Source: Gemmatimonadaceae bacterium
Lineage (GTDB): Bacteria; Gemmatimonadota; Gemmatimonadetes; Gemmatimonadales; Gemmatimonadaceae
Direction: 5' to 3'
DNA: 64,000 nt
Assembly (NCBI GenBank): GCA_035606695.1
Contig: DATNEW010000016.1
Span: 1-64,000, forward strand
In this document: one piece after another, positions 1 to 64,000 of the stretch
Position numbering within the stretch: the stretch's first letter is position 1
How the letters are laid out: each line of letters starts with the position of its first letter
Program-made: the position numbers and the translations under genes
Notes under the pieces: model-generated
Told to the model about the DNA's origin: nothing
Database searches by the model: none
Seen by the model: the letters and a program-made list of their open reading frames with translations, nothing else

Positions 1-4
1 CTAC

Positions 5-44
5 GCACTCACGCACTCACCCAGTCACGCACTGACTCAGTCAG
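5..44. repeat. 8-bp short tandem repeat abutting a stop codon
   Basis: Five degenerate copies of an 8-bp unit read GCACTCAC, GCACTCAC, CCAGTCAC, GCACTGAC and TCAGTCAG. The last copy contains the stop codon (37-39, complement) of the minus-strand DUF3618 gene, so the array lies directly downstream of that gene. Similar arrays touch stop codons elsewhere in this window. The first bases of the window may continue the array to the left. Confidence 0.7.
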
Positions 45-486
45 CCCGCGGCGCCGTCATTCCATCGGGTGCGTTGGGCTGGGAGAATCCGAGCGAGGTG
101 TTGCTCTGTCCCACATCGCCGACCCCGTAGCGCGGTGCGACTGGGGCGCCGATCGCCTGCTTGACCTGATTGGCGATTCCTTCGATACGCTGCTCCACGA
201 CGCCGTGGAAGCTCTGGACCACGTGCGAGACGAGATCGTCGAGCACGGTGCCAATGCGACCGCTGGCGCCCCTCGTGGCCGTGACGGTAGCGGCGGCCGC
301 CTTCACGTCGGCGCGCGAGCCGCTGAGCAGGACCCCCGCGCCGACCGCGAGCGCGAGCGCGGGCCATGGGTTGTCGCGCACGAGCTGCGTGACGTTGAGC
401 TTCTGCTCGAGCTGCTCGAGCGTATCCGAGATCCGGTTTCGCGTCAGCTCGATGTCGCGCCGGACGTCAGCCGTTGTTTCAGCCAT
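37..486 (-). CDS. DUF3618 domain protein
   Basis: A 149-residue protein. Its N-terminal segment (MAETTADVRRDIELTRNRIS, followed by DTLEQLEQKL) is characteristic of DUF3618, a short amphipathic helix rich in E, L and R. One hydrophobic segment (about residues 41-57, PWPALALAVGAGVLLSG) should anchor it in the inner membrane. The C-terminal part is polar and probably disordered. The start is fixed by a strong AGGAGG Shine-Dalgarno about 5 bases before the ATG at 486, which makes the gene overlap the 3' end of the Holin-X-like gene by 43 bp. DUF3618 proteins usually sit beside Holin-X and stress proteins, as here. The molecular role is unknown. Confidence 0.85.
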   Translation of the reverse strand: MAETTADVRRDIELTRNRISDTLEQLEQKLNVTQLVRDNPWPALALAVGAGVLLSGSRADVKAAAATVTATRGASGRIGTVLDDLVSHVVQSFHGVVEQRIEGIANQVKQAIGAPVAPRYGVGDVGQSNTSLGFSQPNAPDGMTAPRAD

Positions 487-887
487 TCCTTATCCTCCTT
501 GAGCGTCGTCGCCGTTTCATTCGGCGCCAGCGCCGACGGCGACAACCGTGACATGCCACGTTTCGCGAACCACGCGGCCATCGCGCCGGTGATTACCAAC
601 ACCACGAGCGCCGCCACCCAGTAGAGATCGGCCGGCAACCACTGGTCACCGATCAACAGCACAACGCCGGCGAGCAACGCAAGCGAGCCGAGGAGCAGAC
701 AGACTGCTCCTATCGCGACGAACGCCGTGCCTTTACCGATCCCGGCGACCGCGTGCCCGATCTCCAGCTTGGCGAGACGCACTTCCTCTCGAACGAGCGT
801 GGCACTCCCATCCGCGAGCTCGCGGAGGAGAGTGCCAATGCTCCGACGGCCCTCGCGTGAATCCTGTCCGTCGAGCGGCCTGCCCAT
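444..887 (-). CDS. Holin-X/DUF1469-like phage-holin-family membrane protein
   Basis: A 147-residue protein. An amphipathic N-terminal helix (SIGTLLRELADGSATLVREE) is followed by two hydrophobic segments (about residues 52-80 and 88-110), the layout of the Putative Actinobacterial Holin-X family. Despite the family name it is not evidence of a phage: these are ordinary envelope proteins, typically encoded next to DUF3618. It is co-directional with the genes on either side, with 9 bp to the gene upstream and a 43-bp overlap into DUF3618 downstream. A role in the membrane stress response is inferred only from the usual company of the family. Confidence 0.82.
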   Translation of the reverse strand: MGRPLDGQDSREGRRSIGTLLRELADGSATLVREEVRLAKLEIGHAVAGIGKGTAFVAIGAVCLLLGSLALLAGVVLLIGDQWLPADLYWVAALVVLVITGAMAAWFAKRGMSRLSPSALAPNETATTLKEDKEWLKQRLTSGATSS

Positions 888-896
888 GCCGCCTCC

Positions 897-1385
897 CTAT
901 TTCCGGAAGGCTTTGCCGAGCAAATAGCCGACGCCGACGGCGATCAGCAGCGAACGCCCCGGATGGTCTTTCACCTGGCGCTCGATTCCGGTCTTGAGAC
1001 CGTCGAGGTCGGCGTCGCGGAGCCAGTCCGCGGTCGCCTGCATTCCACCGGCGACGCGCTCGTTCACCTGCGCCATGCGACCGTCTTCGCTCATCGCGAT
1101 GCTGCCGCCGCTGACGTCCGCCAGCTGGCCGCTGCCGCGCGCACGCAGTTTGTCGGCGCCCGTCTCGAGCGCATCGGCCAACGAATCCTTCAACGTGCCG
1201 GCGCGATCGCGCACCGTCGAACCAACGTCCGCCAACTTTTCCTGCGCGTTCCCGGCGAGATCGCGCGCGCGGTCGGCAAGGCCGCCGCTCTGATTGTCGC
1301 TCGAGCCACCAGTGCTTCCCATGCTGCCCGCACTGTCCTGCGACGTTCCCTGCGTCGACTGCGTCGACGAGAAGTTGCTCTCCAT
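897..1385 (-). CDS. Amphipathic membrane-associated stress-like protein
   Basis: A 162-residue protein. The first 35 residues are a Ser/Gly/Gln-rich disordered region. Residues about 36-110 are alanine-rich amphipathic helix with repeated A-x-D-x-A-R/K patterns (LADRARDLAGNAQEKLADVG), resembling CsbD-like or apolipoprotein-like helices. The C-terminus ends in a short hydrophobic glycine-rich segment (SLLIAVGVGYLLGKAFRK) like the DUF883/ElaB tail that binds ribosomes or membranes. The ATG at 1385 is chosen because AGGAG lies 7-9 bases upstream; longer in-frame extensions run into the MFS gene. It heads the three-gene set with the Holin-X-like and DUF3618 genes. Confidence 0.75.
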   Translation of the reverse strand: MESNFSSTQSTQGTSQDSAGSMGSTGGSSDNQSGGLADRARDLAGNAQEKLADVGSTVRDRAGTLKDSLADALETGADKLRARGSGQLADVSGGSIAMSEDGRMAQVNERVAGGMQATADWLRDADLDGLKTGIERQVKDHPGRSLLIAVGVGYLLGKAFRK

Positions 1386-1450
1386 TCCCCCATGCTCCTG
1401 ATGAAAAAGTGGCTGCGCAGGGGCATGTGCAGATGATGTGCCGATCAGCT

Positions 1451-2770
1451 CTATTCGATCCAGCCTTCGCGGTAGATGAGCGTTCTTCGATACGAACCGA
1501 GCCCTGCCGCCAGGAAAATCGCCGCGAGCGCGGTGCCCCCCGCCGTGACGACAGCGAGCGACTTCGCGACGCCCGCGGGGCCGAACACATGGTCGTTGAA
1601 CAACCCGACGACGAGCGGGCCGATCGTACCAGAAAAAATGGTGAGCACAAAGAAATACACGGCGGCGCTCTGCGCACGCAGCGCGGTCGGCGCCATCTCG
1701 GCAGCCGCGGCCGAGGCTGCACCCCACGGAAACGCGGCGAAGAAGTTCACCACCGCCAACGCAATCACCGCCGAGCGACCCGTCGGCATGAGCGAGAATG
1801 CCGGCGCCGCGATGACCATGCCGATCGCGCCCACGATTCCAACCAGGATCGGCGCGTCGGTCCGGCCCCGGCGAGCCAACCAATCGCCCAACCAACCACC
1901 CGATAGCACGCCCGCGACGCCGATCGTCATCGTGAGCACTCCCATCGTGCGCGCCGCGGCACCCTCGTCCCAGCCATGGGCGCGCGCGAAGAATGTCGGA
2001 ATCCAGAACGCCAGCGCGAAGTTGACGAGCGCCGAAAAGCCGAAGCCGACGCCATGCGCCAGATACGTACGGCGATTGTCCGCGACGTACTTCACGAGCA
2101 CCGACAGCGGCGTGTACCGGCCCGCCTGATCGACGTTTCGCCGCGCCGGCTCACGGACGGTCAACAACAACAGCGCGACGATGAGCCCGGGGACGCCGAT
2201 CGCGATGAATGTCGCCTGCCACGGATGCAGTGTGCCGAGCCCGGGCAGCCGGCCGCTGCTCGACAAGGTGAACACGAGCCCGCCGATGTAATACCCGATT
2301 CCGGAGCCGAGAAAGATTCCTAATGAGAAAATGCTCATGGCTCGGCTCAGGCGGTCGCGCGGAAAATAGTCCGCGATCAGCGACACACTCGGCGCGCTGA
2401 GCGTGGCCTCTCCGGCCCCGACGCCGATGCGCATGACCATCAGCGACATGAAGCTCCACGTCCACGCCGAGAGCATGCTGAACACGCTCCAGACGGCGGC
2501 GCCGCCCGCGATGATGTTGCGGCGGCTCGAACGGTCGGCCAGGCGCGCGATCGGCAGGCCGAGCACCGCGAAAAACAATCCGAACGGCAAGGCCTGGAGG
2601 AGACTCGCCTGCGTGTCCGACAGAGCGAAATCCTTCTTGATCGACGGCAAGAGGGTGCCGAGGATTCCGCGATCGACCCAGCCGCTGACGCTGGCGAGGC
2701 TGAGGATGGCCACGACATACCACGCGTAGCGCGCGTGGTGGGGACGCGCGTCCGAGGAGGGTGCGGGCAT
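1451..2770 (-). CDS. MFS transporter, spinster-like
   Basis: A 439-residue major facilitator with about 12 hydrophobic segments. The loop after TM2 carries the MFS signature (GLPIARLADRSSRRN), and TM1 begins with SVSGWVDRGILGTLLPSIKKDF, the pattern of spinster-type (SPNS) MFS transporters of lipids or small organic acids. The second half repeats the fold. The start lies in a 37-bp divergent gap shared with the esterase lipoprotein gene, where a -10-like TATAAT sits six bases before the ATG. The substrate cannot be read from the sequence. Confidence 0.88.
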   Translation of the reverse strand: MPAPSSDARPHHARYAWYVVAILSLASVSGWVDRGILGTLLPSIKKDFALSDTQASLLQALPFGLFFAVLGLPIARLADRSSRRNIIAGGAAVWSVFSMLSAWTWSFMSLMVMRIGVGAGEATLSAPSVSLIADYFPRDRLSRAMSIFSLGIFLGSGIGYYIGGLVFTLSSSGRLPGLGTLHPWQATFIAIGVPGLIVALLLLTVREPARRNVDQAGRYTPLSVLVKYVADNRRTYLAHGVGFGFSALVNFALAFWIPTFFARAHGWDEGAAARTMGVLTMTIGVAGVLSGGWLGDWLARRGRTDAPILVGIVGAIGMVIAAPAFSLMPTGRSAVIALAVVNFFAAFPWGAASAAAAEMAPTALRAQSAAVYFFVLTIFSGTIGPLVVGLFNDHVFGPAGVAKSLAVVTAGGTALAAIFLAAGLGSYRRTLIYREGWIE

Positions 2771-2776
2771 GCCCCA

Positions 2777-2799
2777 ATTATACAGCGAGGGTGTATAGC
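2777..2799. promoter_or_regulatory. Overlapping divergent -10 elements in a perfect dyad
   Basis: The gap between the MFS and esterase genes is only 37 bp and contains the dyad TATACA (2779-2784), a 7-bp spacer, then TGTATA (2792-2797). On the minus strand TATAAT occupies 2782-2777, six bases before the MFS ATG. On the plus strand TATAGC occupies 2794-2799, eight bases before the esterase ATG. Both spacings would put transcription starts at or next to the start codons (leaderless mRNAs). Clear -35 boxes are not seen. The dyad could also be a repressor operator acting on both genes. Confidence 0.45.
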
Positions 2800-2807
2800 T
2801 TCACGGC

Positions 2808-3818
2808 ATGCGAACGATTCGAACGCTGGTCGCCTCGATCGCGTTGGTCGCCGCCGGCTGCGCACACGCCCGCGTCCCCGCGCCGAGCGGCCTCGAACAA
2901 TCGACCGCCGCGCGCACCACGGGCAGCGTCCACGAAGATGTGTTCTTCTCCACCGCGCTCGGCGTGCGGAAGCATCTCGCGATCTATCTGCCGCCGTCGT
3001 ACGCCACGGAATCGACGCGACGCTTTCCTGTCGCCTACTATCTACACGGCCTCGGCGGCACGGAGACGGATTGGTTGGCGAAGGGCAACATCGACGCGAC
3101 CGCGGATTCGCTGATTGCGTCGGGCACGCCGGAAGTGATCATCGTCATGCCCGACGGCGACGACGGCTGGTACTCGAATTGGGTCGACGAAGTTTCGTTT
3201 CGTGCGTGCGCGGACACGCTGCATGGCGAGTCAGCCGATCGATACTGCGTGGCGCACGAACGATACGAGGATTACATCGCGCGCGACGTCGTGCAGTTCA
3301 TCGACGCGCACTATCGCACGCGCGCGACGCGCGACAGTCGCGGCATCGGCGGCTTGAGCATGGGCGGATACGGCGCGATCGAGCTGGCGTTGTCGCATCC
3401 CGACATCTTTGGAGCGGCGGCGAGTCATTCCGGCGTGCTCGCGCCGACGTACACCGGACCGCGTCCCTTCGTTGCGCCGGCGCGATTCGCGACGACGGTC
3501 GATGAGATCCGTCCGTCAGCCGGCGGATTCTGGCCGCGCTATCTCCACTATTGGGGAACGAACATCGAGCGGTGGCGCGCCGTCGATCCGGCGCGAACCG
3601 CCGAACGCGCGCGGCACTCGGGGCAGCACGTGCCGGCGTTGTACTTCGACTGCGGCAAGGACGATCCATTCGTCGACCAGAATCGCGCGCTCGACAGCGA
3701 GCTCAATCGACTCGGCGTGAGTCATGTATATCGCGAGCCACCTGGTGCGCACACGTGGTCGTACTGGAGCACGCACGTCAGCGAAAGTCTGGCGTGGATG
3801 GCGCGGCAGCTCAGGTGA
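2808..3818 (+). CDS. Esterase D/tributyrin-esterase-like alpha/beta hydrolase lipoprotein
   Basis: A 336-residue exported hydrolase. The N-terminus is a lipoprotein signal with lipobox VAAGC (Cys at about residue 21). The mature part is an esterase-D-family alpha/beta hydrolase: an oxyanion region with YYLHGLGGTETDW, the nucleophile elbow GLSMGGYGA, a late Asp in FDCGKDDPFVD, and the catalytic His in PGAHTWSYW. The family includes S-formylglutathione hydrolases, acetylxylan esterases and mycolyltransferase-like enzymes. A periplasmic, membrane-anchored carboxylesterase is likely; the substrate is unknown. Its 3' end overlaps the convergent MscS gene by 8 bp. Confidence 0.85.
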   Translation: MRTIRTLVASIALVAAGCAHARVPAPSGLEQSTAARTTGSVHEDVFFSTALGVRKHLAIYLPPSYATESTRRFPVAYYLHGLGGTETDWLAKGNIDATADSLIASGTPEVIIVMPDGDDGWYSNWVDEVSFRACADTLHGESADRYCVAHERYEDYIARDVVQFIDAHYRTRATRDSRGIGGLSMGGYGAIELALSHPDIFGAAASHSGVLAPTYTGPRPFVAPARFATTVDEIRPSAGGFWPRYLHYWGTNIERWRAVDPARTAERARHSGQHVPALYFDCGKDDPFVDQNRALDSELNRLGVSHVYREPPGAHTWSYWSTHVSESLAWMARQLR

Positions 3819-4713
3819 TTTGTCGGACGTTGAGCGTCGGCATTTGCACGATGGCGTACGTACCTGACGCCACACCGATCCCTGCCTGCTGCATGGCCGC
3901 GAGAATCTCGCGGCTCATGGCGTCCTTGAGAACGCGTACGCCGCGCGGATAGGCAACGAAGCGCAGCGACAACTCCTGCCAATTGTCCGTGAGACGCAGG
4001 AACACGCGCGGCTCGACGCTCGGGTCTTCGCTGAGAAAATACTTGCCGCGCAAGTCGCTCAACTGCCTGGTCGCCTCGGCCATGATGCTCGCGGTGTGCT
4101 TGTGCGCCGTCTCGAGAAGAATGCGCTCGACGACGCGATAGTCGTCGCTATAGGCGATCGGGATGGCCATCTCTTCCCACATGAACGGGAAGTCGCGCGT
4201 GTAGTTGTAGACGGGAACGTCGAAGATCTTGTCGTTGGTGATCCGCACGAGCCGTCCCGAATACTGCCGGCCGTGTACCCACATCGACGGGTCGTCTTCT
4301 TTCTCGCCGGCCGCCTGGCTCATTTCCATCACCGTCGTCTGCATGAAGCCGAGTGCGATGACGTCGCCGCGTACGCCGCCGATCATGATGCGGTCGCCGA
4401 CCGTGAAGATGTTTCCGCGCAGAATGATCAGATACCCGGCGAATGCCGTGACGACGCGCTGCAATGCGATCGCCAGGCCGGCCGCGATCCAGCCGCCGAT
4501 CATCGCCAGCTGGCTCGATGCGCTGAACCAGATCGCGAGCACGACGATCACGAGTCCGGCGAGCGTCAACAGATGCGTCGCCTGCGCGATCCAGAAGCGC
4601 GAGCGATCGCGCTTCTTGTTCTGGAGCGCCATGTGTGCGAGGCCGCGAATGAGCGCGGCGCCGATGAGAATGGCGGCGACGAGCCCGACGGTCAGCAGTA
4701 GCTTGGTTATCAC
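3811..4713 (-). CDS. Small-conductance mechanosensitive channel, MscS family
   Basis: A 300-residue protein with three hydrophobic N-terminal segments. The third is the pore-lining helix (MIGGWIAAGLAIALQRVVTAFAGYL), followed by the MscS beta domain (GNIFTVGDRIMIGGVRGDVIALGFMQTTVMEM), whose GDxV/I-x-IGG pattern is typical. The C-terminal alpha/beta domain is present to the end. It would open on hypo-osmotic shock in the inner membrane. The start codon is GTG at 4713. It is convergent with the esterase gene (8-bp overlap). Confidence 0.88.
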   Translation of the reverse strand: MITKLLLTVGLVAAILIGAALIRGLAHMALQNKKRDRSRFWIAQATHLLTLAGLVIVVLAIWFSASSQLAMIGGWIAAGLAIALQRVVTAFAGYLIILRGNIFTVGDRIMIGGVRGDVIALGFMQTTVMEMSQAAGEKEDDPSMWVHGRQYSGRLVRITNDKIFDVPVYNYTRDFPFMWEEMAIPIAYSDDYRVVERILLETAHKHTASIMAEATRQLSDLRGKYFLSEDPSVEPRVFLRLTDNWQELSLRFVAYPRGVRVLKDAMSREILAAMQQAGIGVASGTYAIVQMPTLNVRQIT

Positions 4714-4763
4714 GCGCGTCGTTCATTCACGCTGCGTGCCAGCCGCGGCCGCCGCTGGTTCGG

Positions 4764-5678
4764 TCAGCTCGCGGTCGCGGCCTCGAAGGCGGTGGCCGCC
4801 ACATCGTGAATCGGCGTCGCGACGCCGCGCTCTCGGCCGAGCCGCGATACGGCGCCGGCGAGGATGTCGACTTCGGTCGGACCGCCGCGCTCGAGATCCG
4901 CGAGAAAACTGGGCCGAATCGCGGGCTGCACGGCGAGCAGGTCGTCGCGGATACGGGCTTCGTCGTCGGGCGAGAGTGGCGCGTCGCCGCGACGACTCAC
5001 CGCCGCGATCTCGGCGACGGAGCCGATGATGAGATCGCGGCCGCCCTGCGCGGACAGCGTCGCACCAATGGGCCGGCGACTCAGTCCACACGCGACGGTC
5101 ATGGGCACGATGAACGCGAACTTGCGCCACAGGTCGAGCTGAATGTCGTCGCTCACCGATGCAGCGACACCGGCGTTCTTCAATGCGTCGGCGAGCCGTT
5201 GCGTACGCTCCGTTCGCGAGCGATCGAGCTCGCCGATGACGATGCGGTCGAACTGGCTCCGGCGTTCGACGACGCCCGGCTCGGTCCGAAAGAGACTCAC
5301 CGCGGCGAGGCCACCCATGATACGCTCGCGCGACACACTCGCCGCGATCAGCCGATTCGCTGCTTCCACACCGTTGAGCAGCGGAACGATGGTCGCGCCG
5401 CCGCGCGCACTCGCGGCAATCATCGGCGCGACGTCGGACAACGAGTATCCCTTCACCGAAACGATGACATACTCGCACACGGCGAGCGACGCGCCGTCGT
5501 CGGTCGCGATTGGATGCGCGATGAATTGCTCGTTGGGCGCGCGCACCTCGAGGCCGCGCGCCTGAATCGCGCGCAGATGATCGCCGCGTGCGATGAGGTA
5601 CACTTCATGTCCGGCGCGACTCAGCAGACCGGCGTAGTAGCTGCCGATTCCGCCGGCGCCGACGATTCCAATTTTCAT
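4764..5678 (-). CDS. 2-dehydropantoate 2-reductase (ApbA/PanE family)
   Basis: A 304-residue NADPH-dependent ketopantoate reductase family member. The N-terminal Rossmann motif is GIVGAGGIGSYYAG (residues about 3-16), then SVKGYSL with the NADP-site Lys, and VPLLNGVEAANRL. In the C-terminal domain LWRKFAFIVPMTVACGL carries the expected catalytic-site Lys, but the Asn that commonly follows in WxK-L-x-x-N is not evident. Pantothenate synthesis is the classical role, yet many paralogues act on other 2-keto acids and no pan genes lie nearby. An interspersed inverted repeat lies directly upstream of its start. Confidence 0.82.
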   Translation of the reverse strand: MKIGIVGAGGIGSYYAGLLSRAGHEVYLIARGDHLRAIQARGLEVRAPNEQFIAHPIATDDGASLAVCEYVIVSVKGYSLSDVAPMIAASARGGATIVPLLNGVEAANRLIAASVSRERIMGGLAAVSLFRTEPGVVERRSQFDRIVIGELDRSRTERTQRLADALKNAGVAASVSDDIQLDLWRKFAFIVPMTVACGLSRRPIGATLSAQGGRDLIIGSVAEIAAVSRRGDAPLSPDDEARIRDDLLAVQPAIRPSFLADLERGGPTEVDILAGAVSRLGRERGVATPIHDVAATAFEAATAS

Positions 5679-5696
5679 ATCTGTGACCGAGAGTTC

Positions 5697-5788
5697 GTCA
5701 TTCCGAGCCGAAGGCGAGGAATCTATCGTACAGGTAGAGGGACGACCCTCCGTCGAGATACAAGATTCCTCGCTTCGCTCGGAATGAC
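5697..5788. repeat. Interspersed inverted-repeat element, family 1 (copy a)
   Basis: A 92-bp imperfect palindrome. The left end reads GTCATTCCGAGC then GCGAGGAATCT, and the right end is its inverse, AGATTCCTCGC then GCTCGGAATGAC. The centre carries a short inner stem (TAGAGGG and CCCTC). It lies between two minus-strand genes. Copies b (13684-13796) and c (51506-51623) share the same ends. No transposase ORF is inside, so it is non-autonomous, MITE- or REP-like. Confidence 0.85.
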
Positions 5789-5802
5789 GGTGGGCTTGCG
5801 AG

Positions 5803-6963
5803 CTACGGCTGGCGGCGACGCGCGGTGATCAGTACGCCGATCTCGTCCGGCCGCGGATTGATGAAGTCGAGGCGCGTCCGTCCGTCGGGGAGCGTCGAGA
5901 TCGTGGCGGGAATCGCGCTGTTCGTCAGCACCCAGCCGGCCGGAAGCACGACGGCGTTCGCCGGCCGTCCGAAGCTCCGGTCCCACACCAGCTCGTCGCC
6001 GACGAGCTTGTAGCGCGCCGTGTCGGTGTAGGTCTCGTACATGCGCAGGCGAATGGACTCCCCCGCGCGCACGGGCGCGAAGTGGAACACGACCGTGTCG
6101 AGGCGAATGTCCCACGTGAGCTCTTCGCCGGTGTCGAGATTGCGCGCCCGCGGCTTTGATACGGTGCTGCCCGCGCGCACGACGTTGAGATAGGTGCTCG
6201 TGCCAACCCGCGACTCGGTGTAGTCGTGATACAGATCGAACGCGTGCGTTTCCGGCTGTTGCAGAAAGTAGACGATCTCGCGGTTCTGATGCGCGCGCTC
6301 GTCCAGCCGCGCCGCGACGCTCGACCGTCCGCCCGCGAAGCGAGACGGCCGCGCGCGGATGGTCACCGCCGCTTCGGACGGCGTGGGATTCCAGAAGCTG
6401 ATGCCGACGCGTCCATCAGACTCCTGTAATACTTGACTTGGAAAGCTGCTGGAGAGCAGCTCGTATCCCGGAGGCAGCACCACGGCGTTGCGCTTGATGC
6501 CCAGCGGCCGAGTGAAGACGAGCGTGTCGCCACGCATGTAGTAGCTCGCCGCGTCCTCGTACGTCTTCACGATCAGGACGCGGCCCTCTCCGCCATCGGA
6601 CGGTACCGGCCGAGCGAGCCTCACGCGAATGTAGGCCTGCGAGGTGTCGTTGTTGCGCACGCCGCCCGCGCGCGCCACCGCGCTGCCAACGACGTCGAAC
6701 GCCAACGGCTTCCCCGTCGCGCGGTCGAACACACTCTCGTCCGTCGCGACGCTGCCTTTGCGGATTGGATTGAAGTAGTACGTCGCGCCGGACGTCGACG
6801 CCGTCACTTCATAGATGATCTTGAACTTCGCGGATCCCGGCGCCAGAAGCTCGTATCGTGTGTACGCGTCGGACTCCGTTTGCGGCGACTGCGCCGCCGC
6901 GACGCGAGCGGCAACGCCGATCGCGATGAAGAGAGCACCGGTTCGCACGAGCGTGGCGGCCAT
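5803..6963 (-). CDS. Secreted protein with internally duplicated domain, function unknown
   Basis: A 386-residue protein with a Sec signal peptide ending near VAAAQ (residue 25). It consists of two homologous modules: about residues 32-208 and 230-384. The modules align at VVLPPGYELLSSSFPSQVL against VVLPAGWVLTNSAIPATIS, at DGRVGISFWNPTPSEAAVTI against DGRTRLDFINPRPDEIGVLI, and at GDTLVFTRPLGIKRN against GDELVWDRSFGRPAN. Each module looks like all-beta immunoglobulin-type folds. The gene is preceded by a 133-residue gene 11 bp upstream, probably co-transcribed. I do not recognise the family; it may be a periplasmic or surface protein. Confidence 0.78.
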   Translation of the reverse strand: MAATLVRTGALFIAIGVAARVAAAQSPQTESDAYTRYELLAPGSAKFKIIYEVTASTSGATYYFNPIRKGSVATDESVFDRATGKPLAFDVVGSAVARAGGVRNNDTSQAYIRVRLARPVPSDGGEGRVLIVKTYEDAASYYMRGDTLVFTRPLGIKRNAVVLPPGYELLSSSFPSQVLQESDGRVGISFWNPTPSEAAVTIRARPSRFAGGRSSVAARLDERAHQNREIVYFLQQPETHAFDLYHDYTESRVGTSTYLNVVRAGSTVSKPRARNLDTGEELTWDIRLDTVVFHFAPVRAGESIRLRMYETYTDTARYKLVGDELVWDRSFGRPANAVVLPAGWVLTNSAIPATISTLPDGRTRLDFINPRPDEIGVLITARRRQP

Positions 6964-6974
6964 GGCGGCGCGTG

Positions 6975-7376
6975 CTATTTCTTGCCGCCGGTCACCGAAA
7001 ACGCCGCGCGCGCGTTGGCGAGCTGCATCTGTTGTTCGGGATTCTTCGCCATGATGTCCGCGAGCAAGGCGGCCATCGGCTCGTCGTCAACGACCGTCGG
7101 TTCCGGGCCGAAGCGCTTGCCGTGGCCCATGTGCGTTGGTGGATCGATCAACACCTCGTGCTTGAGCACGATGTCGTTCTTGCCCGATTGCACGCGTACC
7201 GCGCAAAACTTCTTGCCCGGCTTTTCCATATAGCTCACACGCACGCCGTCGACGCCCGCCGGCACACTCGGCAGTTCATGGGAGGCGCCGTCGGTGCCCT
7301 CGAAGCTCGCGGCGCCAGCCTGCAGCTTGGGGAAATTCCGTTCGAATCCGCCGGCGTAAAGCAAGCAATGACGCAT
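6975..7376 (-). CDS. Hypothetical protein, 133 residues
   Basis: A soluble protein with no signal peptide or membrane segment. A GAGG Shine-Dalgarno stands about five bases before the ATG at 7376, supporting the start. The middle is beta-rich (GVRVSYMEKPGKKFCAVRVQ) and the C-terminus is an Ala/Met-rich helix (MAALLADIMAKNPEQQMQLANAR). It runs into the duplicated-domain gene after 11 bp. No family was recognised. It could alternatively be a mis-called shadow, but the ribosome-binding site and the spacing argue for a real gene. Confidence 0.55.
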   Translation of the reverse strand: MRHCLLYAGGFERNFPKLQAGAASFEGTDGASHELPSVPAGVDGVRVSYMEKPGKKFCAVRVQSGKNDIVLKHEVLIDPPTHMGHGKRFGPEPTVVDDEPMAALLADIMAKNPEQQMQLANARAAFSVTGGKK

Positions 7377-7483
7377 CGTCGCCTCAACAAAGGGAATGGA
7401 GTGGGACCGGAGAAGCTACGGTGGCCGCAGGGCGGACGCCATCCTATCTTCGGGTTTAGCCTACGGCCCGCCCTGGAGGATTC

Positions 7484-8026
7484 ATGCGCACCACGCTGGC
7501 GAAATCGTTTACCGCATCGGCGCTTTCATGCGCGCTCGCACTGATACCCGTCGCGAGGGTCGCGGCGCAGCAGAACAATCCATGCGCGGACAAGCCGTGC
7601 AACGTCGTGTTCGACTGGGGCGGCAGCGCGACGCTTCCCGACCCCGATCGCCACTTCGGTTTGCCGAGCGAGTTGGAGGCGAGCTTCCTGTCGACGTTGC
7701 AGTCGGGCGGAATGCACGTCACGGCGGGGCAGGCAGGCTCCCTCGTGATCACGGTGCGGCTCACACCGCAGGACCGGGTGCTCTGCGAAACGATGCCGGG
7801 AATGTACCCCGACTATTCGTGTCACACCGTGCAGCGCGCGTCGGTCGTGTTCGCGTCGTCCGACGCATCCGTGAAGCTGCCGGGCCGCGTGGACGTGTCA
7901 CCGCGGTGCTCCGATCCGGTGCTGCATCCGGCATATGCGGCGTTCGGGCAGTTCGCCGCGCAGACCGTGATCTACACCGTTCTCAACGGCGGGAAGGGCG
8001 ATCGCCCAACGATCAAGTGCGTGTGA
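7484..8026 (+). CDS. Secreted hypothetical protein
   Basis: A 180-residue protein with a Sec signal (cleavage after VARVAAQ, about residue 29) and GGAGG eight bases before the ATG. The mature part contains several cysteines (NPCADKPCNVVFDWGG, VLCETMPGMY, YSCHTVQ, SPRCSD, IKCV), suggesting disulfide bonds in the periplasm or outside. No family was recognised. It stands alone, divergent from the 6975-7376 gene. The following 279 bp (8027-8305) hold no gene or structure that I can support. Confidence 0.65.
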   Translation: MRTTLAKSFTASALSCALALIPVARVAAQQNNPCADKPCNVVFDWGGSATLPDPDRHFGLPSELEASFLSTLQSGGMHVTAGQAGSLVITVRLTPQDRVLCETMPGMYPDYSCHTVQRASVVFASSDASVKLPGRVDVSPRCSDPVLHPAYAAFGQFAAQTVIYTVLNGGKGDRPTIKCV

Positions 8027-8305
8027 GCGGCCCTAAATGACGAACAGGAGTCGGGCGTCGCGCATGATTTCCCACCCACCCCTCATGACGCGAACACACC
8101 GAACTCCTGTCGTCTTTTCACCGCCGAGCGACGTTTGGGGGGCACTCGTCGGTGTCTAGAGAAGGTACGCGGCGCTCCGGACATTCGTGGGTTAAGAATC
8201 CACAAAGAGGCCCTTCGCACGCATAGAGATTTCTTCGCGCATCGCGCTTGTCTCGAGCGTGTATCAACACGCGCGTCAGCGCGGTTCAACGAGCGTCGGC
8301 GCGTG

Positions 8306-9760
8306 TCACCGCACGTTCACGCGCGCGAGTGATTGTGACGCCGTCTGCTCGAGCGCGTCCGCTTGCACTTCCGCCGCGGGCAATGTGAGCGAGAACACAC
8401 TTCCGCCGCCGCTGCGCGGCGCATACGTCACGGCGCCGCCCTGGATTTCCGCGAGCGTCTTCGCGATCGAAAGCCCAAGTCCCGCGCGGCCCGCGTCAGG
8501 CGTGGCGCCGGCCGCGCGATAGAACGGCTCGAATACCCGCACGACGTCGTCGGCCGCGATGCCCGGTCCGCGATCGGCCACCGTGAACACCAGCATGTCG
8601 CCGTCGCGGCGCGCCGCCAGCTCGATCGGCTGCGACGGCGGCGAATAGCGCGCCGCATTCTCCAGCAGATTGCACAACACGCGCAGCGATTGCGAGAAAT
8701 CGAATTGTCCAACGAGCGCGGGACTGTCGAGGTCGATCACCGTGCGCAGCTGCCGGTCGACGAACAAGCCGCGCGTTTGACGCACGGCTGCTCCGATCAA
8801 GTCTTCGGCGGTGTTGATCTCGGGCGTCGCCGCGAATCCACCGCCCTTGAGCCGCGACAGATCCAGCAAGTCGCTGACGAGCCGCGACAACCGGTCCGCC
8901 TGCTCTTCGATCGCGGCCGCGGACCGGTTGCCTTGCATCCCTTCGCTCTGCGCCAACGCCTTGATCGTCGTCAGCGGCGTGCGCAGATCGTGGGACACCG
9001 AGGCCAGCACGATGTCCTTCAACCGATCCGCCTCGCGCAACGCCTCGGCATGCTCGGCCTCGGCGACCAGGCGCACGCGGTCGAGCGCGAGCGCGGCGTA
9101 GTAGGTGATCGCGTCGAGAAAGCGCAGCTGCGCCGCGTCGAGCCGTACCGGCGACGCGTTGGCGAGCCGCAGCGTCCCGACGGGCCGCTCTTGTACTGAA
9201 AGTGGTATGAGAATACTCTTAATCCGGCCGCCGTCCACGGCGCGCTCCCATTGGGCCTCGACACGCTGCGCGGACGGCGCAATCACGCACTCTTCCATGC
9301 CCAGGGTGGCGCGAATCACGTCGGCGACGCGCTCGAGCGCATCCGCGGCGCGGCCCGCGCTCAGCGTCTCCGATCCGAGCTTCGCGAGCGACGCCACCTC
9401 GACCGCGCGCCGCCGCGCTTCTTCCGCCTCGGCCTGCGCGCGCGCCAGCAGCTGCGTCGACACGAGCGCCGTCAGGAGGAACGCCACCAGCGACAGCAAA
9501 TCCAGCGGCTTGTCGACCAGCATCGTGCCGTACGGCGGCTGGAAATAATCGATCAGCACGAAGCCGGTGAAGGCGAGCGTCACGCCCAACCGGCGGCCCC
9601 CGCTGGCGCTGGCGCCGAGCACGATCAGCAGGTACGTGAGGACGACGTGGACCTGGTCGATCGTGTCGCGCCAATGCGAGATCAGCGCGGTGGCGGCGAT
9701 CGTCGTCACCACCCAGAACGCCCACGTCAGCGCCGATCGGCGATTGTACGCGATGGTCAC
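8306..9760 (-). CDS. KdpD-like sensor histidine kinase lacking the N-terminal KdpD/USP domains
   Basis: A 484-residue membrane histidine kinase. Residues about 10-105 form a DUF4118-type four-helix membrane domain as in KdpD, with DYFQPPYGTM between helices. A GAF-like domain (about 115-235) follows. Then come HisKA with the phosphoacceptor His257 in SVSHDLRTPLTTI and a HATPase domain with N-box LCNLLENAARYSP and G-box DRGPGIA. Full-length KdpD is about 900 residues and begins with a KdpD sensor and a USP domain; these are absent. It starts with GTG, six bases after the stop of its response regulator, so the two are one operon. The kdpFABC pump genes are not in the window. Confidence 0.88.
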   Translation of the reverse strand: MTIAYNRRSALTWAFWVVTTIAATALISHWRDTIDQVHVVLTYLLIVLGASASGGRRLGVTLAFTGFVLIDYFQPPYGTMLVDKPLDLLSLVAFLLTALVSTQLLARAQAEAEEARRRAVEVASLAKLGSETLSAGRAADALERVADVIRATLGMEECVIAPSAQRVEAQWERAVDGGRIKSILIPLSVQERPVGTLRLANASPVRLDAAQLRFLDAITYYAALALDRVRLVAEAEHAEALREADRLKDIVLASVSHDLRTPLTTIKALAQSEGMQGNRSAAAIEEQADRLSRLVSDLLDLSRLKGGGFAATPEINTAEDLIGAAVRQTRGLFVDRQLRTVIDLDSPALVGQFDFSQSLRVLCNLLENAARYSPPSQPIELAARRDGDMLVFTVADRGPGIAADDVVRVFEPFYRAAGATPDAGRAGLGLSIAKTLAEIQGGAVTYAPRSGGGSVFSLTLPAAEVQADALEQTASQSLARVNVR

Positions 9761-9766
9761 CGAGCG

Positions 9767-10468
9767 TCAGCGAGGCGGGTCGATGCGATAGCCGACGCCG
9801 GGCTCCGTGATGATGATCTGCGGCGACGCCGGGTCGAGCTCGATCTTGCGACGAAGATTCGTGATGTGAACGCGCAGATATTGCTGCGGGCTGCCGAACT
9901 CGCGTCCCCAGACCGCATCAAAGATCTGTTGGTGCGTCAGCGTGCGTCCCGCGGCCGCGAGCAGCGTCGACAGGATCTGCCATTCGATGGGCGTCAGATG
10001 AATCTGCACGCCGTCGCGCGAGACGCGGCGGGAAATCGTATCGACCAACAGTCCGCCAATCGCAACGGGGGCGGCGCCTCCGGCGGCCGCGGCCATCGTC
10101 TTGGCGCGCCGGATCTGCGCGCGCGCGCGCGCCGCCAGCTCGAGGACACTGAAGGGCTTGGTGACGTAGTCGTCCGCCCCCGCGTTCAGCAAATCCACTT
10201 TCTCGTGCTCGGAGTGCCGCGCCGAGAGGACGATGATCGGCACGGCCGAGCGCCGCCGAATCTGCCGGCACACCTCGGCGCCCGCCATGTCCGGCAAGCC
10301 CAGATCGAGCACGACGAGATCCGGCCGTCCGCTCGTCGCGGCGTCCACTCCACTCGATCCGCTCGCGGCTTCGTCGACGCGCGACGTCACATCGCGCAGC
10401 GCGTCGCGAACCGCCAGACGAATCTGGGGCTCATCGTCGATGACCAGTACGAGATCGGCATCCGCCAT
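9767..10468 (-). CDS. KdpE-like response regulator (OmpR/PhoB family)
   Basis: A 233-residue regulator. The receiver domain starts at VLVIDDEPQ, with the phosphoacceptor Asp55 in VVLDLGLPD and the conserved Lys104 in VTKPFS. The C-terminal winged helix has ILSTLLAAAGRTLTHQQIFDAVWG, and YLRVHITNLRRKIE as the recognition region. Both ends match KdpE. The ATG at 10468 fits the domain boundary; an in-frame extension to 10558 adds 30 residues unlike any receiver and lacks a ribosome-binding site, though an ATG in that stretch cannot be excluded. It is the partner of the adjacent kinase. Confidence 0.88.
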   Translation of the reverse strand: MADADLVLVIDDEPQIRLAVRDALRDVTSRVDEAASGSSGVDAATSGRPDLVVLDLGLPDMAGAEVCRQIRRRSAVPIIVLSARHSEHEKVDLLNAGADDYVTKPFSVLELAARARAQIRRAKTMAAAAGGAAPVAIGGLLVDTISRRVSRDGVQIHLTPIEWQILSTLLAAAGRTLTHQQIFDAVWGREFGSPQQYLRVHITNLRRKIELDPASPQIIITEPGVGYRIDPPR

Positions 10469-10688
10469 GCTGCTATCACCCGGTGAGATGGTTCCACGTT
10501 CCATGACCATGCCACCAAGACTATTGGTCACGGTACGGCTCGCATCCGGTGTGTACATTTCTTAATGTAGCCCTCGGCACCGCGGTACCCTGGGCATCGC
10601 CCGCCGTCGCGCTCATCAAGACTCTCCGCGTGCCGCGGCCCCAGGCGGCACGGATTCTTCCATGAATCCCGGTATGAGGAGTGGGCGC

Positions 10689-11099
10689 ATGCGACAGTCC
10701 CGAATTACCCTGGTTCTCGCCGTCATCATCGTCAGTATGGCGGCTTGCGATGTTTCGACGTCTCCGCACGTGGCCGCTATCGTGGGCAACAGCGCGACGG
10801 CTTCGAGCTCCACACTGACGATTACGCCGGTCACCGCACAAATGCTCGTCGGCGGCTCAACGCAATTCAGAACCAACGCGCCGGCGAATTTGCTGACGTC
10901 GCTGCAGTGGAGCACGTCGCAGCCCAACGTCGCCGCCGTCAACAACACCGGTTTGGTCACCGCGCTCGGCGCGGGAACGACGACCGTTTCGGTTCGGTAT
11001 TCATTTGATACGACGACCGTCGCCAACGCGACGGTGACGGTGACCGGCACAGCCGGCGCCAATACAGGTCCGACAACAATGCCCCCAGGCAATCCATGA
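10689..11099 (+). CDS. Small lipoprotein with one bacterial Ig-like (BIG2) domain
   Basis: A 136-residue lipoprotein. The signal ends in lipobox SMAAC and the mature part is one Ig-like BIG2 domain (LTITPVTAQMLVGGSTQF, then WSTSQPNVAAVNNTGLVTAL and GTTTVSVRY). GAGGAG lies eight to twelve bases before the ATG at 10689; upstream ATGs at 10662 and 10673 are possible. It is the first gene of a co-directional operon whose members overlap by ATGA. BIG2 domains mediate surface contacts in larger adhesins; a single-domain lipoprotein has no assigned role. Confidence 0.75.
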   Translation: MRQSRITLVLAVIIVSMAACDVSTSPHVAAIVGNSATASSSTLTITPVTAQMLVGGSTQFRTNAPANLLTSLQWSTSQPNVAAVNNTGLVTALGAGTTTVSVRYSFDTTTVANATVTVTGTAGANTGPTTMPPGNP

Positions 11100-11389
11100 A
11101 ATCGAAGACGGCACCGCGCTCTCATTCGCGTACCCCGGCGGGCTCCGCGGAGTCAGGGCCCGCGCACGACCATTATCACCGCGAGAAGGCGCGGCGCGCG
11201 AAGCAGGCGCGACCCGAGAGCGAGGCCATGGCCGCGGCGAAGCGCGAGTATCTCGCGTTGCTCGCGGCCGACGCCGCGAAGGGCAAGGGCGGCCGGCCGA
11301 AGAAAAAGGCGGTGAAGCCGGATGCCGGCGAAGAAGAGATCGACGAGACCGACGAGAGCGACGAAGGAGAAGCGCTCGACGAGAAATGA
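11096..11389 (+). CDS. Small highly charged protein
   Basis: A 97-residue protein overlapping its neighbours by ATGA at both ends. The first two thirds are strongly basic (HYHREKARRAKQARPESEAM and GRPKKKAVKP). The last 22 residues are strongly acidic (GEEEIDETDESDEGEALDEK). No signal or membrane segment is seen. The basic part could bind nucleic acid, but that is inference. The tight overlap with the phosphoesterase gene suggests translational coupling. Confidence 0.65.
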   Translation: MKSKTAPRSHSRTPAGSAESGPAHDHYHREKARRAKQARPESEAMAAAKREYLALLAADAAKGKGGRPKKKAVKPDAGEEEIDETDESDEGEALDEK

Positions 11390-12273
11390 CCGCTCGTCCG
11401 ATGACGGAGCTGAGCGCGAGCGACCGGCGGATCGAACGCAGCCGTCAGTCGCTCGAGCTTTTGCTCGAGACATTCTTTCGTCCGGGCGACTGGGCCGCGC
11501 GGCTGAGCTATCAGGCTGGTCTCCAGGGCCGCCTGCGCACGGTCGAACACATGATCGATCTCGGCCGGTTGGCGGCGGACCCTTCGCGTGCTCCCTTGCG
11601 CCTCGCCTTCGCGTCTGACTTTCACGCCGGCGCGACGACGGATCCGAGAATGCTCGCCGCCGCCTGCGACGCGCTCGCCGCGTTCGAGCCTGACGTCCTG
11701 CTTCTCGGCGGCGATTTCGTGTCGGTGCGTGCGTCGTATGTGAACCGACTGGCGCCGCGCCTCGCCGCCATCAATCCGCCGCTCGGGAAGTTCGCGGTGC
11801 TTGGCAATCACGATCTGCGCGCCAACCACGCGCTGGTGACGGCTGCGCTCGTCGGCGCCGGAGTCCGGATGCTGACGAATACGTATCATGCGCTGCCCCA
11901 GCCGTTCGAGGACATCACGCTCTGCGGGTTGGATGACGCGACCCGGGGTGACCCGAGGCCGGATCTGTCGCTCGACGCCGCGACCGGAAACGGAAAGCGT
12001 ATCGTACTGATGCATTCGCCCGAGGGATTGAAGGCCATGGGCGAGCGGCCGTTCGATCTCGCCTTGTGCGGGCACACGCATGGCGGGCAGGTGGTCCTCC
12101 CTTGGGGAACACCTCTGTTCGTGCCCGGGGGGCACCTGAATCGACGCTATCACGCCGGTGAATTCGCGCTCTCCAACGGGCGCCGGCTGCTCGTGAGCAA
12201 CGGCGTCGGATGCAGCACCATTCCGCTGCGCGTGTTCGCAGCGCCCGAGGTGCATTTGTGCTTTATTGTATGA
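11386..12273 (+). CDS. Calcineurin-like metallophosphoesterase (YkuE-like)
   Basis: A 295-residue metallophosphoesterase. Metal-binding motifs appear in order: FASDFHAG (D-x-H), LLLGGDFVS (GD), VLGNHDLR (GNHD), LMHSPEG (H), and LCGHTHGGQV (GHxH). This is the full set for a dinuclear metal centre. The closest general type is YkuE/UDP-2,3-diacylglucosamine hydrolase-like phosphoesterases of the envelope; the specific substrate is open. The gene overlaps the charged-protein gene by 4 bp, and the next gene starts at the adjacent base after its stop. Confidence 0.88.
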   Translation: MTARPMTELSASDRRIERSRQSLELLLETFFRPGDWAARLSYQAGLQGRLRTVEHMIDLGRLAADPSRAPLRLAFASDFHAGATTDPRMLAAACDALAAFEPDVLLLGGDFVSVRASYVNRLAPRLAAINPPLGKFAVLGNHDLRANHALVTAALVGAGVRMLTNTYHALPQPFEDITLCGLDDATRGDPRPDLSLDAATGNGKRIVLMHSPEGLKAMGERPFDLALCGHTHGGQVVLPWGTPLFVPGGHLNRRYHAGEFALSNGRRLLVSNGVGCSTIPLRVFAAPEVHLCFIV

Positions 12274-12648
12274 GTGCGCCTCGACCGTAAGCTCCTGCTC
12301 ATCGCTCCGACAATCGTGCTCGCGTGTGTCACCGCCGGGATCATCTACGCGGCGGTGCAGCTGCACGTGCTCAGCAGCGTCGGCGACACCTGGAAGGATC
12401 GGAACGATTTCATCACCGCGGTCGAGCGCGGCGAGAAGCCGCTGACCGAACGTCAGGCGATCGGCGTGTTGCGCCTTTCGCTCGACGTCGAGGCACGGCG
12501 CACCGCCGCGATCACGGCGAGCCGCGATCTGCTCGGCTGGCTTGCCGGCATCGCCGCGGTGGCGTGCGTGACACTCGCGTTCGGCGTTCGCTCAGTGCCC
12601 CGCGAGCATTGGCCCCGCATCGCGCTGGGCCGGCGGGCCGACGCATGA
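12274..12648 (+). CDS. Small two-helix inner-membrane protein
   Basis: A 124-residue protein starting with GTG immediately after the phosphoesterase stop. It has two hydrophobic segments (LLLIAPTIVLACVTAGIIYA and GWLAGIAAVACVTLAFGV) with an approximately 70-residue polar loop between them, which would be periplasmic if the positively charged N-terminus stays inside. No family was recognised. Its ATGA overlap with the PrcB-like gene places it in the same operon. Confidence 0.65.
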   Translation: MRLDRKLLLIAPTIVLACVTAGIIYAAVQLHVLSSVGDTWKDRNDFITAVERGEKPLTERQAIGVLRLSLDVEARRTAAITASRDLLGWLAGIAAVACVTLAFGVRSVPREHWPRIALGRRADA

Positions 12649-13148
12649 GGAATTTGGCGCTCGGACTCGCGGCGGTGTGTGCGTGCCATGCGGCGTTCGC
12701 CGCGGGTCAGCCGCCGATGCCGCGCGAGACGCTGCCGTTCGTTCGCCTGGCGACGCGCCCCGTCGCATTCGCGGAATACAGTGGCTTGAGCGACTCGGTG
12801 CACGCCGTCGTGCGCGACAGCGCGGCGTGGCGGGCGCTCTGGGATCGCATCAACGCGCCGTTCTTTCCGCGCCCCGTGCTTCCGGCGGTCGATTTCCAGC
12901 GCGAGATGATCGTCGTCGCCGCCATGGGAAGGCAGCCAAGTGGTGGCTATGATATCGTCATCGACGGCGCGACCGAGGACTCGAGCGGCATCGAGATCTC
13001 GGTCAGACGAACCGTTCCTGGTGAACGGTGTCTCATGAGCGCAGCGGTGACGGACCCGGTCGATTTGGCAAGAATTCCAGCGAGCGGCAAGCCCGTGCGC
13101 TTTCGCGAGCGCGAACTCAGCGTTCCCTGTGGAGGACGAGTTCCATGA
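12645..13148 (+). CDS. Secreted PrcB C-terminal domain-like protein
   Basis: A 167-residue protein with a signal peptide (cleavage near HAAFAAG). The mature part matches the PrcB C-terminal domain pattern: WRALWDRI, then VDFQREMIVVAAMGRQPSGG, IEISVRRTVPGERC, and a closing PVRFRERE. In Treponema PrcB is part of a surface protease complex; similar domains occur alone in many secreted proteins. The ATG at 12645 overlaps the preceding stop (ATGA), and the following gene overlaps in the same way. Confidence 0.72.
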   Translation: MRNLALGLAAVCACHAAFAAGQPPMPRETLPFVRLATRPVAFAEYSGLSDSVHAVVRDSAAWRALWDRINAPFFPRPVLPAVDFQREMIVVAAMGRQPSGGYDIVIDGATEDSSGIEISVRRTVPGERCLMSAAVTDPVDLARIPASGKPVRFRERELSVPCGGRVP

Positions 13149-13663
13149 GCTGGACGCGTACGTGCCTGGTGTTGCTGGTGCTGGCGATGACGCTCACCGT
13201 TCCCTCGGTCACGCACGCGCAGCGCTGTCGCGGATGCGAGCCCGAAGACACGCTGCCGCACGGTCATATCTGGCCGGCGCTCGGCGTCCACGTCGGCACG
13301 CCGCAGAAAGCCTCGGCGGCGCTTGGCGTCGTGATCGGCGAGGTCTGGCAGAAGGAAGGCCATGAGCATTCTCGTAATCTCGCGCTGTTCGCGGAGCCGG
13401 GGATTTCGGCGGGCCGTGCGTCACTGGCGTACCTCGATCACGGATACGGCAGCTTTGGCTCGGGCTTTGGTGTTGCCGCGACGGTGCTGCGCACGTGGAA
13501 GGATCCGTGGACGGTCAAACCGAACGTGACCTACGTCGGCGGCGACGTCATTCTCTGGCCCATCCTGTTCACCGGGCCGCGCATCGGCGTGTTTCGGAGT
13601 GTGTCGGGGCTGGAGACGTCGCGAAAGTGGTTCGTGAGCCTGGACATCGGCATCGGGCTCTGA
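13145..13663 (+). CDS. Secreted hypothetical protein, possible outer-membrane beta-barrel
   Basis: A 172-residue protein with a Sec signal (cleavage after VTHAQ). Alternating polar and hydrophobic strands with glycines (ALGVHVGTPQKASAALGVVI, FGSGFGVAATVLRTW, TYVGGDVILWPILFTGP) and a C-terminus ending DIGIGL suggest a small beta-barrel. GGAGG is 8-12 bases before the ATG at 13145. It is the last gene of the operon; an interspersed repeat follows after 20 bp. No family name can be given. Confidence 0.65.
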   Translation: MSWTRTCLVLLVLAMTLTVPSVTHAQRCRGCEPEDTLPHGHIWPALGVHVGTPQKASAALGVVIGEVWQKEGHEHSRNLALFAEPGISAGRASLAYLDHGYGSFGSGFGVAATVLRTWKDPWTVKPNVTYVGGDVILWPILFTGPRIGVFRSVSGLETSRKWFVSLDIGIGL

Positions 13664-13683
13664 GGCCGAACCGCGAAGCGGCT

Positions 13684-13796
13684 GTCATTCCGAGCGAAGC
13701 GGCTGTCATTCCGAGCGAAGCGAGGAATCTTGTATACCGATAGAGGGGACAGTCACTCTATGAGGACGTTGCATCCTTCCCTATGCTCGGGATGAC
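13684..13796. repeat. Interspersed inverted-repeat element, family 1 (copy b)
   Basis: A diverged 113-bp copy. The left end GTCATTCCGAGCGAAGC is present twice in tandem (13684 and 13705), followed by GAGGAATCT. The centre has TAGAGGGGAC and the right end is CTATGCTCGGGATGAC, mutated relative to the other copies. It lies between two co-directional genes and ends five bases before the AlaX start codon, so it may form part of that gene's leader. Confidence 0.75.
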
Positions 13797-13801
13797 GACT
13801 C

Positions 13802-14980
13802 ATGACAACACGCATCTACTACACCGACGCCTATGCTCGCGAGTTCAGCGCCGCGATCGTCGACCGCAGTGACGACGGTACGCGTGTCTATCTCGCTGAA
13901 ACGGCCTTCTATCCGACGTCCGGCGGACAGCCGCACGACCTCGGCACACTCGGCGGCGTTGCCGTCATCGACGTCGTCGATGAGGACGACCGCGTTGCGC
14001 ACGTGCTCGCGTCGCCGCTGGCGGAATCCGGCGCCGGCTCGGCCGTCGCCGGTCACATAGACTGGAGCCGCCGCTACGATCACATGCGGCAGCACACCGG
14101 GCAGCATCTGCTGTCGGCCGTGTTCGAGGATCTGTTCGGCTTCAAGACGGTGAGCGTCCACTTCGGTCCGGACTACTCGACGCTCGATCTCGACACCGAA
14201 TCCGTTTCGCGGAAGCAGTTGCTCGCCGCGGAATCGCGCGCGAATGAGATCGTGGCCGAGGCGCGGCCGGTGATCGTGTCGTTCGAGGATGCCGCGTCCG
14301 CTCGCGGGTTACGCAAAGCGTCCGAACGCAGCGGCACGCTGCGCATCGTCACGATCGACGGCCTCGATCGCAGCGCATGCGGCGGCACGCACGTGCGTTC
14401 GACCGCCGAGATCGGCGCGATCATGCTGCGCTCGACGGAGAAGATTCGCAAAGCGGTGCGCGTCGAGTTCCTCTGCGGCGCACGGGCCATTACCCGGGCG
14501 CGACAGGACTTCGAGAGCCTGACGTCGATCGCGGCGTCGCTCTCCGCCTCGCTCGACGACGCACCGGCGCTCGTGGCGACGCAAGTCGAGCGGATGAAGG
14601 AAGCCGAGAGCGCGCGGAAGAAGCTCGCGCAGGAGCTGGCCGTGTACCGCACGCGTGAGCGCTACGATGCCGCCACGCCGGACGCGAACGGCGTAAGAAC
14701 GATCGTCGTGCGCGACGCCGCGACGATGGACGACGTGAAAGCCGTCGCGCAGGCCGCATTCGATCTTCCGCGCTGTGTCGTCGTCGGCGCGCTCATCGCG
14801 CCGCCGTCGGTGCTGGTCGCCTCGTCGCAGGATTCCGGCGTCGACGCGGGCAAGCTGCTCAAGGAAAAGCTCGCGGCCGTTGGCGGTCGCGGCGGCGGTT
14901 CACCGCGTTTGGCGCAGGGCAGCGTTCCCGAAGCCAGTTTGCTCGACACGCTCGTCCAACAACTCGTCGACCGCGCGTAA
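13802..14980 (+). CDS. Alanyl-tRNA editing protein AlaX, long form
   Basis: A 392-residue trans-editing protein that hydrolyses mischarged Ser- or Gly-tRNA(Ala). The N-terminal AlaRS-like beta domain has FYPTSGGQPHD. The editing domain carries the zinc ligands H98-x3-H102 (HTGQH) and Cys193/His197 in ACGGTHVRS. The region after about residue 235 contains a coiled coil and a C-terminal DHHA1-like domain (VVVGALIAPPSVLVASSQDSG, then KLLKEKLAAVGGRGGGSPRL), making it an AlaX-L type. The last 81 bp overlap the opposite-strand glycosyltransferase gene. The start lies next to an inverted repeat, with no strong Shine-Dalgarno. Confidence 0.88.
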   Translation: MTTRIYYTDAYAREFSAAIVDRSDDGTRVYLAETAFYPTSGGQPHDLGTLGGVAVIDVVDEDDRVAHVLASPLAESGAGSAVAGHIDWSRRYDHMRQHTGQHLLSAVFEDLFGFKTVSVHFGPDYSTLDLDTESVSRKQLLAAESRANEIVAEARPVIVSFEDAASARGLRKASERSGTLRIVTIDGLDRSACGGTHVRSTAEIGAIMLRSTEKIRKAVRVEFLCGARAITRARQDFESLTSIAASLSASLDDAPALVATQVERMKEAESARKKLAQELAVYRTRERYDAATPDANGVRTIVVRDAATMDDVKAVAQAAFDLPRCVVVGALIAPPSVLVASSQDSGVDAGKLLKEKLAAVGGRGGGSPRLAQGSVPEASLLDTLVQQLVDRA

Positions 14981-16018
14981 CATTCGCTCGACCGTGAGAT
15001 CCTCGAGCGTCGATTGTGGATGCTCGATGCTGGCGCCGCGAGTTCCGTAGAGCCCCCACCGTTCGACCGTGCCGCGCACGTACATCGCGACACACGGCAC
15101 GCCGAACGCCGACGCCGCGTGCGCGATGCTCGTGTCCGGAGTGAACACGAAGTCCGCCGTCGCCACGAGCGCGAATGCGTCGCGAATGCTTGGCGTTTCG
15201 ACGAAGATGCCGCGTCCGCCGCGTGCGACGTCTCTTCCCTTCTCGATTTCGGCAGGCGAGCTGATCACACGAAATACAGTTCCTGGATTGCGTGCGCGAA
15301 GATGTTCCATGACCGCGAGATAGTTCCGCGCGGCCCACGACCGCGCCGACGTGCCCGCCGAGATGTTGATCAGCACGCGCCGTCCGCGCTCGCCGCCCCA
15401 CGCGCGTTCACCGCGGTCGCGTTCCACGGTGGTGAGTGTGATGACGGGCTGCTTCTCAACGGCGCGAGCGTCAACTCCGAACGCCGGCGCCAACGCCGCC
15501 AGGAGATCGACCATGTGGGCGCCGCTGCTCGTGTCCGGCGGAACTGTCACGTTGAATGCCGCGTCGTTGCCGCGTCCGACGATGCCGACGCGATAGCGCG
15601 CGCCGCTCGCCGCGATCAACAGCAGCGTCGTCAGCGACGGCGCCGTCACCATGCAATCGATCACCGCGTCGTAGTGATTGCGGCGCAGCCGCAGCGCGGT
15701 CGGCAGATAACTCGCCAATCGCTTCTTGTCGAACACGATCACGTCGCCGACGAAATCGGCGGCCTCGAGAATCGCGGCGTTCGCGGGCGATGCGAGCACG
15801 TCGAGCGTGATGGTCGGATGCGACCGTGCGATCGCTCGCATCACACCCGTCGAAAGGATCATGTCGCCCGCGCGGTCGTGTCGCAGGAACAGCACCCGGT
15901 GTGGGGCGCCCGACCAGTCCGGTATCCGCGACGCGTCGCCCGCCGGACGGCGCATCAGGCGCACCAGCACCCGAATCCAGAGGCGGCGCCACCACAGCTC
16001 GAGAGACTTCAGTCGCAT
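14900..16018 (-). CDS. Glycosyltransferase family 9 (heptosyltransferase-like)
   Basis: A 372-residue GT-B enzyme of the ADP-heptose:LPS heptosyltransferase family. The N-terminal domain begins FLRHDRAGDMILSTGVMRAI, matching the GT9 D-x-x-GD motif. The C-terminal donor-binding domain has INISAGTSARSW and FTPDTSIAHAASAFGVPCVAMY. It would work on the cytoplasmic face during lipopolysaccharide or glycan assembly. The 3' end overlaps the AlaX gene by 81 bp tail to tail. No other LPS genes are nearby. Confidence 0.85.
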   Translation of the reverse strand: MRLKSLELWWRRLWIRVLVRLMRRPAGDASRIPDWSGAPHRVLFLRHDRAGDMILSTGVMRAIARSHPTITLDVLASPANAAILEAADFVGDVIVFDKKRLASYLPTALRLRRNHYDAVIDCMVTAPSLTTLLLIAASGARYRVGIVGRGNDAAFNVTVPPDTSSGAHMVDLLAALAPAFGVDARAVEKQPVITLTTVERDRGERAWGGERGRRVLINISAGTSARSWAARNYLAVMEHLRARNPGTVFRVISSPAEIEKGRDVARGGRGIFVETPSIRDAFALVATADFVFTPDTSIAHAASAFGVPCVAMYVRGTVERWGLYGTRGASIEHPQSTLEDLTVERMLRAVDELLDERVEQTGFGNAALRQTR

Positions 16019-16123
16019 TGTAAGGAATGTATATCCGGCCGCTGGTCACTCGGGCGTTGGCCTTTCGAATTCCACTGTTCATACTACAGGGGAACCCAGG
16101 CTCACCCGCCGCCCCATAATCCA

Positions 16124-17566
16124 ATGAAACGACTTCTTCCTTCCGCGTTCGTCGTCCTCACGATCGTTTCTGTTGTTCCGCTCGTTGCGCTCGCGCCCGC
16201 CGCGGCCGCGGCGCAATCGCAGGCGGCGGCGATCAGCATTCCGTTCGAGAAGTACGCACTGCCGAACGGACTCACCGTCGTCCTCTCGCCCGATCATTCG
16301 ACGCCGACCGTCGCCGTCGAAGTCATCTATCACGTCGGCTCGAAGAACGAGGTCCTGGGACACACGGGCTTCGCGCACATGTTCGAGCACGTGATGTTCA
16401 CCGGCTCGGGCCACGTGCCGTACGGCATGCACGATCGATTCACCGAAGGCGTCGGCGGCAGCAACAACGGCTCGACCTGGTTCGATTGGACGCGGTACTA
16501 CGAGACCGATCCGTCGAACTATCTCGAGACCACACTGTGGCTCGAATCCGACCGCATGGGCTATCTGCTCGATTCACTCGACGACGCCAAGTTCAAGGCG
16601 CAGCGCGAAATCGTGCAGAACGAGCGCCGCCAGAGCTACGACAATCAGCCGTACGGCCGCGACAACGAGATGATCGGACTCACGATGTATCCGCCGGAAC
16701 ATCCGTACTCGTGGCCGACGATCGGCAGCATGGCCGATCTCAAGGCCGCGAGCGTGGAAGACGTGAAGAACTTCTTCCGCACGTACTACGCACCGAACAA
16801 CGCCACGCTCGTCATCGTCGGCGACTTCGAGCCGGCGAAGGCCAAGGCGCTCGTGTCGAAGTACTTCGCCGACATTCCACGCGGCAAGCCGATCGTTCGC
16901 CCCAACGTTGCGCAGGTGACATTGCCTGCCGAGAAGCGCATCACGCTCGAGGATCGCGTGCAGGTTCCGCGATTGACGATCGCGTGGCCCACGGTCAGTG
17001 AGAAGAGCGAAGATCAGCCCGCGCTCGATTTGTTGAGCGACATTCTCGGCGGGTCGCGCACGGCGCGGCTCACCAAGGCCCTCGTGTACGACCAGCAGGC
17101 CGCCGCGAACGTATTCGCGTTTCAGAATCCCAATGAGAACGTCGGACAGTTTCAGGTCATCGCCACTCCGCGCCCGGGACACACGCTCACCGAGCTCGAG
17201 ACGACGACCGACTCGATCATCGATCGCATCAAGCGCGATGGACCGACCGCCGACGAGCTCGCGCGCGTGAAAGCCGGCCAACAAGCGCAGTTCATCAGCG
17301 GCCTCCAGTCGAACCTGGGCAAGGCATTCCAGCTCGGCCAGGATCAGACGTTCTTCAACGATCCGAGCTACACGTTCCGCGTCGAGTATCCGCGCTCGCA
17401 GGCCGTCACCGCGGCCGACATCAAGCGCGTCGCGAACAAATACTTGGGGAAGGGTCGCGTGATCCTGAGCGATGTGCCGGTCGGCAAGACCGACATGGCG
17501 TCGCACGCCGACAAGAGCAAGGTCGTCACGGATCCATTCACCGAGAGAACGGAGATCAAGCCATGA
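16124..17566 (+). CDS. M16 family zinc peptidase, catalytic subunit
   Basis: A 480-residue exported peptidase with a signal peptide (cleavage around AAAAAQ, residue 31). The inverted zinc motif is H85-M-F-E-H89, and the third ligand Glu falls in the NERRQ motif near residue 167. A second M16 domain follows (LTIAWPTVSEKSEDQPALDL, DILGGSRTARL). The ATG at 16124 is chosen because it begins a signal peptide; the open frame continues upstream only as antisense of the glycosyltransferase. The stop overlaps the start of the second M16 gene by ATGA, so the pair is translationally coupled and probably forms a heterodimer. Confidence 0.9.
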   Translation: MKRLLPSAFVVLTIVSVVPLVALAPAAAAAQSQAAAISIPFEKYALPNGLTVVLSPDHSTPTVAVEVIYHVGSKNEVLGHTGFAHMFEHVMFTGSGHVPYGMHDRFTEGVGGSNNGSTWFDWTRYYETDPSNYLETTLWLESDRMGYLLDSLDDAKFKAQREIVQNERRQSYDNQPYGRDNEMIGLTMYPPEHPYSWPTIGSMADLKAASVEDVKNFFRTYYAPNNATLVIVGDFEPAKAKALVSKYFADIPRGKPIVRPNVAQVTLPAEKRITLEDRVQVPRLTIAWPTVSEKSEDQPALDLLSDILGGSRTARLTKALVYDQQAAANVFAFQNPNENVGQFQVIATPRPGHTLTELETTTDSIIDRIKRDGPTADELARVKAGQQAQFISGLQSNLGKAFQLGQDQTFFNDPSYTFRVEYPRSQAVTAADIKRVANKYLGKGRVILSDVPVGKTDMASHADKSKVVTDPFTERTEIKP

Positions 17567-19050
17567 TTCGCCGCATCGCATGCGTGCCGTTGGCGCTGAT
17601 GCTCGCCGCTCCGCTCAGCGGTGCCGCGGCGCAGCGCACGACCTCGAAACAGTCAAAACAATCGAAACAGTCGACGCTCGACCGAACGGTCATTCCCACC
17701 GCGGCGAAACCCGCGGAGCTGCATGTTCCGACATGGACGAAGACGACGCTGCCGAACGGCGCGGAGCTCGTCGTCTCGGAGCGTCATACGCTTCCCTTGG
17801 TGTCGTTCCGCATCAACTTCGTCGGCGGGTCGAATCAGTTCGAGCCGGCGGACAAGACGGGGCTCGCGCAAACCGTCGCGCAGATGATGACCGAAGGCAC
17901 GACGCATCGGTCGGGCGATCAGCTCTCGAACGATTTGCAGATGCTTGGCACCAACCTTGGCGTGAGCATCACCGCGGAGGCGGGCACCATCAGCTTCCAG
18001 GCGACGAAGGACAAGTTCGCGCCGGCGCTCGCGGTCGTGTCCGACGTGCTGCTCAATCCGACGTTCCCTCAGGCGGCACTCGACCGGTTGCGGGGACGCG
18101 CGCTCGTCTCCCTGACGCAGCAGCGGGATCGCACGTCAGGGATCGCGGCCATGGTGTACCCCAAGCTGCTTTATGGCAACAATCATCCGTACGGCCGAGT
18201 GACGAGCGAGAGCTCGCTCAAGTCGATCACGCGCGATGACGTCGTGTCGTTTTACAAGAATTATTATGAGCCCGGACGCGCCGTGATCACCGTGGTCGGC
18301 GACGTGAAGCCCGACCAGGTGAAAGCGCTGGTGGAACAGGACTTCGCCGGGTGGGCACGCGCGGGCTCGATGCCGCAGTTCTCGTATCCCGCGCCGCCGG
18401 CCGCCAAGAGCACCACGATCTACCTCGTCGACAAGCCGGGTGCCGCGCAGTCGACGTTCACGATCGGTGAGGTCGGCCCGGCGCGCGCCACGCCCGACTA
18501 TTACGCCCTGCGGGTGATGAACGAAATGCTCGGCGTGCTCTTTCAGTCGCGGTTGAATCACAACATTCGCGAAGTGAAGGGCTACAGCTACGGCGTATTC
18601 TCGAACTATGCGTTTGGCCGCGGTCCCGGACCGTTCCGCGCCGGCGGCGACATTCGCACGAACGTGACCGACAGTGCGCTGGTCGAGTTCATGCGAGAGT
18701 TGAAAGACATTCGCGGCGACCGGCCGCCCTCGGATGACGAGCTCGCGCAGGCAAAGGCGAGCCTTGTGCAGAGCTTGCCGGCGGCGTTCGAGTCGGTGGG
18801 CAGCGTGAACGGCAGCATCGCCTCGATCTACACGCAGGGACTGCCCGAGGACTACTACCAGCAGTTCGCGCGCGCCGTGGATGCGGTGACGAAGGACGAC
18901 GTCGTTCGTGTCGCGCGGAGGTACATCGATCCCGATCACCTGGCCATACTCATTGTCGGCGATCGCGCGAAGATCGAGGCGCCGCTCGCGGCGACGAAGA
19001 TCGCGCCGATCGTGGTGCTCGACGTCGATGGTAATCCGGTCACGAAGTAG
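17563..19050 (+). CDS. M16 family protein, non-catalytic subunit
   Basis: A 495-residue exported protein (signal peptide to about residue 23, then a Lys/Ser/Gln repeat SKQSKQSKQS). It has the two M16 domains (LPNGAELVVSERHTLPLVSF at the start), but the position of the zinc motif reads KTGLAQTVAQMMTEGT with no HxxEH, so it cannot bind zinc. It retains the C-terminal substrate-binding pattern SRLNHNIREVKGYSYGVFS with the Arg/Tyr pair usual in beta-type subunits. Known M16B heterodimers pair an active subunit with a subunit like this one. A small ORF and a terminator follow. Confidence 0.88.
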   Translation: MIRRIACVPLALMLAAPLSGAAAQRTTSKQSKQSKQSTLDRTVIPTAAKPAELHVPTWTKTTLPNGAELVVSERHTLPLVSFRINFVGGSNQFEPADKTGLAQTVAQMMTEGTTHRSGDQLSNDLQMLGTNLGVSITAEAGTISFQATKDKFAPALAVVSDVLLNPTFPQAALDRLRGRALVSLTQQRDRTSGIAAMVYPKLLYGNNHPYGRVTSESSLKSITRDDVVSFYKNYYEPGRAVITVVGDVKPDQVKALVEQDFAGWARAGSMPQFSYPAPPAAKSTTIYLVDKPGAAQSTFTIGEVGPARATPDYYALRVMNEMLGVLFQSRLNHNIREVKGYSYGVFSNYAFGRGPGPFRAGGDIRTNVTDSALVEFMRELKDIRGDRPPSDDELAQAKASLVQSLPAAFESVGSVNGSIASIYTQGLPEDYYQQFARAVDAVTKDDVVRVARRYIDPDHLAILIVGDRAKIEAPLAATKIAPIVVLDVDGNPVTK

Positions 19051-19153
19051 CGGTTGCAGACATGACGTTTGCTATTGCGGAAGTTGTCCGTTCGACATTA
19101 GAATGTTCGTCCCGCTACGCCGTGCAACACAGTCTCTGTTCCGAGGTCAGCCC

Positions 19154-19252
19154 GTGAAGATCACCATCACCGCGAAATCGACCGTTCGCTTCGTCGACGC
19201 CGGCATGCCGGCCGTCACGGCGACCGTCGTCGCCCGCATTCACAGGTACTGA
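19154..19252 (+). CDS. Possible 32-residue small ORF before a terminator
   Basis: A GTG-initiated frame reads VKITITAKSTVRFVDAGMPA, then VTATVVARIHRY and a TGA. GAGGT stands about six bases before the GTG. It ends 28 bp before a strong intrinsic terminator, in the otherwise gene-free 323 bp between the M16 pair and the MATE gene. The length is too short to judge by composition. It may be a leftover coding fragment or chance. Confidence 0.25.
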   Translation: MKITITAKSTVRFVDAGMPAVTATVVARIHRY

Positions 19253-19280
19253 TCGCGCATCCAGGGCTCGAGCTGTAACG

Positions 19281-19313
19281 AGGGCGGCGCCGCGATCGGT
19301 GCCGCCCTTTTGA
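19281..19313 (+). terminator. Rho-independent terminator after the M16 operon
   Basis: The stem AGGGCGGCGCC pairs with GGTGCCGCCCT (one G-T wobble) around a six-base loop and runs into TTTTGATTTCT. It ends the M16 pair transcript (and the small ORF, if real) before the MATE gene. Confidence 0.7.
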
Positions 19314-19373
19314 TTTCTCTCATTCCAGGCGTTCCGCCGCCCACGCCATCGAGCTCCGACCCACGAGGTATTT

Positions 19374-20813
19374 GTGAGTACATCGATGTCCGCGCCGGCA
19401 ACGACGCCGTCACCGTCGCCGGTGCCCGCGAACGACGACTTCTGGTCGTCCATTCGCGAAGCGCTTCGCGGCTCGCATCGCGACTTCACCGAAGGCGCGG
19501 TGTCGCGCGCCATTCTCCTCCTTGCCATCCCGATGGTGCTCGAGATGTGCATGGAGAGCGTCTTCGCCGTCTGCGACGTGTTCTTCGTCTCCAAGCTCGG
19601 TGCGAGCGCCACGGCCACGGTCGGGCTCACCGAATCGTGGCTCGTGCTCATCTACGCGATCGCCATGGGGCTGGCCATCGCCGCGACCGCCACCGTGGCG
19701 CGCCGCACCGGCGAGCGTGACCGCGAAGGTGCCGCGCGCGCCGCGACGCAAGCCATCCTGTTGGCGCTCGCCGTCGCCGCCGTTCTCGGCACGGTCGGCG
19801 GCGTGCTCGCGCCGAATCTGTTGCGCGTGATGGGCGCGTCCGACGACGTCATTCACATCGGATCGACGTACGCGCGCGTCATGCTCGGCGGCAATGTCAC
19901 GATAGTCATGCTGTTCCTGATCAACGCCATCTTTCGCGGCGCGGGCGATGCCGCGATCGCGATGCGTGTGCTGTGGCTCGCCAACGCGATCAACGTGCTG
20001 TTGGGCCCGTGCCTGATCTTCGGCCTTGGTCCGTTTCCGAAGCTCGGCGTCACGGGCGCGGCGATCGCGACGAACATCGGCCGCGGCACCGGAGCATTGT
20101 TCGCCGCGAGCCGGCTGCTCAAGCCGGGGTCGCGCATCGACATCCACACGCGGCATCTCCGCGTCGAGCTCGACCTCATCGCGCAGATGGCGAAGATGGC
20201 GTGGAACGCGGCGATTCAGTTTCTGATCGGAATGGGCAGCTGGATCGCGATCATTCGCATTCTGTCGACGTTCGGCAGTGCCGTGCTCGCGGGCTACACG
20301 ATCGGCATTCGCGTGATTCTCTTCGCGCTGCTGCCGGCGTCGGGCCTCGCGAACGCCGCGGCGACGATGGTCGGACAGGCGTTGGGCGCCGGCAAACCCG
20401 AGCGTGCCGAGCAGTCGGTGAAGCTCGCGGGGAAGTACAACATGATCGTGCTGACGGTGTGCGGCGTGTTGTTGGCGCTGTTCGCTCCCGCGATCGCGCA
20501 TGGATTCACGCAGGACCCGGCGGTGATTCCCTCGGCGGAGAATGCGCTGCGCATCATCGCGTGCGGGTTCCCGTTCTATGGTTGGGGGATGGTGATATCG
20601 CAGTCGTTCAACGGCGCCGGTGATACCACGACACCCACGTGGCTCAATGTCGTGGTGTTCTGGATGTGGGAGCTGCCGCTCGCGTGGACCGCGCGCCGGT
20701 TGGGTTATGGAGTCAACGGTGTGTACGTCGTGCTCGCGATTACGTTCTCGACGTACGCGGTGGCGGCCTGGCTGGTGTTTCGGCGCGGACGGTGGAAGAC
20801 GAGATCGGTGTAA
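19374..20813 (+). CDS. MATE family multidrug/toxin efflux transporter
   Basis: A 479-residue protein with about 12 hydrophobic segments in two homologous halves. The N-half has ILLLAIPMVLEMCMESVFAV and the C-half has AWNAAIQFLIGMGSWIAIIR, typical MatE repeats. It exports cationic compounds using a Na+ or H+ gradient. Start GTG at 19374 is supported by GAGG about seven bases upstream; the preceding 60 bases hold no better start. The gene is followed by a family-2 inverted repeat. Confidence 0.88.
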   Translation: MSTSMSAPATTPSPSPVPANDDFWSSIREALRGSHRDFTEGAVSRAILLLAIPMVLEMCMESVFAVCDVFFVSKLGASATATVGLTESWLVLIYAIAMGLAIAATATVARRTGERDREGAARAATQAILLALAVAAVLGTVGGVLAPNLLRVMGASDDVIHIGSTYARVMLGGNVTIVMLFLINAIFRGAGDAAIAMRVLWLANAINVLLGPCLIFGLGPFPKLGVTGAAIATNIGRGTGALFAASRLLKPGSRIDIHTRHLRVELDLIAQMAKMAWNAAIQFLIGMGSWIAIIRILSTFGSAVLAGYTIGIRVILFALLPASGLANAAATMVGQALGAGKPERAEQSVKLAGKYNMIVLTVCGVLLALFAPAIAHGFTQDPAVIPSAENALRIIACGFPFYGWGMVISQSFNGAGDTTTPTWLNVVVFWMWELPLAWTARRLGYGVNGVYVVLAITFSTYAVAAWLVFRRGRWKTRSV

Positions 20814-20854
20814 GCTTCTTCGCGCTGGCGCCTGTCTCTCTACAACAACAAAAA

Positions 20855-20964
20855 ACGACAAAGTCTGACAAGATCTGACAAGATCCGAGGACGTCGGTCG
20901 AGCAGCTAAACCACCGCGCCGTTCCGATGTCCCGATCTTGTCAGATCTTGTCAGATCTTGTCGT
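20855..20964. repeat. Interspersed inverted-repeat element, family 2 (copy a)
   Basis: Two ~31-bp arms (20855-20885 and 20934-20964) are inverse copies made of the repeated unit TCTGACAAGATC, here ACGACAA, TCTGACAAGATC, TGACAAGATC against GATCTTGTCA, GATCTTGTCA, GATCTTGTCGT. A 48-bp GC-rich centre separates them, and A/T-rich runs flank the outside. It lies between convergent genes (MATE and a small minus-strand gene), so it could also act as a bidirectional terminator. Copy b is at 30943-31052. Confidence 0.82.
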
Positions 20965-21015
20965 TCTATTTTTTTGTTCGCCGTTTTCAGATGTTCTCGC
21001 GGTGGGCCGTCGGCA

Positions 21016-21237
21016 TCACGGCGTCTTGGTACCACCGCCACCCGAACCACCCGAACCACCCGACGACGCCCCCGGTACATTGACGTCAATCTTTGTCGTG
21101 CTCGTCTTGTGCAACCCACCGCCGAAGACGAACCACGCAATGACCGCGAGCAGAATCAGCACGACGAGGCCCCATACCAGCCCGCTGCCGCCGCCGGATC
21201 CCGAGTCGGGTGTCTGTTGAATTTGGACGTCCGCCAT
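21016..21237 (-). CDS. Small single-pass membrane protein
   Basis: A 73-residue protein. One transmembrane helix (GLVWGLVVLILLAVIAWFVF) follows a short polar N-terminus, and the tail is Gly/Ser/Pro-rich (GASSGGSGGSGGGGTKTP). The ATG at 21237 is selected by AGGAGG two to seven bases upstream; the open frame extends further without support. No family was recognised. Proteins with one helix and a low-complexity tail are common near transporters in this type of genome. Confidence 0.75.
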   Translation of the reverse strand: MADVQIQQTPDSGSGGGSGLVWGLVVLILLAVIAWFVFGGGLHKTSTTKIDVNVPGASSGGSGGSGGGGTKTP

Positions 21238-21385
21238 CTCTCCTCCTGAGTGTGCGACGAGATATCGGCGTCCGATGACGTTCGGACCCGACCCTGGCGA
21301 CCTCTCCATTGCGGAGGTCATGCCAACGCGACGGCCGAGACCGGTTTTTCTGAGGACTCGAGGCGCCGACGCCAGGTGGGCGGCG

Positions 21386-21676
21386 TCAGAGCAGGCGCTT
21401 GTTCCGCTTCCGGCGCCGCTGCTTGCCGTGCTTCTTCGACGCAATCTTGCGGTTGATCCCCAGCGCCTCGAGCGCCAACTCCGCCGTATGCTGGCCCACG
21501 CCCCAGCGCACGCGTCCCCGCTTCCGAGCCTGAATCTCGGCAAGACGTCGATGCACTTCCTCGAGATCGTCGGAGCGCTGCTCCGCGCCTACTTCCGCAT
21601 CGTCACGCATCGCCCGTCCTCCCCCGCCAGCACGTTCGCGCGCATATTCCACGGACTCCTTCACCCGCTTCACCAT
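21386..21676 (-). CDS. Small basic hypothetical protein
   Basis: A 96-residue protein with a helical start (MVKRVKESVEYARERAGG), a second charged helix (LEEVHRRLAEIQARKRGRVR) and a very basic tail (KIASKKHGKQRRRKRNKRLL). The tail may contact nucleic acid or ribosome. The ATG at 21676 has a weak AGAG upstream; an in-frame ATG at 21745 is possible but lies inside the divergent aminotransferase start. It is divergent from the aminotransferase, sharing a 39-bp gap. Confidence 0.55.
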   Translation of the reverse strand: MVKRVKESVEYARERAGGGGRAMRDDAEVGAEQRSDDLEEVHRRLAEIQARKRGRVRWGVGQHTAELALEALGINRKIASKKHGKQRRRKRNKRLL

Positions 21677-21715
21677 AGCAACTCTTTCGTGCGGATGCAC
21701 GTCACGGATGGACGT

Positions 21716-23071
21716 ATGACGGTCAGCGATGCGCTTCGAATGCAAAACGCCTCGGCTCTCGGCGAGTCTTCACTCGACGAGCTCTGGATGCCGTTCACGG
21801 CCAATCGCGCATTCAAGAAAGCGCCGCGCATGCTCGTCTCGGCGAAGGGCATGTACTACACCGACGCCGACGGCCGCCAGATTCTGGACGGGACGGCTGG
21901 TTTGTGGTGCGTGAATGCCGGCCATTGCCGCGAGCCGATCACCGCCGCCATTCGCGAGCAGGCGGGCATCATGGACTACGCGCCGCCGTTTCAGATGGGA
22001 CATCCTCTCGCGTTCGAGCTCGCGCGCAAACTGGCGGCCATCATGCCTGGCGACCTCGATCGCGTGTTCTTCGGCAACTCCGGATCGGAAGCGGTGGACA
22101 GCGCGCTCAAGATCGCGCTCGCCTACTGGCAGGCGAAGGGACAGTTGCAGCGCACGCGATTCATCGGCCGCGCGCGCGGCTACCACGGCGTCGGCTTCGG
22201 CGGCATCGCTGTCGGAGGCATCGAAGCGAATCGCAAGCAGTTCGCGGCCCAACTGCTGCCGGGGATAGATCATCTACCACACACGCACGACGCGGCGCGC
22301 AACGCCTTCAGCAAGGGACAACCGGCGCACGGCGCCGAATTGGCGAATGCGCTCGAGGACATGGTGGCGAAGCATGGTGCGGAGACGATCGCCGCGGTGA
22401 TCGTCGAGCCGATGGCCGGATCGACCGGCGTGCTCGTTCCGCCGAAGGGATATCTCGAGCGGCTGCGCGAGATCTGCGACGCCCACGGCATCCTGCTGAT
22501 CTTCGACGAAGTGATCACGGGCTTCGGCCGATTGGCGGCGCCGTTCGCGGCGACGCGCTTCAACGTCGTGCCCGATATGCTGACCGTCGCGAAGGGTGTC
22601 ACGAACGCCACCGTGCCGATGGGTGCGGTCGCGGTACGCAATCAGATTTACGACGCCGTCGTGAACGGCACGAACGCGGGCATCGAGCTCTTTCATGGAT
22701 ACACGTATTCCGGCCATCCGCTTGCCGCGGCCGCTGGGCTCGCGACGCTCGAGGTGTATCGCAGCGAAGGATTGTTCGAACGCGCCGCGTCGCTCGAGTC
22801 GTACTGGGCGGATGCCGTCCATTCGCTCCGCGGCGCGCCGCACGTCATCGACATTCGGAACATCGGCCTCGTCGCGGGCATCGAGCTCGAGGCGCGGCCC
22901 AATGCCGCCGGCGCGCGCGGATTCGAATCGTTCCTCAAATGCTTCGAGTCGGGCGTCATGATTCGGTCGACGGCCGACACACTCGCGCTGTCGCCGCCGC
23001 TGATCATCGAGAAGCAACAGATCGATCAGCTCGTCGATGCCGTTTCGAAGGCGGTCCGTCAGGTTGCGTAA
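21716..23071 (+). CDS. Omega-amino acid--pyruvate aminotransferase (class III)
   Basis: A 451-residue PLP enzyme. The N-terminus (LDELWMPFTANRAFKKAPRM) is that of beta-alanine:pyruvate transaminases. Other landmarks are GTAGLWCVNAGHCR, GNSGSEAVDSALKIA (PLP phosphate site), ARGYHGVGFGG, LIFDEVITGFGR (Asp to the pyridine N) and the Schiff-base Lys in MLTVAKGVTNATVPMGAV. It transfers the amino group from beta-alanine or similar omega-amino acids to pyruvate. Start 21716 is preferred for the GGATGG before it; 21695 and 21740 are alternatives. The cytochrome gene behind it overlaps by 35 bp in another frame. Confidence 0.88.
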   Translation: MTVSDALRMQNASALGESSLDELWMPFTANRAFKKAPRMLVSAKGMYYTDADGRQILDGTAGLWCVNAGHCREPITAAIREQAGIMDYAPPFQMGHPLAFELARKLAAIMPGDLDRVFFGNSGSEAVDSALKIALAYWQAKGQLQRTRFIGRARGYHGVGFGGIAVGGIEANRKQFAAQLLPGIDHLPHTHDAARNAFSKGQPAHGAELANALEDMVAKHGAETIAAVIVEPMAGSTGVLVPPKGYLERLREICDAHGILLIFDEVITGFGRLAAPFAATRFNVVPDMLTVAKGVTNATVPMGAVAVRNQIYDAVVNGTNAGIELFHGYTYSGHPLAAAAGLATLEVYRSEGLFERAASLESYWADAVHSLRGAPHVIDIRNIGLVAGIELEARPNAAGARGFESFLKCFESGVMIRSTADTLALSPPLIIEKQQIDQLVDAVSKAVRQVA

Positions 23072-24041
23072 GCCTGTCGGACGTCGCAGCGTCACCCTCG
23101 CGATCGGCGGCATCATCGCGGTCGCCGCATCCTGCACATTGCAGGATTCTTCCAAAGGCGCCGACTCGGCGAACGTGGTCACGGGCGCGACCGGCTCGCG
23201 CGCGCGCGGATGGAATCCGGAAACGTGGCGTCCGCCGGTCGTCGACAGTACGCCGGACGATCCATTCGAGGTGTCGGTGTTTCGTGGGTTGTCGATCATC
23301 ACGCACGTGCACGACAGCCTGCCCGCGTACACGAACAGCAATCTCAATTGCACGAGCTGTCATCTCGACGAAGGACGGCGCGGCAACGCCGCGCCGCTCG
23401 TCGGCGTGTTCGCGCGCTTTCCGAAGTACATGGATCGCAGCAATGCCGTCGTGCCGATCGAGGACCGTATCAACTATTGCTTCACGCGGAGCCTCGCCGG
23501 CTCCAAGCTGCCCGCCGACAGCCGCGAGATGCAGGACATCGTCGCCTATCTGGCGTACATCTCGCGCGGCGTGCCGAACGGCGAGCACGTGAAGGATGAA
23601 GGCATGGCGAAGATGCCGCCGATGACGGGCGACTCGGCGCGCGGCCGCACGGTGTTCGTGGACAACTGCGCGCGATGTCACGGCAACAACGGCGGCGGCA
23701 TGGGACCGATACCCGCGCTGTGGGGTCCGCGGTCGTTCAGCATCGGCGCGTCGATGGCGCGCGTCGAGCGCGCCGCGTCGTTCATTCGCCACAACATGCC
23801 GTGGGATCGGCCCGGCACGCTCACCGACGCGCAGGCGTACGACGTGGCGGCGTACATCACGTCGCTGCCGCGGCCCGACTCACCCGGCAAGGAAACGGAT
23901 TGGCCGCAGGGCGGCGCACCCGCGGATGTCCCGTACGGCACGAAGGGCCACAAGGCGTTCCATCCACCGAAGTTGATTCCGCGCACCACGAACCCGTCGG
24001 CGGCGATCGTCGCCGCGCCGGCGTCGGTACTTCGCAGGTAA
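23037..24041 (+). CDS. TsdA-like dihaem cytochrome c (thiosulfate dehydrogenase family)
   Basis: A 334-residue dihaem c-type cytochrome, probably a lipoprotein (lipobox VAASC, Cys33). Haem motifs are CTSCH (105-109) and CARCH (211-215). The segment IEDRINYCF places Cys148 where TsdA enzymes carry the Cys axial ligand of haem 1, and PLVGVFARFPKY resembles the TsdA fold. TsdA oxidises two thiosulfate to tetrathionate. The ATG at 23037 lies inside the aminotransferase gene; an in-frame TTG at 23064 is an alternative. Two further sulfur-redox genes follow directly, supporting a role in sulfur oxidation. The function is inferred from family resemblance. Confidence 0.78.
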   Translation: MPFRRRSVRLRKPVGRRSVTLAIGGIIAVAASCTLQDSSKGADSANVVTGATGSRARGWNPETWRPPVVDSTPDDPFEVSVFRGLSIITHVHDSLPAYTNSNLNCTSCHLDEGRRGNAAPLVGVFARFPKYMDRSNAVVPIEDRINYCFTRSLAGSKLPADSREMQDIVAYLAYISRGVPNGEHVKDEGMAKMPPMTGDSARGRTVFVDNCARCHGNNGGGMGPIPALWGPRSFSIGASMARVERAASFIRHNMPWDRPGTLTDAQAYDVAAYITSLPRPDSPGKETDWPQGGAPADVPYGTKGHKAFHPPKLIPRTTNPSAAIVAAPASVLRR

Positions 24042-24054
24042 TTAAGGAATACTC

Positions 24055-25317
24055 ATGAGCGATCCATCAATCAGTCGCCGCGCGCTGTTGGCCGGCGCGG
24101 CAACAGCGGCCGGTGGCGTGCTGCTGACCAACCTGCCGCTCGATGCCCAGCAACAAGCGGCTCACATTGCGCAGCAGCCGGCGGGGCCGACCCAGTCGCC
24201 GCCCGACCCGACCAAGGCACCCGGGACTCCGACCACTGCCGTCGGCGAGCGCTCGCCATTCGTGCAGCCGCAGCGCGCACCGGTCGGCGAGATCACGGGC
24301 ACCACGCTCACGCCATTGCAGGATCTCGCCGGCACGATCACGCCGTCCGATCTGCACTTCGCGCGCATTCACGCCGGCATTCCCACGATCGACCCGGCGA
24401 AGCACACGCTGCTCATTCACGGACTGGTCGATCGTCCGCTCGAGCTGACCATGGCGGATCTCAAGCGCTTTCCATCCGTCACCCGCGTGCACTTCGTCGA
24501 GTGCTCGGGCAATGGGCGCGCCGCGTACCGCAGCCCCAAGCCCAACATGACGCCGCAGCAAGTCGACGGCATGTTCAGCAACAGCGAATGGACCGGCGTT
24601 CCGGTCGCGACGTTGTTTCGCGAGGTCGGCATCAAGCGTGAAGCCAAGTGGTTCCTCGCCGAGGGCGGCGATGCGTCCCTCCTCGCCCGGAGCATTCCGG
24701 TGAGCAAGGGTCGCGACGACGCGATGATCGCCTGGGCACAGAACGGCGAGCCGCTGCGACCCGAGCAGGGCTTCCCCATTCGCCTGCTGCTGCCGGGCTA
24801 CGAAGGCAACACCAACGTGAAATGGCTGCGTCGCATCAAGCTCGGCACCGAGCCGTTCATGACGCGCTGGGAGACGTCGAAGTACACCGATCCGCTGCCG
24901 GGCGACAAGGTGCGCCAGTTCAGCTTCGAGATGGACGCGAAGTCGATCATCACATCGCCCGCCTATCCTGAAAAGCTGACGGGCCCGGGATGGTGGCGCA
25001 TTTCCGGTCTCGCCTGGACGGGTCGGGGAAAGATCGCGCACGTCGACGTGAGCACCGACGGCGGAAGGACGTGGAGCAACGCCGAGCTGCTCACGCCGCT
25101 CACGAACAAGTCGGCGGTGCGCTTCGAGTACATGTGGCAGTGGGACGGTCATGAGACTTTACTCATGAGCCGGGCGGTGGACGATCAGGGCTATGTGCAG
25201 CCGACGATGTCGCAGCTCGTGAAGGTGCGCGGACCGGGCACCGACTACCACTTCAATCCCATCCGTGCCTGGCGCGTGGCGTCCGACGGCACCGTGACCT
25301 TCGAGGCGAACACGTGA
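24055..25317 (+). CDS. SoxC/SorA-like sulfite oxidase family molybdoenzyme
   Basis: A 420-residue protein with a Tat-like signal (SRRALLAGAATAAGG). The molybdopterin domain has the invariant Mo-ligand Cys150 in HFVECSGNGRAAY and GYEGNTNVKWLRRIKLG. The C-terminal dimerisation domain follows (GWWRISGLAWTGRGKIAHVD, then STDGGRTW). Both SoxC (sulfane dehydrogenase) and SorA (sulfite dehydrogenase) fit. AAGGA lies about eight bases before the ATG. It is followed at a GTGA overlap by a monohaem cytochrome, the usual electron acceptor (SoxD or SorB). No soxXYZAB is in the window. Confidence 0.87.
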   Translation: MSDPSISRRALLAGAATAAGGVLLTNLPLDAQQQAAHIAQQPAGPTQSPPDPTKAPGTPTTAVGERSPFVQPQRAPVGEITGTTLTPLQDLAGTITPSDLHFARIHAGIPTIDPAKHTLLIHGLVDRPLELTMADLKRFPSVTRVHFVECSGNGRAAYRSPKPNMTPQQVDGMFSNSEWTGVPVATLFREVGIKREAKWFLAEGGDASLLARSIPVSKGRDDAMIAWAQNGEPLRPEQGFPIRLLLPGYEGNTNVKWLRRIKLGTEPFMTRWETSKYTDPLPGDKVRQFSFEMDAKSIITSPAYPEKLTGPGWWRISGLAWTGRGKIAHVDVSTDGGRTWSNAELLTPLTNKSAVRFEYMWQWDGHETLLMSRAVDDQGYVQPTMSQLVKVRGPGTDYHFNPIRAWRVASDGTVTFEANT

Positions 25318-25913
25318 GACGCATTCTTCTGCTGCTGCTCGCGCTGGCCCCCCTGAGCGCGACGGCCTGCAAGTTCGACACGCGCGACGACTACCTGGGC
25401 GACAAGGATCCGCGCCACTTCTCGCTCGGCCACACGCCGTCCGCCGAAACGATCGCGGCGGAGAACATCGACGTGTCGCCGAACGGCGACGGGTTGCCGG
25501 CCGGGAGCGGAACGGCGGCGCAGGGCGCGGGTGTGTTCGCGGCCAACTGCGCGTCGTGTCACGGCGCGAACGGCGAGGGCAAGGGCGCGGCGTACCCGCA
25601 GTTGGTCGGCGGGCCCAAGGGTACGTTCAACTTCGCGAGCGATTACAAGATCCCGCGCACGATCGGCAACTACTGGCCGTACGCGACGACCTTGTACGGC
25701 TATATCCGCCGCGCGATGCCGCTCACGGCGCCCGGATCGCTGAGCGCGGATCAGACGTACGCGGTGGTGGCGTTCCTGTTGAATCGCGAGGGGCTGATTC
25801 CGGACAGCGCGACGATGAATGCCGGGACGTTGCCGGCGGTCGCGATGCCGGCGCGGTCGCATTTCGTGGTCGACGACCGTCGTGGGTCGATCGGCGGGGA
25901 CCGCGTGCGTTAG
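25314..25913 (+). CDS. Monohaem cytochrome c lipoprotein, SoxD/SorB-like
   Basis: A 199-residue lipoprotein (Cys19 in SATAC) with one haem site CASCH (79-83) and a distal Met candidate in RRAMPLTAPGS. It starts with GTG overlapping the molybdoenzyme stop (GTGA), so the two proteins are made together and probably form a sulfite- or sulfane-oxidising complex in the periplasm. Length and haem number match the cytochrome subunit of SorAB or the cytochrome half of SoxD more than full SoxD, which has two haems. Confidence 0.82.
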   Translation: MRRILLLLLALAPLSATACKFDTRDDYLGDKDPRHFSLGHTPSAETIAAENIDVSPNGDGLPAGSGTAAQGAGVFAANCASCHGANGEGKGAAYPQLVGGPKGTFNFASDYKIPRTIGNYWPYATTLYGYIRRAMPLTAPGSLSADQTYAVVAFLLNREGLIPDSATMNAGTLPAVAMPARSHFVVDDRRGSIGGDRVR

Positions 25914-25945
25914 CTGGTGGGCCGGTGGGTGCCGGAGGTCGGATA

Positions 25946-25968
25946 GACAAGATCTGACATTTTGTCCA
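25946..25968. repeat. Degenerate remnant of family-2 repeat
   Basis: GACAAGATCTGACATTTTGTCC matches one arm unit of the family-2 elements (TGACAAGATC) followed by a shortened inverse (TTTTGTCC). It appears to be a solo or collapsed copy. It lies in the 163-bp gap after the cytochrome gene. A G/T-rich stretch (GGTGGG repeats) precedes it. Confidence 0.5.
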
Positions 25969-26076
25969 CTTCACTGTTGTGGAATTGCTCCGACCGCTTC
26001 ATATTCGGCCCACGTAGGTTCCCCGCAGTTCCGGTCACGGATCCGACGACGGGTCCCCCGCGGAGTCAACAACCCC

Positions 26077-26382
26077 ATGGTTCCACCGAGCAGTGTGGCC
26101 GCCGCTTTGGCGGTCCTCCCCGCGGATGGCGCTGAGCCACGCGTCATCCAGCAGTTCACGTCGGTGTTTCTCGTCAGCCGCTACGGCGAGCTGTGGCGAG
26201 TCTACGACAGCGCATCGCCGGACGGTAGCGAGCGCAGGATGCCTTCGGCATCATCCAAACTTCCGTATCGCCTGTTCATCGCGCTCGCGCGCAAGTTCGA
26301 CGTGCGCGCCTACGCGTTCTCGGCGAATGAATCCCCGGACATCGATCCGGATTCGCTGCAGCGGCAGCTCGACTTGACCTAG
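26077..26382 (+). CDS. Hypothetical protein, about 100 residues
   Basis: A 101-residue soluble protein with VFLVSRYGELWRVYDSASP and LPYRLFIALARKFDVRAYAF. It resembles small cytosolic proteins of unknown function; no motif can be named. No strong Shine-Dalgarno precedes the ATG at 26077, and an extended frame upstream has no support. A 7-bp tandem repeat begins at the first base after its stop. Confidence 0.55.
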   Translation: MVPPSSVAAALAVLPADGAEPRVIQQFTSVFLVSRYGELWRVYDSASPDGSERRMPSASSKLPYRLFIALARKFDVRAYAFSANESPDIDPDSLQRQLDLT

Positions 26383-26417
26383 GCGCTGGGCGCTGGGCGC
26401 TGGGCGCTGGGCGCTGG
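26383..26417. repeat. 7-bp tandem repeat touching a stop codon
   Basis: Five perfect copies of GCGCTGG start at the base after the TAG stop of the 26077-26382 gene. Perfect identity suggests recent slippage, so copy number may vary between strains. Confidence 0.85.
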
Positions 26418-26470
26418 GCGTGAACGGCTAACGCCGATGCGACGTTTTTGTCGCCGTTTGCCGTTCCGCC

Positions 26471-26502
26471 CATACGCCCATACGCCCATACGCCCATACG
26501 CC
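26471..26502. repeat. 8-bp tandem repeat touching a stop codon
   Basis: Four perfect copies of CATACGCC end at the base next to the stop codon (26503-26505, complement) of the minus-strand peptidase gene. Together with the array at 26383 it fills most of the 120-bp space between two converging genes. Confidence 0.85.
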
Positions 26503-27645
26503 CTATTTCAAATTTCTCCTAAAAAACCCCCACACCCGATTCCACGAATCGATCTGTTCGGGCGAGTCGTCACGCGCAAGCGTCTCGGGATTCACGCGGC
26601 GGCTGAACGTGTGGCCGCAGCCTGAGCGCCCGGGCGGCGGATTCACGTAGATCTTCGTCTCCGCCAGCTCCGGCTTGAGCGCGCGGAGCGTGTACACCAT
26701 CTGCTGGTTTTCGCGGAAGAACACGTCGCAGTCGTTGGTCGCCACGTGCACGAGGATCGGCACCTTGAGATTCTCGACGTGAAAGACGGGCGACCGCTCC
26801 ATGTACACGTCGATGCAGCTGCGGTCGTGCTGCTCGCCGCAGCCCGACTCCCAGGGCATGCCGTGAATGCCTTCCTCGGCCGCATAGTCGCGGGCATAAC
26901 CCGGGCCGTGATCAGAGAGTCTGAATATCAGATTCGTCACAGGCACCATCGCCGCGCCGGCCTTGAACGGATTGTCGGCGCGAAAGAGGATGTGCGCCGT
27001 GATGAACCCGCCGTGGCTGAACCCGATGATGCCCAGCCGCTTCATGTCCACGTACGGCAGCGTCGCGAGGTAGTCGACCGACGAGAGGACGTCGTCCACC
27101 TCCTTGCCGCCGTAATCGATCTTCCGCATCCACTCGTCGCCATAGCCCGTGCTGCCGCGATAGTCCGGAGCCAGCACGACGTACCCCTGCTTCACCGCTT
27201 CGATCACCCACGGAAAGACGTCGAGATCCCAATCGGCGTGCAGCCCCTGATGCACCCAGACGAGCACGGGATGCTTCGCCGACCCCTTGTTGATCGGCGA
27301 GTACAGATACGCCGGGATCTCGAGCCCGTCCGGCCGGCTCTTGTATTTGATTTTCTGAAACTCGTAATTGCCCGGCGCGTGCGCGGTGTAGATACTGTCG
27401 TTGACACGTTTGCGCTCGATGTCGCGTTCGCACTGCTGTGGCGAACAGCCGCGCAAATCACCCGGATCGCGGCTGACGTACAGCTCGCGCGCGCGCGTCG
27501 AGTCCATCGGTCCCATCCATGGGCGGCCACCACCGCCGCGTCGCCCCGCCGCCGCGCCGCGTCCGCGCCCATTGGCCGTGTCCTGCGCCAGCATCGGCGC
27601 CGCCGCCACACCGAGCAGCAGCGCCGAGATGATCAGTTTTTTCAT
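26503..27645 (-). CDS. Prolyl-oligopeptidase family serine peptidase (S9-like), secreted
   Basis: A 380-residue exported alpha/beta hydrolase. The ATG at 27645 begins a signal peptide (MKKLIISALLLGVAAAPMLA). An Arg/Gly-rich segment follows (GRGRGAAAGRRGGGG). The catalytic domain has PAYLYSPINKGSAKHPVLVW, DYRGSTGYGDEW, the nucleophile GFSHGGF, and VHVATNDCDVFF as the Asp loop; the His lies in GRSGCGHTFSRR. Cys pairs (GCGEQHDRSC) suggest disulfides. The large beta-propeller typical of S9A is absent, so this may be a dipeptidyl-type or an esterase-like member. It is terminated by an 8-bp repeat. Confidence 0.83.
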   Translation of the reverse strand: MKKLIISALLLGVAAAPMLAQDTANGRGRGAAAGRRGGGGRPWMGPMDSTRARELYVSRDPGDLRGCSPQQCERDIERKRVNDSIYTAHAPGNYEFQKIKYKSRPDGLEIPAYLYSPINKGSAKHPVLVWVHQGLHADWDLDVFPWVIEAVKQGYVVLAPDYRGSTGYGDEWMRKIDYGGKEVDDVLSSVDYLATLPYVDMKRLGIIGFSHGGFITAHILFRADNPFKAGAAMVPVTNLIFRLSDHGPGYARDYAAEEGIHGMPWESGCGEQHDRSCIDVYMERSPVFHVENLKVPILVHVATNDCDVFFRENQQMVYTLRALKPELAETKIYVNPPPGRSGCGHTFSRRVNPETLARDDSPEQIDSWNRVWGFFRRNLK

Positions 27646-27712
27646 GAAAACGAGCCTCGAAGATTCCGTGTCGGGCTGCGAATGTACCACGGATCGGCGC
27701 GCGCGGCAGCCT

Positions 27713-27767
27713 GCCGCTGCGGTGCCGCTGCGGTGCCGCCGCGGTGCCGCTGCGGTGCCGCCGCCCT
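27713..27767. repeat. 11-bp tandem repeat between genes
   Basis: Five copies of an 11-bp unit, GCCGCTGCGGT with C/T variation, lie between the start of the peptidase gene and the stop of the DUF1906 gene (27788). This is about two turns of DNA per two units. Similar 11-bp arrays occur at 41285-41391 and 60302-60323. Confidence 0.8.
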
Positions 27768-27787
27768 GCCGTTGCCGTTCCGCGAGA

Positions 27788-28741
27788 TTACTGCGTCGCC
27801 GTGCCCGACTCCGATGGCGATGCCCAGGCGCCGACGTTCACGTCGACCGGCAGCTTGATGTTCGCGACGCTGCGCGCCACGTCGATCACGCCCTGCCACA
27901 TGCCGGCGAACGCGTAGCCCACGTCCTGCGGTGCGCGGCCCGTATCGAAGCCCTTGCCGCCCGCGATCCAGAAGCGCGGCTCGTCGGTGCGGCCCGCCGC
28001 CTTGAAGTCCTGCATGACGTCGTCGTAAATCGACTGCGCGTTGTGCTCGTGCGCGTAGAAGCCCGGCACATACACGCCGTTCGCGAGCATGCGCGCCGTC
28101 CATGCGCGATAGTACGCGCGCATCGCGTCGGGAATCGTCTCCATCCGCTCCAAGTCGAGAAACACGACGGCGCCCGGCGGAAATCCCTCGGCCTTCGTCT
28201 TCGCGGTCGCGTCATCCGCGTTCAACGTTCCCTCGGCGGCGCTCACGAGATCCGTCGAGCAGTCGCTCTTCTTCCGCTGCGCATCGGCCTGCGCGGCCGT
28301 CAGCGGGCGCGGCGTCTTGCCCCACGTTTGCTCGCCGACGTAGACGACGGCCATCCCCCAGCCCATCGCGACGAGCGTGTCGCGTTTGCCCGTCCACGAT
28401 TTGTCGTCATGACACGGCGAGGGCAGATAGTAGCCGACCCATGAGTACGGCGAGCCCGGCGTGTTCTTCCACGTCTTCATCGTGGCGGTGCCGGGATACG
28501 TGTGCGTGTCGAAGCCCACGTAGTGCCCCTTCTCGTAATTATTCGCGATCGGAGCATCCTGGCCGGTCACGGCCGCGGCCGCCTGCGCGACTTTGGCGGC
28601 GACGTCGGCGACGGTCGACTTCGTCGTATCGCGAGCCGGCTCCGTTGTGCTTGCTCCGCAGGCCGCCGCAAACGCGAAGGCGGCTGAAACGAAGATTCGT
28701 ATGGTCCTGCTCGTTCCCACCGTGGCTGCGCGACGGATCAT
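27788..28741 (-). CDS. DUF1906 glycoside-hydrolase-like lipoprotein
   Basis: A 317-residue lipoprotein (lipobox FAAAC). The mature domain begins at YVGFDTHTYPG and continues with YSWVGYYLPSP, VVYVGEQTWG, VVFLDLERM and YVPGFYAHEH, the beta-alpha barrel pattern of DUF1906 (the Rv2525c-like family, related to GH25 lysozymes). The D-x-E pair in FLDLERM could be catalytic. A role in cell-wall glycan cleavage is plausible by analogy but not shown. It lies between the peptidase and an unknown membrane protein, all on the minus strand. Confidence 0.78.
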   Translation of the reverse strand: MIRRAATVGTSRTIRIFVSAAFAFAAACGASTTEPARDTTKSTVADVAAKVAQAAAAVTGQDAPIANNYEKGHYVGFDTHTYPGTATMKTWKNTPGSPYSWVGYYLPSPCHDDKSWTGKRDTLVAMGWGMAVVYVGEQTWGKTPRPLTAAQADAQRKKSDCSTDLVSAAEGTLNADDATAKTKAEGFPPGAVVFLDLERMETIPDAMRAYYRAWTARMLANGVYVPGFYAHEHNAQSIYDDVMQDFKAAGRTDEPRFWIAGGKGFDTGRAPQDVGYAFAGMWQGVIDVARSVANIKLPVDVNVGAWASPSESGTATQ

Positions 28742-28790
28742 ACGGATCTTCTAACGCAATCGCCGTTCTCCCACGCGGCTCTGGACTCGA

Positions 28791-29429
28791 CTAAATCGTG
28801 TCCTTGGCGAGTTGAGCGATGACGTCTTTGCCGAGTTTTACGCCCTCGTTCGCCAGGCGGTCCAGCGAAAGCAGGTTCGGAAAATAGATGAACGAGACGT
28901 CTCGCCGGAGCGCGCCCGTGCGCGCGTCGTAGAACGCCGACGGTCCGCGATCGGCATTGGGGAGAATGATGTTGATCGACACGTCGCGCAGCTGGGAGTA
29001 ATACACCATCTGCGTCGACCAGTTGTTATAGAACTGTGATACCTTCACGAAGGTCGGTACGTCCATCACGGTGAGCCCACCCGATTGCTTCGCCGCCTCC
29101 CACAGGTCCATGTTGAGCCCGACCGGTTCGGTGAGTGGCGGCGGGATGACCTTCTTGCCGGCTTTGATCGCGGAATCGACGGTAACGGCGATGTGTTTGT
29201 AGCCGCCGTTCGTCAGGTTCCTCTCATCATTCTCCAACAACGGCGTGATCTCGGCGATCAACGCCCGCTTGAGCTGGTGACGACGATCGGTGAGGTCGCG
29301 TCGGTCCTTATACGCCGCGAGCGCGAACGCGGCATACACGCCGATGAATCCCACGAATACTTCGATGGACAGCCGCCGTAACGCCAGCAGCAAGCGGCGA
29401 TTCGCCCGCGGTGTGTGTGGAGCGTTCAT
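28791..29429 (-). CDS. Hypothetical single-pass membrane protein
   Basis: A 212-residue protein. An N-terminal cytosolic stretch is followed by one helix (SIEVFVGFIGVYAAFALAAY), then a charged helical region (RHQLKRALIAEITPLLENDE) and a mostly soluble domain. The ATG at 29429 overlaps the GHL10 hydrolase stop by ATGA, so it belongs to that operon; the longer open frame to 29690 is not supported. No family was recognised, although similar short DUF-type anchors with a RRHQL motif exist in Gemmatimonadota-like genomes. Confidence 0.65.
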   Translation of the reverse strand: MNAPHTPRANRRLLLALRRLSIEVFVGFIGVYAAFALAAYKDRRDLTDRRHQLKRALIAEITPLLENDERNLTNGGYKHIAVTVDSAIKAGKKVIPPPLTEPVGLNMDLWEAAKQSGGLTVMDVPTFVKVSQFYNNWSTQMVYYSQLRDVSINIILPNADRGPSAFYDARTGALRRDVSFIYFPNLLSLDRLANEGVKLGKDVIAQLAKDTI

Positions 29430-30895
29430 CGCGCAGTCACCACCGCGCTCTCGACACCGGTTCGGCTCACCGCCGTCACGACCACCGAGTCCGCCGCGAA
29501 CGGCAATCGATGCGACCGCAGCCAGCCCGGCAACACCTCGCTCGTCCACACGCCGTTGGCGCGCGAGCGCACCGTCCAGAGCCACACCAAACTTTTCGCG
29601 GCCGGTACGAGTTTCACGATGGGCTCCTTCGTCTCCGCGTCGAGCGCCAACGCCGCACGCGGACGCGCCGGCGGTTTCGCGCCGAGCCACGGCGATGCCG
29701 GAATCAACGCGGGTTGTGCGTATCGGGTCATCAACTGTTCGTCGACGCTGTCCGCATCCTTCATCAAGACCGTCGTGTTGAAGTGGATGTGTCCAATGTC
29801 CGTCGCGCGCACGCGCATGGTGTCGATCTCGTTGAGAATCTCCTGCGCCGGAATCCGGCGCGCGCTATTCTCGGCGATGCGATACGTCGCGAGCCCCGGC
29901 CAGATATGGCGGCCTTTGACGTTCACCGATCGCCACCAGTCGAGCAGCACGGGAAAACTCTGCTGCGGTGGGGCAATCGGCCAGTAGAGCTGCGGCGCGA
30001 AATAGTCGGCCCACCCTTTCTGAAGCCACAACTTGGAATCGGCGTAAATCTCGGCGTATGCGTCGAAGCCCTTGATCTGTTCCGGATTGCCCGGTCTCCA
30101 AATGCCGAACGGGCTGATGCCGACCTTCACCCATGGCTTCGCCGCATGCACTCCTTTGTAGAGCGCTTCGACGAGCTTGTTCACGTTGTCACGCCGCCAG
30201 GCGTCCTTGGCGAGCGTGCCACCCGACTTGACGTATCGCGCGTATGTGAGCGAATCCGGAAAATCGATCTGCTTCCCCGACGCGTCGTTTACCGGATACG
30301 GATAGAAGTAGTCGTCGATGTGGATGCCGTCGACGTCGTATCGCTTGGCGACGTCCACGATGGCCCGCACCGAACGGCGTCGGACGTCGGCGTCGCCCGG
30401 ATCCATCCACAAAAATCGATCGTAGCGCCAGATCGCCGCGGGATCCTTCTGCGTGATGTGCGACGCCGCGAACGCGGTGTCTCGCGTGTACGCGGCGCGA
30501 TACGGATTGAACCACGCGTGCAGCTCGAGCCCGCGCTTGTGCGCCTGCTCGACCGCGAACGCGAGTGGATCCCACGGCGGCTCCGGCGCGCGGCCCTGCC
30601 GCCCGGTGAGAAACTGCGACCACGGTTCGTACGGCGATGCGTAGAACGCATCAGCACCCGGACGAACCTGAAGTATCACGGCGTTGAGATGGAGTGATGC
30701 CGCGCGATCGAGTATCGCGAGCAGCTCGCGCTGCTGATCCCAGGTAGAGAGTCCCGGTTTGGACGGCCAGTCGATGTTGGCGACTGTGGCGACCCAGATC
30801 GCGCGAAACTCGCGCTGGATGGCGGGAGGCGCTTGTGCTTCTCCCGGTGTCGCGCCGAATAAGAGAAGGCTAACGAGAAGCGAACAAATTTTCAT
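29426..30895 (-). CDS. Glycoside-hydrolase-like family 10 (GHL10/DUF187) secreted protein
   Basis: A 489-residue exported protein with a signal (cleavage after PGEAQ). The catalytic-type barrel opens with REFRAIWVATVANIDWPSKP. It continues with LNAVILQVRPGADAFYAS, LELHAWFNPYRA, DVDGIHIDDYFYPYP (candidate acid residues) and KVGISPFGIWRP, all standard for GHL10/DUF187. The C-terminal 110 residues look like an FN3-like domain. The family includes peptidoglycan-linked and exopolysaccharide hydrolases. It is followed by a single-pass protein with ATGA overlap. Confidence 0.87.
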   Translation of the reverse strand: MKICSLLVSLLLFGATPGEAQAPPAIQREFRAIWVATVANIDWPSKPGLSTWDQQRELLAILDRAASLHLNAVILQVRPGADAFYASPYEPWSQFLTGRQGRAPEPPWDPLAFAVEQAHKRGLELHAWFNPYRAAYTRDTAFAASHITQKDPAAIWRYDRFLWMDPGDADVRRRSVRAIVDVAKRYDVDGIHIDDYFYPYPVNDASGKQIDFPDSLTYARYVKSGGTLAKDAWRRDNVNKLVEALYKGVHAAKPWVKVGISPFGIWRPGNPEQIKGFDAYAEIYADSKLWLQKGWADYFAPQLYWPIAPPQQSFPVLLDWWRSVNVKGRHIWPGLATYRIAENSARRIPAQEILNEIDTMRVRATDIGHIHFNTTVLMKDADSVDEQLMTRYAQPALIPASPWLGAKPPARPRAALALDAETKEPIVKLVPAAKSLVWLWTVRSRANGVWTSEVLPGWLRSHRLPFAADSVVVTAVSRTGVESAVVTAR

Positions 30896-30942
30896 CGCGC
30901 CATTCTACGCCGGCGATAGCGCGGAACACAACCGCCTCAATG

Positions 30943-31052
30943 CGACCAGATCAGACAAAATCTGACCAGATCTGTTGATCGGCGCGCAGATCTCTCTCAC
31001 CCGTACACTGGAGAGCCGTCCCGATTTAGTCAGATCTTGTCCGACCTTGTCG
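30943..31052. repeat. Interspersed inverted-repeat element, family 2 (copy b)
   Basis: A more diverged copy. The left arm (30943-30972) has CGACCAGATC, AGACAAAATC and TGACCAGATC; the right arm (31023-31052) has GATTTAGTCA, GATCTTGTCC and GACCTTGTCG. The spacer is about 50 bp. Unlike copy a it lies between divergent genes (GHL10 and the ABC exporter), so the element is not simply a terminator. Confidence 0.75.
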
Positions 31053-31124
31053 TGGTATTGTTCTTGTCCTCGGCGACTCGAGCATGCCCAGGCGGCGCCC
31101 CTCTCCGCCCGCTAGATTGCCTCT

Positions 31125-32936
31125 ATGGCCAAGTACGACAAATCCCGCGCTTGGGCCGAGGCTCGCGAGCTGGTTCGAGACCATCGCCGCTCGCTCAGCA
31201 TCGGTCTCGCGCTGATGATCGTCAATCGCCTCTCCGGGCTCGTGCTCCCGTGGACGTCCAAGTACCTGATCGATGACGTCATCACGAAGCACGACGCGAA
31301 GATGCTCATGCCGCTCGCCGGCATCGCCGCCATTGCGACGATCGTGCAGGCCGCCACCTCGTTCTCGCTGTCGCAGGTCGTGAGCATCGCGGCACAGCGC
31401 GCCATCACCGAGATGCGCAAACGCGTTCAGGCTCACGTCCTTCGCCTGCCCGTCTCGTACTTCGATTCGACGAAGACCGGCGTCGTCATCTCGCGCATCA
31501 TGAATGATGCCGAAGGCGTGCGCAACCTCGTCGGCACCGGCCTCATTCAACTCCTTGGCAGCATCCTCACCGCGCTCATGGCGGTCGGCATTCTGTTCTA
31601 TGTGAACTGGAAGCTGACCGGAGCCACCGTCGTCGCACTGGCCGCCTTCGGCTACGCGATGACGACCGCGTTCAAGCGTCTACGCCCACTCTTCCGCGAC
31701 CGCGGCGCGATCACCGCCGAAGTCACCGGGCGTCTGACCGAGACGGTCGGCGGAATTCGCCTGGTCAAGGTCTACACCGCCGAAGCGCGCGAGCGGCTCG
31801 TCTTCGCGCGCGGCGCGCACAAGCTGTTTCGCAACGTCGCCAAGACCATCACCGGCACGTCCGCCGTCGGTGCGGGCGCGGCGCTGGTGATCGGGATCGT
31901 CGGCGTGCTGCTCATCGTCATCGGCGGCCACTCGGTGCTGAACGGCTCGATGACGCTGGGCGACATGTTCATGTACGTCTTTTTCATGGGCCTCCTCGCC
32001 GCGCCGCTCATTCAGATTTCGTCGATCAGCACGCAGGTCAGTGAAGCGTTCGCGGGACTCGACCGCATCGCCGAGATCCGCAACATGGCGACCGAGGATC
32101 AATCCGACGCGTCGAAGGAATCGATCGCCGACGTCGAAGGCACCGTCGAATTCCACGACGTGAGCTTCGAGTACGTCGCGAACACGCCGGTGCTCAAGCA
32201 CGTCTCGTTCGCGGCGCCCGCGGGTTCGACGACCGCGCTCGTCGGCTCGAGCGGATCCGGCAAGAGCACGCTGATCGGCCTCGTGATGGCATTCAACCAC
32301 CCGCACAGCGGCCGCGTGCTCGTGGACGGACACGACATCGCCAACCTGCGGCTGCGCGATTACCGCTCGCAGGTTGGCGTCGTGATGCAGGACAATTTCC
32401 TCTTCGACGGCACCGTCCGCGAGAACATCGCCTTCAGCAAGCCGGGCGCGACCGACGAAGAGATTCGCACCGCGGCGCACATCGCGCACTGCGACGAGTT
32501 CGTGTCGCGCTTCGAGCAGGGCTACGACACGATCGTCGGCGAACGCGGCGTGAAGCTGTCCGGCGGCCAGCGCCAGCGCGTCGCGATCGCGCGCGCCGTG
32601 CTGGCCGATCCACGCATTCTCATTCTCGACGAGGCCACGTCGAGCCTCGACAGCGAAAGCGAAGCGATGATCCGCGACGGCCTCCGATCGCTCCGGCGCG
32701 GCCGGACGACCTTCGTCATCGCGCATCGGCTCTCCACCATCGAGAGCGCCGATCAGATCCTCGTGCTCGAGGACGGGCAAATCGTCGAGCGCGGAACGCA
32801 TCGCGAGCTGCTCGCCCTCGGCGGACGTTATCGCCAGCTGTACGAGCGGCAGTACGGCGCCGAGAAGGATCGCTTCATCAATCCCGGCGAGGATTTCCTG
32901 TCGGTGGCGCCCAGGGACGTCGTTAGAAAAATCTAA
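31125..32936 (+). CDS. ABC exporter with fused permease and ATPase (MsbA-like half-transporter)
   Basis: A 603-residue half-transporter. Six transmembrane helices fill residues about 25-320. The nucleotide-binding domain has Walker A GSSGSGKST (374-382), the Q-loop in VGVVMQDNFLF, signature LSGGQRQRVAIARA, Walker B ILILDEATSSLD and the H-loop in VIAHRLSTI. It works as a homodimer or heterodimer. The MsbA-like group exports lipids or hydrophobic compounds; the substrate is not readable. The gene stands alone between a family-2 repeat and the DUF3108 gene. Confidence 0.9.
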   Translation: MAKYDKSRAWAEARELVRDHRRSLSIGLALMIVNRLSGLVLPWTSKYLIDDVITKHDAKMLMPLAGIAAIATIVQAATSFSLSQVVSIAAQRAITEMRKRVQAHVLRLPVSYFDSTKTGVVISRIMNDAEGVRNLVGTGLIQLLGSILTALMAVGILFYVNWKLTGATVVALAAFGYAMTTAFKRLRPLFRDRGAITAEVTGRLTETVGGIRLVKVYTAEARERLVFARGAHKLFRNVAKTITGTSAVGAGAALVIGIVGVLLIVIGGHSVLNGSMTLGDMFMYVFFMGLLAAPLIQISSISTQVSEAFAGLDRIAEIRNMATEDQSDASKESIADVEGTVEFHDVSFEYVANTPVLKHVSFAAPAGSTTALVGSSGSGKSTLIGLVMAFNHPHSGRVLVDGHDIANLRLRDYRSQVGVVMQDNFLFDGTVRENIAFSKPGATDEEIRTAAHIAHCDEFVSRFEQGYDTIVGERGVKLSGGQRQRVAIARAVLADPRILILDEATSSLDSESEAMIRDGLRSLRRGRTTFVIAHRLSTIESADQILVLEDGQIVERGTHRELLALGGRYRQLYERQYGAEKDRFINPGEDFLSVAPRDVVRKI

Positions 32937-33068
32937 AGTAGACGGCGTCGGCGACCCGCTTCGCGATGGAGCACGGCCGCGACGGACGGGGGCTCTGGCA
33001 CCGGCTCATCCCATGGCCGCGTCCGCTAGAATGAATCCGGCACGGGATATGAGTGTACGGGACGTACC

Positions 33069-33833
33069 ATGCGCACCGTACTTCTACTTGCGGCCGCCGC
33101 CAGCCTGACTGGCGGCGCCGGCGTCGTTCGTGTCAGTTCCGCTCGGCAGCCGGCCGAAGAGCCGACCGCCTTTCACGTCCCGTTTAAGGTCGGCGAGAAG
33201 CTGGACTACGCCGCGAAGGTCAACTTCATGAGCGCCGGCGAGGCGAGCATGAGCGTGGAAGACATTTCGACCATCCGCGGCCGCCCGACCTACCATACGA
33301 TCTTCGACGTGAGAGGACGCGTGTTGTTCTTTCACGTGAACGATCATTATGAAAGCTGGTTCGACACCACCAGCCTCGTGTCGTTGCATCACGTCCAGCA
33401 CATCGACGAGACCTCGTACCACAACGACAAGGTCTACGACTTCTATCCCGACCGGAAAGTCTACGTCCGCAACGGCGAGGAAAATCCAAGCGTCTCCCAG
33501 CCGCTCGACGAAGGGTCCTTCATCTACTTCATGCGCTCGGTGCCGCTCGAAGTCGGCAAGACGTACTCATTCGATCGCTATTATCAGCCGGCGAAGAATC
33601 CGGTGATCATCAAGGTCGATCGCCGCGAGCACATCAAGGTGCCCGCCGGCGAGTTCGACGCGATCGTCGTGAAGCCGCTCATCAAGTCGAAAGGCCTCTT
33701 CTCCGAGAACGGCAACGCAGAAGTCTGGTTCTCGGACGACAGCAGCCACACCCTGCTGCGACTCAAGTCGAAGCTGCCGGTGGGAACGCTGTATCTCGAG
33801 CTGAAGCAAGTCGAGGTCGCGAGCCAGAAGTAA
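33069..33833 (+). CDS. DUF3108 family secreted protein
   Basis: A 254-residue exported protein (signal to about residue 27). The region from FHVPFKVGEKLDYAAKVNFM through GEASMSVEDI matches the start of DUF3108, and KVPAGEFDAIVVKPLIKSKG followed by EVWFSDDSSHTLLRLKSKLP matches its end. It would lie in the periplasm. The role of DUF3108 is unknown. The converging ABC permease gene ends 10 bp downstream. Confidence 0.82.
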   Translation: MRTVLLLAAAASLTGGAGVVRVSSARQPAEEPTAFHVPFKVGEKLDYAAKVNFMSAGEASMSVEDISTIRGRPTYHTIFDVRGRVLFFHVNDHYESWFDTTSLVSLHHVQHIDETSYHNDKVYDFYPDRKVYVRNGEENPSVSQPLDEGSFIYFMRSVPLEVGKTYSFDRYYQPAKNPVIIKVDRREHIKVPAGEFDAIVVKPLIKSKGLFSENGNAEVWFSDDSSHTLLRLKSKLPVGTLYLELKQVEVASQK

Positions 33834-33843
33834 TGCTCGGCGA

Positions 33844-35349
33844 TCAGGGCGTCGTCGACACGCGCGTGGAATAGTGGCCGAGTGATTTCCACTGGAACAC
33901 GACGAGCCTGGCGCCGGTGAACCAACCCGGCGCCATCGTGATCCCGCGGTCTTCGCGAGGCGTCACGGCCTCGAAGCGCGTGGAATCCGAACGTGCGACG
34001 GACGCCGGCAATACCATCGAACCCGAGCCTCCCGACGAGTTGCGTTGCTCCGTAAGTGTGCCTTCGCCGAATCGCGGGCTGACCATGGTGTAAGTCAGAG
34101 GACCCTCCGCCAATCCGGTCGCGGCGTCCGCGAGGTACGACGTCACGATGTCCGCGGATGCCGCGTCGGGTTCGACGTCGACCTGTGCGATGCGAATGCG
34201 CGTTCCGTCGCGCGCCACCGACGCACCCGCCGCGAGCGGCAAGTCCGCGAGCTCGCCCGGCACCGCGACATACAGCTTTCCCCAAACATCGGCGGAAACA
34301 ACGCCGATAGCCGCCACGTGGCTTTGTTGCGGCGTCAATGGCAGCACGGCTTCGGTGACGTACTGGCCGTTGCGTGAATCCCCCAACCATCGAATGGCGC
34401 CCGGAGTTGGAAGCATCGCCGGGTGCACCGTCACCGGCGGGCGCTGACCGCCCGCCGCGTGCAACGACGTTCCATTACTCAGATGGACAACGCTGGAGTC
34501 GACGAAGAACGACAGCCGTTGATTCGCCGGCGCGTCGATCGCCGACAGGCGGACGTGCACCTCGCGCAACACTGGGCTGGTGCTCAGCGTCGCACGAAGA
34601 CGAACTGCCGGACCGGTGGGGCGCGCATCCGCCTCGCTCGGCACCGTGTCGAACGCGGCGATGAAGAACAGGACAAACACCACCGCCGCGGCGACCCATG
34701 CACGATAGCGGACGTCGCGGCGTCGATAGAGAAACGCGAGCAGCGCGACGGGCACGGCAACGCCAAGTACTCTCGCAATTGCGCTCCCCCAGCCGTGGAC
34801 CATCCGCGCGCTCGCGCCGGTTACGATCGGGTTCGACGCGATGCCCATCACGACGCTGACGCCGACGAGCATGCACAGGAATGCCACGATGGCGCTCCGC
34901 AGATCGCGCGTGAGCGCCGCGATCGTCATGGCCGCGAAGAGCCACATCAAATACGCGAACGCGCCGCCGAGTGTGACTCGCACGACCGTCGTCGCCGGCA
35001 CGTTCCACCCAGTCAGCGCGATGACCTGTCCCGCCGCCGCCATCCCGATCACGATGACGACCGCGAAGCCAAGCTTCGCGGCAAGCAGCGCCGATGAATG
35101 AAAGGGTCGCGTGCCCCAGAATGCATTGGGCCGTGTCGGCGAGTCGGACTGCACGACCATGGTCACGAACACCATACCAAACAGCGTCGTGACCATCATC
35201 ATGACCCCGCTCGCGATTCCCGCCAGGCCGAACCGATCTTCGGCGCGAAGAACCGTCACGCTCACCACGACGAAGTACACGAACACCTGCCATGGCCACT
35301 GGCGAACGTCTTTGCGGAACACGTGCGCCGCTTGTCTGATCCAACTCAC
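33844..35349 (-). CDS. ABC transporter permease of the YtrA-regulated operon
   Basis: A 501-residue protein. The N-terminal 270 residues contain about six hydrophobic segments (VFVYFVVVSVTVLRA, VMMMVTTLFGMVFVTMVV, LGFAVVIVIGMAAAG and others). The remaining 230 residues are a soluble beta-rich domain, presumably periplasmic. The GTG at 35349 is chosen for AGGAGG five to ten bases upstream and its GTGA overlap with the ATPase stop; in-frame ORF starts further upstream lie within the ATPase gene. Its partner ATPase is the next gene. A large soluble domain on a permease of this type is unusual and may bind the substrate or an antibiotic. Confidence 0.75.
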   Translation of the reverse strand: MSWIRQAAHVFRKDVRQWPWQVFVYFVVVSVTVLRAEDRFGLAGIASGVMMMVTTLFGMVFVTMVVQSDSPTRPNAFWGTRPFHSSALLAAKLGFAVVIVIGMAAAGQVIALTGWNVPATTVVRVTLGGAFAYLMWLFAAMTIAALTRDLRSAIVAFLCMLVGVSVVMGIASNPIVTGASARMVHGWGSAIARVLGVAVPVALLAFLYRRRDVRYRAWVAAAVVFVLFFIAAFDTVPSEADARPTGPAVRLRATLSTSPVLREVHVRLSAIDAPANQRLSFFVDSSVVHLSNGTSLHAAGGQRPPVTVHPAMLPTPGAIRWLGDSRNGQYVTEAVLPLTPQQSHVAAIGVVSADVWGKLYVAVPGELADLPLAAGASVARDGTRIRIAQVDVEPDAASADIVTSYLADAATGLAEGPLTYTMVSPRFGEGTLTEQRNSSGGSGSMVLPASVARSDSTRFEAVTPREDRGITMAPGWFTGARLVVFQWKSLGHYSTRVSTTP

Positions 35350-36317
35350 GCGACCTCCTGTGTACGTGCCGAATCGACGCGCGTCGCGCGCGTGCGCCGC
35401 GCGCTCCGCGCCAGCGCGACGAAGATTTCGCGCAGCGATGCGTCGCGTACCGCCACCTGCGAACCCGGCGGCAGCTCGCGCGCCACGCGTTGCTCGACGT
35501 CCGCATCGGCGTCGCTCACGAGAAACGTCATCCGCCGGCCCGCGCGCTCGACCGCCATCCACTCCGCCGTCTGCCGTGCGATCACCGTCTCGACACTCGC
35601 ATCGCCGCCGATCGCCGCTTCGATGCGCTTGAATCGCGATTGCAACACGTCCATCGGCTCCGACAACAACATGCGCCCCGCGTCGAGCACACCCACCCAG
35701 TCGGCAAGCAGCTCCAACTCGCCGATGTCGTGCGAGCATACCAGCACCGTCCAGTCGCCGCGGCCGGACGATTCGAGGAGACCGTGCACGAGATCATCCT
35801 TCACCACGGCGTCCATGCCCGTGAACGGCTCGTCCATCACCAGCAGCCGCGGACGCGGCGCCAGTGCGCAGAGCAATGCGGCTTGCATCTGCTGCCCGCG
35901 CGACAGCGCGCCGATCTTTCGCGTGGCGTCCAGGCCGAATCGCTCGCGCAGCTCGGCGGCGAGCGCCGTATCCCACGTGGCGTACAGCGGCGCGACGTAC
36001 GCCTCGAGTTGCGCGAGCGTCATCCATTCCGGCAGCGGCTGCCCTTCGGCGATGTACGATATCGTCGCGCGTTCCCGCAATCCCAGCGCGCGACTGTCGA
36101 CGCCGAACAGCGACACGCTCCCACGCATGGCGCGACGCACGCCCATGAGTATTTGTAGAAGTGTCGTCTTTCCCGATCCGTTGGCGCCGAGCAGCGCGTA
36201 GAGCGCGCCTTGCGGAATGGAGAGATCGAGATCGCTGAGCGCCTCGATCTGGCCGTAGCGATAGGTGACGCGACTTGCCTCGACCGCGGACGTTCGTGCG
36301 GACACCGATGCGCACAT
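35346..36317 (-). CDS. ABC transporter ATP-binding protein of the YtrA-regulated operon
   Basis: A 323-residue ATPase. Walker A is LLGANGSGKTTLLQ, the Q-loop lies in ISYIAEGQPLPEWM, the signature is ALSRGQQMQAALLCAL (LSRGQ instead of LSGGQ) and Walker B is RLLVMDEPFTGMD, followed by VLVCSHDIGELE. A C-terminal extension of about 100 residues follows. The start shares one base with the regulator stop (TGATG), with AGGAGG in front. It energises the downstream permease. Confidence 0.88.
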   Translation of the reverse strand: MCASVSARTSAVEASRVTYRYGQIEALSDLDLSIPQGALYALLGANGSGKTTLLQILMGVRRAMRGSVSLFGVDSRALGLRERATISYIAEGQPLPEWMTLAQLEAYVAPLYATWDTALAAELRERFGLDATRKIGALSRGQQMQAALLCALAPRPRLLVMDEPFTGMDAVVKDDLVHGLLESSGRGDWTVLVCSHDIGELELLADWVGVLDAGRMLLSEPMDVLQSRFKRIEAAIGGDASVETVIARQTAEWMAVERAGRRMTFLVSDADADVEQRVARELPPGSQVAVRDASLREIFVALARSARRTRATRVDSARTQEVA

Positions 36318-36715
36318 CAGGGCCTCCTGCCTTTGTCACCGAAGAGTTCCGTCCAGCGAAGCGACACCGCGTGCACGACGTCGGACTCCTCGAGCCCGAG
36401 ACGCTTCGCTTCGACGATGAGCTGCTCGACTTCGCGCGAGAGCAACGCGCGCCGCTCGGCCGCCGACGACTTCCGCCGCGCCGCGACCACCGTTCCGATG
36501 CCCGGCCGCACCTCGAGCAGGCCATCGCGAATCAGCTCGGCGATCGCTTTCTGCGCGGTGTTCGGATTGATCTTGAGCGCCTGGCTCAGCTCGCGAACCG
36601 ACGGGAATCGCGCGCCGGCCTCGAGCTCGCCCGAGACCATGGCTCTGGTCGCGGCGTAGACGATTTGGCGGTACGGCGAATCACCAGGCTCGAGGGTGAT
36701 CGGGAACGGCAGCAT
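36317..36715 (-). CDS. GntR-family transcriptional regulator, YtrA subfamily
   Basis: A 132-residue repressor. The winged helix-turn-helix spans about residues 10-80: PYRQIVYAATRAMVSGELEA, RFPSVRELSQALKINPNTAQ (recognition helix) and AIAELIRDGLLEVRPGIGTVV. The C-terminal effector part is only about 50 residues, which is the YtrA type; these sense cell-wall or membrane stress and control adjacent ABC transporters. It heads a three-gene operon with the ATPase and permease and probably autoregulates through the operator at 36716-36740, immediately before its start codon. Confidence 0.9.
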   Translation of the reverse strand: MLPFPITLEPGDSPYRQIVYAATRAMVSGELEAGARFPSVRELSQALKINPNTAQKAIAELIRDGLLEVRPGIGTVVAARRKSSAAERRALLSREVEQLIVEAKRLGLEESDVVHAVSLRWTELFGDKGRRP

Positions 36716-36750
36716 GGTGTACTATGTACTCTAGTACACCTAGATGTCAA
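36716..36750 (-). promoter_or_regulatory. YtrA-type operator overlapping a leaderless promoter
   Basis: A perfect dyad GGTGTACT (36716-36723), nine bases, AGTACACC (36733-36740) directly abuts the regulator ATG at 36715. The inner half-sites GTGTA and TACAC are 13 bp apart, the arrangement I recall for the Bacillus subtilis YtrA operator. On the minus strand a -35 box TTGACA (36750-36745), a 16-bp spacer and a TACATA -10 (36728-36723) overlap the dyad. The predicted transcription start is within a base or two of the start codon, so the mRNA would be leaderless. Repressor binding would block RNA polymerase. Confidence 0.72.
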
Positions 36751-36855
36751 TATGGCGGCGCGCCTCCGTCCGCCGGGCCGATTGAAACCTGGCCGCACCC
36801 GCTGCACGTTATGTCCTCCAAGGAACGCCGGGTCCGCCAGAGAGAGGAGTCATTC

Positions 36856-37404
36856 GTGTCGCCTGTCATCGCTCGTCATCGATCGCTCATCGGCATGGTC
36901 CTGTTTGCCGCCGCCGCCACCGCCTGCAAGGGCGACGTTCGCGTCGTTTCTGCCGGCTCCGACGTCAAGGGCGTCAAGTTCGTCGCGCGCGATACGTCGC
37001 GCGTGCTCGGCCCGGGCGACATTCGCGTGCCGAGCAAGGACAGCTCGGTCGAGATCGCATTGATCGGCGATTCCGTCGTCGCGGGCTTCGGCCAGCGCGT
37101 GCGCGACAAGATCAAGCGCGAAACCGACACGTCCGCCGTGAAGGGCAACGGCTTCGGCGCGGGCATCGAGAAATTCGTGAAGGGCACGGTGGCGACCGCC
37201 CTCGATCACGACATGGAGTTCCCCGTCTCCCAGATCTCCGACGTGCGCTACGAGGACGGCATGCTGCGCTTCTACGACAACAACGGCAAGCCGATGCATC
37301 TGTTCGAGCGCGACAAGCACGACTCGGACTCGGATGCCGTGTTCAGCGAATCCGATGCACAAGCGTTCATCGCGGCGTTCAAGGCGAAGAAGCAGAAAGT
37401 GTAG
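36856..37404 (+). CDS. Hypothetical lipoprotein divergent from the YtrA operon
   Basis: A 182-residue lipoprotein (lipobox AATAC, Cys about 21) rich in charged residues. Mature sequence includes DVRVVSAGSDVKGVKFVARD, IALIGDSVVAGFGQRVRDKI and SDVRYEDGMLRFYDNNGKPM. GTG at 36856 is supported by AGAGGAG six bases before it. No family was recognised. The 140-bp gap to the regulator gene holds the dyad operator, so it could share control, though its own promoter is not evident. Confidence 0.65.
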   Translation: MSPVIARHRSLIGMVLFAAAATACKGDVRVVSAGSDVKGVKFVARDTSRVLGPGDIRVPSKDSSVEIALIGDSVVAGFGQRVRDKIKRETDTSAVKGNGFGAGIEKFVKGTVATALDHDMEFPVSQISDVRYEDGMLRFYDNNGKPMHLFERDKHDSDSDAVFSESDAQAFIAAFKAKKQKV

Positions 37405-37541
37405 GCACGGGTTCGCTCGGGAGCCTGCACAAAGATTCCTCTACCGGGCTCCCATAGTATCCAGCCCAACCCCGCGGCCACGGCGCGCGTAGATAGGGTG
37501 TCCAACCACCCAACTACGTACCCTCCGAACCCGGGTTGATC

Positions 37542-40500
37542 GTGTCTCCCCGTCGTTTCCTATACGCCCTCGCGATCGCGGCGATCGCACTCGTCGCCCC
37601 GCGCGCTTCATTGTTCGCGCAGGATGCCGACATCATTCGCGGCCGCGTCGTCGGCCCAGACAAGAAGCCTGTCGAAAACGTCACCGTCACCGCGACGTCG
37701 CTCGTCAGTCAGACGTCGCGCACGGTAAAGACGAACAAGGATGGCCGCTTCTCCATCATCTTCAGCGGCGGCGGCGGCGATTACATGATGGCCTACACCG
37801 GCATCGGCTTTCAGCCCACGCGGTTCGAGGTGAAGCGCGAGATCGACGAAGACATTCTCGTCGCCGACGCATCGATGTCGAAGACCGCGGTGACGCTCGA
37901 GGCGGTGCGGGTCAACGCCGGCCGCCAACGTCCCGATCAGAACGGCAACGCGCTCGACGCCGGCAGTCGTGAGCAATCACTCAACACGGCGAACATGCCG
38001 CTCGACGTGCTCGGCGATCTCTCGGCGATGGCCGCGACGCTGCCGGGCATCACGCTCATCCCGGGCTCGGACGGCGCCGCGAATCAATTCTCCGTCCTCG
38101 GACTCGGCGGCGATCAGAACAACATCACGCTCAACGGCCTGAACTTCGGCTCGAGCGATCTGCCGCGAGACGCCACGACACAAACGCGCGTCACGACCTC
38201 CACGTTCGACCCCTCGCGCGGCGGCTTCTCGGGCGCGCAGATCTCGTTGCGCACCACCAGCGGCACCAACTACAAGGTGCGGTCCATCCATCAAACGGTG
38301 GACGCGCCGAGTCTCCAGTACACGGACGCGATCGGTCGCCAGCTCGGCCAGCAATTCACGAACTTGCAATTCAGCGGCAACGCGGCGGGCCCGTTCACCT
38401 ACGACAAGGCGTTCTACTCGTTCTCGTGGCAGGTGGGACGCCGCGCGAACAACCTTCAGGATTTGCTCAACACCGATCCGCTCGCGCTTGAGCGCGTCGG
38501 CGTGTCGGCCGATTCCGTGGCGCGCCTGCTCACGATGCTCAGTGGTCTCAACATCCCGACGTCCACGTCGGCGATTCCGAGCCAGCACCTCACGCAGAAC
38601 GGCTCGTTCCTCTCGTCGTTCGACTTTGCGCCGAGTGGTGGGCACAACTACAACGTCACGCTGAGTGGCCGGTGGAACGGTCAGGACGCCACGAGCCTCC
38701 AGACGACCGCGGTGCCGATTCACGGCGGCGAAACGCAGAACTACGGCGGCACGCTGCAGGCGCGTCACTCGGCGTACTTCTTCGACAACTTCCTCGATCA
38801 GACGAGCGGCTCGTTCCAGGTCTCCAAGTCTCAGGGCGATCCGTACGTCGAGTTGCCCTCCGCCAGCGTCCGCGTGAACTCCACGTTCGCCGACGGAAAC
38901 GCCGGCGTGTCGAGCCTGGTGTTCGGCGGCAACACCGGACTGCCGCGCAACTCGGTGACGACGAGCGGCGAATTTCAGAACGAGCTGTCGTGGATCAGCC
39001 TCGACAATAAGCATCGCTTCAAGTTCGGCCAGGACTTCCGCTACAATCGCTACTCGCAGGACAACACGACGAACCGCTTCGGCACGTTCGTCTACAATTC
39101 GCTGTCTGATTTTCAGAACGGCATTCCGGCGAGCTACAGCCGCCGTCTGTTCGTGAATCGCCGCCTGGGTGACGATCTCGGTGCGTCGGCGTGGCTCGGC
39201 GACGCGTATCGCCGCACGCCGCGTCTGCAGATCACGTACGGCGTGCGCCTCGACGGCTCGGACTTCCAGGGCAATCCGCAGTTCAACGCACAGCTCGATT
39301 CGGTCTTCGGCAAGCGCAACGACGCGGTTCCGCGCGGCCTGTACGTGAGTCCGCGCCTGGGCTTCAGCTGGACGTACGGGACCAATCCGCAGATCGGCGG
39401 GTTCGAGGGCGCGTTCCGCGGTTCGCGCGGTCAGGTTTCCGGCGGAATCGGCGAGTTCCAGAATCTTCCGAACTCGCAGCTCATCGCCGGCGCGGTCGAT
39501 CAAACCGGCCTGCCAAACGCGGCGCAGCAATTGAGCTGTGTCGGCGCGGCGGTGCCGGTTCCGAACTGGATCGATTACCTGCAGAGCACGGGCTCCATTC
39601 CCACGACGTGCGCCGGCGGGACGACGGCCTTCTCGAGCACGGTGCCGAACGTCACCTTGTTCGCGCCGGACTACATCCCGCAGCGCAGCTGGCGCGCGAA
39701 TCTCCAGTGGAACGCGCCGGTGCTCAACAACCGCTTCCGACTCTCGAGCGGCGCGACGTATTCACTGAATTTGAATCAGCAAAGTCAGATCGATCTGAAC
39801 TTCGACCGTGTCGCGCGGTTCACGCTGCCGACGGAAAACCGGCCGGTCTACGTGAATCCGACCAGCATCATCCCGGTCACCGGCTCGATTCTGTCGCGCG
39901 ACGCGCGCGTCACGCAGAGTTACGCGCAGGTCACCGACTTCCTGTCCGACCTCAAGTCGCACAGCTCGCAGTTGTCGTTCGGTGTCTCGCCCATCGCGTT
40001 CAACTCGTCGTTCCAGTGGAACCTGACGTACATCTGGCAGAAGGTGACGGCCGAGACGCGCGGCTTTGGCGGCGGCACGACGGCCAGCGATCCCTATCTC
40101 ACGCAGTGGGCGCGCGCCAACGGCGACTGGCGCCACCAGTTCACCTACACCCTGGGCTACACGCTCAAGCAGGCGGTCAGCTTCACGGCGTTCGGCCGGG
40201 TCCAGTCGGGCAATCCGTTCACACCGATGGTCTCCGGCGACGTGAATGGCGACGGCTACAACAACGACCGCGCGTTCGTCTACGATCCGAGCAAGACCAG
40301 CGATGCGACGCTGTCCTCCGCGATGCAGAATTTGCTCAACACCGCGCCGTCGTCGGTTCGGGACTGCCTCAAGAAGCAGCTCAACTCCGTCGCGGGCATG
40401 AACAGCTGCGAGGGCCCGTGGTCGACGAGCTTGAGCCTGCGCGTGTCGTTGATCTCGCAGGCGATGAAGGTCGTTCCCGATCGCGCCACGATCTCGCTCG

Positions 40501-41213
40501 GCATCGCCAACCCGCTCACCGGGCTGGACGCGCTGATCCACGGATCGAACAACCTGCACGGCTGGGGCGCGCCGTCGTTCACCGATCCGAACCTGCTGTT
40601 CGTGCGCGGCTTCGATCCGGCGACCAACAGCTACAAGTACGACGTCAATCCACGCTTCGGCGCCAACCGTCAGGCGAGCGCGCTCAATCTCGCGCCGATG
40701 CAGCTCACGCTCGACGTGCGCGTCGACGTTGGACCGGAACGCGAACGCCAGGATCTGTTCCTGCGCCTGCGCGGCGGCCGCGGCGGCAAGGGCAACAAGG
40801 CGAGCGAGCAGCAGCTCAAGCAGCAGTACATTCGCAGCTATCCGAATCCGTTCGAGCAGATGCTGCGGCAGCAGGATTCGCTGCAGTTGAGCGACAACGT
40901 CGCCGACAGCATCGCCATCCTGAACAAGACGTACGGCAAGGTCATCGACTCGATCTGGACGCCCGTCGCGAAGTATCTCGCCGGCCTGCCCGAGAAGTAC
41001 GACCTCGACGAAGCCTACACGCGCGTGAGCGCGGCGCAGAACAAGTCGTTGGATGAGATGTCGATCTACGGTCCCGCGGCGAAGCAGCTCCTCACCGCCG
41101 AGCAGATTCGGAAGTTGCCGGCGTACATCGCGCTGTTCCTGGACAACCAGGCGATCCGCCAGGTGCGGCCGGGTCGCGCGGGCGGCGGTCGCGGAGGCTT
41201 CTTCGGGGGCTGA
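37542..41213 (+). CDS. TonB-dependent receptor with carboxypeptidase-regulatory-like N-domain
   Basis: A 1223-residue outer-membrane receptor. Signal peptide (SPRRFLYALAIAAIALVAPR), then a CarboxypepD_reg-like domain (IIRGRVVGPDKKPVENVTVT, through GRFSIIFSGGGGDYMMAYTG). A plug domain has LGDLSAMAATLPGITLIPGS and NNITLNGLNFGSSDLPRDAT. The rest is beta-barrel. The last 150 residues, beyond the barrel, are helical and end in LTAEQIRKLPAYIALFLD followed by a Gly/Arg-rich tail; the LTxxQ pattern resembles Spy/CpxP. GTG at 37542 is chosen; TTG at 37536 is an alternative. No TonB box was identified. A terminator follows. Confidence 0.85.
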   Translation: MSPRRFLYALAIAAIALVAPRASLFAQDADIIRGRVVGPDKKPVENVTVTATSLVSQTSRTVKTNKDGRFSIIFSGGGGDYMMAYTGIGFQPTRFEVKREIDEDILVADASMSKTAVTLEAVRVNAGRQRPDQNGNALDAGSREQSLNTANMPLDVLGDLSAMAATLPGITLIPGSDGAANQFSVLGLGGDQNNITLNGLNFGSSDLPRDATTQTRVTTSTFDPSRGGFSGAQISLRTTSGTNYKVRSIHQTVDAPSLQYTDAIGRQLGQQFTNLQFSGNAAGPFTYDKAFYSFSWQVGRRANNLQDLLNTDPLALERVGVSADSVARLLTMLSGLNIPTSTSAIPSQHLTQNGSFLSSFDFAPSGGHNYNVTLSGRWNGQDATSLQTTAVPIHGGETQNYGGTLQARHSAYFFDNFLDQTSGSFQVSKSQGDPYVELPSASVRVNSTFADGNAGVSSLVFGGNTGLPRNSVTTSGEFQNELSWISLDNKHRFKFGQDFRYNRYSQDNTTNRFGTFVYNSLSDFQNGIPASYSRRLFVNRRLGDDLGASAWLGDAYRRTPRLQITYGVRLDGSDFQGNPQFNAQLDSVFGKRNDAVPRGLYVSPRLGFSWTYGTNPQIGGFEGAFRGSRGQVSGGIGEFQNLPNSQLIAGAVDQTGLPNAAQQLSCVGAAVPVPNWIDYLQSTGSIPTTCAGGTTAFSSTVPNVTLFAPDYIPQRSWRANLQWNAPVLNNRFRLSSGATYSLNLNQQSQIDLNFDRVARFTLPTENRPVYVNPTSIIPVTGSILSRDARVTQSYAQVTDFLSDLKSHSSQLSFGVSPIAFNSSFQWNLTYIWQKVTAETRGFGGGTTASDPYLTQWARANGDWRHQFTYTLGYTLKQAVSFTAFGRVQSGNPFTPMVSGDVNGDGYNNDRAFVYDPSKTSDATLSSAMQNLLNTAPSSVRDCLKKQLNSVAGMNSCEGPWSTSLSLRVSLISQAMKVVPDRATISLGIANPLTGLDALIHGSNNLHGWGAPSFTDPNLLFVRGFDPATNSYKYDVNPRFGANRQASALNLAPMQLTLDVRVDVGPERERQDLFLRLRGGRGGKGNKASEQQLKQQYIRSYPNPFEQMLRQQDSLQLSDNVADSIAILNKTYGKVIDSIWTPVAKYLAGLPEKYDLDEAYTRVSAAQNKSLDEMSIYGPAAKQLLTAEQIRKLPAYIALFLDNQAIRQVRPGRAGGGRGGFFGG

Positions 41214-41250
41214 GCGCGCGTAGCTCGGTGTTCTCTGCTTGAACTTGTGA

Positions 41251-41283
41251 AACGGCCGCTCGTTCCGACGAGCGGCCGTTTTT
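41251..41283 (+). terminator. Rho-independent terminator after the TonB receptor
   Basis: A perfect 12-bp stem AACGGCCGCTCG pairs with CGAGCGGCCGTT around a six-base loop, followed by TTT. It ends the receptor transcript. Confidence 0.85.
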
Positions 41284-41284
41284 G

Positions 41285-41391
41285 CATCGTCCGGGCATCG
41301 TCCGCGCATCGCCCGCGCATCGCCCGCGCATCGCTCACGCGTCGCTCACGGAGCGCCAACGGACCGCACACGGACCGCACACGGACCGCTC
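41285..41391. repeat. Two 11-bp tandem arrays after the terminator
   Basis: Six degenerate copies of an 11-bp unit, CATCGCCCGCG (41285-41350), are followed by three copies of ACGGACCGCAC (41359-41391). The two units differ in sequence but share the 11-bp period. They occupy the 410-bp space (41214-41623) between the receptor and the first small peptide gene; the rest (about 41400-41610) holds no gene that I can support and may carry the peptide promoter. Confidence 0.8.
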
Positions 41392-41623
41392 ACGACGTCT
41401 GTTTAGGTTCTCCTCCGATCACGAGACGCTGAGCATCAGTGAACTCTCATGACGCGTTTTCGAGGTTTCGTATGGCCCTCGCACGGTCGATCCGGGGGCT
41501 CGGACGGCGGCGCACCGTGGTGCGTCCCGGCTGCTGAACGCCGCGTCGCGGTGCGGCCGCGCGTGACGGGCGCTCATCGGCGATTCACGGCACGTAGACA
41601 TTCCCTTTTTCGGAGGTAGTCCG

Positions 41624-41803
41624 TTGAAACGCTTCATCCTGAACGGGCTCGCGCTCGTCGTCATCGTCGGCGGCGCCAGTGAGCTCAAGGCACAGACCGA
41701 GATCTCCGCATGGCAGGCGTGCTGCTACGCGAAGATCACGAACGTGAAATGTTGCGGGGCAACCTGCGACGCCGGGTGGTTCCAGTGCAGCGCATCCACG
41801 TGA
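41624..41803 (+). CDS. Cys-rich secreted peptide, paralogue 1
   Basis: A 59-residue peptide started by TTG at 41624, with GGAGGT seven to twelve bases upstream. The Sec signal (MKRFILNGLALVVIVGGASE, then LKAQ) is followed by a ~35-residue mature part with six cysteines spaced CC-x8-CC-x3-C-x6-C and ending GWFQCSAST. The other two paralogues share the spacing exactly. It would be exported and folded by three disulfides. It is 33 bp from the next copy. No known family is recognised; bacteriocin, toxin, signalling or envelope roles are all possible. Confidence 0.78.
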   Translation: MKRFILNGLALVVIVGGASELKAQTEISAWQACCYAKITNVKCCGATCDAGWFQCSAST

Positions 41804-41836
41804 TCGGCTCGTTCACTTCAACCACACGGTGATTCC

Positions 41837-42019
41837 ATGAAGCGCATGATCATCAACGCCGTGGCCACGCTGGTCGTGGTCGGCGGCGGCGCCGCTCGTC
41901 TCATGGCGCAGTCGGAGATCCTCCCGCCCGCGTGCTGCCACACGGTGTTCACCAGCGCCACCTGCTGCGGCGACACGTGCGAGTCGGGTTGGTTCAACTG
42001 CTCCGCTCAATCGAAGTAA
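41837..42019 (+). CDS. Cys-rich secreted peptide, paralogue 2
   Basis: A 60-residue peptide. The signal peptide (MKRMIINAVATLVVVGGGAA, then RLMAQ) precedes mature SEILPPACC, CCGDTCESGWFNCSAQSK. Same six-Cys spacing as paralogue 1 and 3, with GWFNCSA identical to paralogue 3. Weak GGTGA lies about five bases before the ATG. It is 33 bp after paralogue 1 and 74 bp before paralogue 3, suggesting one transcript. Confidence 0.82.
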   Translation: MKRMIINAVATLVVVGGGAARLMAQSEILPPACCHTVFTSATCCGDTCESGWFNCSAQSK

Positions 42020-42033
42020 CACTCCATCCACCC

Positions 42034-42070
42034 GCCTTCGGTTCGCCGGCCCTGCGCCGGAAGCGAAGGC
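42034..42070 (+). promoter_or_regulatory. Hairpin between peptide genes 2 and 3
   Basis: GCCTTCG (42034-42040) pairs with CGAAGGC (42064-42070), and an inner CCGG pairs with CCGG, giving a stacked stem-loop in the 74-bp gap. The T-run after it is weak. It could stabilise or attenuate the transcript and set different amounts of the peptides, which is inference only. Confidence 0.45.
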
Positions 42071-42093
42071 TCTTTCATTCGTGAGGCTGACCC

Positions 42094-42276
42094 ATGAAGA
42101 AGCAGATCCTCATCAATACGCTCGCCGCCATGGTGATCTCGGTCGGCGCGTATCAGACCGCGCTCGCCGACGAGATTGCACCAACGCATCAGGCGTGTTG
42201 CAGCACGATCTTCACGAGCGCCGTCTGCTGCGGCAACTCGTGCTCGTCCGGCTGGTTCAACTGCTCGGCGACGTAA
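42094..42276 (+). CDS. Cys-rich secreted peptide, paralogue 3
   Basis: A 60-residue peptide. The signal (MKKQILINTLAAMVISVGAY, then QTALA) precedes DEIAPTHQACC and CCGNSCSSGWFNCSAT. Cys spacing is the same CC-x8-CC-x3-C-x6-C. GAGG lies 8-11 bases before the ATG. Signal peptides have diverged more than the Cys framework across the three copies, indicating selection on the mature peptide. A DsbA-like gene follows after 114 bp. Confidence 0.82.
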   Translation: MKKQILINTLAAMVISVGAYQTALADEIAPTHQACCSTIFTSAVCCGNSCSSGWFNCSAT

Positions 42277-42390
42277 TCGCCGGCTGATGCTTGACGGGCG
42301 GTGCGCCGAACGTGGCGCACCGCTCACGCCGCCGCCCACGCCACGCCACGCACACCACCCGAGCTCGTTCCCTTCATCTCATCGCTGTGG

Positions 42391-43125
42391 ATGCCTCTTA
42401 TGCCTCGATCGAACTTCGACCGTCTGTCCACCGCCTTCACCGCGGTGCTCGTCGCCTGCGCGCTGACCGTCACCGGCATGATGGTTCGCCGCGAATTCTT
42501 CCCGCCGGTGCGCGCCGCGGCGCCGGTCTCCCTTCCACCGCTCGACGTCTCCGCCCAGTGGGACGAGCTCACGTCGCACGGCACCGTCATCGGCTCGCCG
42601 TCGGCGCCAATTCGCGTCGTTGAATTCTCCGACTTTCAATGCCCCTTCTGCGCGAGCGTCCAAAGCACGCTGCGCACCTTGCGCCAGCGGAATCCGTCGC
42701 GCGTGGCCATCGTGTTTCGCAACTATCCGCTGTCGAACATCCACCCCTTTGCCCGTCAGGCGGCCACCGCCGCGGCCTGCGCCAACGAGCAACTGCGCTT
42801 CGAGGCCTACCACGACAAGCTGTTCGCCCAACAGGATTCCATCGGCATCAAGCCGTGGGCACAATTCGCGAAAGAGGCCGGCGTTCCCGACCTGCGCGCG
42901 TTCGAGACGTGCGTCGGGCGCGCCCCGTTTGACGCCGACGTGCAGCGCGACGTACAATTGGGTCAACGCATCGGTGTGAGTGGGACACCGACGATCGTCG
43001 TGCAAGGCCAAATGCTCCGGGCCGCACCAACGCTCGAGACGATCGAAAAGATGATGGCGGCCGAAGCGCCCGCGGCGAAGCGTGTGTCGGCTGTACCGGT
43101 CGCGGCTGTACCGCCGCGGAACTAA
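42391..43125 (+). CDS. Membrane-anchored DsbA-like thiol oxidoreductase (thioredoxin fold)
   Basis: A 244-residue protein with one N-terminal helix (about residues 14-32) as anchor or uncleaved signal. The thioredoxin-fold domain has FSDFQCPFCASVQ with the active site CPFC (84-87), NYPLSNIHPFARQAATAAAC and the cis-Pro loop GVSGTPTIVV. It is of the DsbA/DsbG-like Thioredoxin_4 type, facing the periplasm. The ATG at 42400 is an alternative start. Directly downstream of three Cys-rich peptide genes, it is a plausible disulfide catalyst for them. The ADOP permease follows after 28 bp. Confidence 0.85.
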   Translation: MPLMPRSNFDRLSTAFTAVLVACALTVTGMMVRREFFPPVRAAAPVSLPPLDVSAQWDELTSHGTVIGSPSAPIRVVEFSDFQCPFCASVQSTLRTLRQRNPSRVAIVFRNYPLSNIHPFARQAATAAACANEQLRFEAYHDKLFAQQDSIGIKPWAQFAKEAGVPDLRAFETCVGRAPFDADVQRDVQLGQRIGVSGTPTIVVQGQMLRAAPTLETIEKMMAAEAPAAKRVSAVPVAAVPPRN

Positions 43126-43153
43126 GGCATCGCCAACTCGGAGCCGGCAGAAC

Positions 43154-45565
43154 ATGATGCGCAGCGTCTACGACGATTTCCGCCTCGCGATCCGTCTGAT
43201 GATGAAGTCGCCGGGATTCAGCCTCGTGGCGATCTTCTCGCTGGCGATTGGAATCGGAGCCAATCTCACGGTGTTCTCGCTGGCCAACGGCCTGTTGTTG
43301 CGCACGTTGCCGGTGCGCGATCCCGCGACCGTCATCGAGATCTATGAAACGACGGGCGGCGATTATCGGCCGCTCTCGTACCCCGACCTCGCGCAGTACC
43401 GAACGGCACGCTCGCTGCGCGGGGTCGCGGCATATAGCGTCACGAATTTCGCTGTCGGAAGCGGCGCCGCGACACAACTCCACGCCGGCGCCTTCGTCGA
43501 CAGCAATTACTTCGCGCTGCTCGGCGTGGCGCCGATCGCCGGCCGCGATGTGCTCGGCAACAGCGAGCTGACACAGACGATGATCAGCACGCGCTTGGCT
43601 CGCGAGCTGTTCGGCACGGTCGATCGCGCGGTCGGAAGTTCGGTCACGGTCAACGGACGCGTGTTGAGCATCGGCGGCGTGCTGTCGCCCAAGTTCCAGC
43701 CGATCTTCGGGCTCTCGACGGATATCTTCGTGCCGCTCAGATCGAGAGCGACGCTCGAACCGGCGGCGCCACGGCTCGACGATTTCCTCGCGACGGGAAT
43801 GCAGGCCGTGGCTCGCACCACATCGAACGATGCGGGCCGAGTCGAGCACGAGCTCAATCTGATCGCCAAGCAACTCGACGCCAGCGCTCCGCGGCCGGGA
43901 CGCACGGCGCTGCCGCGGCGCATTCGCGTCGCGCAAGCGAGCGTGCTCGCACCGGGAGCGCGCGTCCCACTGACGGTGATCGCGCTGCTGATGTTCGTGG
44001 TGACGGGCCTCGTGCTGCTTCTGGCGTGCACCAACCTCGCGAATCTCCTGCTGTCGCGTGCGTCGGCTCGCCGGCGCGAGCTTGCGGTCCGCGCGGCGCT
44101 CGGTGCAACGCAGGCGCGCATCGTCCGCCAGCTCGTCTTCGAAGCCTTGGTGCTCGCGATGGCCGCGGGAGTCGCCGCCGTCCTTCTGGCGAACGCCGCG
44201 ACGGTAGGACTGCTCGCGCTCCTCCCGTCGGCGCCGTCGGGCCTGCTCGTGCCCGTGACGCCCGACGCGCGCATCATTCCCGCCGCCACGCTGTTCGCGG
44301 GCGTCGCCGCGCTGCTCTTCAGTCTCGGACCCGCGTTGAGCGCGACGCGCTACGATCTCGTCAGCGGACTCAAAGACTCGGGCGCCGGCTCGGGAATCAC
44401 CATTGGACAGATTCGTAATCGCCGGCGCCTGGTCGGCGTACAAGTTGGCATCACGACGGTGTTGCTCGTCACCGCGGGGTTGTTCGTGCGCAGTCTCGGC
44501 GCCGCTCGCGGGATGGACGCCGGCTTCGCCGCGGAGCGCGTCCTGTTGGCGACCGTCGACGTCAGTCGCCGCTTCCCGACTCCCGACGCGGGACGTCGCG
44601 CGTATGACGAGTTGCTGACACGGCTTCGTTCAGACGATGGCGTGCGAGATGCGTCGATCGTGCAGCGCGTCCCGCTCGACTTCGGCAATCAGGCGACCGT
44701 CTTTGCGGCCGCGGGTGGCGCTCCGATGGTGCGTCATGGCGCGGCGGATTGCAACATCGTCGGCACGCACTACTTCGCGACGATGGGGATTCCACTGCGC
44801 GCCGGGCGGGACTTCTCATCGGACGGCGGCGCGAACGAGGTAATCGTGAACGAAACGCTCGCGCGCAAATTCTTCCCACAGGGCGCGATCGGAAATCGTA
44901 TCGCCGTGCGCGGCGACGAGACCAGGTGGCTCGAGATCGTCGGCGTGGCGCGCGACGGCAAGTACCGCACGCTGACCGAAGCGCCGCAGCCGTTCATCTA
45001 TCTGCCGCACGCCGGCTCCTACGCCGGCGAGATGACCGTCGCGATCGCGACGCGCGGCGATGCGCGGAGCGCGCTCGCACTGCTTCGTGGCGCGGTGACT
45101 CGCGTCGATGCGAACATTCCCGTGTACCAGGTACGAACGGCCGACGATCATCTGCGCGCGGCACTGTTTCCGGCGCGCATGGCGGGCATTCTCCTCGGCA
45201 CGCTTGGCTCGTTGACGCTGGTGTTGGCGGCACTCGGTATTTACGGTGTCATGTCGTACGGCACACAGTTGCGCCGTGCCGAGATTGGTTTGCGGATGGC
45301 GCTGGGCGGTGAGGCGCAGGATGTGATGCTGCTCGTGGTGCGACAGGGAATGGCGCCGGTGGGATTCGGTATGGCGGCCGGTGTCGTGCTCGCCCTCCTG
45401 GTATCGCGCGGCATTCACGGTTTCCTCTACGGCATCACACCGATGGACCCGATTACATATGCCGGCGTCGCGGCGGTGATCGTCGTCACCGCGGTGCTTG
45501 CGTGTCTTCTGCCGGCGTGGCGTGCAACACGCATGTCGCCGTCCGTGGTGTTCCGCGAGGCGTAG
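43154..45565 (+). CDS. ADOP-type (MacB-like) orphan ABC permease
   Basis: An 803-residue permease of the acidobacterial duplicated orphan permease family. It opens with FRLAIRLMMKSPGFSLVAIF and the first helix SLAIGIGANLTVFSLANGLL, followed by a MacB periplasmic domain, three FtsX helices, a second periplasmic domain and three more helices ending PAWRATRMSPSVVFREA. FtsX/MacB proteins transmit ATPase strokes to export peptides or lipoproteins, but ADOP genes lack their own ATPase. A family that moves peptides or antibiotics next to the peptide cluster is suggestive. A terminator follows. Confidence 0.85.
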   Translation: MMRSVYDDFRLAIRLMMKSPGFSLVAIFSLAIGIGANLTVFSLANGLLLRTLPVRDPATVIEIYETTGGDYRPLSYPDLAQYRTARSLRGVAAYSVTNFAVGSGAATQLHAGAFVDSNYFALLGVAPIAGRDVLGNSELTQTMISTRLARELFGTVDRAVGSSVTVNGRVLSIGGVLSPKFQPIFGLSTDIFVPLRSRATLEPAAPRLDDFLATGMQAVARTTSNDAGRVEHELNLIAKQLDASAPRPGRTALPRRIRVAQASVLAPGARVPLTVIALLMFVVTGLVLLLACTNLANLLLSRASARRRELAVRAALGATQARIVRQLVFEALVLAMAAGVAAVLLANAATVGLLALLPSAPSGLLVPVTPDARIIPAATLFAGVAALLFSLGPALSATRYDLVSGLKDSGAGSGITIGQIRNRRRLVGVQVGITTVLLVTAGLFVRSLGAARGMDAGFAAERVLLATVDVSRRFPTPDAGRRAYDELLTRLRSDDGVRDASIVQRVPLDFGNQATVFAAAGGAPMVRHGAADCNIVGTHYFATMGIPLRAGRDFSSDGGANEVIVNETLARKFFPQGAIGNRIAVRGDETRWLEIVGVARDGKYRTLTEAPQPFIYLPHAGSYAGEMTVAIATRGDARSALALLRGAVTRVDANIPVYQVRTADDHLRAALFPARMAGILLGTLGSLTLVLAALGIYGVMSYGTQLRRAEIGLRMALGGEAQDVMLLVVRQGMAPVGFGMAAGVVLALLVSRGIHGFLYGITPMDPITYAGVAAVIVVTAVLACLLPAWRATRMSPSVVFREA

Positions 45566-45613
45566 GTCGCCTGCTATTCGCGTAATGACTGTTTCAGAAT
45601 GATGCAGGGAAAT

Positions 45614-45642
45614 GGCCCGCCGCTCTATCGGCGGGCCTTTTT
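45614..45642 (+). terminator. Rho-independent terminator after the ADOP gene
   Basis: Stem GGCCCGCCG pairs with CGGCGGGCC around a six-base loop, followed by TTTTT. It closes the peptide-DsbA-permease stretch, which has no other clear terminator inside, consistent with one transcription unit. Confidence 0.85.
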
Positions 45643-45717
45643 CTGACCTTGGAGCGGCTCGAGCGTCCTTGAGAAGGCGTACCCGGCACCCCACCCCTCC
45701 GCCAGCGAAGGACCATC

Positions 45718-46518
45718 ATGAGCGATCCTGTAACATCGCCCCCGGGCAACCTGCAGTTCGACCGCGCTGTCGCCGGCGCGGCGGTGTCCGCCCGCGTTGC
45801 CGGCGTTGCCGGCCTCGCTGGTGTCGCGTGCAGCCTGTGCGGCAAGAGCATCAAGGATTATTACTACTCACGGGCCGGCGCCTCGATCTGTACCTCGTGC
45901 AAGCTCGCGATCGAGCGCGCGGGCGGCAGCGGTTCCGGCGCCGGCGTCTTCGGCAAGGCGGCACTGTTTGGACTCGGCGCCGCGCTCGCCGGCGCCGCCG
46001 TCTACTATGCCGTCATCGCGATGTTCGATCTCGAGATCGGCATCGTCGCCATTCTCATCGGCTACATGGTCGGCCGGGCGATTCGCGCATCGCACCCGAA
46101 TGCGAAGGGCCGCAAATACCAGGTCCTCGCCGCGGTGCTCGTGTACTTCTCGGTCGGCATGGCGTACATGCCGCTGCTGTTCACGGAGGCGCGTCACGCC
46201 GCGCGCACGGCAAAGACGCACGCGGCAGCGACCGCGGCTCGGACGCCGGCACCAACCGACAGCGCGGCGGCCGGCGCGGATTCGCTTGCGTCGGCGCCAC
46301 CCGTTCAAACGAAACACGTTTCGCCGCTCATGGTGCTCGTTAGCGTAATCGCACTCGCGTTCGCCCTTCCCGTGATGGCGATCTTCAGCTCCGTCACGGG
46401 CATCATCACCGCGCTCATCATCGGATTCGGCATACGCCGCGCGTGGCGCATGACCGCGGGCGTCCCGGAAGATCCCATTACCGGACCGCTTCGCCTGGCC
46501 GGGTCGGCCGCCGGCTGA
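45718..46518 (+). CDS. Zinc-ribbon-containing membrane protein, unknown
   Basis: A 266-residue protein. Residues about 38-63 hold two Cys pairs (CSLCGKSI and ICTSC) in a zinc-ribbon-like order, before about four hydrophobic segments (AALFGLGAALAGAAVYYAVI, IVAILIGYMVGRAI, LAAVLVYFSVGMAYMPLLF, VSVIALAFALPVMAIF). The next gene, three bases downstream, is a zinc-ribbon M50 protease, suggesting a pair. No family was recognised. Confidence 0.68.
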   Translation: MSDPVTSPPGNLQFDRAVAGAAVSARVAGVAGLAGVACSLCGKSIKDYYYSRAGASICTSCKLAIERAGGSGSGAGVFGKAALFGLGAALAGAAVYYAVIAMFDLEIGIVAILIGYMVGRAIRASHPNAKGRKYQVLAAVLVYFSVGMAYMPLLFTEARHAARTAKTHAAATAARTPAPTDSAAAGADSLASAPPVQTKHVSPLMVLVSVIALAFALPVMAIFSSVTGIITALIIGFGIRRAWRMTAGVPEDPITGPLRLAGSAAG

Positions 46519-46521
46519 TCG

Positions 46522-47532
46522 ATGGGCGAAGCAACGGCGGCGACGAGTGGAACGCCATGCGCGGAGTGCGGCACGGAGCTGGTGCCGCTGGCGCTCGCGT
46601 GTCCCGCGTGCGCGACGCTCGTGCATGGCGATCGCCTCAAGCAAATCGCGCTGAGCGCCGGTGAGCGCGAGCGCGCCGGCGATCTGGCCATGGCGATTCA
46701 GACGTGGAATCGCGCCTTGCCGCTGCTGCCCGCGGAAAGCGAGCAGTATGCGACGATTCGCAAGCACATGACGACGCTCGCGACGACCATGCAAGAGCGC
46801 GCCGCGGCGCAAACGAAGGCCGCGCGCGCCCGCATGCCGGCGTGGAAGCGCGGCCTGGCCAGCGCCGGCGGCGTGTTCCTGCTCGCATTAGGAAAGTTGA
46901 AATTCCTGCTGCTCGGCCTGACGAAACTGAGCACGCTGCTGTCGATGGTCGCATTCTTCGGCGTGTACTGGAACGCGTACGGCTGGCCGCTCGCGCTGGG
47001 ACTCGTGCTGTCGATTTACATCCACGAGATGGGCCACGTGATGGAGCTGAGACGCTTGGGCATCGCCGCCGGAGCGCCGATCTTCATTCCCGGCATCGGC
47101 GCACTCGTCCGGCTCAAACAGCGTGTCGACGATCCGCTGACCGACGCGAAGATCGGCCTCGCGGGTCCGATCTGGGGAACGGTCGCCGGCCTCGCCGCCT
47201 TCGGCGTGTATCTCGCGACGCATTCCGCGACGTGGGGCGCCATCGCACAGCTCACGGCGTGGATCAACCTGTTCAATCTGATTCCGATCTGGCAGCTCGA
47301 CGGATCGCGCGGCTTTCACGCCCTCGATCGCAACGGCCGTCTCGCCATCGTCGGGTTCGCGGGCGTGCTGTTTCTGCTCACGTCACAGAAATGGCTGGTC
47401 GTCATCGCGCTGGTCGGCGCGTACCGCGCATTCAAGCCCGCGGTCTCGAGCTCCAATCGCGGCATCCTGATCACGTTCGCGCTGCTCCTCGCGACGCTCG
47501 CCGGTTTGTCGTCGATTCAGCCGCTCGGCTGA
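46522..47532 (+). CDS. Site-2 protease family (M50) with N-terminal zinc ribbon
   Basis: A 336-residue membrane protease. The N-terminal ribbon has Cys13, Cys16, Cys27 and Cys30 (TPCAECG, LACPAC). A helical segment (about 40-105) resembles a small TPR-like region. The M50 core has the metal motif H168-E-M-G-H172 in SIYIHEMGHVM and the second motif NLIPIWQLDG with Asp260. About six hydrophobic segments surround it. It would cleave membrane proteins in the bilayer. It lies next to a zinc-ribbon membrane protein. Its stop overlaps the convergent fucosidase by 16 bp. Confidence 0.87.
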   Translation: MGEATAATSGTPCAECGTELVPLALACPACATLVHGDRLKQIALSAGERERAGDLAMAIQTWNRALPLLPAESEQYATIRKHMTTLATTMQERAAAQTKAARARMPAWKRGLASAGGVFLLALGKLKFLLLGLTKLSTLLSMVAFFGVYWNAYGWPLALGLVLSIYIHEMGHVMELRRLGIAAGAPIFIPGIGALVRLKQRVDDPLTDAKIGLAGPIWGTVAGLAAFGVYLATHSATWGAIAQLTAWINLFNLIPIWQLDGSRGFHALDRNGRLAIVGFAGVLFLLTSQKWLVVIALVGAYRAFKPAVSSSNRGILITFALLLATLAGLSSIQPLG

Positions 47533-48887
47533 GCCACCGCGTAAAGCGCGATTCGCGGCGGCCGCGGCGCATCGACGGCATCGTCGATCGTCAACCGCAC
47601 ACGGCGCACAGCTACGGGATCAAATCGATCGAGCTTGCGAAATCCGATCGTCGTGCCGTGCGACAGCTCTCGCCACCCATCCGCTCCTTCACCCGACAGC
47701 GTGTAGCGCGCGATCACCTGTCCCGCCGACAGATCCTCGCGCAAATCCGCGATCGCGATGCGCGTCGGCTCGTCGAAACCGATCGTGGCGACCGCTGTTC
47801 TGTCTCCGGTGCGTTGCCACACGAGGTGCCGCCGCTCTGAAACGTCGCGCGCGAACATCGCATCGCGTGTCGTTCGAAACGCCTTCAGGTGCGCGACGTC
47901 GGTTTCGTGCAACACCCCATCGCGCGTCGGCGGCACGTTCAACAACAACTTCGAGTTTCGCCCAACCGACGTGAGGTACAATCCCACGAGATCGTCCGCG
48001 CTCTTCACGCGCGCGTCCTCCGCCGGATGATGAAACCACCCCGGCCGAATGGACACGTCGGTCTCACCGGGACGCCACACGCTGCCGTTCGGGTCACCGT
48101 GCTGGAGCATGTCGATCACCGCCGGACCATCGGCGCCTGGATAGGGCACGACCGCCGGGTCGACCGTGGACCAATTGGTATCTCCCGCGACACCACGCTC
48201 GTTGCCGATCCACCGCACGTCCGGACCGGCGTCCGAAAACATCACCGCGTTGGGCTGCAGCTTGCGTACGGTGCCCCAGAAGCGCGGCCAATCGTACACC
48301 TGCTTTCGCCCGTTTGGCCCTTCGCCGTTGGCGCCATCGAACCACACTTCGGCGACTTCCCCGTACTGTGTGAGCAGCTCGGTGAGTTGATCGCAATAGA
48401 AGTCGTTATAGCGCGGAGAATCGCCATACACCGGCGCATTGCGATCCCACGGCGACAGATACAACCCGGGCCGCAGCGACTCAGCGCGACAGGCGTCGAC
48501 GAATTCGCGAACCACGTCTCCGTGTCCGTCACGCCACGGACTGCTGGCGACGGAGTGCGTCGTCGTGCGCGTAGGCCACAAGCAGAACCCGTCGTGATGC
48601 TTCGCCGTGAGAATCATCGCGTGGAAGCCGGCGGCGCGTGCCGTGCGCGCCCACTGCCGCGCATCCAGCTGTGTCGGAATGAAAATCGCCGGATCTTCGC
48701 GACCGTCGCCCCACTCGCGATCCGTGAACGTGTTCACCCCGAAATGGAGAAACATCGCGAGCTCGTCGCGCTGCCACCGAAGTTGCGGAGCCGACGGCGT
48801 CGGGCGCGCGGCAGCGTACGGCGCGCGCCGCAGCGCGAGACCGCCGAGGCCTGCCGCACTGATCGCCAGAAAGTCGCGGCGTTTCAT
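47517..48887 (-). CDS. Alpha-L-fucosidase, glycoside hydrolase family 29
   Basis: A 456-residue exported enzyme with a Tat-type signal (KRRDFLAISAAGLGG). Landmarks are MFLHFGVNTFTDREWGDG, ILTAKHHDGFCLWPT, SPWDRNAPVYGDSPRYNDFY and the nucleophile Asp in VAEVWFDGANGEG. The GH29 barrel is followed by a short beta domain. It removes alpha-linked L-fucose from glycans. The ATG at 48887 overlaps the GH3 stop (ATGA); the open frame upstream is inside the GH3 gene. It is the last gene of a three-gene minus-strand operon. Confidence 0.87.
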   Translation of the reverse strand: MKRRDFLAISAAGLGGLALRRAPYAAARPTPSAPQLRWQRDELAMFLHFGVNTFTDREWGDGREDPAIFIPTQLDARQWARTARAAGFHAMILTAKHHDGFCLWPTRTTTHSVASSPWRDGHGDVVREFVDACRAESLRPGLYLSPWDRNAPVYGDSPRYNDFYCDQLTELLTQYGEVAEVWFDGANGEGPNGRKQVYDWPRFWGTVRKLQPNAVMFSDAGPDVRWIGNERGVAGDTNWSTVDPAVVPYPGADGPAVIDMLQHGDPNGSVWRPGETDVSIRPGWFHHPAEDARVKSADDLVGLYLTSVGRNSKLLLNVPPTRDGVLHETDVAHLKAFRTTRDAMFARDVSERRHLVWQRTGDRTAVATIGFDEPTRIAIADLREDLSAGQVIARYTLSGEGADGWRELSHGTTIGFRKLDRFDPVAVRRVRLTIDDAVDAPRPPRIALYAVAQPSG

Positions 48888-51625
48888 CGAACGACCAGCT
48901 CGCCGCGAAGCCGAATGTCCCGGGACGACGCGCCTATCATCAGGCGGAACGTTCCGGGCTCGACGACCCATTGCCCGCGCGCGTCGACCATGTGCAGCTC
49001 GGCGGGCGACAGTCGGAAACTGACGTCGCGCGATTCGCCCGGCGCGAGATGCACGCGCGCGAACCCCTCGAGCTGCATCACGGGGCGGCCCGTCGTCGCC
49101 AACAGGTCCCGCAGATAGAGTTGCACGACTTCATCGCCGTCGCGCGCGCCGGTGTTTTTCACGCGGCAGCTGACCGTCGCGGTCCCTGACGGGTCGATCG
49201 TCGCCGGCTCGATCGAGAGATTTGAGTACTCGAATGAGGAATAACTCAAGCCGAACCCGAACGGAAACAGCGGCTGACCGGTCAGGTCGACATAGTCGTC
49301 GCCCCGGCCCGTCGGCTGATGGTTGTAGACGAGCGGAAGCTGGCCTTCGGCAATGGGAAACGTGATCGGCAGGCGACCCGCCGGATCGGCGTCGCCAAAC
49401 AACACGTCGGCCACGGCTCGTCCTCCCTCTTCGCCCGGATACCACACGTCGATCACCGCGGCCACGTTCTCCAGCCAATGACTCATCGTGATCGCGCTGC
49501 CGCCGACCAGGGCGACGACGACCGGCGTTCCCGTCGCCGCGACGCGCTGAATCAACTCCTCCTGATGGCCCGGAAGCCCGAGCAGCGCACGGTCGCGGAA
49601 TTCGCCTTCTTCGATGCCGGCCACAATAACAGCCACACGGCTTTGCCTGGCGATCGCCACGGCGCTGTCGATTTGCGTGCGCCACGTCTCGTCGTGCCCC
49701 GCGTCCCATATCAGCTTCACGCGCGCGTTGCCTGTGCTCTCGAAGTACTCCAGGCGAATCGAGTGCCGCGTGCCGGGCGCGAAGTCTACGGGCGCGAGAT
49801 GGTGCGAGTACGACTGCTTGCGCCAATCGTCGATCGCGAGACGATCGTCGACATACAGGCGATACCCGTCGTTTCCTTCGACGCCAACTGAATGCACGCC
49901 GTTCGCGGGCGCGGTGATCGTGCCCGTCCACCTCACCGAATACCAGTCGAACGGAATTCCGCGCGCCGGTGAGCTCAGCGTCCAACCGAAATCGACTCGC
50001 GGGTCCGTGCGCACGACGCGGGGCGTGCCGGCCAGCGCGTTATTGTCGAAGTACTCGCCATGCAACCCGCGCTCGGCCCCATTGCTCAGAAAATCGGCGG
50101 GTACGATCGCGTACTCGCGCGGCATGCGTTCCGCCCCGCGCGCGTAGCGCACCTTCGCCGCACCGATCGTTTCGCGAATGCCGTCGAGAATGGAGACCGC
50201 GGCGCGCGGCGGCCCGCTGTAGCCGCCGAGTCGCGCGTCGGCGGCGTCTTCGCCGATGACGGCAACGGAGGCGAGCGACTTCGCGAGCGGCAGCGTGTGG
50301 CCTTCGTTGCGAAGCAGCACGATCGCTTCGCGTGCCGCGTCGCGCGCGAGCGAACTATGATAAACCGAATGGTTTACCGTTGCCGCGCTATCCGGGTCGA
50401 CGTACGGATGTTCGAACAACCCGAGCTCGAACTTGGCGCGCAGCACGCGCGCCACCGCGGTATCGATCACCGCCGGCGCGATGAGCCCGTGCCGAAACGC
50501 GTCGAGGTACCCGCGATACTGCGGATACGCCGACTGAAAGATCACGTCGAGCCCCGCGTTCACGGCGTCGGCCGTCGCGGCGGCGGTGTTTGGTTCAGTA
50601 AACTGTAATACCGTCGGTCCGCCCGTCGCGGCCTGATCGGAAATGACGAAGCCCTTGAACTTCCACTCGTCGCGCAGTGTGCCGGTGAGCAGCGCGCGAT
50701 TCTGCGTCGCCGGTATGCCGTTCACCGAGTTGTACGCCGTCATGATCGAGCGGGCATGCCCCTCGTCGATCGCCGCGCGGAACGGCGGAAAGAATTCTTC
50801 CTCGAGCATGCGCTGGCTGAAATCGACCGGATAGCTGTCGCGGCCGCCCTCACCGATGTTCGCGACGAAATGCTTCGGCGTCGCAATGACGCCCGTGCTC
50901 TCCATCGCGCCGACGAAGGCCACCGCCATGCGCGACGAGAGATACGGATCTTCGCCGTACGTCTCCTCGACGCGGCCCCACCGCACGTCGTTCGCGATGT
51001 TGACCACGGGCGACAGCACCTGGCGAATGCCGCGGCTGCGAGTCTCGCCCGCAATCGCGAGCGCCACGCGATGCATGAGCGTCGTGTCCCACGTGGCCGC
51101 GAGCCCGATCGCGGCCGGAAACATCGTCGACCCTTCCCGTCCGAGGCCGCGCACGGCTTCCTCGAACGGAATGATCGGAATGCCAAGCCGCGTGCGCTCG
51201 ACGAAGTAGCGCTGAATGGCGTTGATTCGTTCCGCATGCGCGCGCGCCGCCGCGTTCGCGTCGACCCGTTTGCCTTGCGGCGCAACCGAGATCTGCAGCC
51301 CGAACACGCCATGCGAATAATCGTATGACGAGTCGTCGAGGCTGCCGGGAATCATGAAGAGCTGCCAGAACTTTTCCTCGAGCGTCATGCGCCCGAGGAG
51401 ATCGTGCACGCGCGCATCGGTCGGCAGCGCGGGATTCTTGTATGCCGGTGTTTGCGCGCCCGCGCCCAACGCGGCGGCTACGAGAAGTACGATCGCGAGC
51501 GGTCGGTCATTCCGAGCCGCCGCTCCCCTGTCATTCCGAGCCGCAGGCGAGGAATCCACCGTCCCGGTAGAGGGGCCAGCCTCTCTACCAACGCACCAGA
51601 TTCCTCGCTTCGCTCGGAATGACAT
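48884..51625 (-). CDS. Glycoside hydrolase family 3 with PA14 domain; repeat-derived N-terminus
   Basis: A 913-residue secreted beta-glycosidase as read from the ATG at 51625. The first ~41 residues (MSFRAKRGIW...AARNDR) are encoded by a family-1 repeat; a signal-like core PLAIVLLVAAALGAGAQ follows. Domains: GH3 N-domain with nucleophile Asp in KGFVISDQ, GH3 C-domain beginning AREAIVLLRNEGHTLPLA, an inserted PA14 domain (about residues 505-655, GLHGEYFDNNALAG), then the FN3-like domain (PFGFGLSYSSFEYSNL). The only ATG in frame before the signal core is inside the repeat; a GTG (residue 23) is an alternative. It directly follows the M28 stop and precedes GH29. Confidence 0.85.
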   Translation of the reverse strand: MSFRAKRGIWCVGREAGPSTGTVDSSPAARNDRGAAARNDRPLAIVLLVAAALGAGAQTPAYKNPALPTDARVHDLLGRMTLEEKFWQLFMIPGSLDDSSYDYSHGVFGLQISVAPQGKRVDANAAARAHAERINAIQRYFVERTRLGIPIIPFEEAVRGLGREGSTMFPAAIGLAATWDTTLMHRVALAIAGETRSRGIRQVLSPVVNIANDVRWGRVEETYGEDPYLSSRMAVAFVGAMESTGVIATPKHFVANIGEGGRDSYPVDFSQRMLEEEFFPPFRAAIDEGHARSIMTAYNSVNGIPATQNRALLTGTLRDEWKFKGFVISDQAATGGPTVLQFTEPNTAAATADAVNAGLDVIFQSAYPQYRGYLDAFRHGLIAPAVIDTAVARVLRAKFELGLFEHPYVDPDSAATVNHSVYHSSLARDAAREAIVLLRNEGHTLPLAKSLASVAVIGEDAADARLGGYSGPPRAAVSILDGIRETIGAAKVRYARGAERMPREYAIVPADFLSNGAERGLHGEYFDNNALAGTPRVVRTDPRVDFGWTLSSPARGIPFDWYSVRWTGTITAPANGVHSVGVEGNDGYRLYVDDRLAIDDWRKQSYSHHLAPVDFAPGTRHSIRLEYFESTGNARVKLIWDAGHDETWRTQIDSAVAIARQSRVAVIVAGIEEGEFRDRALLGLPGHQEELIQRVAATGTPVVVALVGGSAITMSHWLENVAAVIDVWYPGEEGGRAVADVLFGDADPAGRLPITFPIAEGQLPLVYNHQPTGRGDDYVDLTGQPLFPFGFGLSYSSFEYSNLSIEPATIDPSGTATVSCRVKNTGARDGDEVVQLYLRDLLATTGRPVMQLEGFARVHLAPGESRDVSFRLSPAELHMVDARGQWVVEPGTFRLMIGASSRDIRLRGELVVR
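51506..51623. repeat. Interspersed inverted-repeat element, family 1 (copy c), inside a gene's 5' end
   Basis: A 118-bp copy with ends GTCATTCCGAGC (51506, duplicated at 51530) and GCTCGGAATGAC (51612-51623). It covers codons 2 to about 41 of the GH3 gene; its right junction forms the start codon AATGTCATTCC on the minus strand. This shows the element can land in a coding region without disrupting the frame. Confidence 0.85.
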
Positions 51626-52903
51626 TTACTTCCCGACCGTCGCTCCGGTGAGCAGCGCCACAGCCGCAAGCGTCGTTTCCGCCGCATTGAGCCCCAGGCG
51701 GAAATCCTTGTCACTGTACGTGGCAAACACGTCGCTCGGCTGATGCCAGTTCGGGTCCCACCCCGCACCGATCTGCGAGCCGCGCTCGTTCTCGCGCAGA
51801 CTGATCGCCGGAACGAGGTCCTTGAACGGGTCCGAATCCGTGTTCGTCATGTGCGGGCCGACGTTCGCCGGATAATCCGTCGCGTAATGCTCGTTCGCAC
51901 GGCGGAAGAACCACGCGAGATCCGCCGACGCTTGCGCCATCTTCGACGTCGATGCGAATTCGATGTTGACGTCGGCTTCGCGACGCTGCTCCGGATTCAA
52001 CTTGCCGTCGGGACCGGGCATGCCGTGATCCCACATCATCATGTCATGCTGGATCATGCCGAGCCATTTGGGCTCGGGGTATTTGCCGGAGCCCGCCGGG
52101 CTCTCTTTCCCCTGCAGCGCCTGGCGCTGATCGACGTACGCATGCGCGCCGTTCAATCCGGTTTCCTCATTGTTCCATAACACGAAACGAATCGAGCGAT
52201 CCGTCTTCACGTCCGGGCTGCTGAATACACGCGCCAGCTCCATCACGAGCGCGGTACCGGAGCCATCGTCGTTCGCCGCCTCGTTCCAACCATGACCGTC
52301 CATGTGGCCGCCGACGATGTACATCTCGTTCGGATGCACGCTGCCGACCTTCGTGCAATACACTTCCTGACGCTCGCCATCCGTCGCCGGCTCGGCGTCG
52401 ATGGCGCGAATGTGCGCATCCGGCTGCCGCAGGGAATCCGTGTTCACGCCGGTCTGCGTGCGCGTTCCGAAGATGCGGCTGCCGCCCTGCCCGTTCGTCG
52501 GGCCCTCGCTGACGACGGTGCCCGGCGGCCGCGGTGCGCCGCGGCCGCCGCCCGCGCCGCCACGACCACCGCGCCCCGCGCCACCGCGCGGCGGCGGCGT
52601 GTGGTAGTCATACGTGATCCGCTCCGTGTTCGTGCAGCCGTAGCTCTTCAGCTGCGCTTCGATCCAGTCGACGGCATCGCGGTTTCGCTTCGTGCCCTGC
52701 CGGCGATCGCCAAACTGCGTCAGGCCTTTGACGGTCGCCTTGTAGTTCTCGAGCGTGAGCCGCGAAACCATCGTGCGGACGTCGAGGTTCGTCGTTGTGT
52801 CGGCAAACGCCGAGATGCTCGCTACGGGAGTCGCTTGCCCGAGCGCCGCCGCGGCGGGAACCGCCGCCAGTGCGCACGAGGCGAGAAGAAGTGTCGGTCG
52901 CAT
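51626..52903 (-). CDS. M28 family metallopeptidase, secreted
   Basis: A 425-residue exported aminopeptidase/carboxypeptidase. Signal peptide MRPTLLLASCALAAVPAAAA. An Arg/Gly-rich loop (about residues 105-130, GGAGRGGRGGAGGGRGAPR) is inserted ahead of the catalytic core. Zinc ligands appear in VGGHMDGHGWNEAANDDGSG (His, Asp), NNEETGLNGA (Glu) and, later, HMTNTDSDPF and DPNWHQPSD (Asp, His). This is the two-zinc M28 set. The ATG at 52903 begins the signal. It heads the operon with GH3 and GH29. Confidence 0.87.
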   Translation of the reverse strand: MRPTLLLASCALAAVPAAAALGQATPVASISAFADTTTNLDVRTMVSRLTLENYKATVKGLTQFGDRRQGTKRNRDAVDWIEAQLKSYGCTNTERITYDYHTPPPRGGAGRGGRGGAGGGRGAPRPPGTVVSEGPTNGQGGSRIFGTRTQTGVNTDSLRQPDAHIRAIDAEPATDGERQEVYCTKVGSVHPNEMYIVGGHMDGHGWNEAANDDGSGTALVMELARVFSSPDVKTDRSIRFVLWNNEETGLNGAHAYVDQRQALQGKESPAGSGKYPEPKWLGMIQHDMMMWDHGMPGPDGKLNPEQRREADVNIEFASTSKMAQASADLAWFFRRANEHYATDYPANVGPHMTNTDSDPFKDLVPAISLRENERGSQIGAGWDPNWHQPSDVFATYSDKDFRLGLNAAETTLAAVALLTGATVGK

Positions 52904-53072
52904 GGAATGGACGGGTTGAGAGGACAGGACGGTCGTTGCCGGGGCGCGATCGGCCGCACCCAAGCTTCACCAAAGGTGGCCGCAGATGCTACGAGCGCGG
53001 AAGACGCCCCGTTGGATTTCGCCGCCACCCGGCCGATGACTTTCTCGTCTGACCGTGCGTATTTTAGCGGAG

Positions 53073-53738
53073 ATGAACTCCACCGAACCGATCGAAGTCT
53101 TTCAGGCCGCCGTCGACGCGCTCAACCGCGAGAACTGGCATCGGCTGTCCACGCTGTGCGATCCGGACAGTCTGATCGAGTTCAAGCGCGATCTGCTCGC
53201 GTCGATCGTGCCGCCCAAGAACGCGCGCCTGACCGCGACCGAGCTCATGAAAGCGGTCCCAAACATGCCGCGCGCGGTCGCCGAATTTCAGGTGTCGCGC
53301 TTTCGCGAGTCGCTCGACCCGACGCGCCGGTTGCGCGACGCGGTGCCCGGGGCGACGTCGCGCCAGGAAGTGGAGATGCTCAAGCCGGCCGAGGTCTTCG
53401 CGCTGTGGCTCGAGGGCCGCTCGGTGCGGCGCCAGCTCGACCGCCACGTCGAGCGGCGCCAGATGTCGCGCGCGACGGCGAACGAGATCATCGCCGACGG
53501 CATGCGTCGGTTTGATTTCGTCACGCTCGGCTTCGTGGCCGATGGAGAGGGCGCGGGACATATCGTCTATCGACACAAGCAAGCGGGCTCACGGCCTCTC
53601 ACGACCATGGCTCGGCGCCAATCGAATGGCGACTGGCTGCTCGTGGCCGATCAGCATTTTCTAACGCTCGATCAGGCGTTGCTGTTGCCCGAGGAGGACG
53701 AGGATGATCTCAACGACTTGGGGCCCGCGCTGAGTTAG
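53073..53738 (+). CDS. Hypothetical protein, 221 residues
   Basis: A soluble protein. The first 35 residues (EPIEVFQAAVDALNRENWHR) could be an NTF2-like start, which is a weak suggestion. Later segments are LKPAEVFALWLEGRSVRRQL, VERRQMSRATANEIIADGMR and QHFLTLDQALLLPEEDEDDL. The ATG at 53073 is preferred over a GTG at 53055, since the longer start adds no domain. Its acidic C-terminus overlaps the convergent glycosyltransferase gene by 29 bp. Confidence 0.6.
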   Translation: MNSTEPIEVFQAAVDALNRENWHRLSTLCDPDSLIEFKRDLLASIVPPKNARLTATELMKAVPNMPRAVAEFQVSRFRESLDPTRRLRDAVPGATSRQEVEMLKPAEVFALWLEGRSVRRQLDRHVERRQMSRATANEIIADGMRRFDFVTLGFVADGEGAGHIVYRHKQAGSRPLTTMARRQSNGDWLLVADQHFLTLDQALLLPEEDEDDLNDLGPALS

Positions 53739-55275
53739 ACTTCGCGACGAGTGACGTATCGATCTCGATGTGCATGTCGCGCTCGTAGAACGCGAGAGGG
53801 ATTCGTCCCTTCGTGAAGCGAAGCAAGTCCGCGTTCTTCGCGCCGAAGTCGTTCACGATCCAGGTCGAATCCGCGAAGAGATGGGGCGAATTCGCGACCA
53901 CGTTCAAATGCGGCCCAAGACGCGGCGCGTAGTGAACGAAGATGACCCTGGAGCGGAACGGCACCTGATCCAGGAGCTCGTGAAAGGCGACGTCCCAGAC
54001 CGCATCCCGCCGATGGTTCGCGTGCGACCTGACTGACTCGTATCCAACGAGCAGCAATAGTGCGGCGACAGCCGCGGCGGGAGCAGACGCAATCCGTGAG
54101 CGCGGGCCATCGGAGAATCGTTTCTCGATGCGTTCAAGCGCGAGTGCGACCCCCAGCGCCGTGACGACCGAGAGTGTCGGAATACCCTCGAGGTAATAAA
54201 TCGTCCAATGGGCCCAGTGCCCGTAGCTCAGATAGCCGACGAAGAGCGCCGTCGAACACGCGAACGCAAACCAGAGCGATGCGTTCATGGCGAACAGGCC
54301 AAGGATGGCGAACGGAACGAGCACCAGTCGCGGGCCGCTCCACTCGTCATGGCCAATGACCTTCAGCCGCTCCCAGGCGATCGCCGGAAGGTTCGTCAGC
54401 GTATGTCGCTTATGTTCATTCTGAAATCCGACATATGTGAAACGATCGACCGGAAGCAGCGGGAGCGCGGGTGGTGTCGTGTCCAGGCCGAATCCGGGTT
54501 TGTCGTAGGGTAGATAGTCGCGCGTGTAGAGCGTTTGCGGCGTCAGCCTCCAGTTCCCCGTCGTCCGCGCGCTCCACACGGGGAGTATTCCGAGGAAGCA
54601 GCACCCGACGAAGATCGCGAGCGCGAAATCGCGCCAGCGATGCGTGCGAATGACGTCTCGCACGACGACGATTCCAACGGGCACCGCGAACGCCAGCATC
54701 GTCAGTGGACGCGTGATCGCGCCCCAGCCGATCGCGGCGGCAAGGACGAGGAGCCAGCGTGTGCGCCGATGCGCGCGCCACTCGAGGAGGGCCCAGAGCG
54801 CGATCATCCACATCATGCTCGACGTGACTTCAGAGAAATACCCCGGCCGATGTTCGAGCTCGATCGGGTCGCTCAGCCAGATGATGCAGGTCAACGCGGC
54901 GACGAACGGGTTGGTCACTCGACACACGAGCAGGAACAGGAGCGCTCCGGTCAAGGCCGTGAGCAGCAGGGGCATGAGCGCGGGTGCGCCGACGAGTGAG
55001 CCCACGCTCATCAACAGCGCGTGGCCGGGCGGATACTTTGACGCCACGGCAGGGACGGTGAGCACTTGTCCCTGCTGAAAGAATTCAGGGAGCGGCGGCG
55101 ATGGTGCCGTCCAGTGGCCGCTCGCGAAAATTCGTGACTGCAGGACGTATGAGACTTCGTCTTCGACGACGGCCGGCGGGTGGATCGAGCCCCAGCTGAA
55201 CCACATGATCAGCAACGAGGCGATGCCAACGAGAAGCGGGCGCGCGTGGGTCGATGACAAACGTGAATGCATCAC
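53710..55275 (-). CDS. GT-C membrane glycosyltransferase (GT39/ArnT-like)
   Basis: A 521-residue protein with about eleven hydrophobic segments. The first periplasmic loop has PPAVVEDEVSYVLQSRIFA, with the acidic pair typical of GT-C/PMT_2 enzymes. A short C-terminal soluble domain follows. Such enzymes transfer sugar from a polyprenyl-phosphate donor to glycan or lipid A in the periplasm. The donor and acceptor are not readable. It is convergent with the 53073 gene, and its upstream region is an intergenic space of 442 bp. Confidence 0.78.
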   Translation of the reverse strand: MMHSRLSSTHARPLLVGIASLLIMWFSWGSIHPPAVVEDEVSYVLQSRIFASGHWTAPSPPLPEFFQQGQVLTVPAVASKYPPGHALLMSVGSLVGAPALMPLLLTALTGALLFLLVCRVTNPFVAALTCIIWLSDPIELEHRPGYFSEVTSSMMWMIALWALLEWRAHRRTRWLLVLAAAIGWGAITRPLTMLAFAVPVGIVVVRDVIRTHRWRDFALAIFVGCCFLGILPVWSARTTGNWRLTPQTLYTRDYLPYDKPGFGLDTTPPALPLLPVDRFTYVGFQNEHKRHTLTNLPAIAWERLKVIGHDEWSGPRLVLVPFAILGLFAMNASLWFAFACSTALFVGYLSYGHWAHWTIYYLEGIPTLSVVTALGVALALERIEKRFSDGPRSRIASAPAAAVAALLLLVGYESVRSHANHRRDAVWDVAFHELLDQVPFRSRVIFVHYAPRLGPHLNVVANSPHLFADSTWIVNDFGAKNADLLRFTKGRIPLAFYERDMHIEIDTSLVAKSNSARAPSR

Positions 55276-55717
55276 ACACTCGTAGCCGGATAGGCGAAGG
55301 AAAGGCGGGCGGCGTCACGGCGATCAATGCATCGAAGGAAGATCATAGCAGCCGGGGCGCTGATGGCGTAGATGTGTGTCGATTTCCCACACATTGCGTT
55401 TGTTATAGTTTTTTTATCAAACGCTCTTGCGGGAAGCGGTACCTGATCTAAATTGGCCGCTCATCGGCGACCGCGCTTTTCGGCTGCGGTCGCGTGGGCG
55501 ATGCTGCTCACGCCGTCCTTCCTATCCGGTGTGACTTCGATCACGCCTGCTCCGCCCACAATCCGCTTACATCCCTGACGTGCGCTTCATTTTCTCGCGC
55601 GCTGGCCGGAGGCGCATCCGTCGCTCTGGCTCAGTGCCCACATCGACCACGCCCGAAAGCGTCGGCTCGTCGTCGCGAAATGGCGGACAGGCCGACAGTA
55701 TCCGCCTTTTGCCTCGC
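55276..55717. other. 442-bp intergenic region with AT-rich dyad
   Basis: This interval holds no supported gene. At 55396-55424 GCGTTTG is inverted as CAAACGC around a 15-base AT-rich loop with seven T. It is the least GC-rich spot in the window and could be a promoter, an operator or a weak terminator. The downstream lipoprotein may use a start at 55580, which would extend it into this interval; I prefer 55718. Confidence 0.4.
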
Positions 55718-57922
55718 ATGCGGCGCCGCCGCGTGTTGTTGTTGGCAGTCGCATCGGTGGCCTTTGTGGCTTGCCGTGACTACTTGATGGCGCCGCCGGC
55801 GCATCAGGATCCGCTCACACTCCGGCCGGGCCAACATGCAAGCGCAACGGTGTATCCGAACGAGTCGCCGGCATCAGCGACGGTTCCGTTAGTGATCGAT
55901 GGGCTGAGCGGCGGAGGGACGACTGATCCGAGCTTCGTGGCGCCGTGGTACCGGCACGCGACCGTGGTCAAGGCAACTGTCTCCGGCCTCGTCGTGCGCA
56001 CGCCGAACTTCGCGGGCTTGGGCAGTGCGACGAGCTACGGTCCGATCGGGAACACGGCCGTCACGTGGCACGATGGCAATAACGTCTTTTCGGTCGCCAG
56101 CTTCACCTCGACCGATGCCATGTATTTGCTTTTGACCGCCAACTCGCACCTTGATGGCGGTGCGAGTAATTCCTACGGTGTCGAGAACGAGCAGAATTAC
56201 TTGCCGCCCGGCCAGACCGATCGCATCACGTGCGGACCGCAGTATCAAGCATCACCGTGCGCGACCTTTTCGGGTTCCTATTCGTTCATGCTGACGCGGC
56301 TGGAGTCGTCGCTGAGCCTGGTCGCCGATTCAACGAACGTGGGTCCGGGTTCGACCGTACATTTCTACGCAGAAGCGAGTCCCTCGGTCGTTGAGGGGCA
56401 ATCGATGCCCGTCGAAGTCGACTCGTCGACGTGGATTCCGGATCCGGCGTCTCAGGGTGGCGAGCCGTCGGACACCACGAGCCCGTGCTTTTTCGGTCTT
56501 CGGGGCAACGCCTGCACGCGCGTGATCATCGGCTCGGGGACCTTGAGTGTCGTTGCATATGTGAACGGTAAACGGCAAACGGGCAGTGTTCACGTGACGA
56601 CGCCAACCCTGACGCTCACCGCGGCGCCGGCGTACATCCACCGCAATGCCAACGTGACGTTTACGCCGACGTGGAGCGACGGTCACGCCACCGTACCGGA
56701 TATGTGGTCCTGGGCCTGGACGGCAGATGTGCCGCCCGGTCACACGAGTTGCAACTTCTGGGAAGATCCGTGTACGAAGGCGGTGCAGGAGACCGGCACG
56801 ATGAAGGTGCAGGTCAAGCGGAATGGGGTGTTTCGGTATGCGACCGCGCGAGCGGTGGCTTATAGCAGCTTCACGCTCGTTGTCGACAAGCCGAACGTTG
56901 CGCTCGGTGATTCGGTGACCTTCTCGCCGACCTACGACGGTACACTTGGCTCCGCCGCAAGATGGCGATGGGTCCCTGGCGACACAGCGACGAACGATGT
57001 CGGCTGCGCCGATGGGACTGGTCCGTGTAGGAAGCAGATGATTGTCAGCGGTCGAATGTGGGCATACTCCTCGGCAGGCAATGGATCTGGTGACTCGGCG
57101 TACGCTGACGTTGCCGTGGTCTTGCCAACGCTCTCAGTCACAGTCGACAAAAGCGAGGTGGGCGAGGGAGTGGCAGCGACGTTTACTGGCACACTCTCTC
57201 CGTCGCCAGCAATTGCTCCGTCGGCTGAGTGGACTTGGCTATCCGACCAACAGATTGTTGCGAATCGGCGCCCGACAGTTGGTTCGGGTGTCGGAACGAG
57301 GTCGATTCACGCGCCCGCCCCTCGATCTCTCAAGGATCAAGCGCCGCACGATACGCTTCTTGAGGCAGCCAACGACAGCGCATTCACCGGCGCGCCAGCT
57401 GAAATGGATCAAACTACCGCCTGTACGCTGAACTCGTTGACGTGTAGCGCGTCAATCCATGGTTCAGGACAAATGCGGCTGGATGTTCATATTCTCGGAC
57501 GCCTACTGACGGGCTCCGCCTCCGTCGGAGTTCGGTATTACTGTCCAGAGGTAATCCCGGATGTCGATGGGGTCGGTGTTCACGATCCAATCATCATCGA
57601 GCGTTCTACAGAGACTTGGATTCGGTCTGGACTTCCAAACGGTAGCGGGACCATAAGCTTCTGGGGACCGTACTCGCGCCTCCAAGTCACACGAGAAGGA
57701 GTCAAGGGCAACTTTGAGAAGGCGCGGTACCGCGTCGGTCGAGGACAGGATTGGAACGGATGGATTGTGGTGCCGATGCCCATTCCAGGCGGACCAAGGC
57801 AATTGGAGGGATCGTGGGTAGAGCTCGAGTGTAGGGCCTGGCTCCGCGACGATGGGACCACCACTGGTTCGGTTTGGCCTACGGGAAGGCACAACGCGAA
57901 TCTCAAACCGCCTGCACCTTGA
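55718..57922 (+). CDS. Large lipoprotein with four Cys-paired Ig-like modules
   Basis: A 734-residue lipoprotein (lipobox SVAFVAC). After an N-terminal domain of about 230 residues it has four repeated modules. Each ends with a Cys pair and a glycine motif: CFFGLRGNAC/IIGSGTLSV, CNFWEDPC/QETGTMKV, CADGTGPC/IVSGRMWA and CTLNSLTC/IHGSGQMRL. Between them are Ig/PKD-like strands (VVDKPNVALGDSVTFSPTYD). A non-repetitive C-terminal domain of about 140 residues follows. A surface or adhesion role is inferred. Codon use is less GC-biased than in neighbours. The ATG at 55718 begins the lipoprotein signal; 55580 is the alternative. Confidence 0.7.
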   Translation: MRRRRVLLLAVASVAFVACRDYLMAPPAHQDPLTLRPGQHASATVYPNESPASATVPLVIDGLSGGGTTDPSFVAPWYRHATVVKATVSGLVVRTPNFAGLGSATSYGPIGNTAVTWHDGNNVFSVASFTSTDAMYLLLTANSHLDGGASNSYGVENEQNYLPPGQTDRITCGPQYQASPCATFSGSYSFMLTRLESSLSLVADSTNVGPGSTVHFYAEASPSVVEGQSMPVEVDSSTWIPDPASQGGEPSDTTSPCFFGLRGNACTRVIIGSGTLSVVAYVNGKRQTGSVHVTTPTLTLTAAPAYIHRNANVTFTPTWSDGHATVPDMWSWAWTADVPPGHTSCNFWEDPCTKAVQETGTMKVQVKRNGVFRYATARAVAYSSFTLVVDKPNVALGDSVTFSPTYDGTLGSAARWRWVPGDTATNDVGCADGTGPCRKQMIVSGRMWAYSSAGNGSGDSAYADVAVVLPTLSVTVDKSEVGEGVAATFTGTLSPSPAIAPSAEWTWLSDQQIVANRRPTVGSGVGTRSIHAPAPRSLKDQAPHDTLLEAANDSAFTGAPAEMDQTTACTLNSLTCSASIHGSGQMRLDVHILGRLLTGSASVGVRYYCPEVIPDVDGVGVHDPIIIERSTETWIRSGLPNGSGTISFWGPYSRLQVTREGVKGNFEKARYRVGRGQDWNGWIVVPMPIPGGPRQLEGSWVELECRAWLRDDGTTTGSVWPTGRHNANLKPPAP

Positions 57923-57934
57923 TTGGGGGAGCGA

Positions 57935-58252
57935 ATGTCACCAGACCACAATCGATTGGATGAAGCCTCCGTCAATGCACGAGACGGACAAGAGTCTCGA
58001 GTCGTTGATTGGGCGGAATCACCGGTCACCTACGACGACCTCGTTCGTTACTTCCGTCAGACGTACGAACCGGAAATGGCCGAGGAATTGATTGCCGGTT
58101 TGGAACCAGCTCCGCGCCCTGGCGAGACTTGGAGCACCGATATTTTGCTCGTGATCGCCAACTTCTCCCCTGAGCACACACGCCGAGTGCGCAACTACCT
58201 TCACTGGACAGAGGAGCAGATGGCCGTTGAAATAGGGAAGCTTAAGAAGTGA
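57935..58252 (+). CDS. Small hypothetical protein
   Basis: A 105-residue acidic protein with LVRYFRQTYEPEMAEELIAG, APRPGETWSTDILLVIANFS and HWTEEQMAVEIGKLKK. GGGGGAG lies four to five bases before the ATG at 57935; a TTG at 57923 directly after the previous stop is an alternative. It is probably co-transcribed with the lipoprotein. No family was recognised. Confidence 0.6.
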   Translation: MSPDHNRLDEASVNARDGQESRVVDWAESPVTYDDLVRYFRQTYEPEMAEELIAGLEPAPRPGETWSTDILLVIANFSPEHTRRVRNYLHWTEEQMAVEIGKLKK

Positions 58253-58342
58253 CGGGGGGGGGCGACGTTGCGCCGAAGTTGGATTTAGAGATGAGTGGCT
58301 TTGACTGTTTGCTATCGACCTCTGGGTAACTCGCCTTGCTCA

Positions 58343-58374
58343 AACGCCAAAATGGAAATCGTCAAATTGGCGTT
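58343..58374. other. Perfect 8-bp inverted repeat in an intergenic region
   Basis: AACGCCAA (58343-58350) and TTGGCGTT (58367-58374) flank a 16-base AT-rich loop, in the 289-bp gap between the small protein gene and the OMP-NlpC/P60 gene. It could be a regulator site or a weak hairpin. Confidence 0.4.
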
Positions 58375-58541
58375 ACAACCATGACCTCGGATGCGGCGCA
58401 CATGCGGGATCAGAGTCATGCCATTGGCAGCAAGTGAGTATCGGCGATCGACGCAATCTTGCCGATCGGTGGAATAACGCTCGGGCCACCGGAAGTCGTC
58501 GGTCGTCCCCGATGGCCTCTGGAGTCGTTGATGCAAGTCGA

Positions 58542-59705
58542 CTACCGCCCCCGCGGCGCATGATCCGGCCCATCGAGCTGCACGCCGACCTCACCGAACC
58601 CCCGCGCCAGATCGAGCAGCAGGCCGCGCGAATCCGACGTCACCCGACGCGCCGCCACCATGTGGTCCACAAACCACTGCCCTCGCTGCGTCGTGAGATC
58701 ATCATACCTTACTCCACCGCCGCTCGAGCTCGAGTGGATGATCCGGTTGTGCCCCGCATAGATCGCCACGTGATCGATCCGATCGTGCTCCGCGAACATC
58801 ACCAGATCACCCGCCGCGATCGCACGCCACTCGTTCGGTAGCGCCTCACCGACCTGCGCCTGCTCCGCCGCCGTGCGCGGTAGCCGCACGCCCTGCCGCG
58901 CGAACACGTATTGAGTAAACCCTGAACAATCGAACCCACGCGGACTCGTGCCGCCATACACATAGGGCGTGCCGATGTACTGCTCGGCGGCGTTGATGAG
59001 CCGCGCCGCGCTCGCCGACGTCGTCGTCGACGCCGGGTAGAGCACGTCGGCCGTGCTGCGCGAGGGATAACGACGCCCCGTCGATGCACTGCGACTGCGC
59101 GGCATGCCTCGCCCACTCGAGCCGCCGCCGCCGATATGAAACGACAATCCGACGCGAATCTCCGTCGTCGGACTCGGCGCCAGTTGCGCGGTCGGCAGCA
59201 CGAAGCGCGACATGCGCCACCGCGATTCCCCGAAAATGTCCACCGCGCTTCCCAGCGGCACGTTGAGTCCCGCGCCATAGCTCCAGTCGCTGCGCGTCAC
59301 CGTGGCGCCCAGACTATCGCGGCCCGCGATCCCGACGCCGGTGAAAACGTAGGGCGAGAGCGTATGCTCATATCCGCCGAGGTAGTGGCCGCCCAGAAAA
59401 AGGACGGCGTCGGCGTCGCCGCCCCACGGGCGCATGGCGTCAGCGGTATTAAATGAATTAGTATTATCGTTTTTTAATGCGAGATGTCCGCTGGCCCGCA
59501 GCGCCAGGCCGCCGTTGCCGGCGAGCGTCAGGGCAAGTCCAGCCAGCGGACTCGCGCCGGTGGTCGGCAGAAAGGAGACGAACGGACTGACGCTCACGTC
59601 CGACTGCTGGGCACCAACGGCGGCGGGAACCAGCGGGACGAGCGCAGCGGCCGCGACGAACAGGGATACCCCTGTCACTGCGCGAACGGTGTTGGACCGG
59701 TGCAC
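58542..59705 (-). CDS. Outer-membrane beta-barrel fused to NlpC/P60 peptidase
   Basis: A 387-residue exported fusion. After a signal (SLFVAAAALVPLVPAAVGAQ) residues about 35-190 resemble a small outer-membrane beta-barrel (VSPFVSFLPTTGASPLAGLA, LALRASGHLALKNDN). A linker of about 35 residues leads to an NlpC/P60 domain with catalytic Cys260 in GFDCSGFTQYVF and His312 in DHVAIYAGH. This family cuts D-gamma-glutamyl-meso-diaminopimelate bonds in peptidoglycan. GTG at 59705 is supported by CGGAG seven bases upstream. Coupling a barrel with a cell-wall hydrolase suggests a tether between outer membrane and wall. Confidence 0.82.
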   Translation of the reverse strand: MHRSNTVRAVTGVSLFVAAAALVPLVPAAVGAQQSDVSVSPFVSFLPTTGASPLAGLALTLAGNGGLALRASGHLALKNDNTNSFNTADAMRPWGGDADAVLFLGGHYLGGYEHTLSPYVFTGVGIAGRDSLGATVTRSDWSYGAGLNVPLGSAVDIFGESRWRMSRFVLPTAQLAPSPTTEIRVGLSFHIGGGGSSGRGMPRSRSASTGRRYPSRSTADVLYPASTTTSASAARLINAAEQYIGTPYVYGGTSPRGFDCSGFTQYVFARQGVRLPRTAAEQAQVGEALPNEWRAIAAGDLVMFAEHDRIDHVAIYAGHNRIIHSSSSGGGVRYDDLTTQRGQWFVDHMVAARRVTSDSRGLLLDLARGFGEVGVQLDGPDHAPRGR

Positions 59706-59888
59706 GTGGATCTCCGGATGGAGGTTGGCGACCCCTAGTGCACGAGCACGGCCCACGCGATCAAAACTGACAACTCATTTCGAGACAACAGCTTGAATCA
59801 CGAGTGACCCTGGCCACGCGTGTCGAACTGTCCCCGGCCCGGGACACACGGTGTGGCCGGAATGGAACAATTCGCTAATCTCGACCGG

Positions 59889-60287
59889 CTAGCCGACGAT
59901 GCGAAATCCCGGTTCGCCCTTGAGCGCACGGTCGAACGTCGCGACCTCTTTCGCTCCGGCCGACCGCGCCTGTTCGCGAATGAGATAGTCCGCAAAGTCG
60001 CCCTTGCCGTTCCGGTAATCGTCGAGTGTGCGCTCGATGACCGCGGTATCGGCGACGACGATCAGCTCCGTCGCCAGCAATTGATCCAGCGCGTCGGCGA
60101 TTTCGCGGCGTGGAAGCGACAGCCGGCTGCGCAGCACCCACACCAGCTCGCACAGCACGACGTCGGCGACGAACAGCGCCGTTTGCTCGCGGCGCGCTCG
60201 CACCGCCAAACGCTCGGCCGCACGCGCCTGCGCCTCATCGTCACCGACGATGAGGCGCACGAGCACGTTCGTATCGAGCGCGATCAC
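59889..60287 (-). CDS. PIN-domain toxin, VapC-like
   Basis: A 132-residue ribonuclease. The PIN fold has ALDTNVLVRLIVGDDE (Asp5 and Asn7), VLCELVWVLRS (Glu) and GDFADYLIREQARSAGAKEV with further Asp, then TFDRAL. These are the expected acidic residues for Mg2+. The AbrB-type partner gene is just upstream on the same strand. VapC toxins usually cut tRNA or rRNA. Confidence 0.88.
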   Translation of the reverse strand: MIALDTNVLVRLIVGDDEAQARAAERLAVRARREQTALFVADVVLCELVWVLRSRLSLPRREIADALDQLLATELIVVADTAVIERTLDDYRNGKGDFADYLIREQARSAGAKEVATFDRALKGEPGFRIVG

Positions 60288-60301
60288 GAGGCCATCACGT
60301 T

Positions 60302-60323
60302 GAGATCACGGCGAGATCACGGC
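60302..60323. repeat. 11-bp direct repeat at the VapB stop codon
   Basis: GAGATCACGGC is present twice in tandem and includes the VapB stop (60317-60319, complement). It lies in the 29-bp gap between antitoxin and toxin genes, so unit gain or loss could change the last residues of VapB or the spacing to vapC. Confidence 0.65.
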
Positions 60324-60562
60324 GAGCGATCGTCGCCGCTGGCCGGGTTCATCTCCTCGACGCTCAGCACCCGGCGACGCGCGCTGCGCCCGTGCAACAA
60401 CCCGAACAACCGCTCCACCGGTTGATTGCGCGCCTTGAGGACAACAGATCCGTCACCCAGCACCTCGAAGTAGACCCGGTCGCCTACTTCGAGGTGGAGC
60501 GCCTCGCGCACGACCTTGGGGATCGTGATCTGCCCCTTGGACGTGATGGTCGATTCGCTCAT
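60317..60562 (-). CDS. AbrB/MazE-type antitoxin, VapB-like
   Basis: An 81-residue antitoxin. The SpoVT-AbrB DNA-binding swapped hairpin covers residues about 4-50 (STITSKGQITIPKVVREALH, GDRVYFEVLGDGSVVLKA). The C-terminus, which neutralises the toxin, follows. It is transcribed first, 29 bp ahead of vapC. The pair probably autoregulates. Confidence 0.88.
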   Translation of the reverse strand: MSESTITSKGQITIPKVVREALHLEVGDRVYFEVLGDGSVVLKARNQPVERLFGLLHGRSARRRVLSVEEMNPASGDDRSP

Positions 60563-60638
60563 CCTTACCTCCGCCTAAATTCCTTACCAATGGTAATGCA
60601 CCCGGCGCCACGGAGCAAGGCCGCGCCGGCGTACACGC

Positions 60639-63600
60639 TCATTTCCCGCCCGCCGGCACGGTCAGCGTGATGCCCGCTTTCGCGAGCGACTGACTCACCG
60701 CCGCGCCCTTCGCCAACACCGCGTTCGCGTCGGCGATCGCCTTCGGCAGCTCCACCTTCACTTCATTGTACTGGCGCACCATCGACGCACTCGGCGACTC
60801 CCACACGCCGATCAGCGACGTGCGCAGCGCCGACGTGCGCGCGAGCACGTTCTCGGGGTCGGGTGCCGCGCCGCGTCCACCGCCGCCGCCACGTCCAGCC
60901 GCCGGCGCCGGCAGCGGAACGCCGAACTTCTTTCGCACCGCGTCGAAGCTCTTGTTGAACGCATCGAATTGCGACTTGACGTTCGCCGGCAGATCCGACT
61001 TGTCGGCGACCTGCTTCGCCACGCTCGCCATCTGTGGATACAGCGCGTTCAACGCCGTCGTCACCGCCACCGCGCGCCGCTGCAACGACGTGAGATCGTT
61101 CGCCATCGCGTTGTAGCTCGCGTACTCCGCCGGCGCCAAGTGCACGTCCGGATCGCCGACGACCTTTAGTGATTTCGAATCGAGCACCGTGCCGCCGCTC
61201 GTGAGCGCGACGGTGTACGTGCCCGGCATGGCGTACGGCGCCGGACCGCCAAGTCCACCGCCGCCACCGAATCCGCCGCCGCCACGACCGCCGGCGGCCG
61301 GCGCGCCTTCCACCGCGCACGGATTCATCCCGCCGATCGGCGTCGGCACCGGCTGCGATACGCCAGGCACGATCGACCCCGGCGGCGTGTTGCCACGTCC
61401 ACCACCGCCGCCACCACGTCCGCCGCGGCCGCCGGCCTCCGCCGCGGAATCCGTGGCCGCGGTGATCGGCTCGCCGCGCATGTCCCAGCAGACCGTCTGA
61501 ATGCCCGGCTGGTTTTTCGCCGACGGCACCTTGATCTCGCGCACCACTTTTCCCGCCGGGTCACTCACGCGAAGCGCGAGCCCATTCACCGGCTTCTTGA
61601 GGAAATACTCAACCACCGCCTCGTTCGGCGGATTCTCCCCGACGAAGTACGCGTGCCCCCAGAACTCGTCGTTGCGATCGTCCTTCGTCTTCCACTCCAG
61701 CGCGTTGCCCGGCGTGAAGAGCTTCGCATCGCCGGCCGCGGTCTCCGCTGCCGAATATTCCTGAATCGGCTCGAGGTGATCGAGAATCCAGATCGCGCGT
61801 CCGTGCGTCGCCACCAGCATCGCGTTGTCGCGCGGATGCAGCGTGATCTCGTCCACGCGCACGTTCGGGAAGTTCGCCTTGATCCGCCCCCACGACTTGC
61901 CGCGGTCGAGCGAGACGAAGATTCCTGTCTCCGACCCGATGTACAGCACGTCGCGATTCTTCTGATCCTCGGTGAGCGTGCGCACGTTGTCGCCGGAAAG
62001 ATTGCCGACGATCGAATGGAACGTCTGGCCGAAATCGTTGCTCGCCCAGACGTGCGGCGCGAAGTCGTTCTGACGGTGATTCTCGACGACGACGTACACC
62101 GTCCCCGCATCGAACGCCGAGGGCACCACGCGGCTGACGAATGCGTCGCCCGGCGGGAAGTCCGGAATGTGGCTCGTGATGTTCGTCCAGTTCTTCTCGT
62201 CCTTCGTCACCCAGACGCCGCCGTCCTCGGTGCCCGCATACATCAGGTTGCGCTGCTTCGGCGACTCGGCGATCGACACGATCGTCGGCCACTGCGACAT
62301 GCCGTCGTCGCGCGAGATGTGAATGTCCGAGCCCTTGAGGCCCATCGTGACGATGGTGTCGCGATTGCCCTGCTTCGTGAGATCCGGGCTGATCGCCGTC
62401 CACGAGTCGCCGCGATCGTGCGAGACGAACACGCGATTGCCGCCGACGAACAACGCCGTCGGGTCGTGCGCCGATTGCGCCACCGGCGTATCCCAGTGGA
62501 AGCGGAACGTCTCGCCCTTCGCGACCGGCGTCGTGTTCATCGGCGTCGGACGAATCGACTTCGATTCACCCGTGACCTTGTTGCGGCGAATGAGGTTGCC
62601 GTCCTGCGACTCACTGTACACGATGCGCGAGTCACGCTTGTCGGGCACCGCCTCGAAGCCGTCGCCGCCTTCGATCTGGAACCACTCATGATTGAAGATG
62701 CCTTGCACCTGACGCGATTGGCTCGGTCCACACCAGTCGTAGTTGTCCTGCATGCCGCCGCACACGCCGTACGGCGTCGCCATGTCGTAGTTGACGTGAT
62801 AGAACAATCCGACGGGAAGATTCTGCTGGAAGATCCAGGTCTTCGATCCGTCGTACGACTGATACACGCCGCCGTCGCCGCCGATGAGCAGATGGTCGGA
62901 GTTGTTCGGATCGATCCAGATCGCGTGCGTGTCGTCGTGCGCGACCGTGTTCGCCGACATCTCCATCGTCTTTCCGGCGTCGGCGGTGACCGACATCTTC
63001 ACGCCGCCCTGATAGACCTTGTCCGGATTGTTCGGATCGATGCGCACCTGGCTGAAATACATCGGCCGCGGATTGTTCGACGAGACTTTGTGCCATGTCG
63101 CCCCACCGTCGTCGGAGCGGTAGAGGCCCGTCTCGCCGCCCGCATCATCCGCCGCGGCCGCGGCACCGCCGCCGCCTCGCCCACCACGACCACCGCGTCC
63201 ACCACGACCGCCGCCGCGACCACCCGCGGGCGGCGTTGCCGGCGGCGGACCGCCCGGTGGTGATGCGGTGCCCGCGCTGTCGGTGCCGTCGCCGCGCGTG
63301 GCACCAGCGGCCGTCACTGCGCCGCCGCCGCGACCCGCCGTCGGTCCCTCGATCGACGCGTACACGATATTTCCGTTGCGACGATACGCATCCAACCCGA
63401 TGCGGCCGAGCGGTCCACTCGGCAGCCCATTGCCCGTGAGTCGTGTCCAGTGGTCGCCGCCGTCCGTCGACTTCCAGATTCCGGAGCCCGGGCCGCCGCC
63501 GTTCATGCAGCATTCCGAGCGCATGCGCTGGTACGTCGATGCGTACAGCGTTTTTGGATCCGTCGCGGACATCACGAGATCGTTCGCCCCGGTTTCGTCG

Positions 63601-64000
63601 TTCACGTGCAGCACGCGCGTCCACGTGGTGCCGCCGTCCGTCGTCTTGTAGATGCCGCGATCGCCGCCCGCGCCGAAGAGCGGACCCGTCGCCGCCACCA
63701 GCACGACGTTGTCGTTCGCCGGATCGATGACGATGCGATTGATGTGCTTCGAATCCTTCAGCCCCATGTTCTGGAACGTCTTGCCGCCATCGGTCGATTT
63801 GAACACGCCGTCGCCCCACGAAGTGCTCTGGCGATTGTTCGATTCGCCGGTGCCGACCCAGATCACGTCGGGATTCTGCTGTGACACGGCGACGTCGCCG
63901 ATCGACATCAAGCCGTGGTCCTCGAAGATCGGCGTGAGGATCGCGCCGTTGCTGGTCGTCTTCCACACACCACCGTGCGCGGTGGCGACGTACCAGATCG
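60639..64000 (-). CDS. VPS10/BNR-repeat exported protein, 5' end beyond the window
   Basis: At least 1120 residues are visible; the frame stays open to the end of the window. Asp-box-type blades repeat many times (FKSTDGGKTFQNMG, YKTTDGGTTWTRV, YRSDDGGATWHKV, VSHDRGDSWTAI). The sequence up to YVATAHGGVWKTTSNGA is the typical sortilin/VPS10-like propeller of secreted 'glycosyl hydrolase' annotations. An Arg/Gly-rich linker (GGRGGGRGGRGGRGG) and a second one near GGRGGGGGGRGN split it. It ends in a helical segment of about 150 residues. True enzymatic activity is unproved. The ATG/GTG inside the track is not the real start. Confidence 0.8.
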   Translation of the reverse strand, partial: IWYVATAHGGVWKTTSNGAILTPIFEDHGLMSIGDVAVSQQNPDVIWVGTGESNNRQSTSWGDGVFKSTDGGKTFQNMGLKDSKHINRIVIDPANDNVVLVAATGPLFGAGGDRGIYKTTDGGTTWTRVLHVNDETGANDLVMSATDPKTLYASTYQRMRSECCMNGGGPGSGIWKSTDGGDHWTRLTGNGLPSGPLGRIGLDAYRRNGNIVYASIEGPTAGRGGGAVTAAGATRGDGTDSAGTASPPGGPPPATPPAGGRGGGRGGRGGRGGRGGGGAAAAADDAGGETGLYRSDDGGATWHKVSSNNPRPMYFSQVRIDPNNPDKVYQGGVKMSVTADAGKTMEMSANTVAHDDTHAIWIDPNNSDHLLIGGDGGVYQSYDGSKTWIFQQNLPVGLFYHVNYDMATPYGVCGGMQDNYDWCGPSQSRQVQGIFNHEWFQIEGGDGFEAVPDKRDSRIVYSESQDGNLIRRNKVTGESKSIRPTPMNTTPVAKGETFRFHWDTPVAQSAHDPTALFVGGNRVFVSHDRGDSWTAISPDLTKQGNRDTIVTMGLKGSDIHISRDDGMSQWPTIVSIAESPKQRNLMYAGTEDGGVWVTKDEKNWTNITSHIPDFPPGDAFVSRVVPSAFDAGTVYVVVENHRQNDFAPHVWASNDFGQTFHSIVGNLSGDNVRTLTEDQKNRDVLYIGSETGIFVSLDRGKSWGRIKANFPNVRVDEITLHPRDNAMLVATHGRAIWILDHLEPIQEYSAAETAAGDAKLFTPGNALEWKTKDDRNDEFWGHAYFVGENPPNEAVVEYFLKKPVNGLALRVSDPAGKVVREIKVPSAKNQPGIQTVCWDMRGEPITAATDSAAEAGGRGGRGGGGGGRGNTPPGSIVPGVSQPVPTPIGGMNPCAVEGAPAAGGRGGGGFGGGGGLGGPAPYAMPGTYTVALTSGGTVLDSKSLKVVGDPDVHLAPAEYASYNAMANDLTSLQRRAVAVTTALNALYPQMASVAKQVADKSDLPANVKSQFDAFNKSFDAVRKKFGVPLPAPAAGRGGGGGRGAAPDPENVLARTSALRTSLIGVWESPSASMVRQYNEVKVELPKAIADANAVLAKGAAVSQSLAKAGITLTVPAGGK

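Follow-up and report, generated by a model that had tools for sequence, protein, structure and literature searches.

The NVEALA small proteins (PF14055) of Bacteroidetes are cysteine-rich exported peptides encoded near propeller and thioredoxin-like genes. Peptides of the CS-alpha-beta type (defensin- or scorpion-toxin-like) are likewise small, secreted, and cysteine-rich. The E. coli heat-stable enterotoxin STII is exported by Sec, receives its disulfides from DsbA, and leaves the cell through MacAB-TolC (PMC5985334). The stretch of DNA analyzed here (the window; 64,000 nucleotides) carries three tandem genes for small cysteine-rich precursors, and a gene for a DsbA-like thiol oxidoreductase lies directly downstream on the same strand.

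The initial annotation had described the trio as a tandem array of secreted six-cysteine peptides, and all three open reading frames were confirmed at that place and on that strand. Peptide 1 (41624-41803, + strand; signal ~41624-41692, mature part ~41693-41800; family HMM E = 1.2e-23) is a 59-residue precursor with a TTG start and a GGAGG sequence ~8 nt 5′ of it. Peptide 2 (41837-42019, + strand; signal ~41837-41908, mature part ~41909-42016; E = 5.8e-24) and peptide 3 (42094-42276, + strand; signal ~42094-42168, mature part ~42169-42273; E = 2.6e-21) are 60-residue precursors with ATG starts. Each precursor combines a basic amino terminus with a hydrophobic core and an A-x-A or L-x-A site, and its mature part is ~35 residues long; the Sec-type assignment comes from a simple hydrophobicity rule rather than a trained predictor. 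The CC-x8-CC-x3-C-x6-C core is identical in the three peptides and all of them end in GWF[QN]CSA, so the annotated spacing is exact within the trio. These features are consistent with secreted, probably disulfide-rich products. Fold modeling, which the annotation had suggested, returned an AlphaFold model of low confidence (pLDDT 62).

Peptide 3 is 54% and 46% identical to the other two peptides. The pN values (0.29-0.42) are lower than the pS values (0.49-0.59) in each window pair, as expected of translated genes, with the pairs close to saturation. The pattern CC-x8-CC-x3-C-x3-W-x2-C occurs three times in the window and only five times outside the source genome in 395 genomes of the phylum, four of the five in plainly repetitive DNA. 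This rarity, together with the true homologues of looser spacing in 10 other genomes, excludes a chance origin of the trio. One relative (G122, contig C2) appears frameshifted, as would be seen if the open reading frames were untranslated or decaying copies. That explanation is very improbable considering that pN stays under pS throughout the trio and in almost every other pair (a single core comparison excepted), that the cysteine cores are conserved across three taxonomic families, that a ribosome site precedes peptide 1, and that gene order is conserved. The proposed constraint on the cysteine core is supported. The accompanying claim that the signal diverges more than the cysteine part is true of one window pair, marginal in a second, and false in the third, and a leader of the form M-[KRN]-R-x-x-L-N-x-L-A...GG is conserved family-wide.

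The gene upstream of the trio encodes a TonB/CarboxypepD_reg receptor, an outer-membrane barrel (37536-41213). It is probably a separate unit because a strong Rho-independent terminator hairpin with a T tract lies 3′ of it, between the receptor and peptide genes (41250..41283, + strand; −28.9 kcal/mol, z = −3.2; terminator-like scan match at 41260). A stable RNA hairpin occupies the gap between peptides 2 and 3 (42034..42070, + strand; −22.7 kcal/mol, z = −3.0), and a hairpin with a 12-bp stem that follows peptide 3 and precedes the DsbA gene (42295..42325, + strand; z = −1.5) is not significant against shuffles. These two intergenic hairpins could keep expression of DsbA below that of the peptides.

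The DsbA-like thiol oxidoreductase (42391-43125, + strand; start at 42391 or 42400) has an N-terminal hydrophobic segment as a membrane anchor and an SGTPT cis-proline loop, and the CxxC active site reads CPFC in the translation. It matches Thioredoxin_4 (PF13462; E = 1.4e-24, 87.6 bits, cut-off 23.2) and DSBA (PF01323; E = 3.1e-18, 66.7 bits, cut-off 25.6). The next gene (~43154-45565, + strand) encodes an ADOP duplicated MacB-like permease that scores 667.2 bits against TIGR03434 (NCBIfam cut-off 622.3) and contains two MacB_PCD and two FtsX stretches with no ATPase domain in Pfam. An ADOP gene occupies the same position in locus L304. ADOP genes are very common, with at least 63 over the NCBIfam cut-off in the 5.9-Mb source genome (63 of 159 candidates were scored), so adjacency to one is weak evidence.

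Searches with the trio sequences returned no homologues. Single-sequence searches in 98 relatives gave only chance matches (E > 0.005), and a trio-only search of GTDB 220 genomes and viral contigs gave no match with GWF-based patterns too narrow to catch the homologues found later. Among the 120 stretches listed by the GTDB pattern scan, none combined a convincing signal peptide with a paired cysteine core, and they were judged to be chance occurrences. Plasmids gave no peptide match, and no family match came from 36 genomes outside the phylum, a small set searched with no positive control. The route to the family was the oxidoreductase: DsbA homologues were located in 59 and then 300 genomes of the phylum and the neighborhoods around them were read. 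Genome G206, among the closest DsbA loci, encodes a peptide that shares the leader of the trio and has a CC-x6-CC-x4-C-x6-C core. An HMM built from four sequences (the trio and G206) detected members in G416, G111, G129, and G182 as well as an apparently degenerate copy in G122, a 13-row HMM added G246, G120, and G125 together with a relative in G093 that matches in the leader only, and reading behind propellers added G386 and G325. E-values outside the source genome reach 6e-26 for G206, which is in the model, and 1.5e-18 for G416, which is not.

The homologue search that the annotation had called for thus ended in a conserved family of 21 intact members in 11 genomes including the window (18 of them in 10 further genomes of this phylum) and one apparently frameshifted copy, with 19 distinct sequences in alignment A6. 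The family is spread over kinship groups f1, f5, and f6. The phylum is probably Gemmatimonadota, as the best matches to ADOP on plasmids come from Gemmatirosa. Its spacing is looser than that of the trio, and the invariance noted in the window does not extend to the family: loop 1 spans 2-9 residues, loop 2 spans 3-4, and loop 3 spans 6 (7 once). The f5 branch has extra tail cysteines that were gained as a pair. Two or three tandem copies are present at the locus in seven genomes. In G122 (contig C2 ~3856-4002; L307/L316) the copy appears frameshifted after CCGDKCES, with the rest of the core in another frame, and DsbA was not found in the 16 kb around it.

Two gene orders recur. G416 has the order of the window, with three peptides followed by DsbA and ADOP, and seven genomes (G111, G246, G129, G182, G125, G386, and G325) have one to three peptides followed by an NHL propeller and DsbA. 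The propeller was identified by a match of one representative to a PDB NHL sequence (E = 4e-15). In G120 the peptide lies beside a propeller and DsbA was not found in 18 kb. Two tandem family peptides precede the propeller and DsbA in G386 (L332 8055-8594) and G325 (L333 11489-12161), and the DsbA relatives of these two genomes are among the closest to the window DsbA. In G129, a second cysteine peptide (L306 5931-6167; CC-x8-CC-x2-CC-x5-C-x2-C) is encoded downstream of that DsbA.

NHL propellers and TonB-type receptors are the recurrent genes beside the DsbA, and in most relatives one of these, not a permease, is the third gene. This recurrence, and the placement of the propeller between peptides and DsbA in the eight-cysteine branch and in G386 and G325, would suit a model in which the peptides belong to a surface complex (an NHL propeller lipoprotein or a TonB/CarboxypepD_reg receptor), as its ligands or as small subunits in the periplasm or outer membrane, with disulfides serving stability only. 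The small subunit of methylamine dehydrogenase needs a MauD-type partner and offers a parallel for such an arrangement. We regard a surface-complex role as possible but less likely than not, because framework variation is far above the expectation for a fixed subunit, the tandem copies (two or three) have diverged, and no propeller was found within 20 kb around the window or on the 13-kb G416 contig.

The strong part of the case is the linkage between peptides and DsbA. Of 80 usable loci (DsbA homologues with BLAST scores of at least 105 bits), 34 have a small Sec-like open reading frame upstream on the same strand that encodes four or more mature cysteines. The background frequencies are 31/6040 (0.5%) for random segments, 2/84 for the opposite strand, and 3/2400 for shuffles. 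Remoter DsbA homologues have an upstream cysteine peptide in 5 of 19 cases, and in about a dozen of the remaining DsbA loci the peptide is one gene further upstream. No peptide was detected beside many DsbA relatives, which counts against reading the locus as a cassette. A tree of 104 DsbA homologues separates an outer clade with 1/17 linked from an inner clade with ~50/82 linked, which includes the window DsbA. The linkage label is clustered on this tree, a quick one with many weak branches, to a degree reached by none of 500 shuffles.

The linked mature peptides differ greatly in framework, with cysteine numbers ranging from 4 to 11, and the CC-CC-C-C arrangement of the trio is just one of the many found beside this DsbA clade. 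The source genome itself carries additional modules, on contigs C24, C26, and C31, whose peptides are quite different. On C24, a Sec-type peptide encoded divergently from a further DsbA copy (L212 9821-10042) has the arrangement C-x7-CxxxC-x9-C-x9-CxC, which is the CS-alpha-beta defensin order. The initial annotation was borne out on probable secretion, the cysteine core, and the lack of a known family, and it missed the adjacent DsbA-like gene, the conserved gene order elsewhere, and the many frameworks beside one DsbA clade.

Cysteine number is even in 41 of 42 linked peptides selected by a fixed rule (p ~1e-11 under random parity, a value made optimistic by kinship among the 42), which fits disulfide pairing. 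The few far open reading frames that pass the same rule have mostly odd counts. CC pairs are common in metal peptides, and the cysteines could bind a metal or metal cluster in a metallothionein- or chaperone-like periplasmic peptide. This is improbable given the even counts, a Sec-type leader that would direct the peptides to an oxidizing compartment, the adjoining DsbA-type gene, and the finding of no metal transporter or regulator among the genes adjacent to the window peptides with Pfam and NCBIfam. Conservation of the family, its tandem duplication, its adjacency to the DsbA clade, and the even cysteine counts are established by this analysis.

The reading we favor, with somewhat better than even confidence, is a cassette of disulfide-rich peptides and a dedicated periplasmic oxidase, with the peptides most likely acting as exported effectors or ligands. 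Secretion, disulfides, export through the ADOP, and any toxin role are inferences. The signal sequences suggest that Sec would carry the three paralogous precursors to the periplasm, where, by established biology, the leader would be removed to leave mature peptides of ~35 residues. The membrane-anchored DsbA-like protein would then oxidize the six cysteines to three disulfides, as gene linkage, the CPFC motif, and cysteine parity suggest, and the folded peptides would act outside the cytoplasm. The MacB-type ADOP may help them across the outer membrane by analogy with STII, a weak step because ADOP lacks an ATPase domain and is present in so many copies (at least 63) in the source genome. With leader and enzyme kept, the cores vary from copy to copy, framework to framework, and genome to genome, a pattern that suits a set of diversifying peptides better than a housekeeping component and argues for an effector or recognition role. 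Secreted effectors or ligands for inter-bacterial antagonism or surface recognition are a plausible form of this role, one we hold at somewhat less than even confidence.

Recurrence in distant relatives with many cysteine patterns points to what may be an undescribed class of folded bacterial peptides. A broader and tentative proposal is that such modules are phylum-wide, each joining one conserved membrane-anchored DsbA-like clade to highly diversified Sec-exported disulfide-rich peptides, with dozens of frameworks and several modules per genome. Such modules would parallel, in bacteria, the peptide sets of venoms or defensins, with folding enzymes of their own. Disulfide-rich peptides encoded with an oxidase would amount to a large and unexploited source of stable peptides in a phylum with few cultured members, and the neighboring enzyme would allow them to be produced and folded directly. 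Peptide-DsbA linkage provides a simple finding rule for products whose shortness and variability defeat annotation by homology.

The annotation had placed the cysteine order outside known families, and the profile comparisons agree. The trio and family peptides have no credible match in Pfam, NCBIfam, or PHROGs (the Pfam scans covered 49 linked peptides, picked partly by eye, and 13 family members), no PDB family covers them, and the linked peptides with varied frameworks share no common Pfam or NCBIfam family. Weak Toxin_3 and Gamma-thionin matches (E ~0.006) appeared in one of the 49 scanned peptides, probably the C24 peptide with the CS-alpha-beta order. No description of such peptides in this phylum was found in titles and abstracts of the open-access literature. 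The neighborhood logic of NVEALA proteins is possibly similar to that of the peptide-DsbA modules, and NVEALA was rejected as the family since the same 49 and 13 sequences gave no Pfam match. The CC-CC-C-C order of the trio is neither the C...CxxxC...C...CxC order of CS-alpha-beta defensin-like peptides nor, judged on cysteine order, the C-C-CC-C-C order of the knottin or inhibitor cystine knot. STII-type secretion by MacAB-TolC does not fit the locus, because the ADOP consists only of MacB_PCD and FtsX domains and no MacA or TolC gene was recognized among the adjacent genes examined. The locus differs from STII in having no sequence family match and in the adjacency of the peptide, oxidase, and permease genes, and it shares with the STII pathway a predicted small Sec-type disulfide peptide, a DsbA-type oxidase, and a MacB-fold permease domain nearby. 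The trio would at most work like STII or defensin-type secreted peptides.

What the first reader, a model, noticed from the sequence alone, without database searches (positions are those of the whole stretch)
42391..45565. Thiol oxidoreductase and MacB-like permease follow the Cys-rich peptides
A CPFC DsbA-like protein starts 114 bp after the third peptide, and an ADOP permease starts 28 bp after that, ending at a clean terminator; no terminator lies between the peptides and the end of the permease except a weak hairpin at 42034. This suggests a peptide-folding-export unit. ADOP permeases normally lack a known substrate, so a peptide substrate would be new.
Basis: inference. Interest (0 to 1): 0.7.

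Follow-up and report, generated by a model that had tools for sequence, protein, structure and literature searches.

The report
Dedicated folding enzyme for cysteine-rich peptides
This bacterium encodes three tiny secreted peptides held together by sulphur bridges next to their own bridge-forming enzyme, a pairing that recurs with many unrelated peptides across the whole phylum, whereas the membrane pump beside them is present in only a few cases.

Summary
The peptide-oxidoreductase link is real and goes far beyond this locus. In 115 loci fetched across Gemmatimonadota by similarity to the oxidoreductase alone, small signal-peptide-bearing ORFs with at least 4 Cys are massed beside it: 40 lie within 250 bp upstream on the same strand, against none in 79 DsbA loci of other phyla. 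The linked enzymes form one clade: 83 of 110 members have an even-Cys peptide, 12 of 107 outside. Cysteine counts are even in 68 of 75. The peptides are acidic and hypervariable (81 spacings among 87).

The permease link is weak. Homologous peptides lie beside the enzyme in at least 10 loci without an ADOP. ADOPs are numerous in this genome (at least 67), and a sister genome has a different ADOP in this interval without peptides. Still, ADOPs follow the enzyme in five loci, more than expected (0.2-1.0).

Best reading: an accessory cassette making disulfide-bonded secreted peptides with a dedicated oxidoreductase; export by the ADOP is possible but unsupported.

The parts
41250..41281 (+). Strong intrinsic terminator (14-bp stem, then TTTTTG) that ends the upstream outer-membrane protein gene; left border of the unit
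41624..41803 (+). Cys-rich secreted peptide 1 (59 aa, TTG start with GGAGG upstream; signal peptide, then a 36-aa six-Cys domain CC-x8-CC-x3-C-x6-C)
   Evidence: ORF and alignment; profile hit
41837..42019 (+). Cys-rich secreted peptide 2 (60 aa)
   Evidence: purifying selection relative to peptide 3
42033..42071 (+). Hairpin between peptides 2 and 3, followed by CTCTTTC; not a clear terminator
42094..42276 (+). Cys-rich secreted peptide 3 (60 aa); the mature 35-residue domain is predicted as an all-beta mini-protein (mean pLDDT 81)
42298..42323 (+). Perfect 10-bp stem-loop without T-run between the last peptide and the oxidoreductase gene
   Evidence: comparable stems at the same junction in L038 and L076, but not enriched over other gaps
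42391..43125 (+). Membrane-anchored DsbA-like thiol oxidoreductase (CPFC, Thr-cis-Pro, extra Cys130/Cys174; member of the peptide-linked clade)
   Evidence: Pfam, alignments, clade test
43154..45565 (+). ADOP-family duplicated MacB-like permease without ATPase; role in the unit uncertain
45614..45637 (+). Intrinsic terminator (9 GC pairs, TTTTT); right border

Best explanation
The locus is an accessory cassette that makes secreted disulfide-bonded peptides. Three tandem paralogous precursors are exported by the Sec system (inferred from their signal peptides). An inner-membrane-anchored DsbA-like enzyme encoded next to them forms or corrects their three disulfides in the periplasm (inferred from phylum-wide gene linkage, even Cys counts and the CxxC/cis-Pro active site). 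The enzyme is probably re-oxidised by the VKOR-type proteins found elsewhere in the genome (inferred). The mature ~35-residue mini-proteins then act outside the cell or at its surface, most likely in interactions between bacteria (inferred; weakest step). The ADOP permease is probably a member of a large mobile paralogous family that settled here; in this locus it may or may not help release the peptides.
For: In 115 DsbA loci chosen without regard to peptides, small ORFs with signal peptide and at least 4 Cys pile up beside the enzyme on the same strand: 40 within 250 bp upstream and 14 within 250 bp downstream, thinning to about ten per kb, both strands and sides together, at 4-5 kb; 86 of 115 loci have one within 1.6 kb. 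Control: 79 DsbA loci of other phyla have none within 250 bp upstream. Linked enzymes form a clade (support 93): 83 of 110 with an even-Cys peptide, 12 of 107 outside, p 7e-23. Even Cys in 68 of 75 mature peptides. The window peptides' own subfamily (CC..CC..C..C) recurs beside the enzyme in at least 10 other loci. Purifying selection between window copies. Confident AF2 model. VKOR in the genome. Sister genomes lack the cassette at the syntenic site.
Against: No biochemical or transcript data. Two homologous peptides (L250 in G059, L269 in G061) have no such enzyme nearby. About a quarter of the enzyme clade has no detected peptide. A hairpin separates peptides and enzyme. The Thr-cis-Pro could mean isomerase rather than oxidase. 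Extracellular action is not shown, and the peptides are mostly acidic (mean net charge -3.2), unlike typical cationic antimicrobial peptides.
Confidence: 0.72

Rival explanations
1. Peptide folding-export unit: the ADOP permease removes the folded peptides from the periplasm, as MacB-family pumps do for a heat-stable enterotoxin of E. coli, and the peptide is its substrate.
For: 28-nt gap and shared terminator. ADOPs lie same-strand downstream within 1.25 kb of the enzyme in five loci (window, L064, L105, L050, L047) against 0.2-1.0 expected. In L105 peptide, a 341-aa protein, a 218-aa protein, enzyme and ADOP are in one direction, with 4-bp overlaps between the last four. L038 and L056 have a membrane-fusion/TolC/RND-like set downstream instead. 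Precedent: MacB-family pumps secrete small toxins (PMC8277102).
Against: ADOP absent from most peptide-enzyme loci. Linked ADOPs are not orthologous to this one. At least 67 ADOPs in the genome. A different ADOP sits in the same interval in G312 without peptides. No ATPase or membrane-fusion gene adjacent, and ADOPs lack an ATPase domain.
Confidence: 0.25
2. The ADOP is a bystander: a member of a mobile paralogous family that inserts at many places, with no relation to the peptides.
Against: The excess of ADOPs immediately downstream on the same strand and the compact gene order in L105.
Confidence: 0.5
3. The cysteines serve as metal ligands or a thiol pool (metallothionein-like), and the enzyme keeps them reduced.
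For: CC-CC pairs can bind metals; the profile of the enzyme also reaches copper-resistance DsbA-like proteins in the PDB (ScsC type).
Against: Strong even-number bias of Cys, hypervariable spacing, few His (mean 0.85 per peptide), export to an oxidising compartment, DsbA/BdbD as best structural relatives.
Confidence: 0.1
4. The small ORFs are chance reading frames.
For: Short; peptide 1 uses a TTG start and was not called by the simple gene finder.
Against: Three paralogues in a row, homologues in other families of the class, conserved Cys and dN below dS.
Confidence: 0.02

Closest known systems
Sublancin/glycocin operon of Bacillus subtilis SPbeta (SunA with BdbA/BdbB)
   Same: Secreted Cys-rich peptide encoded beside dedicated thiol-disulfide oxidoreductases
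   Different: Glycosylated, leader-peptide bacteriocin with its own peptidase-ABC exporter and immunity gene (PMC6391423 for the immunity protein, otherwise general knowledge); here Sec signal peptides, no glycosyltransferase, hypervariable peptides, Gram-negative phylum
E. coli heat-stable enterotoxin II with DsbA and MacAB-TolC
   Same: Sec-exported disulfide peptide, periplasmic oxidation (own knowledge), release by a MacB-family pump (PMC8277102)
   Different: There the pump and DsbA are housekeeping genes elsewhere and MacB carries an ATPase; here an ATPase-less ADOP is adjacent and unproven. No sequence relation was tested
DsbA / BdbD-type thioredoxin-fold oxidoreductases (PF13462, PF01323)
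   Same: CxxC, cis-Pro, fold family by profile; best solved relatives 4pwp (DsbA) and BdbD 3eu3
   Different: Conserved N-terminal anchor with a VRREFF-like motif and genetic link to Cys-rich peptides
ADOP family duplicated permease (TIGR03434)
   Same: Full-length match over the curated cut-off
   Different: Nothing; ordinary divergent member, low-scoring within its own genome
Bacterial CS-alpha-beta defensin-like peptides
   Same: One peptide beside a paralogous enzyme in the same genome (L048:8321-8542) weakly matches Toxin_3/Gamma-thionin (E 0.006)
   Different: The window peptides have a different framework (CC-CC-C-C) and no match

Membership tests
DsbA-like thiol oxidoreductase | Thioredoxin_4/DSBA profile above the curated cut-off | tested here: met
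   87.6 bits against 23.2 and 66.7 against 25.6
DsbA-like thiol oxidoreductase | CxxC and cis-Pro active site | tested here: met
   C84-P-F-C87 in the window protein; C84, C87, T199 and P200 invariant in the alignment
DsbA-like thiol oxidoreductase | Oxidase rather than isomerase activity | not testable with these tools
   needs a biochemical assay
ADOP (TIGR03434) | Score over the curated cut-off along the full length | tested here: met
   667.2 against 622.3, positions 2-802 of 803
ADOP (TIGR03434) | No adjacent ABC ATPase gene | tested here: met
   gene map of 37-48 kb
MacAB-TolC type exporter | ATPase plus membrane fusion partner | tested here: not met
   neither is adjacent; PF12704 and FtsX domains only
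Disulfide-rich secreted peptide | Signal peptide, small size, even number of Cys | tested here: met
   six Cys each; hydrophobicity-based signal peptide test; parity across the group
Disulfide-rich secreted peptide | Formed disulfides | not testable with these tools
   needs mass spectrometry
NVEALA or other catalogued small Cys peptide families | Profile match in Pfam or NCBIfam | tested here: not met
   no match for P0001-P0003 or six other linked peptides above any cut-off
Bacteriocin | Killing activity and immunity gene | not testable with these tools
   no known defence family among the five proteins and no evident immunity gene on the gene map; activity untested

The most novel reading that the evidence does not exclude
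Gemmatimonadota carry an undescribed, phylum-wide repertoire of hypervariable acidic disulfide-rich secreted peptides, each made by a cassette with its own membrane-anchored DsbA and combined with interchangeable companions (beta-propeller-like proteins, Oar-like TonB-dependent outer-membrane proteins, RND sets, ADOP permeases) that export or recognise the peptide; here the ADOP would be the first of its family with a defined substrate.
Probability: 0.25. Interest if true: 0.85.

Novelty: new variant of a known kind. Interest (0 to 1): 0.6.

Why it matters
It gives a sequence-based handle (the anchored DsbA clade) for finding many uncatalogued disulfide-rich peptides in a poorly cultured soil phylum; Pfam, NCBIfam and the literature searched hold no family for those checked. 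It makes testable what they do and whether ATPase-less ADOP permeases or Oar-like outer-membrane proteins move them.

Tried and rejected
NVEALA family: no profile match for the window peptides or six other linked peptides, and no paper holding the term among those listed. Anti-phage defence: no PADLOC match. A dedicated ADOP subfamily: linked ADOPs do not group with the window ADOP, and the nearest relatives of two of them are unlinked. A special junction hairpin as a general feature: 3 of 32 peptide-enzyme gaps against 8 of 149 other gaps, p 0.41. Typical cationic antimicrobial peptides: the group is acidic. PDB fold match for the mature peptide: none. PDB sequence match for the peptide family: none. 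First genome-collection scan with the peptides: no relatives.

Full report
What is there. The window lies on contig C16 of a 5.9-Mb genome (G000). Its phylum is read as Gemmatimonadota because a contig of a genome in the same-phylum sample (G151:C82) equals a named Gemmatimonadetes record (L170). Between a strong terminator at 41250-41281 and another at 45614-45637 lie three small ORFs (59, 60 and 60 aa), a 244-aa DsbA-like protein and an 803-aa ADOP permease, all on the + strand. The peptides share a signal-peptide-like N terminus and a ~35-residue domain with six invariant cysteines, CC-x8-CCG-x2-C-x2-GWF-x-C. They match no Pfam or NCBIfam model.

Peptide-oxidoreductase link. Searching 395 genomes of the phylum with the peptides gave only a handful of relatives. 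The best of them, in G179, is one peptide followed by a close relative of the oxidoreductase and no ADOP. I then searched with the oxidoreductase alone, took about 115 loci with flanks and looked for small ORFs with a signal-peptide-like start and at least four later cysteines. They pile up beside the enzyme: on the same strand 40 lie within 250 bp upstream and 14 within 250 bp downstream; a further group lies 1.0-1.5 kb upstream, in several loci with a beta-propeller-like gene in between; further out there are far fewer. The same procedure on 79 DsbA loci of other phyla gave none within 250 bp upstream on the same strand. In a tree of 217 enzymes one clade of 110 (support 93) holds 83 peptide-linked members; outside it 12 of 107 score, most by chance-looking ORFs. 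Members typically start with an anchor ending in a VRREFF-like motif, and C84, C87, C130, C174, T199 and P200 are invariant in a representative alignment. The peptides themselves are mostly unrelated: 81 cysteine spacings among 87. Yet cysteine number is even in 68 of 75, against 35 of 54 among background candidates. Even numbers are what paired disulfides would give.

The window's own peptide subfamily. A wider alignment defines a CC-CC-C-C group, with two more cysteines in one family of the class. A profile search finds it in 16 genomes. In at least ten loci besides the window it lies beside the enzyme, several times as tandem copies. L251 runs off its contig before the expected place of the enzyme, and two (L250, L269) appear to be orphans. 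None of the strong loci other than the window has an ADOP adjacent; a weak member in G199 (L064) does. In arrays such as L043 the signal part is more conserved than the cysteine domain, while in the window dN is below dS throughout. AlphaFold2 folds the mature domain as a small all-beta protein, mean pLDDT 81, with no PDB match.

The permease. The genome holds at least 67 ADOPs, with about 159 first-look candidates, so an adjacent ADOP is cheap evidence. The nearest relatives of this one are 35-40% identical and not at DsbA loci; the nearest relatives of the ADOP at the C31 locus are likewise unlinked. In sister genomes the conserved upstream outer-membrane gene (75-80% identity) is followed directly by the counterpart of 51626-52903 (G254, G176); in G312 the same interval holds a different ADOP and no peptides. 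The cassette is therefore an accessory insertion at a site that ADOPs also use. Against this, ADOPs lie downstream on the same strand within 1.25 kb of the enzyme in five loci. About 0.2 is expected from the flanks and up to 1.0 from genome density (my estimate), giving Poisson p between 5e-6 and 0.004. L105 shows peptide, two further genes, enzyme and ADOP in one direction, with 4-bp overlaps between the last four. Oar-like TonB-dependent outer-membrane proteins are more frequent companions: 15 loci within 800 bp downstream. An Oar protein of Myxococcus is needed to secrete a protease (PMC6434023), so an outer-membrane route is an equally good guess for export.

Mechanism and standing. Shown: gene content, linkage, parity, clade, accessory nature. 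Inferred: Sec export, disulfide formation by the neighbouring enzyme, re-oxidation by VKOR (two genes in the genome; one sits beside another DsbA, L266, that has no peptide). Unknown: what the peptides do. Their variability and tandem copies recall peptides under recognition or competition, but they are mostly acidic and no immunity gene is evident. I found no description of such cassettes in the papers searched; absence there is weak evidence.

Limits. The signal-peptide test is a hydrophobicity rule, gene calls are from a simple script, related genomes are not independent, and the genome search scores a limited number of candidates per genome.

Noticed in passing
L048:8321-8542 (G000:C24:37320-37541): A secreted six-Cys peptide in the same genome, divergent from a DsbA paralogue, with a weak match to scorpion-toxin/gamma-thionin profiles (E 0.006); possible bacterial CS-alpha-beta defensin-like peptide.
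   Followed up: partly
L047:6320-6520 and L049:6410-6670 (G000:C31, C26): Two more eight-Cys secreted peptides beside DsbA paralogues in the same genome, so it carries at least four such cassettes.
   Followed up: partly
L066, L080 and about 15 other loci: Oar-like TonB-dependent outer-membrane proteins and short PDZ-domain proteins are frequent neighbours of the peptide-DsbA pair, the former mostly downstream on the same strand.
   Followed up: partly
L231, L238, L241 (myxobacteria): DsbA-like genes are preceded, 0.5-0.6 kb upstream on the same strand, by a related ~114-aa Cys-rich anchored protein (CLVHGDC..CVDPCEGDL.C motif), perhaps a separate DsbA-substrate pair.
   Followed up: no
window 41282-41400: Short degenerate repeats (CATCGCCCGCG, ACGGACCGCAC) just after the terminator, before the peptide genes.
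   Followed up: no
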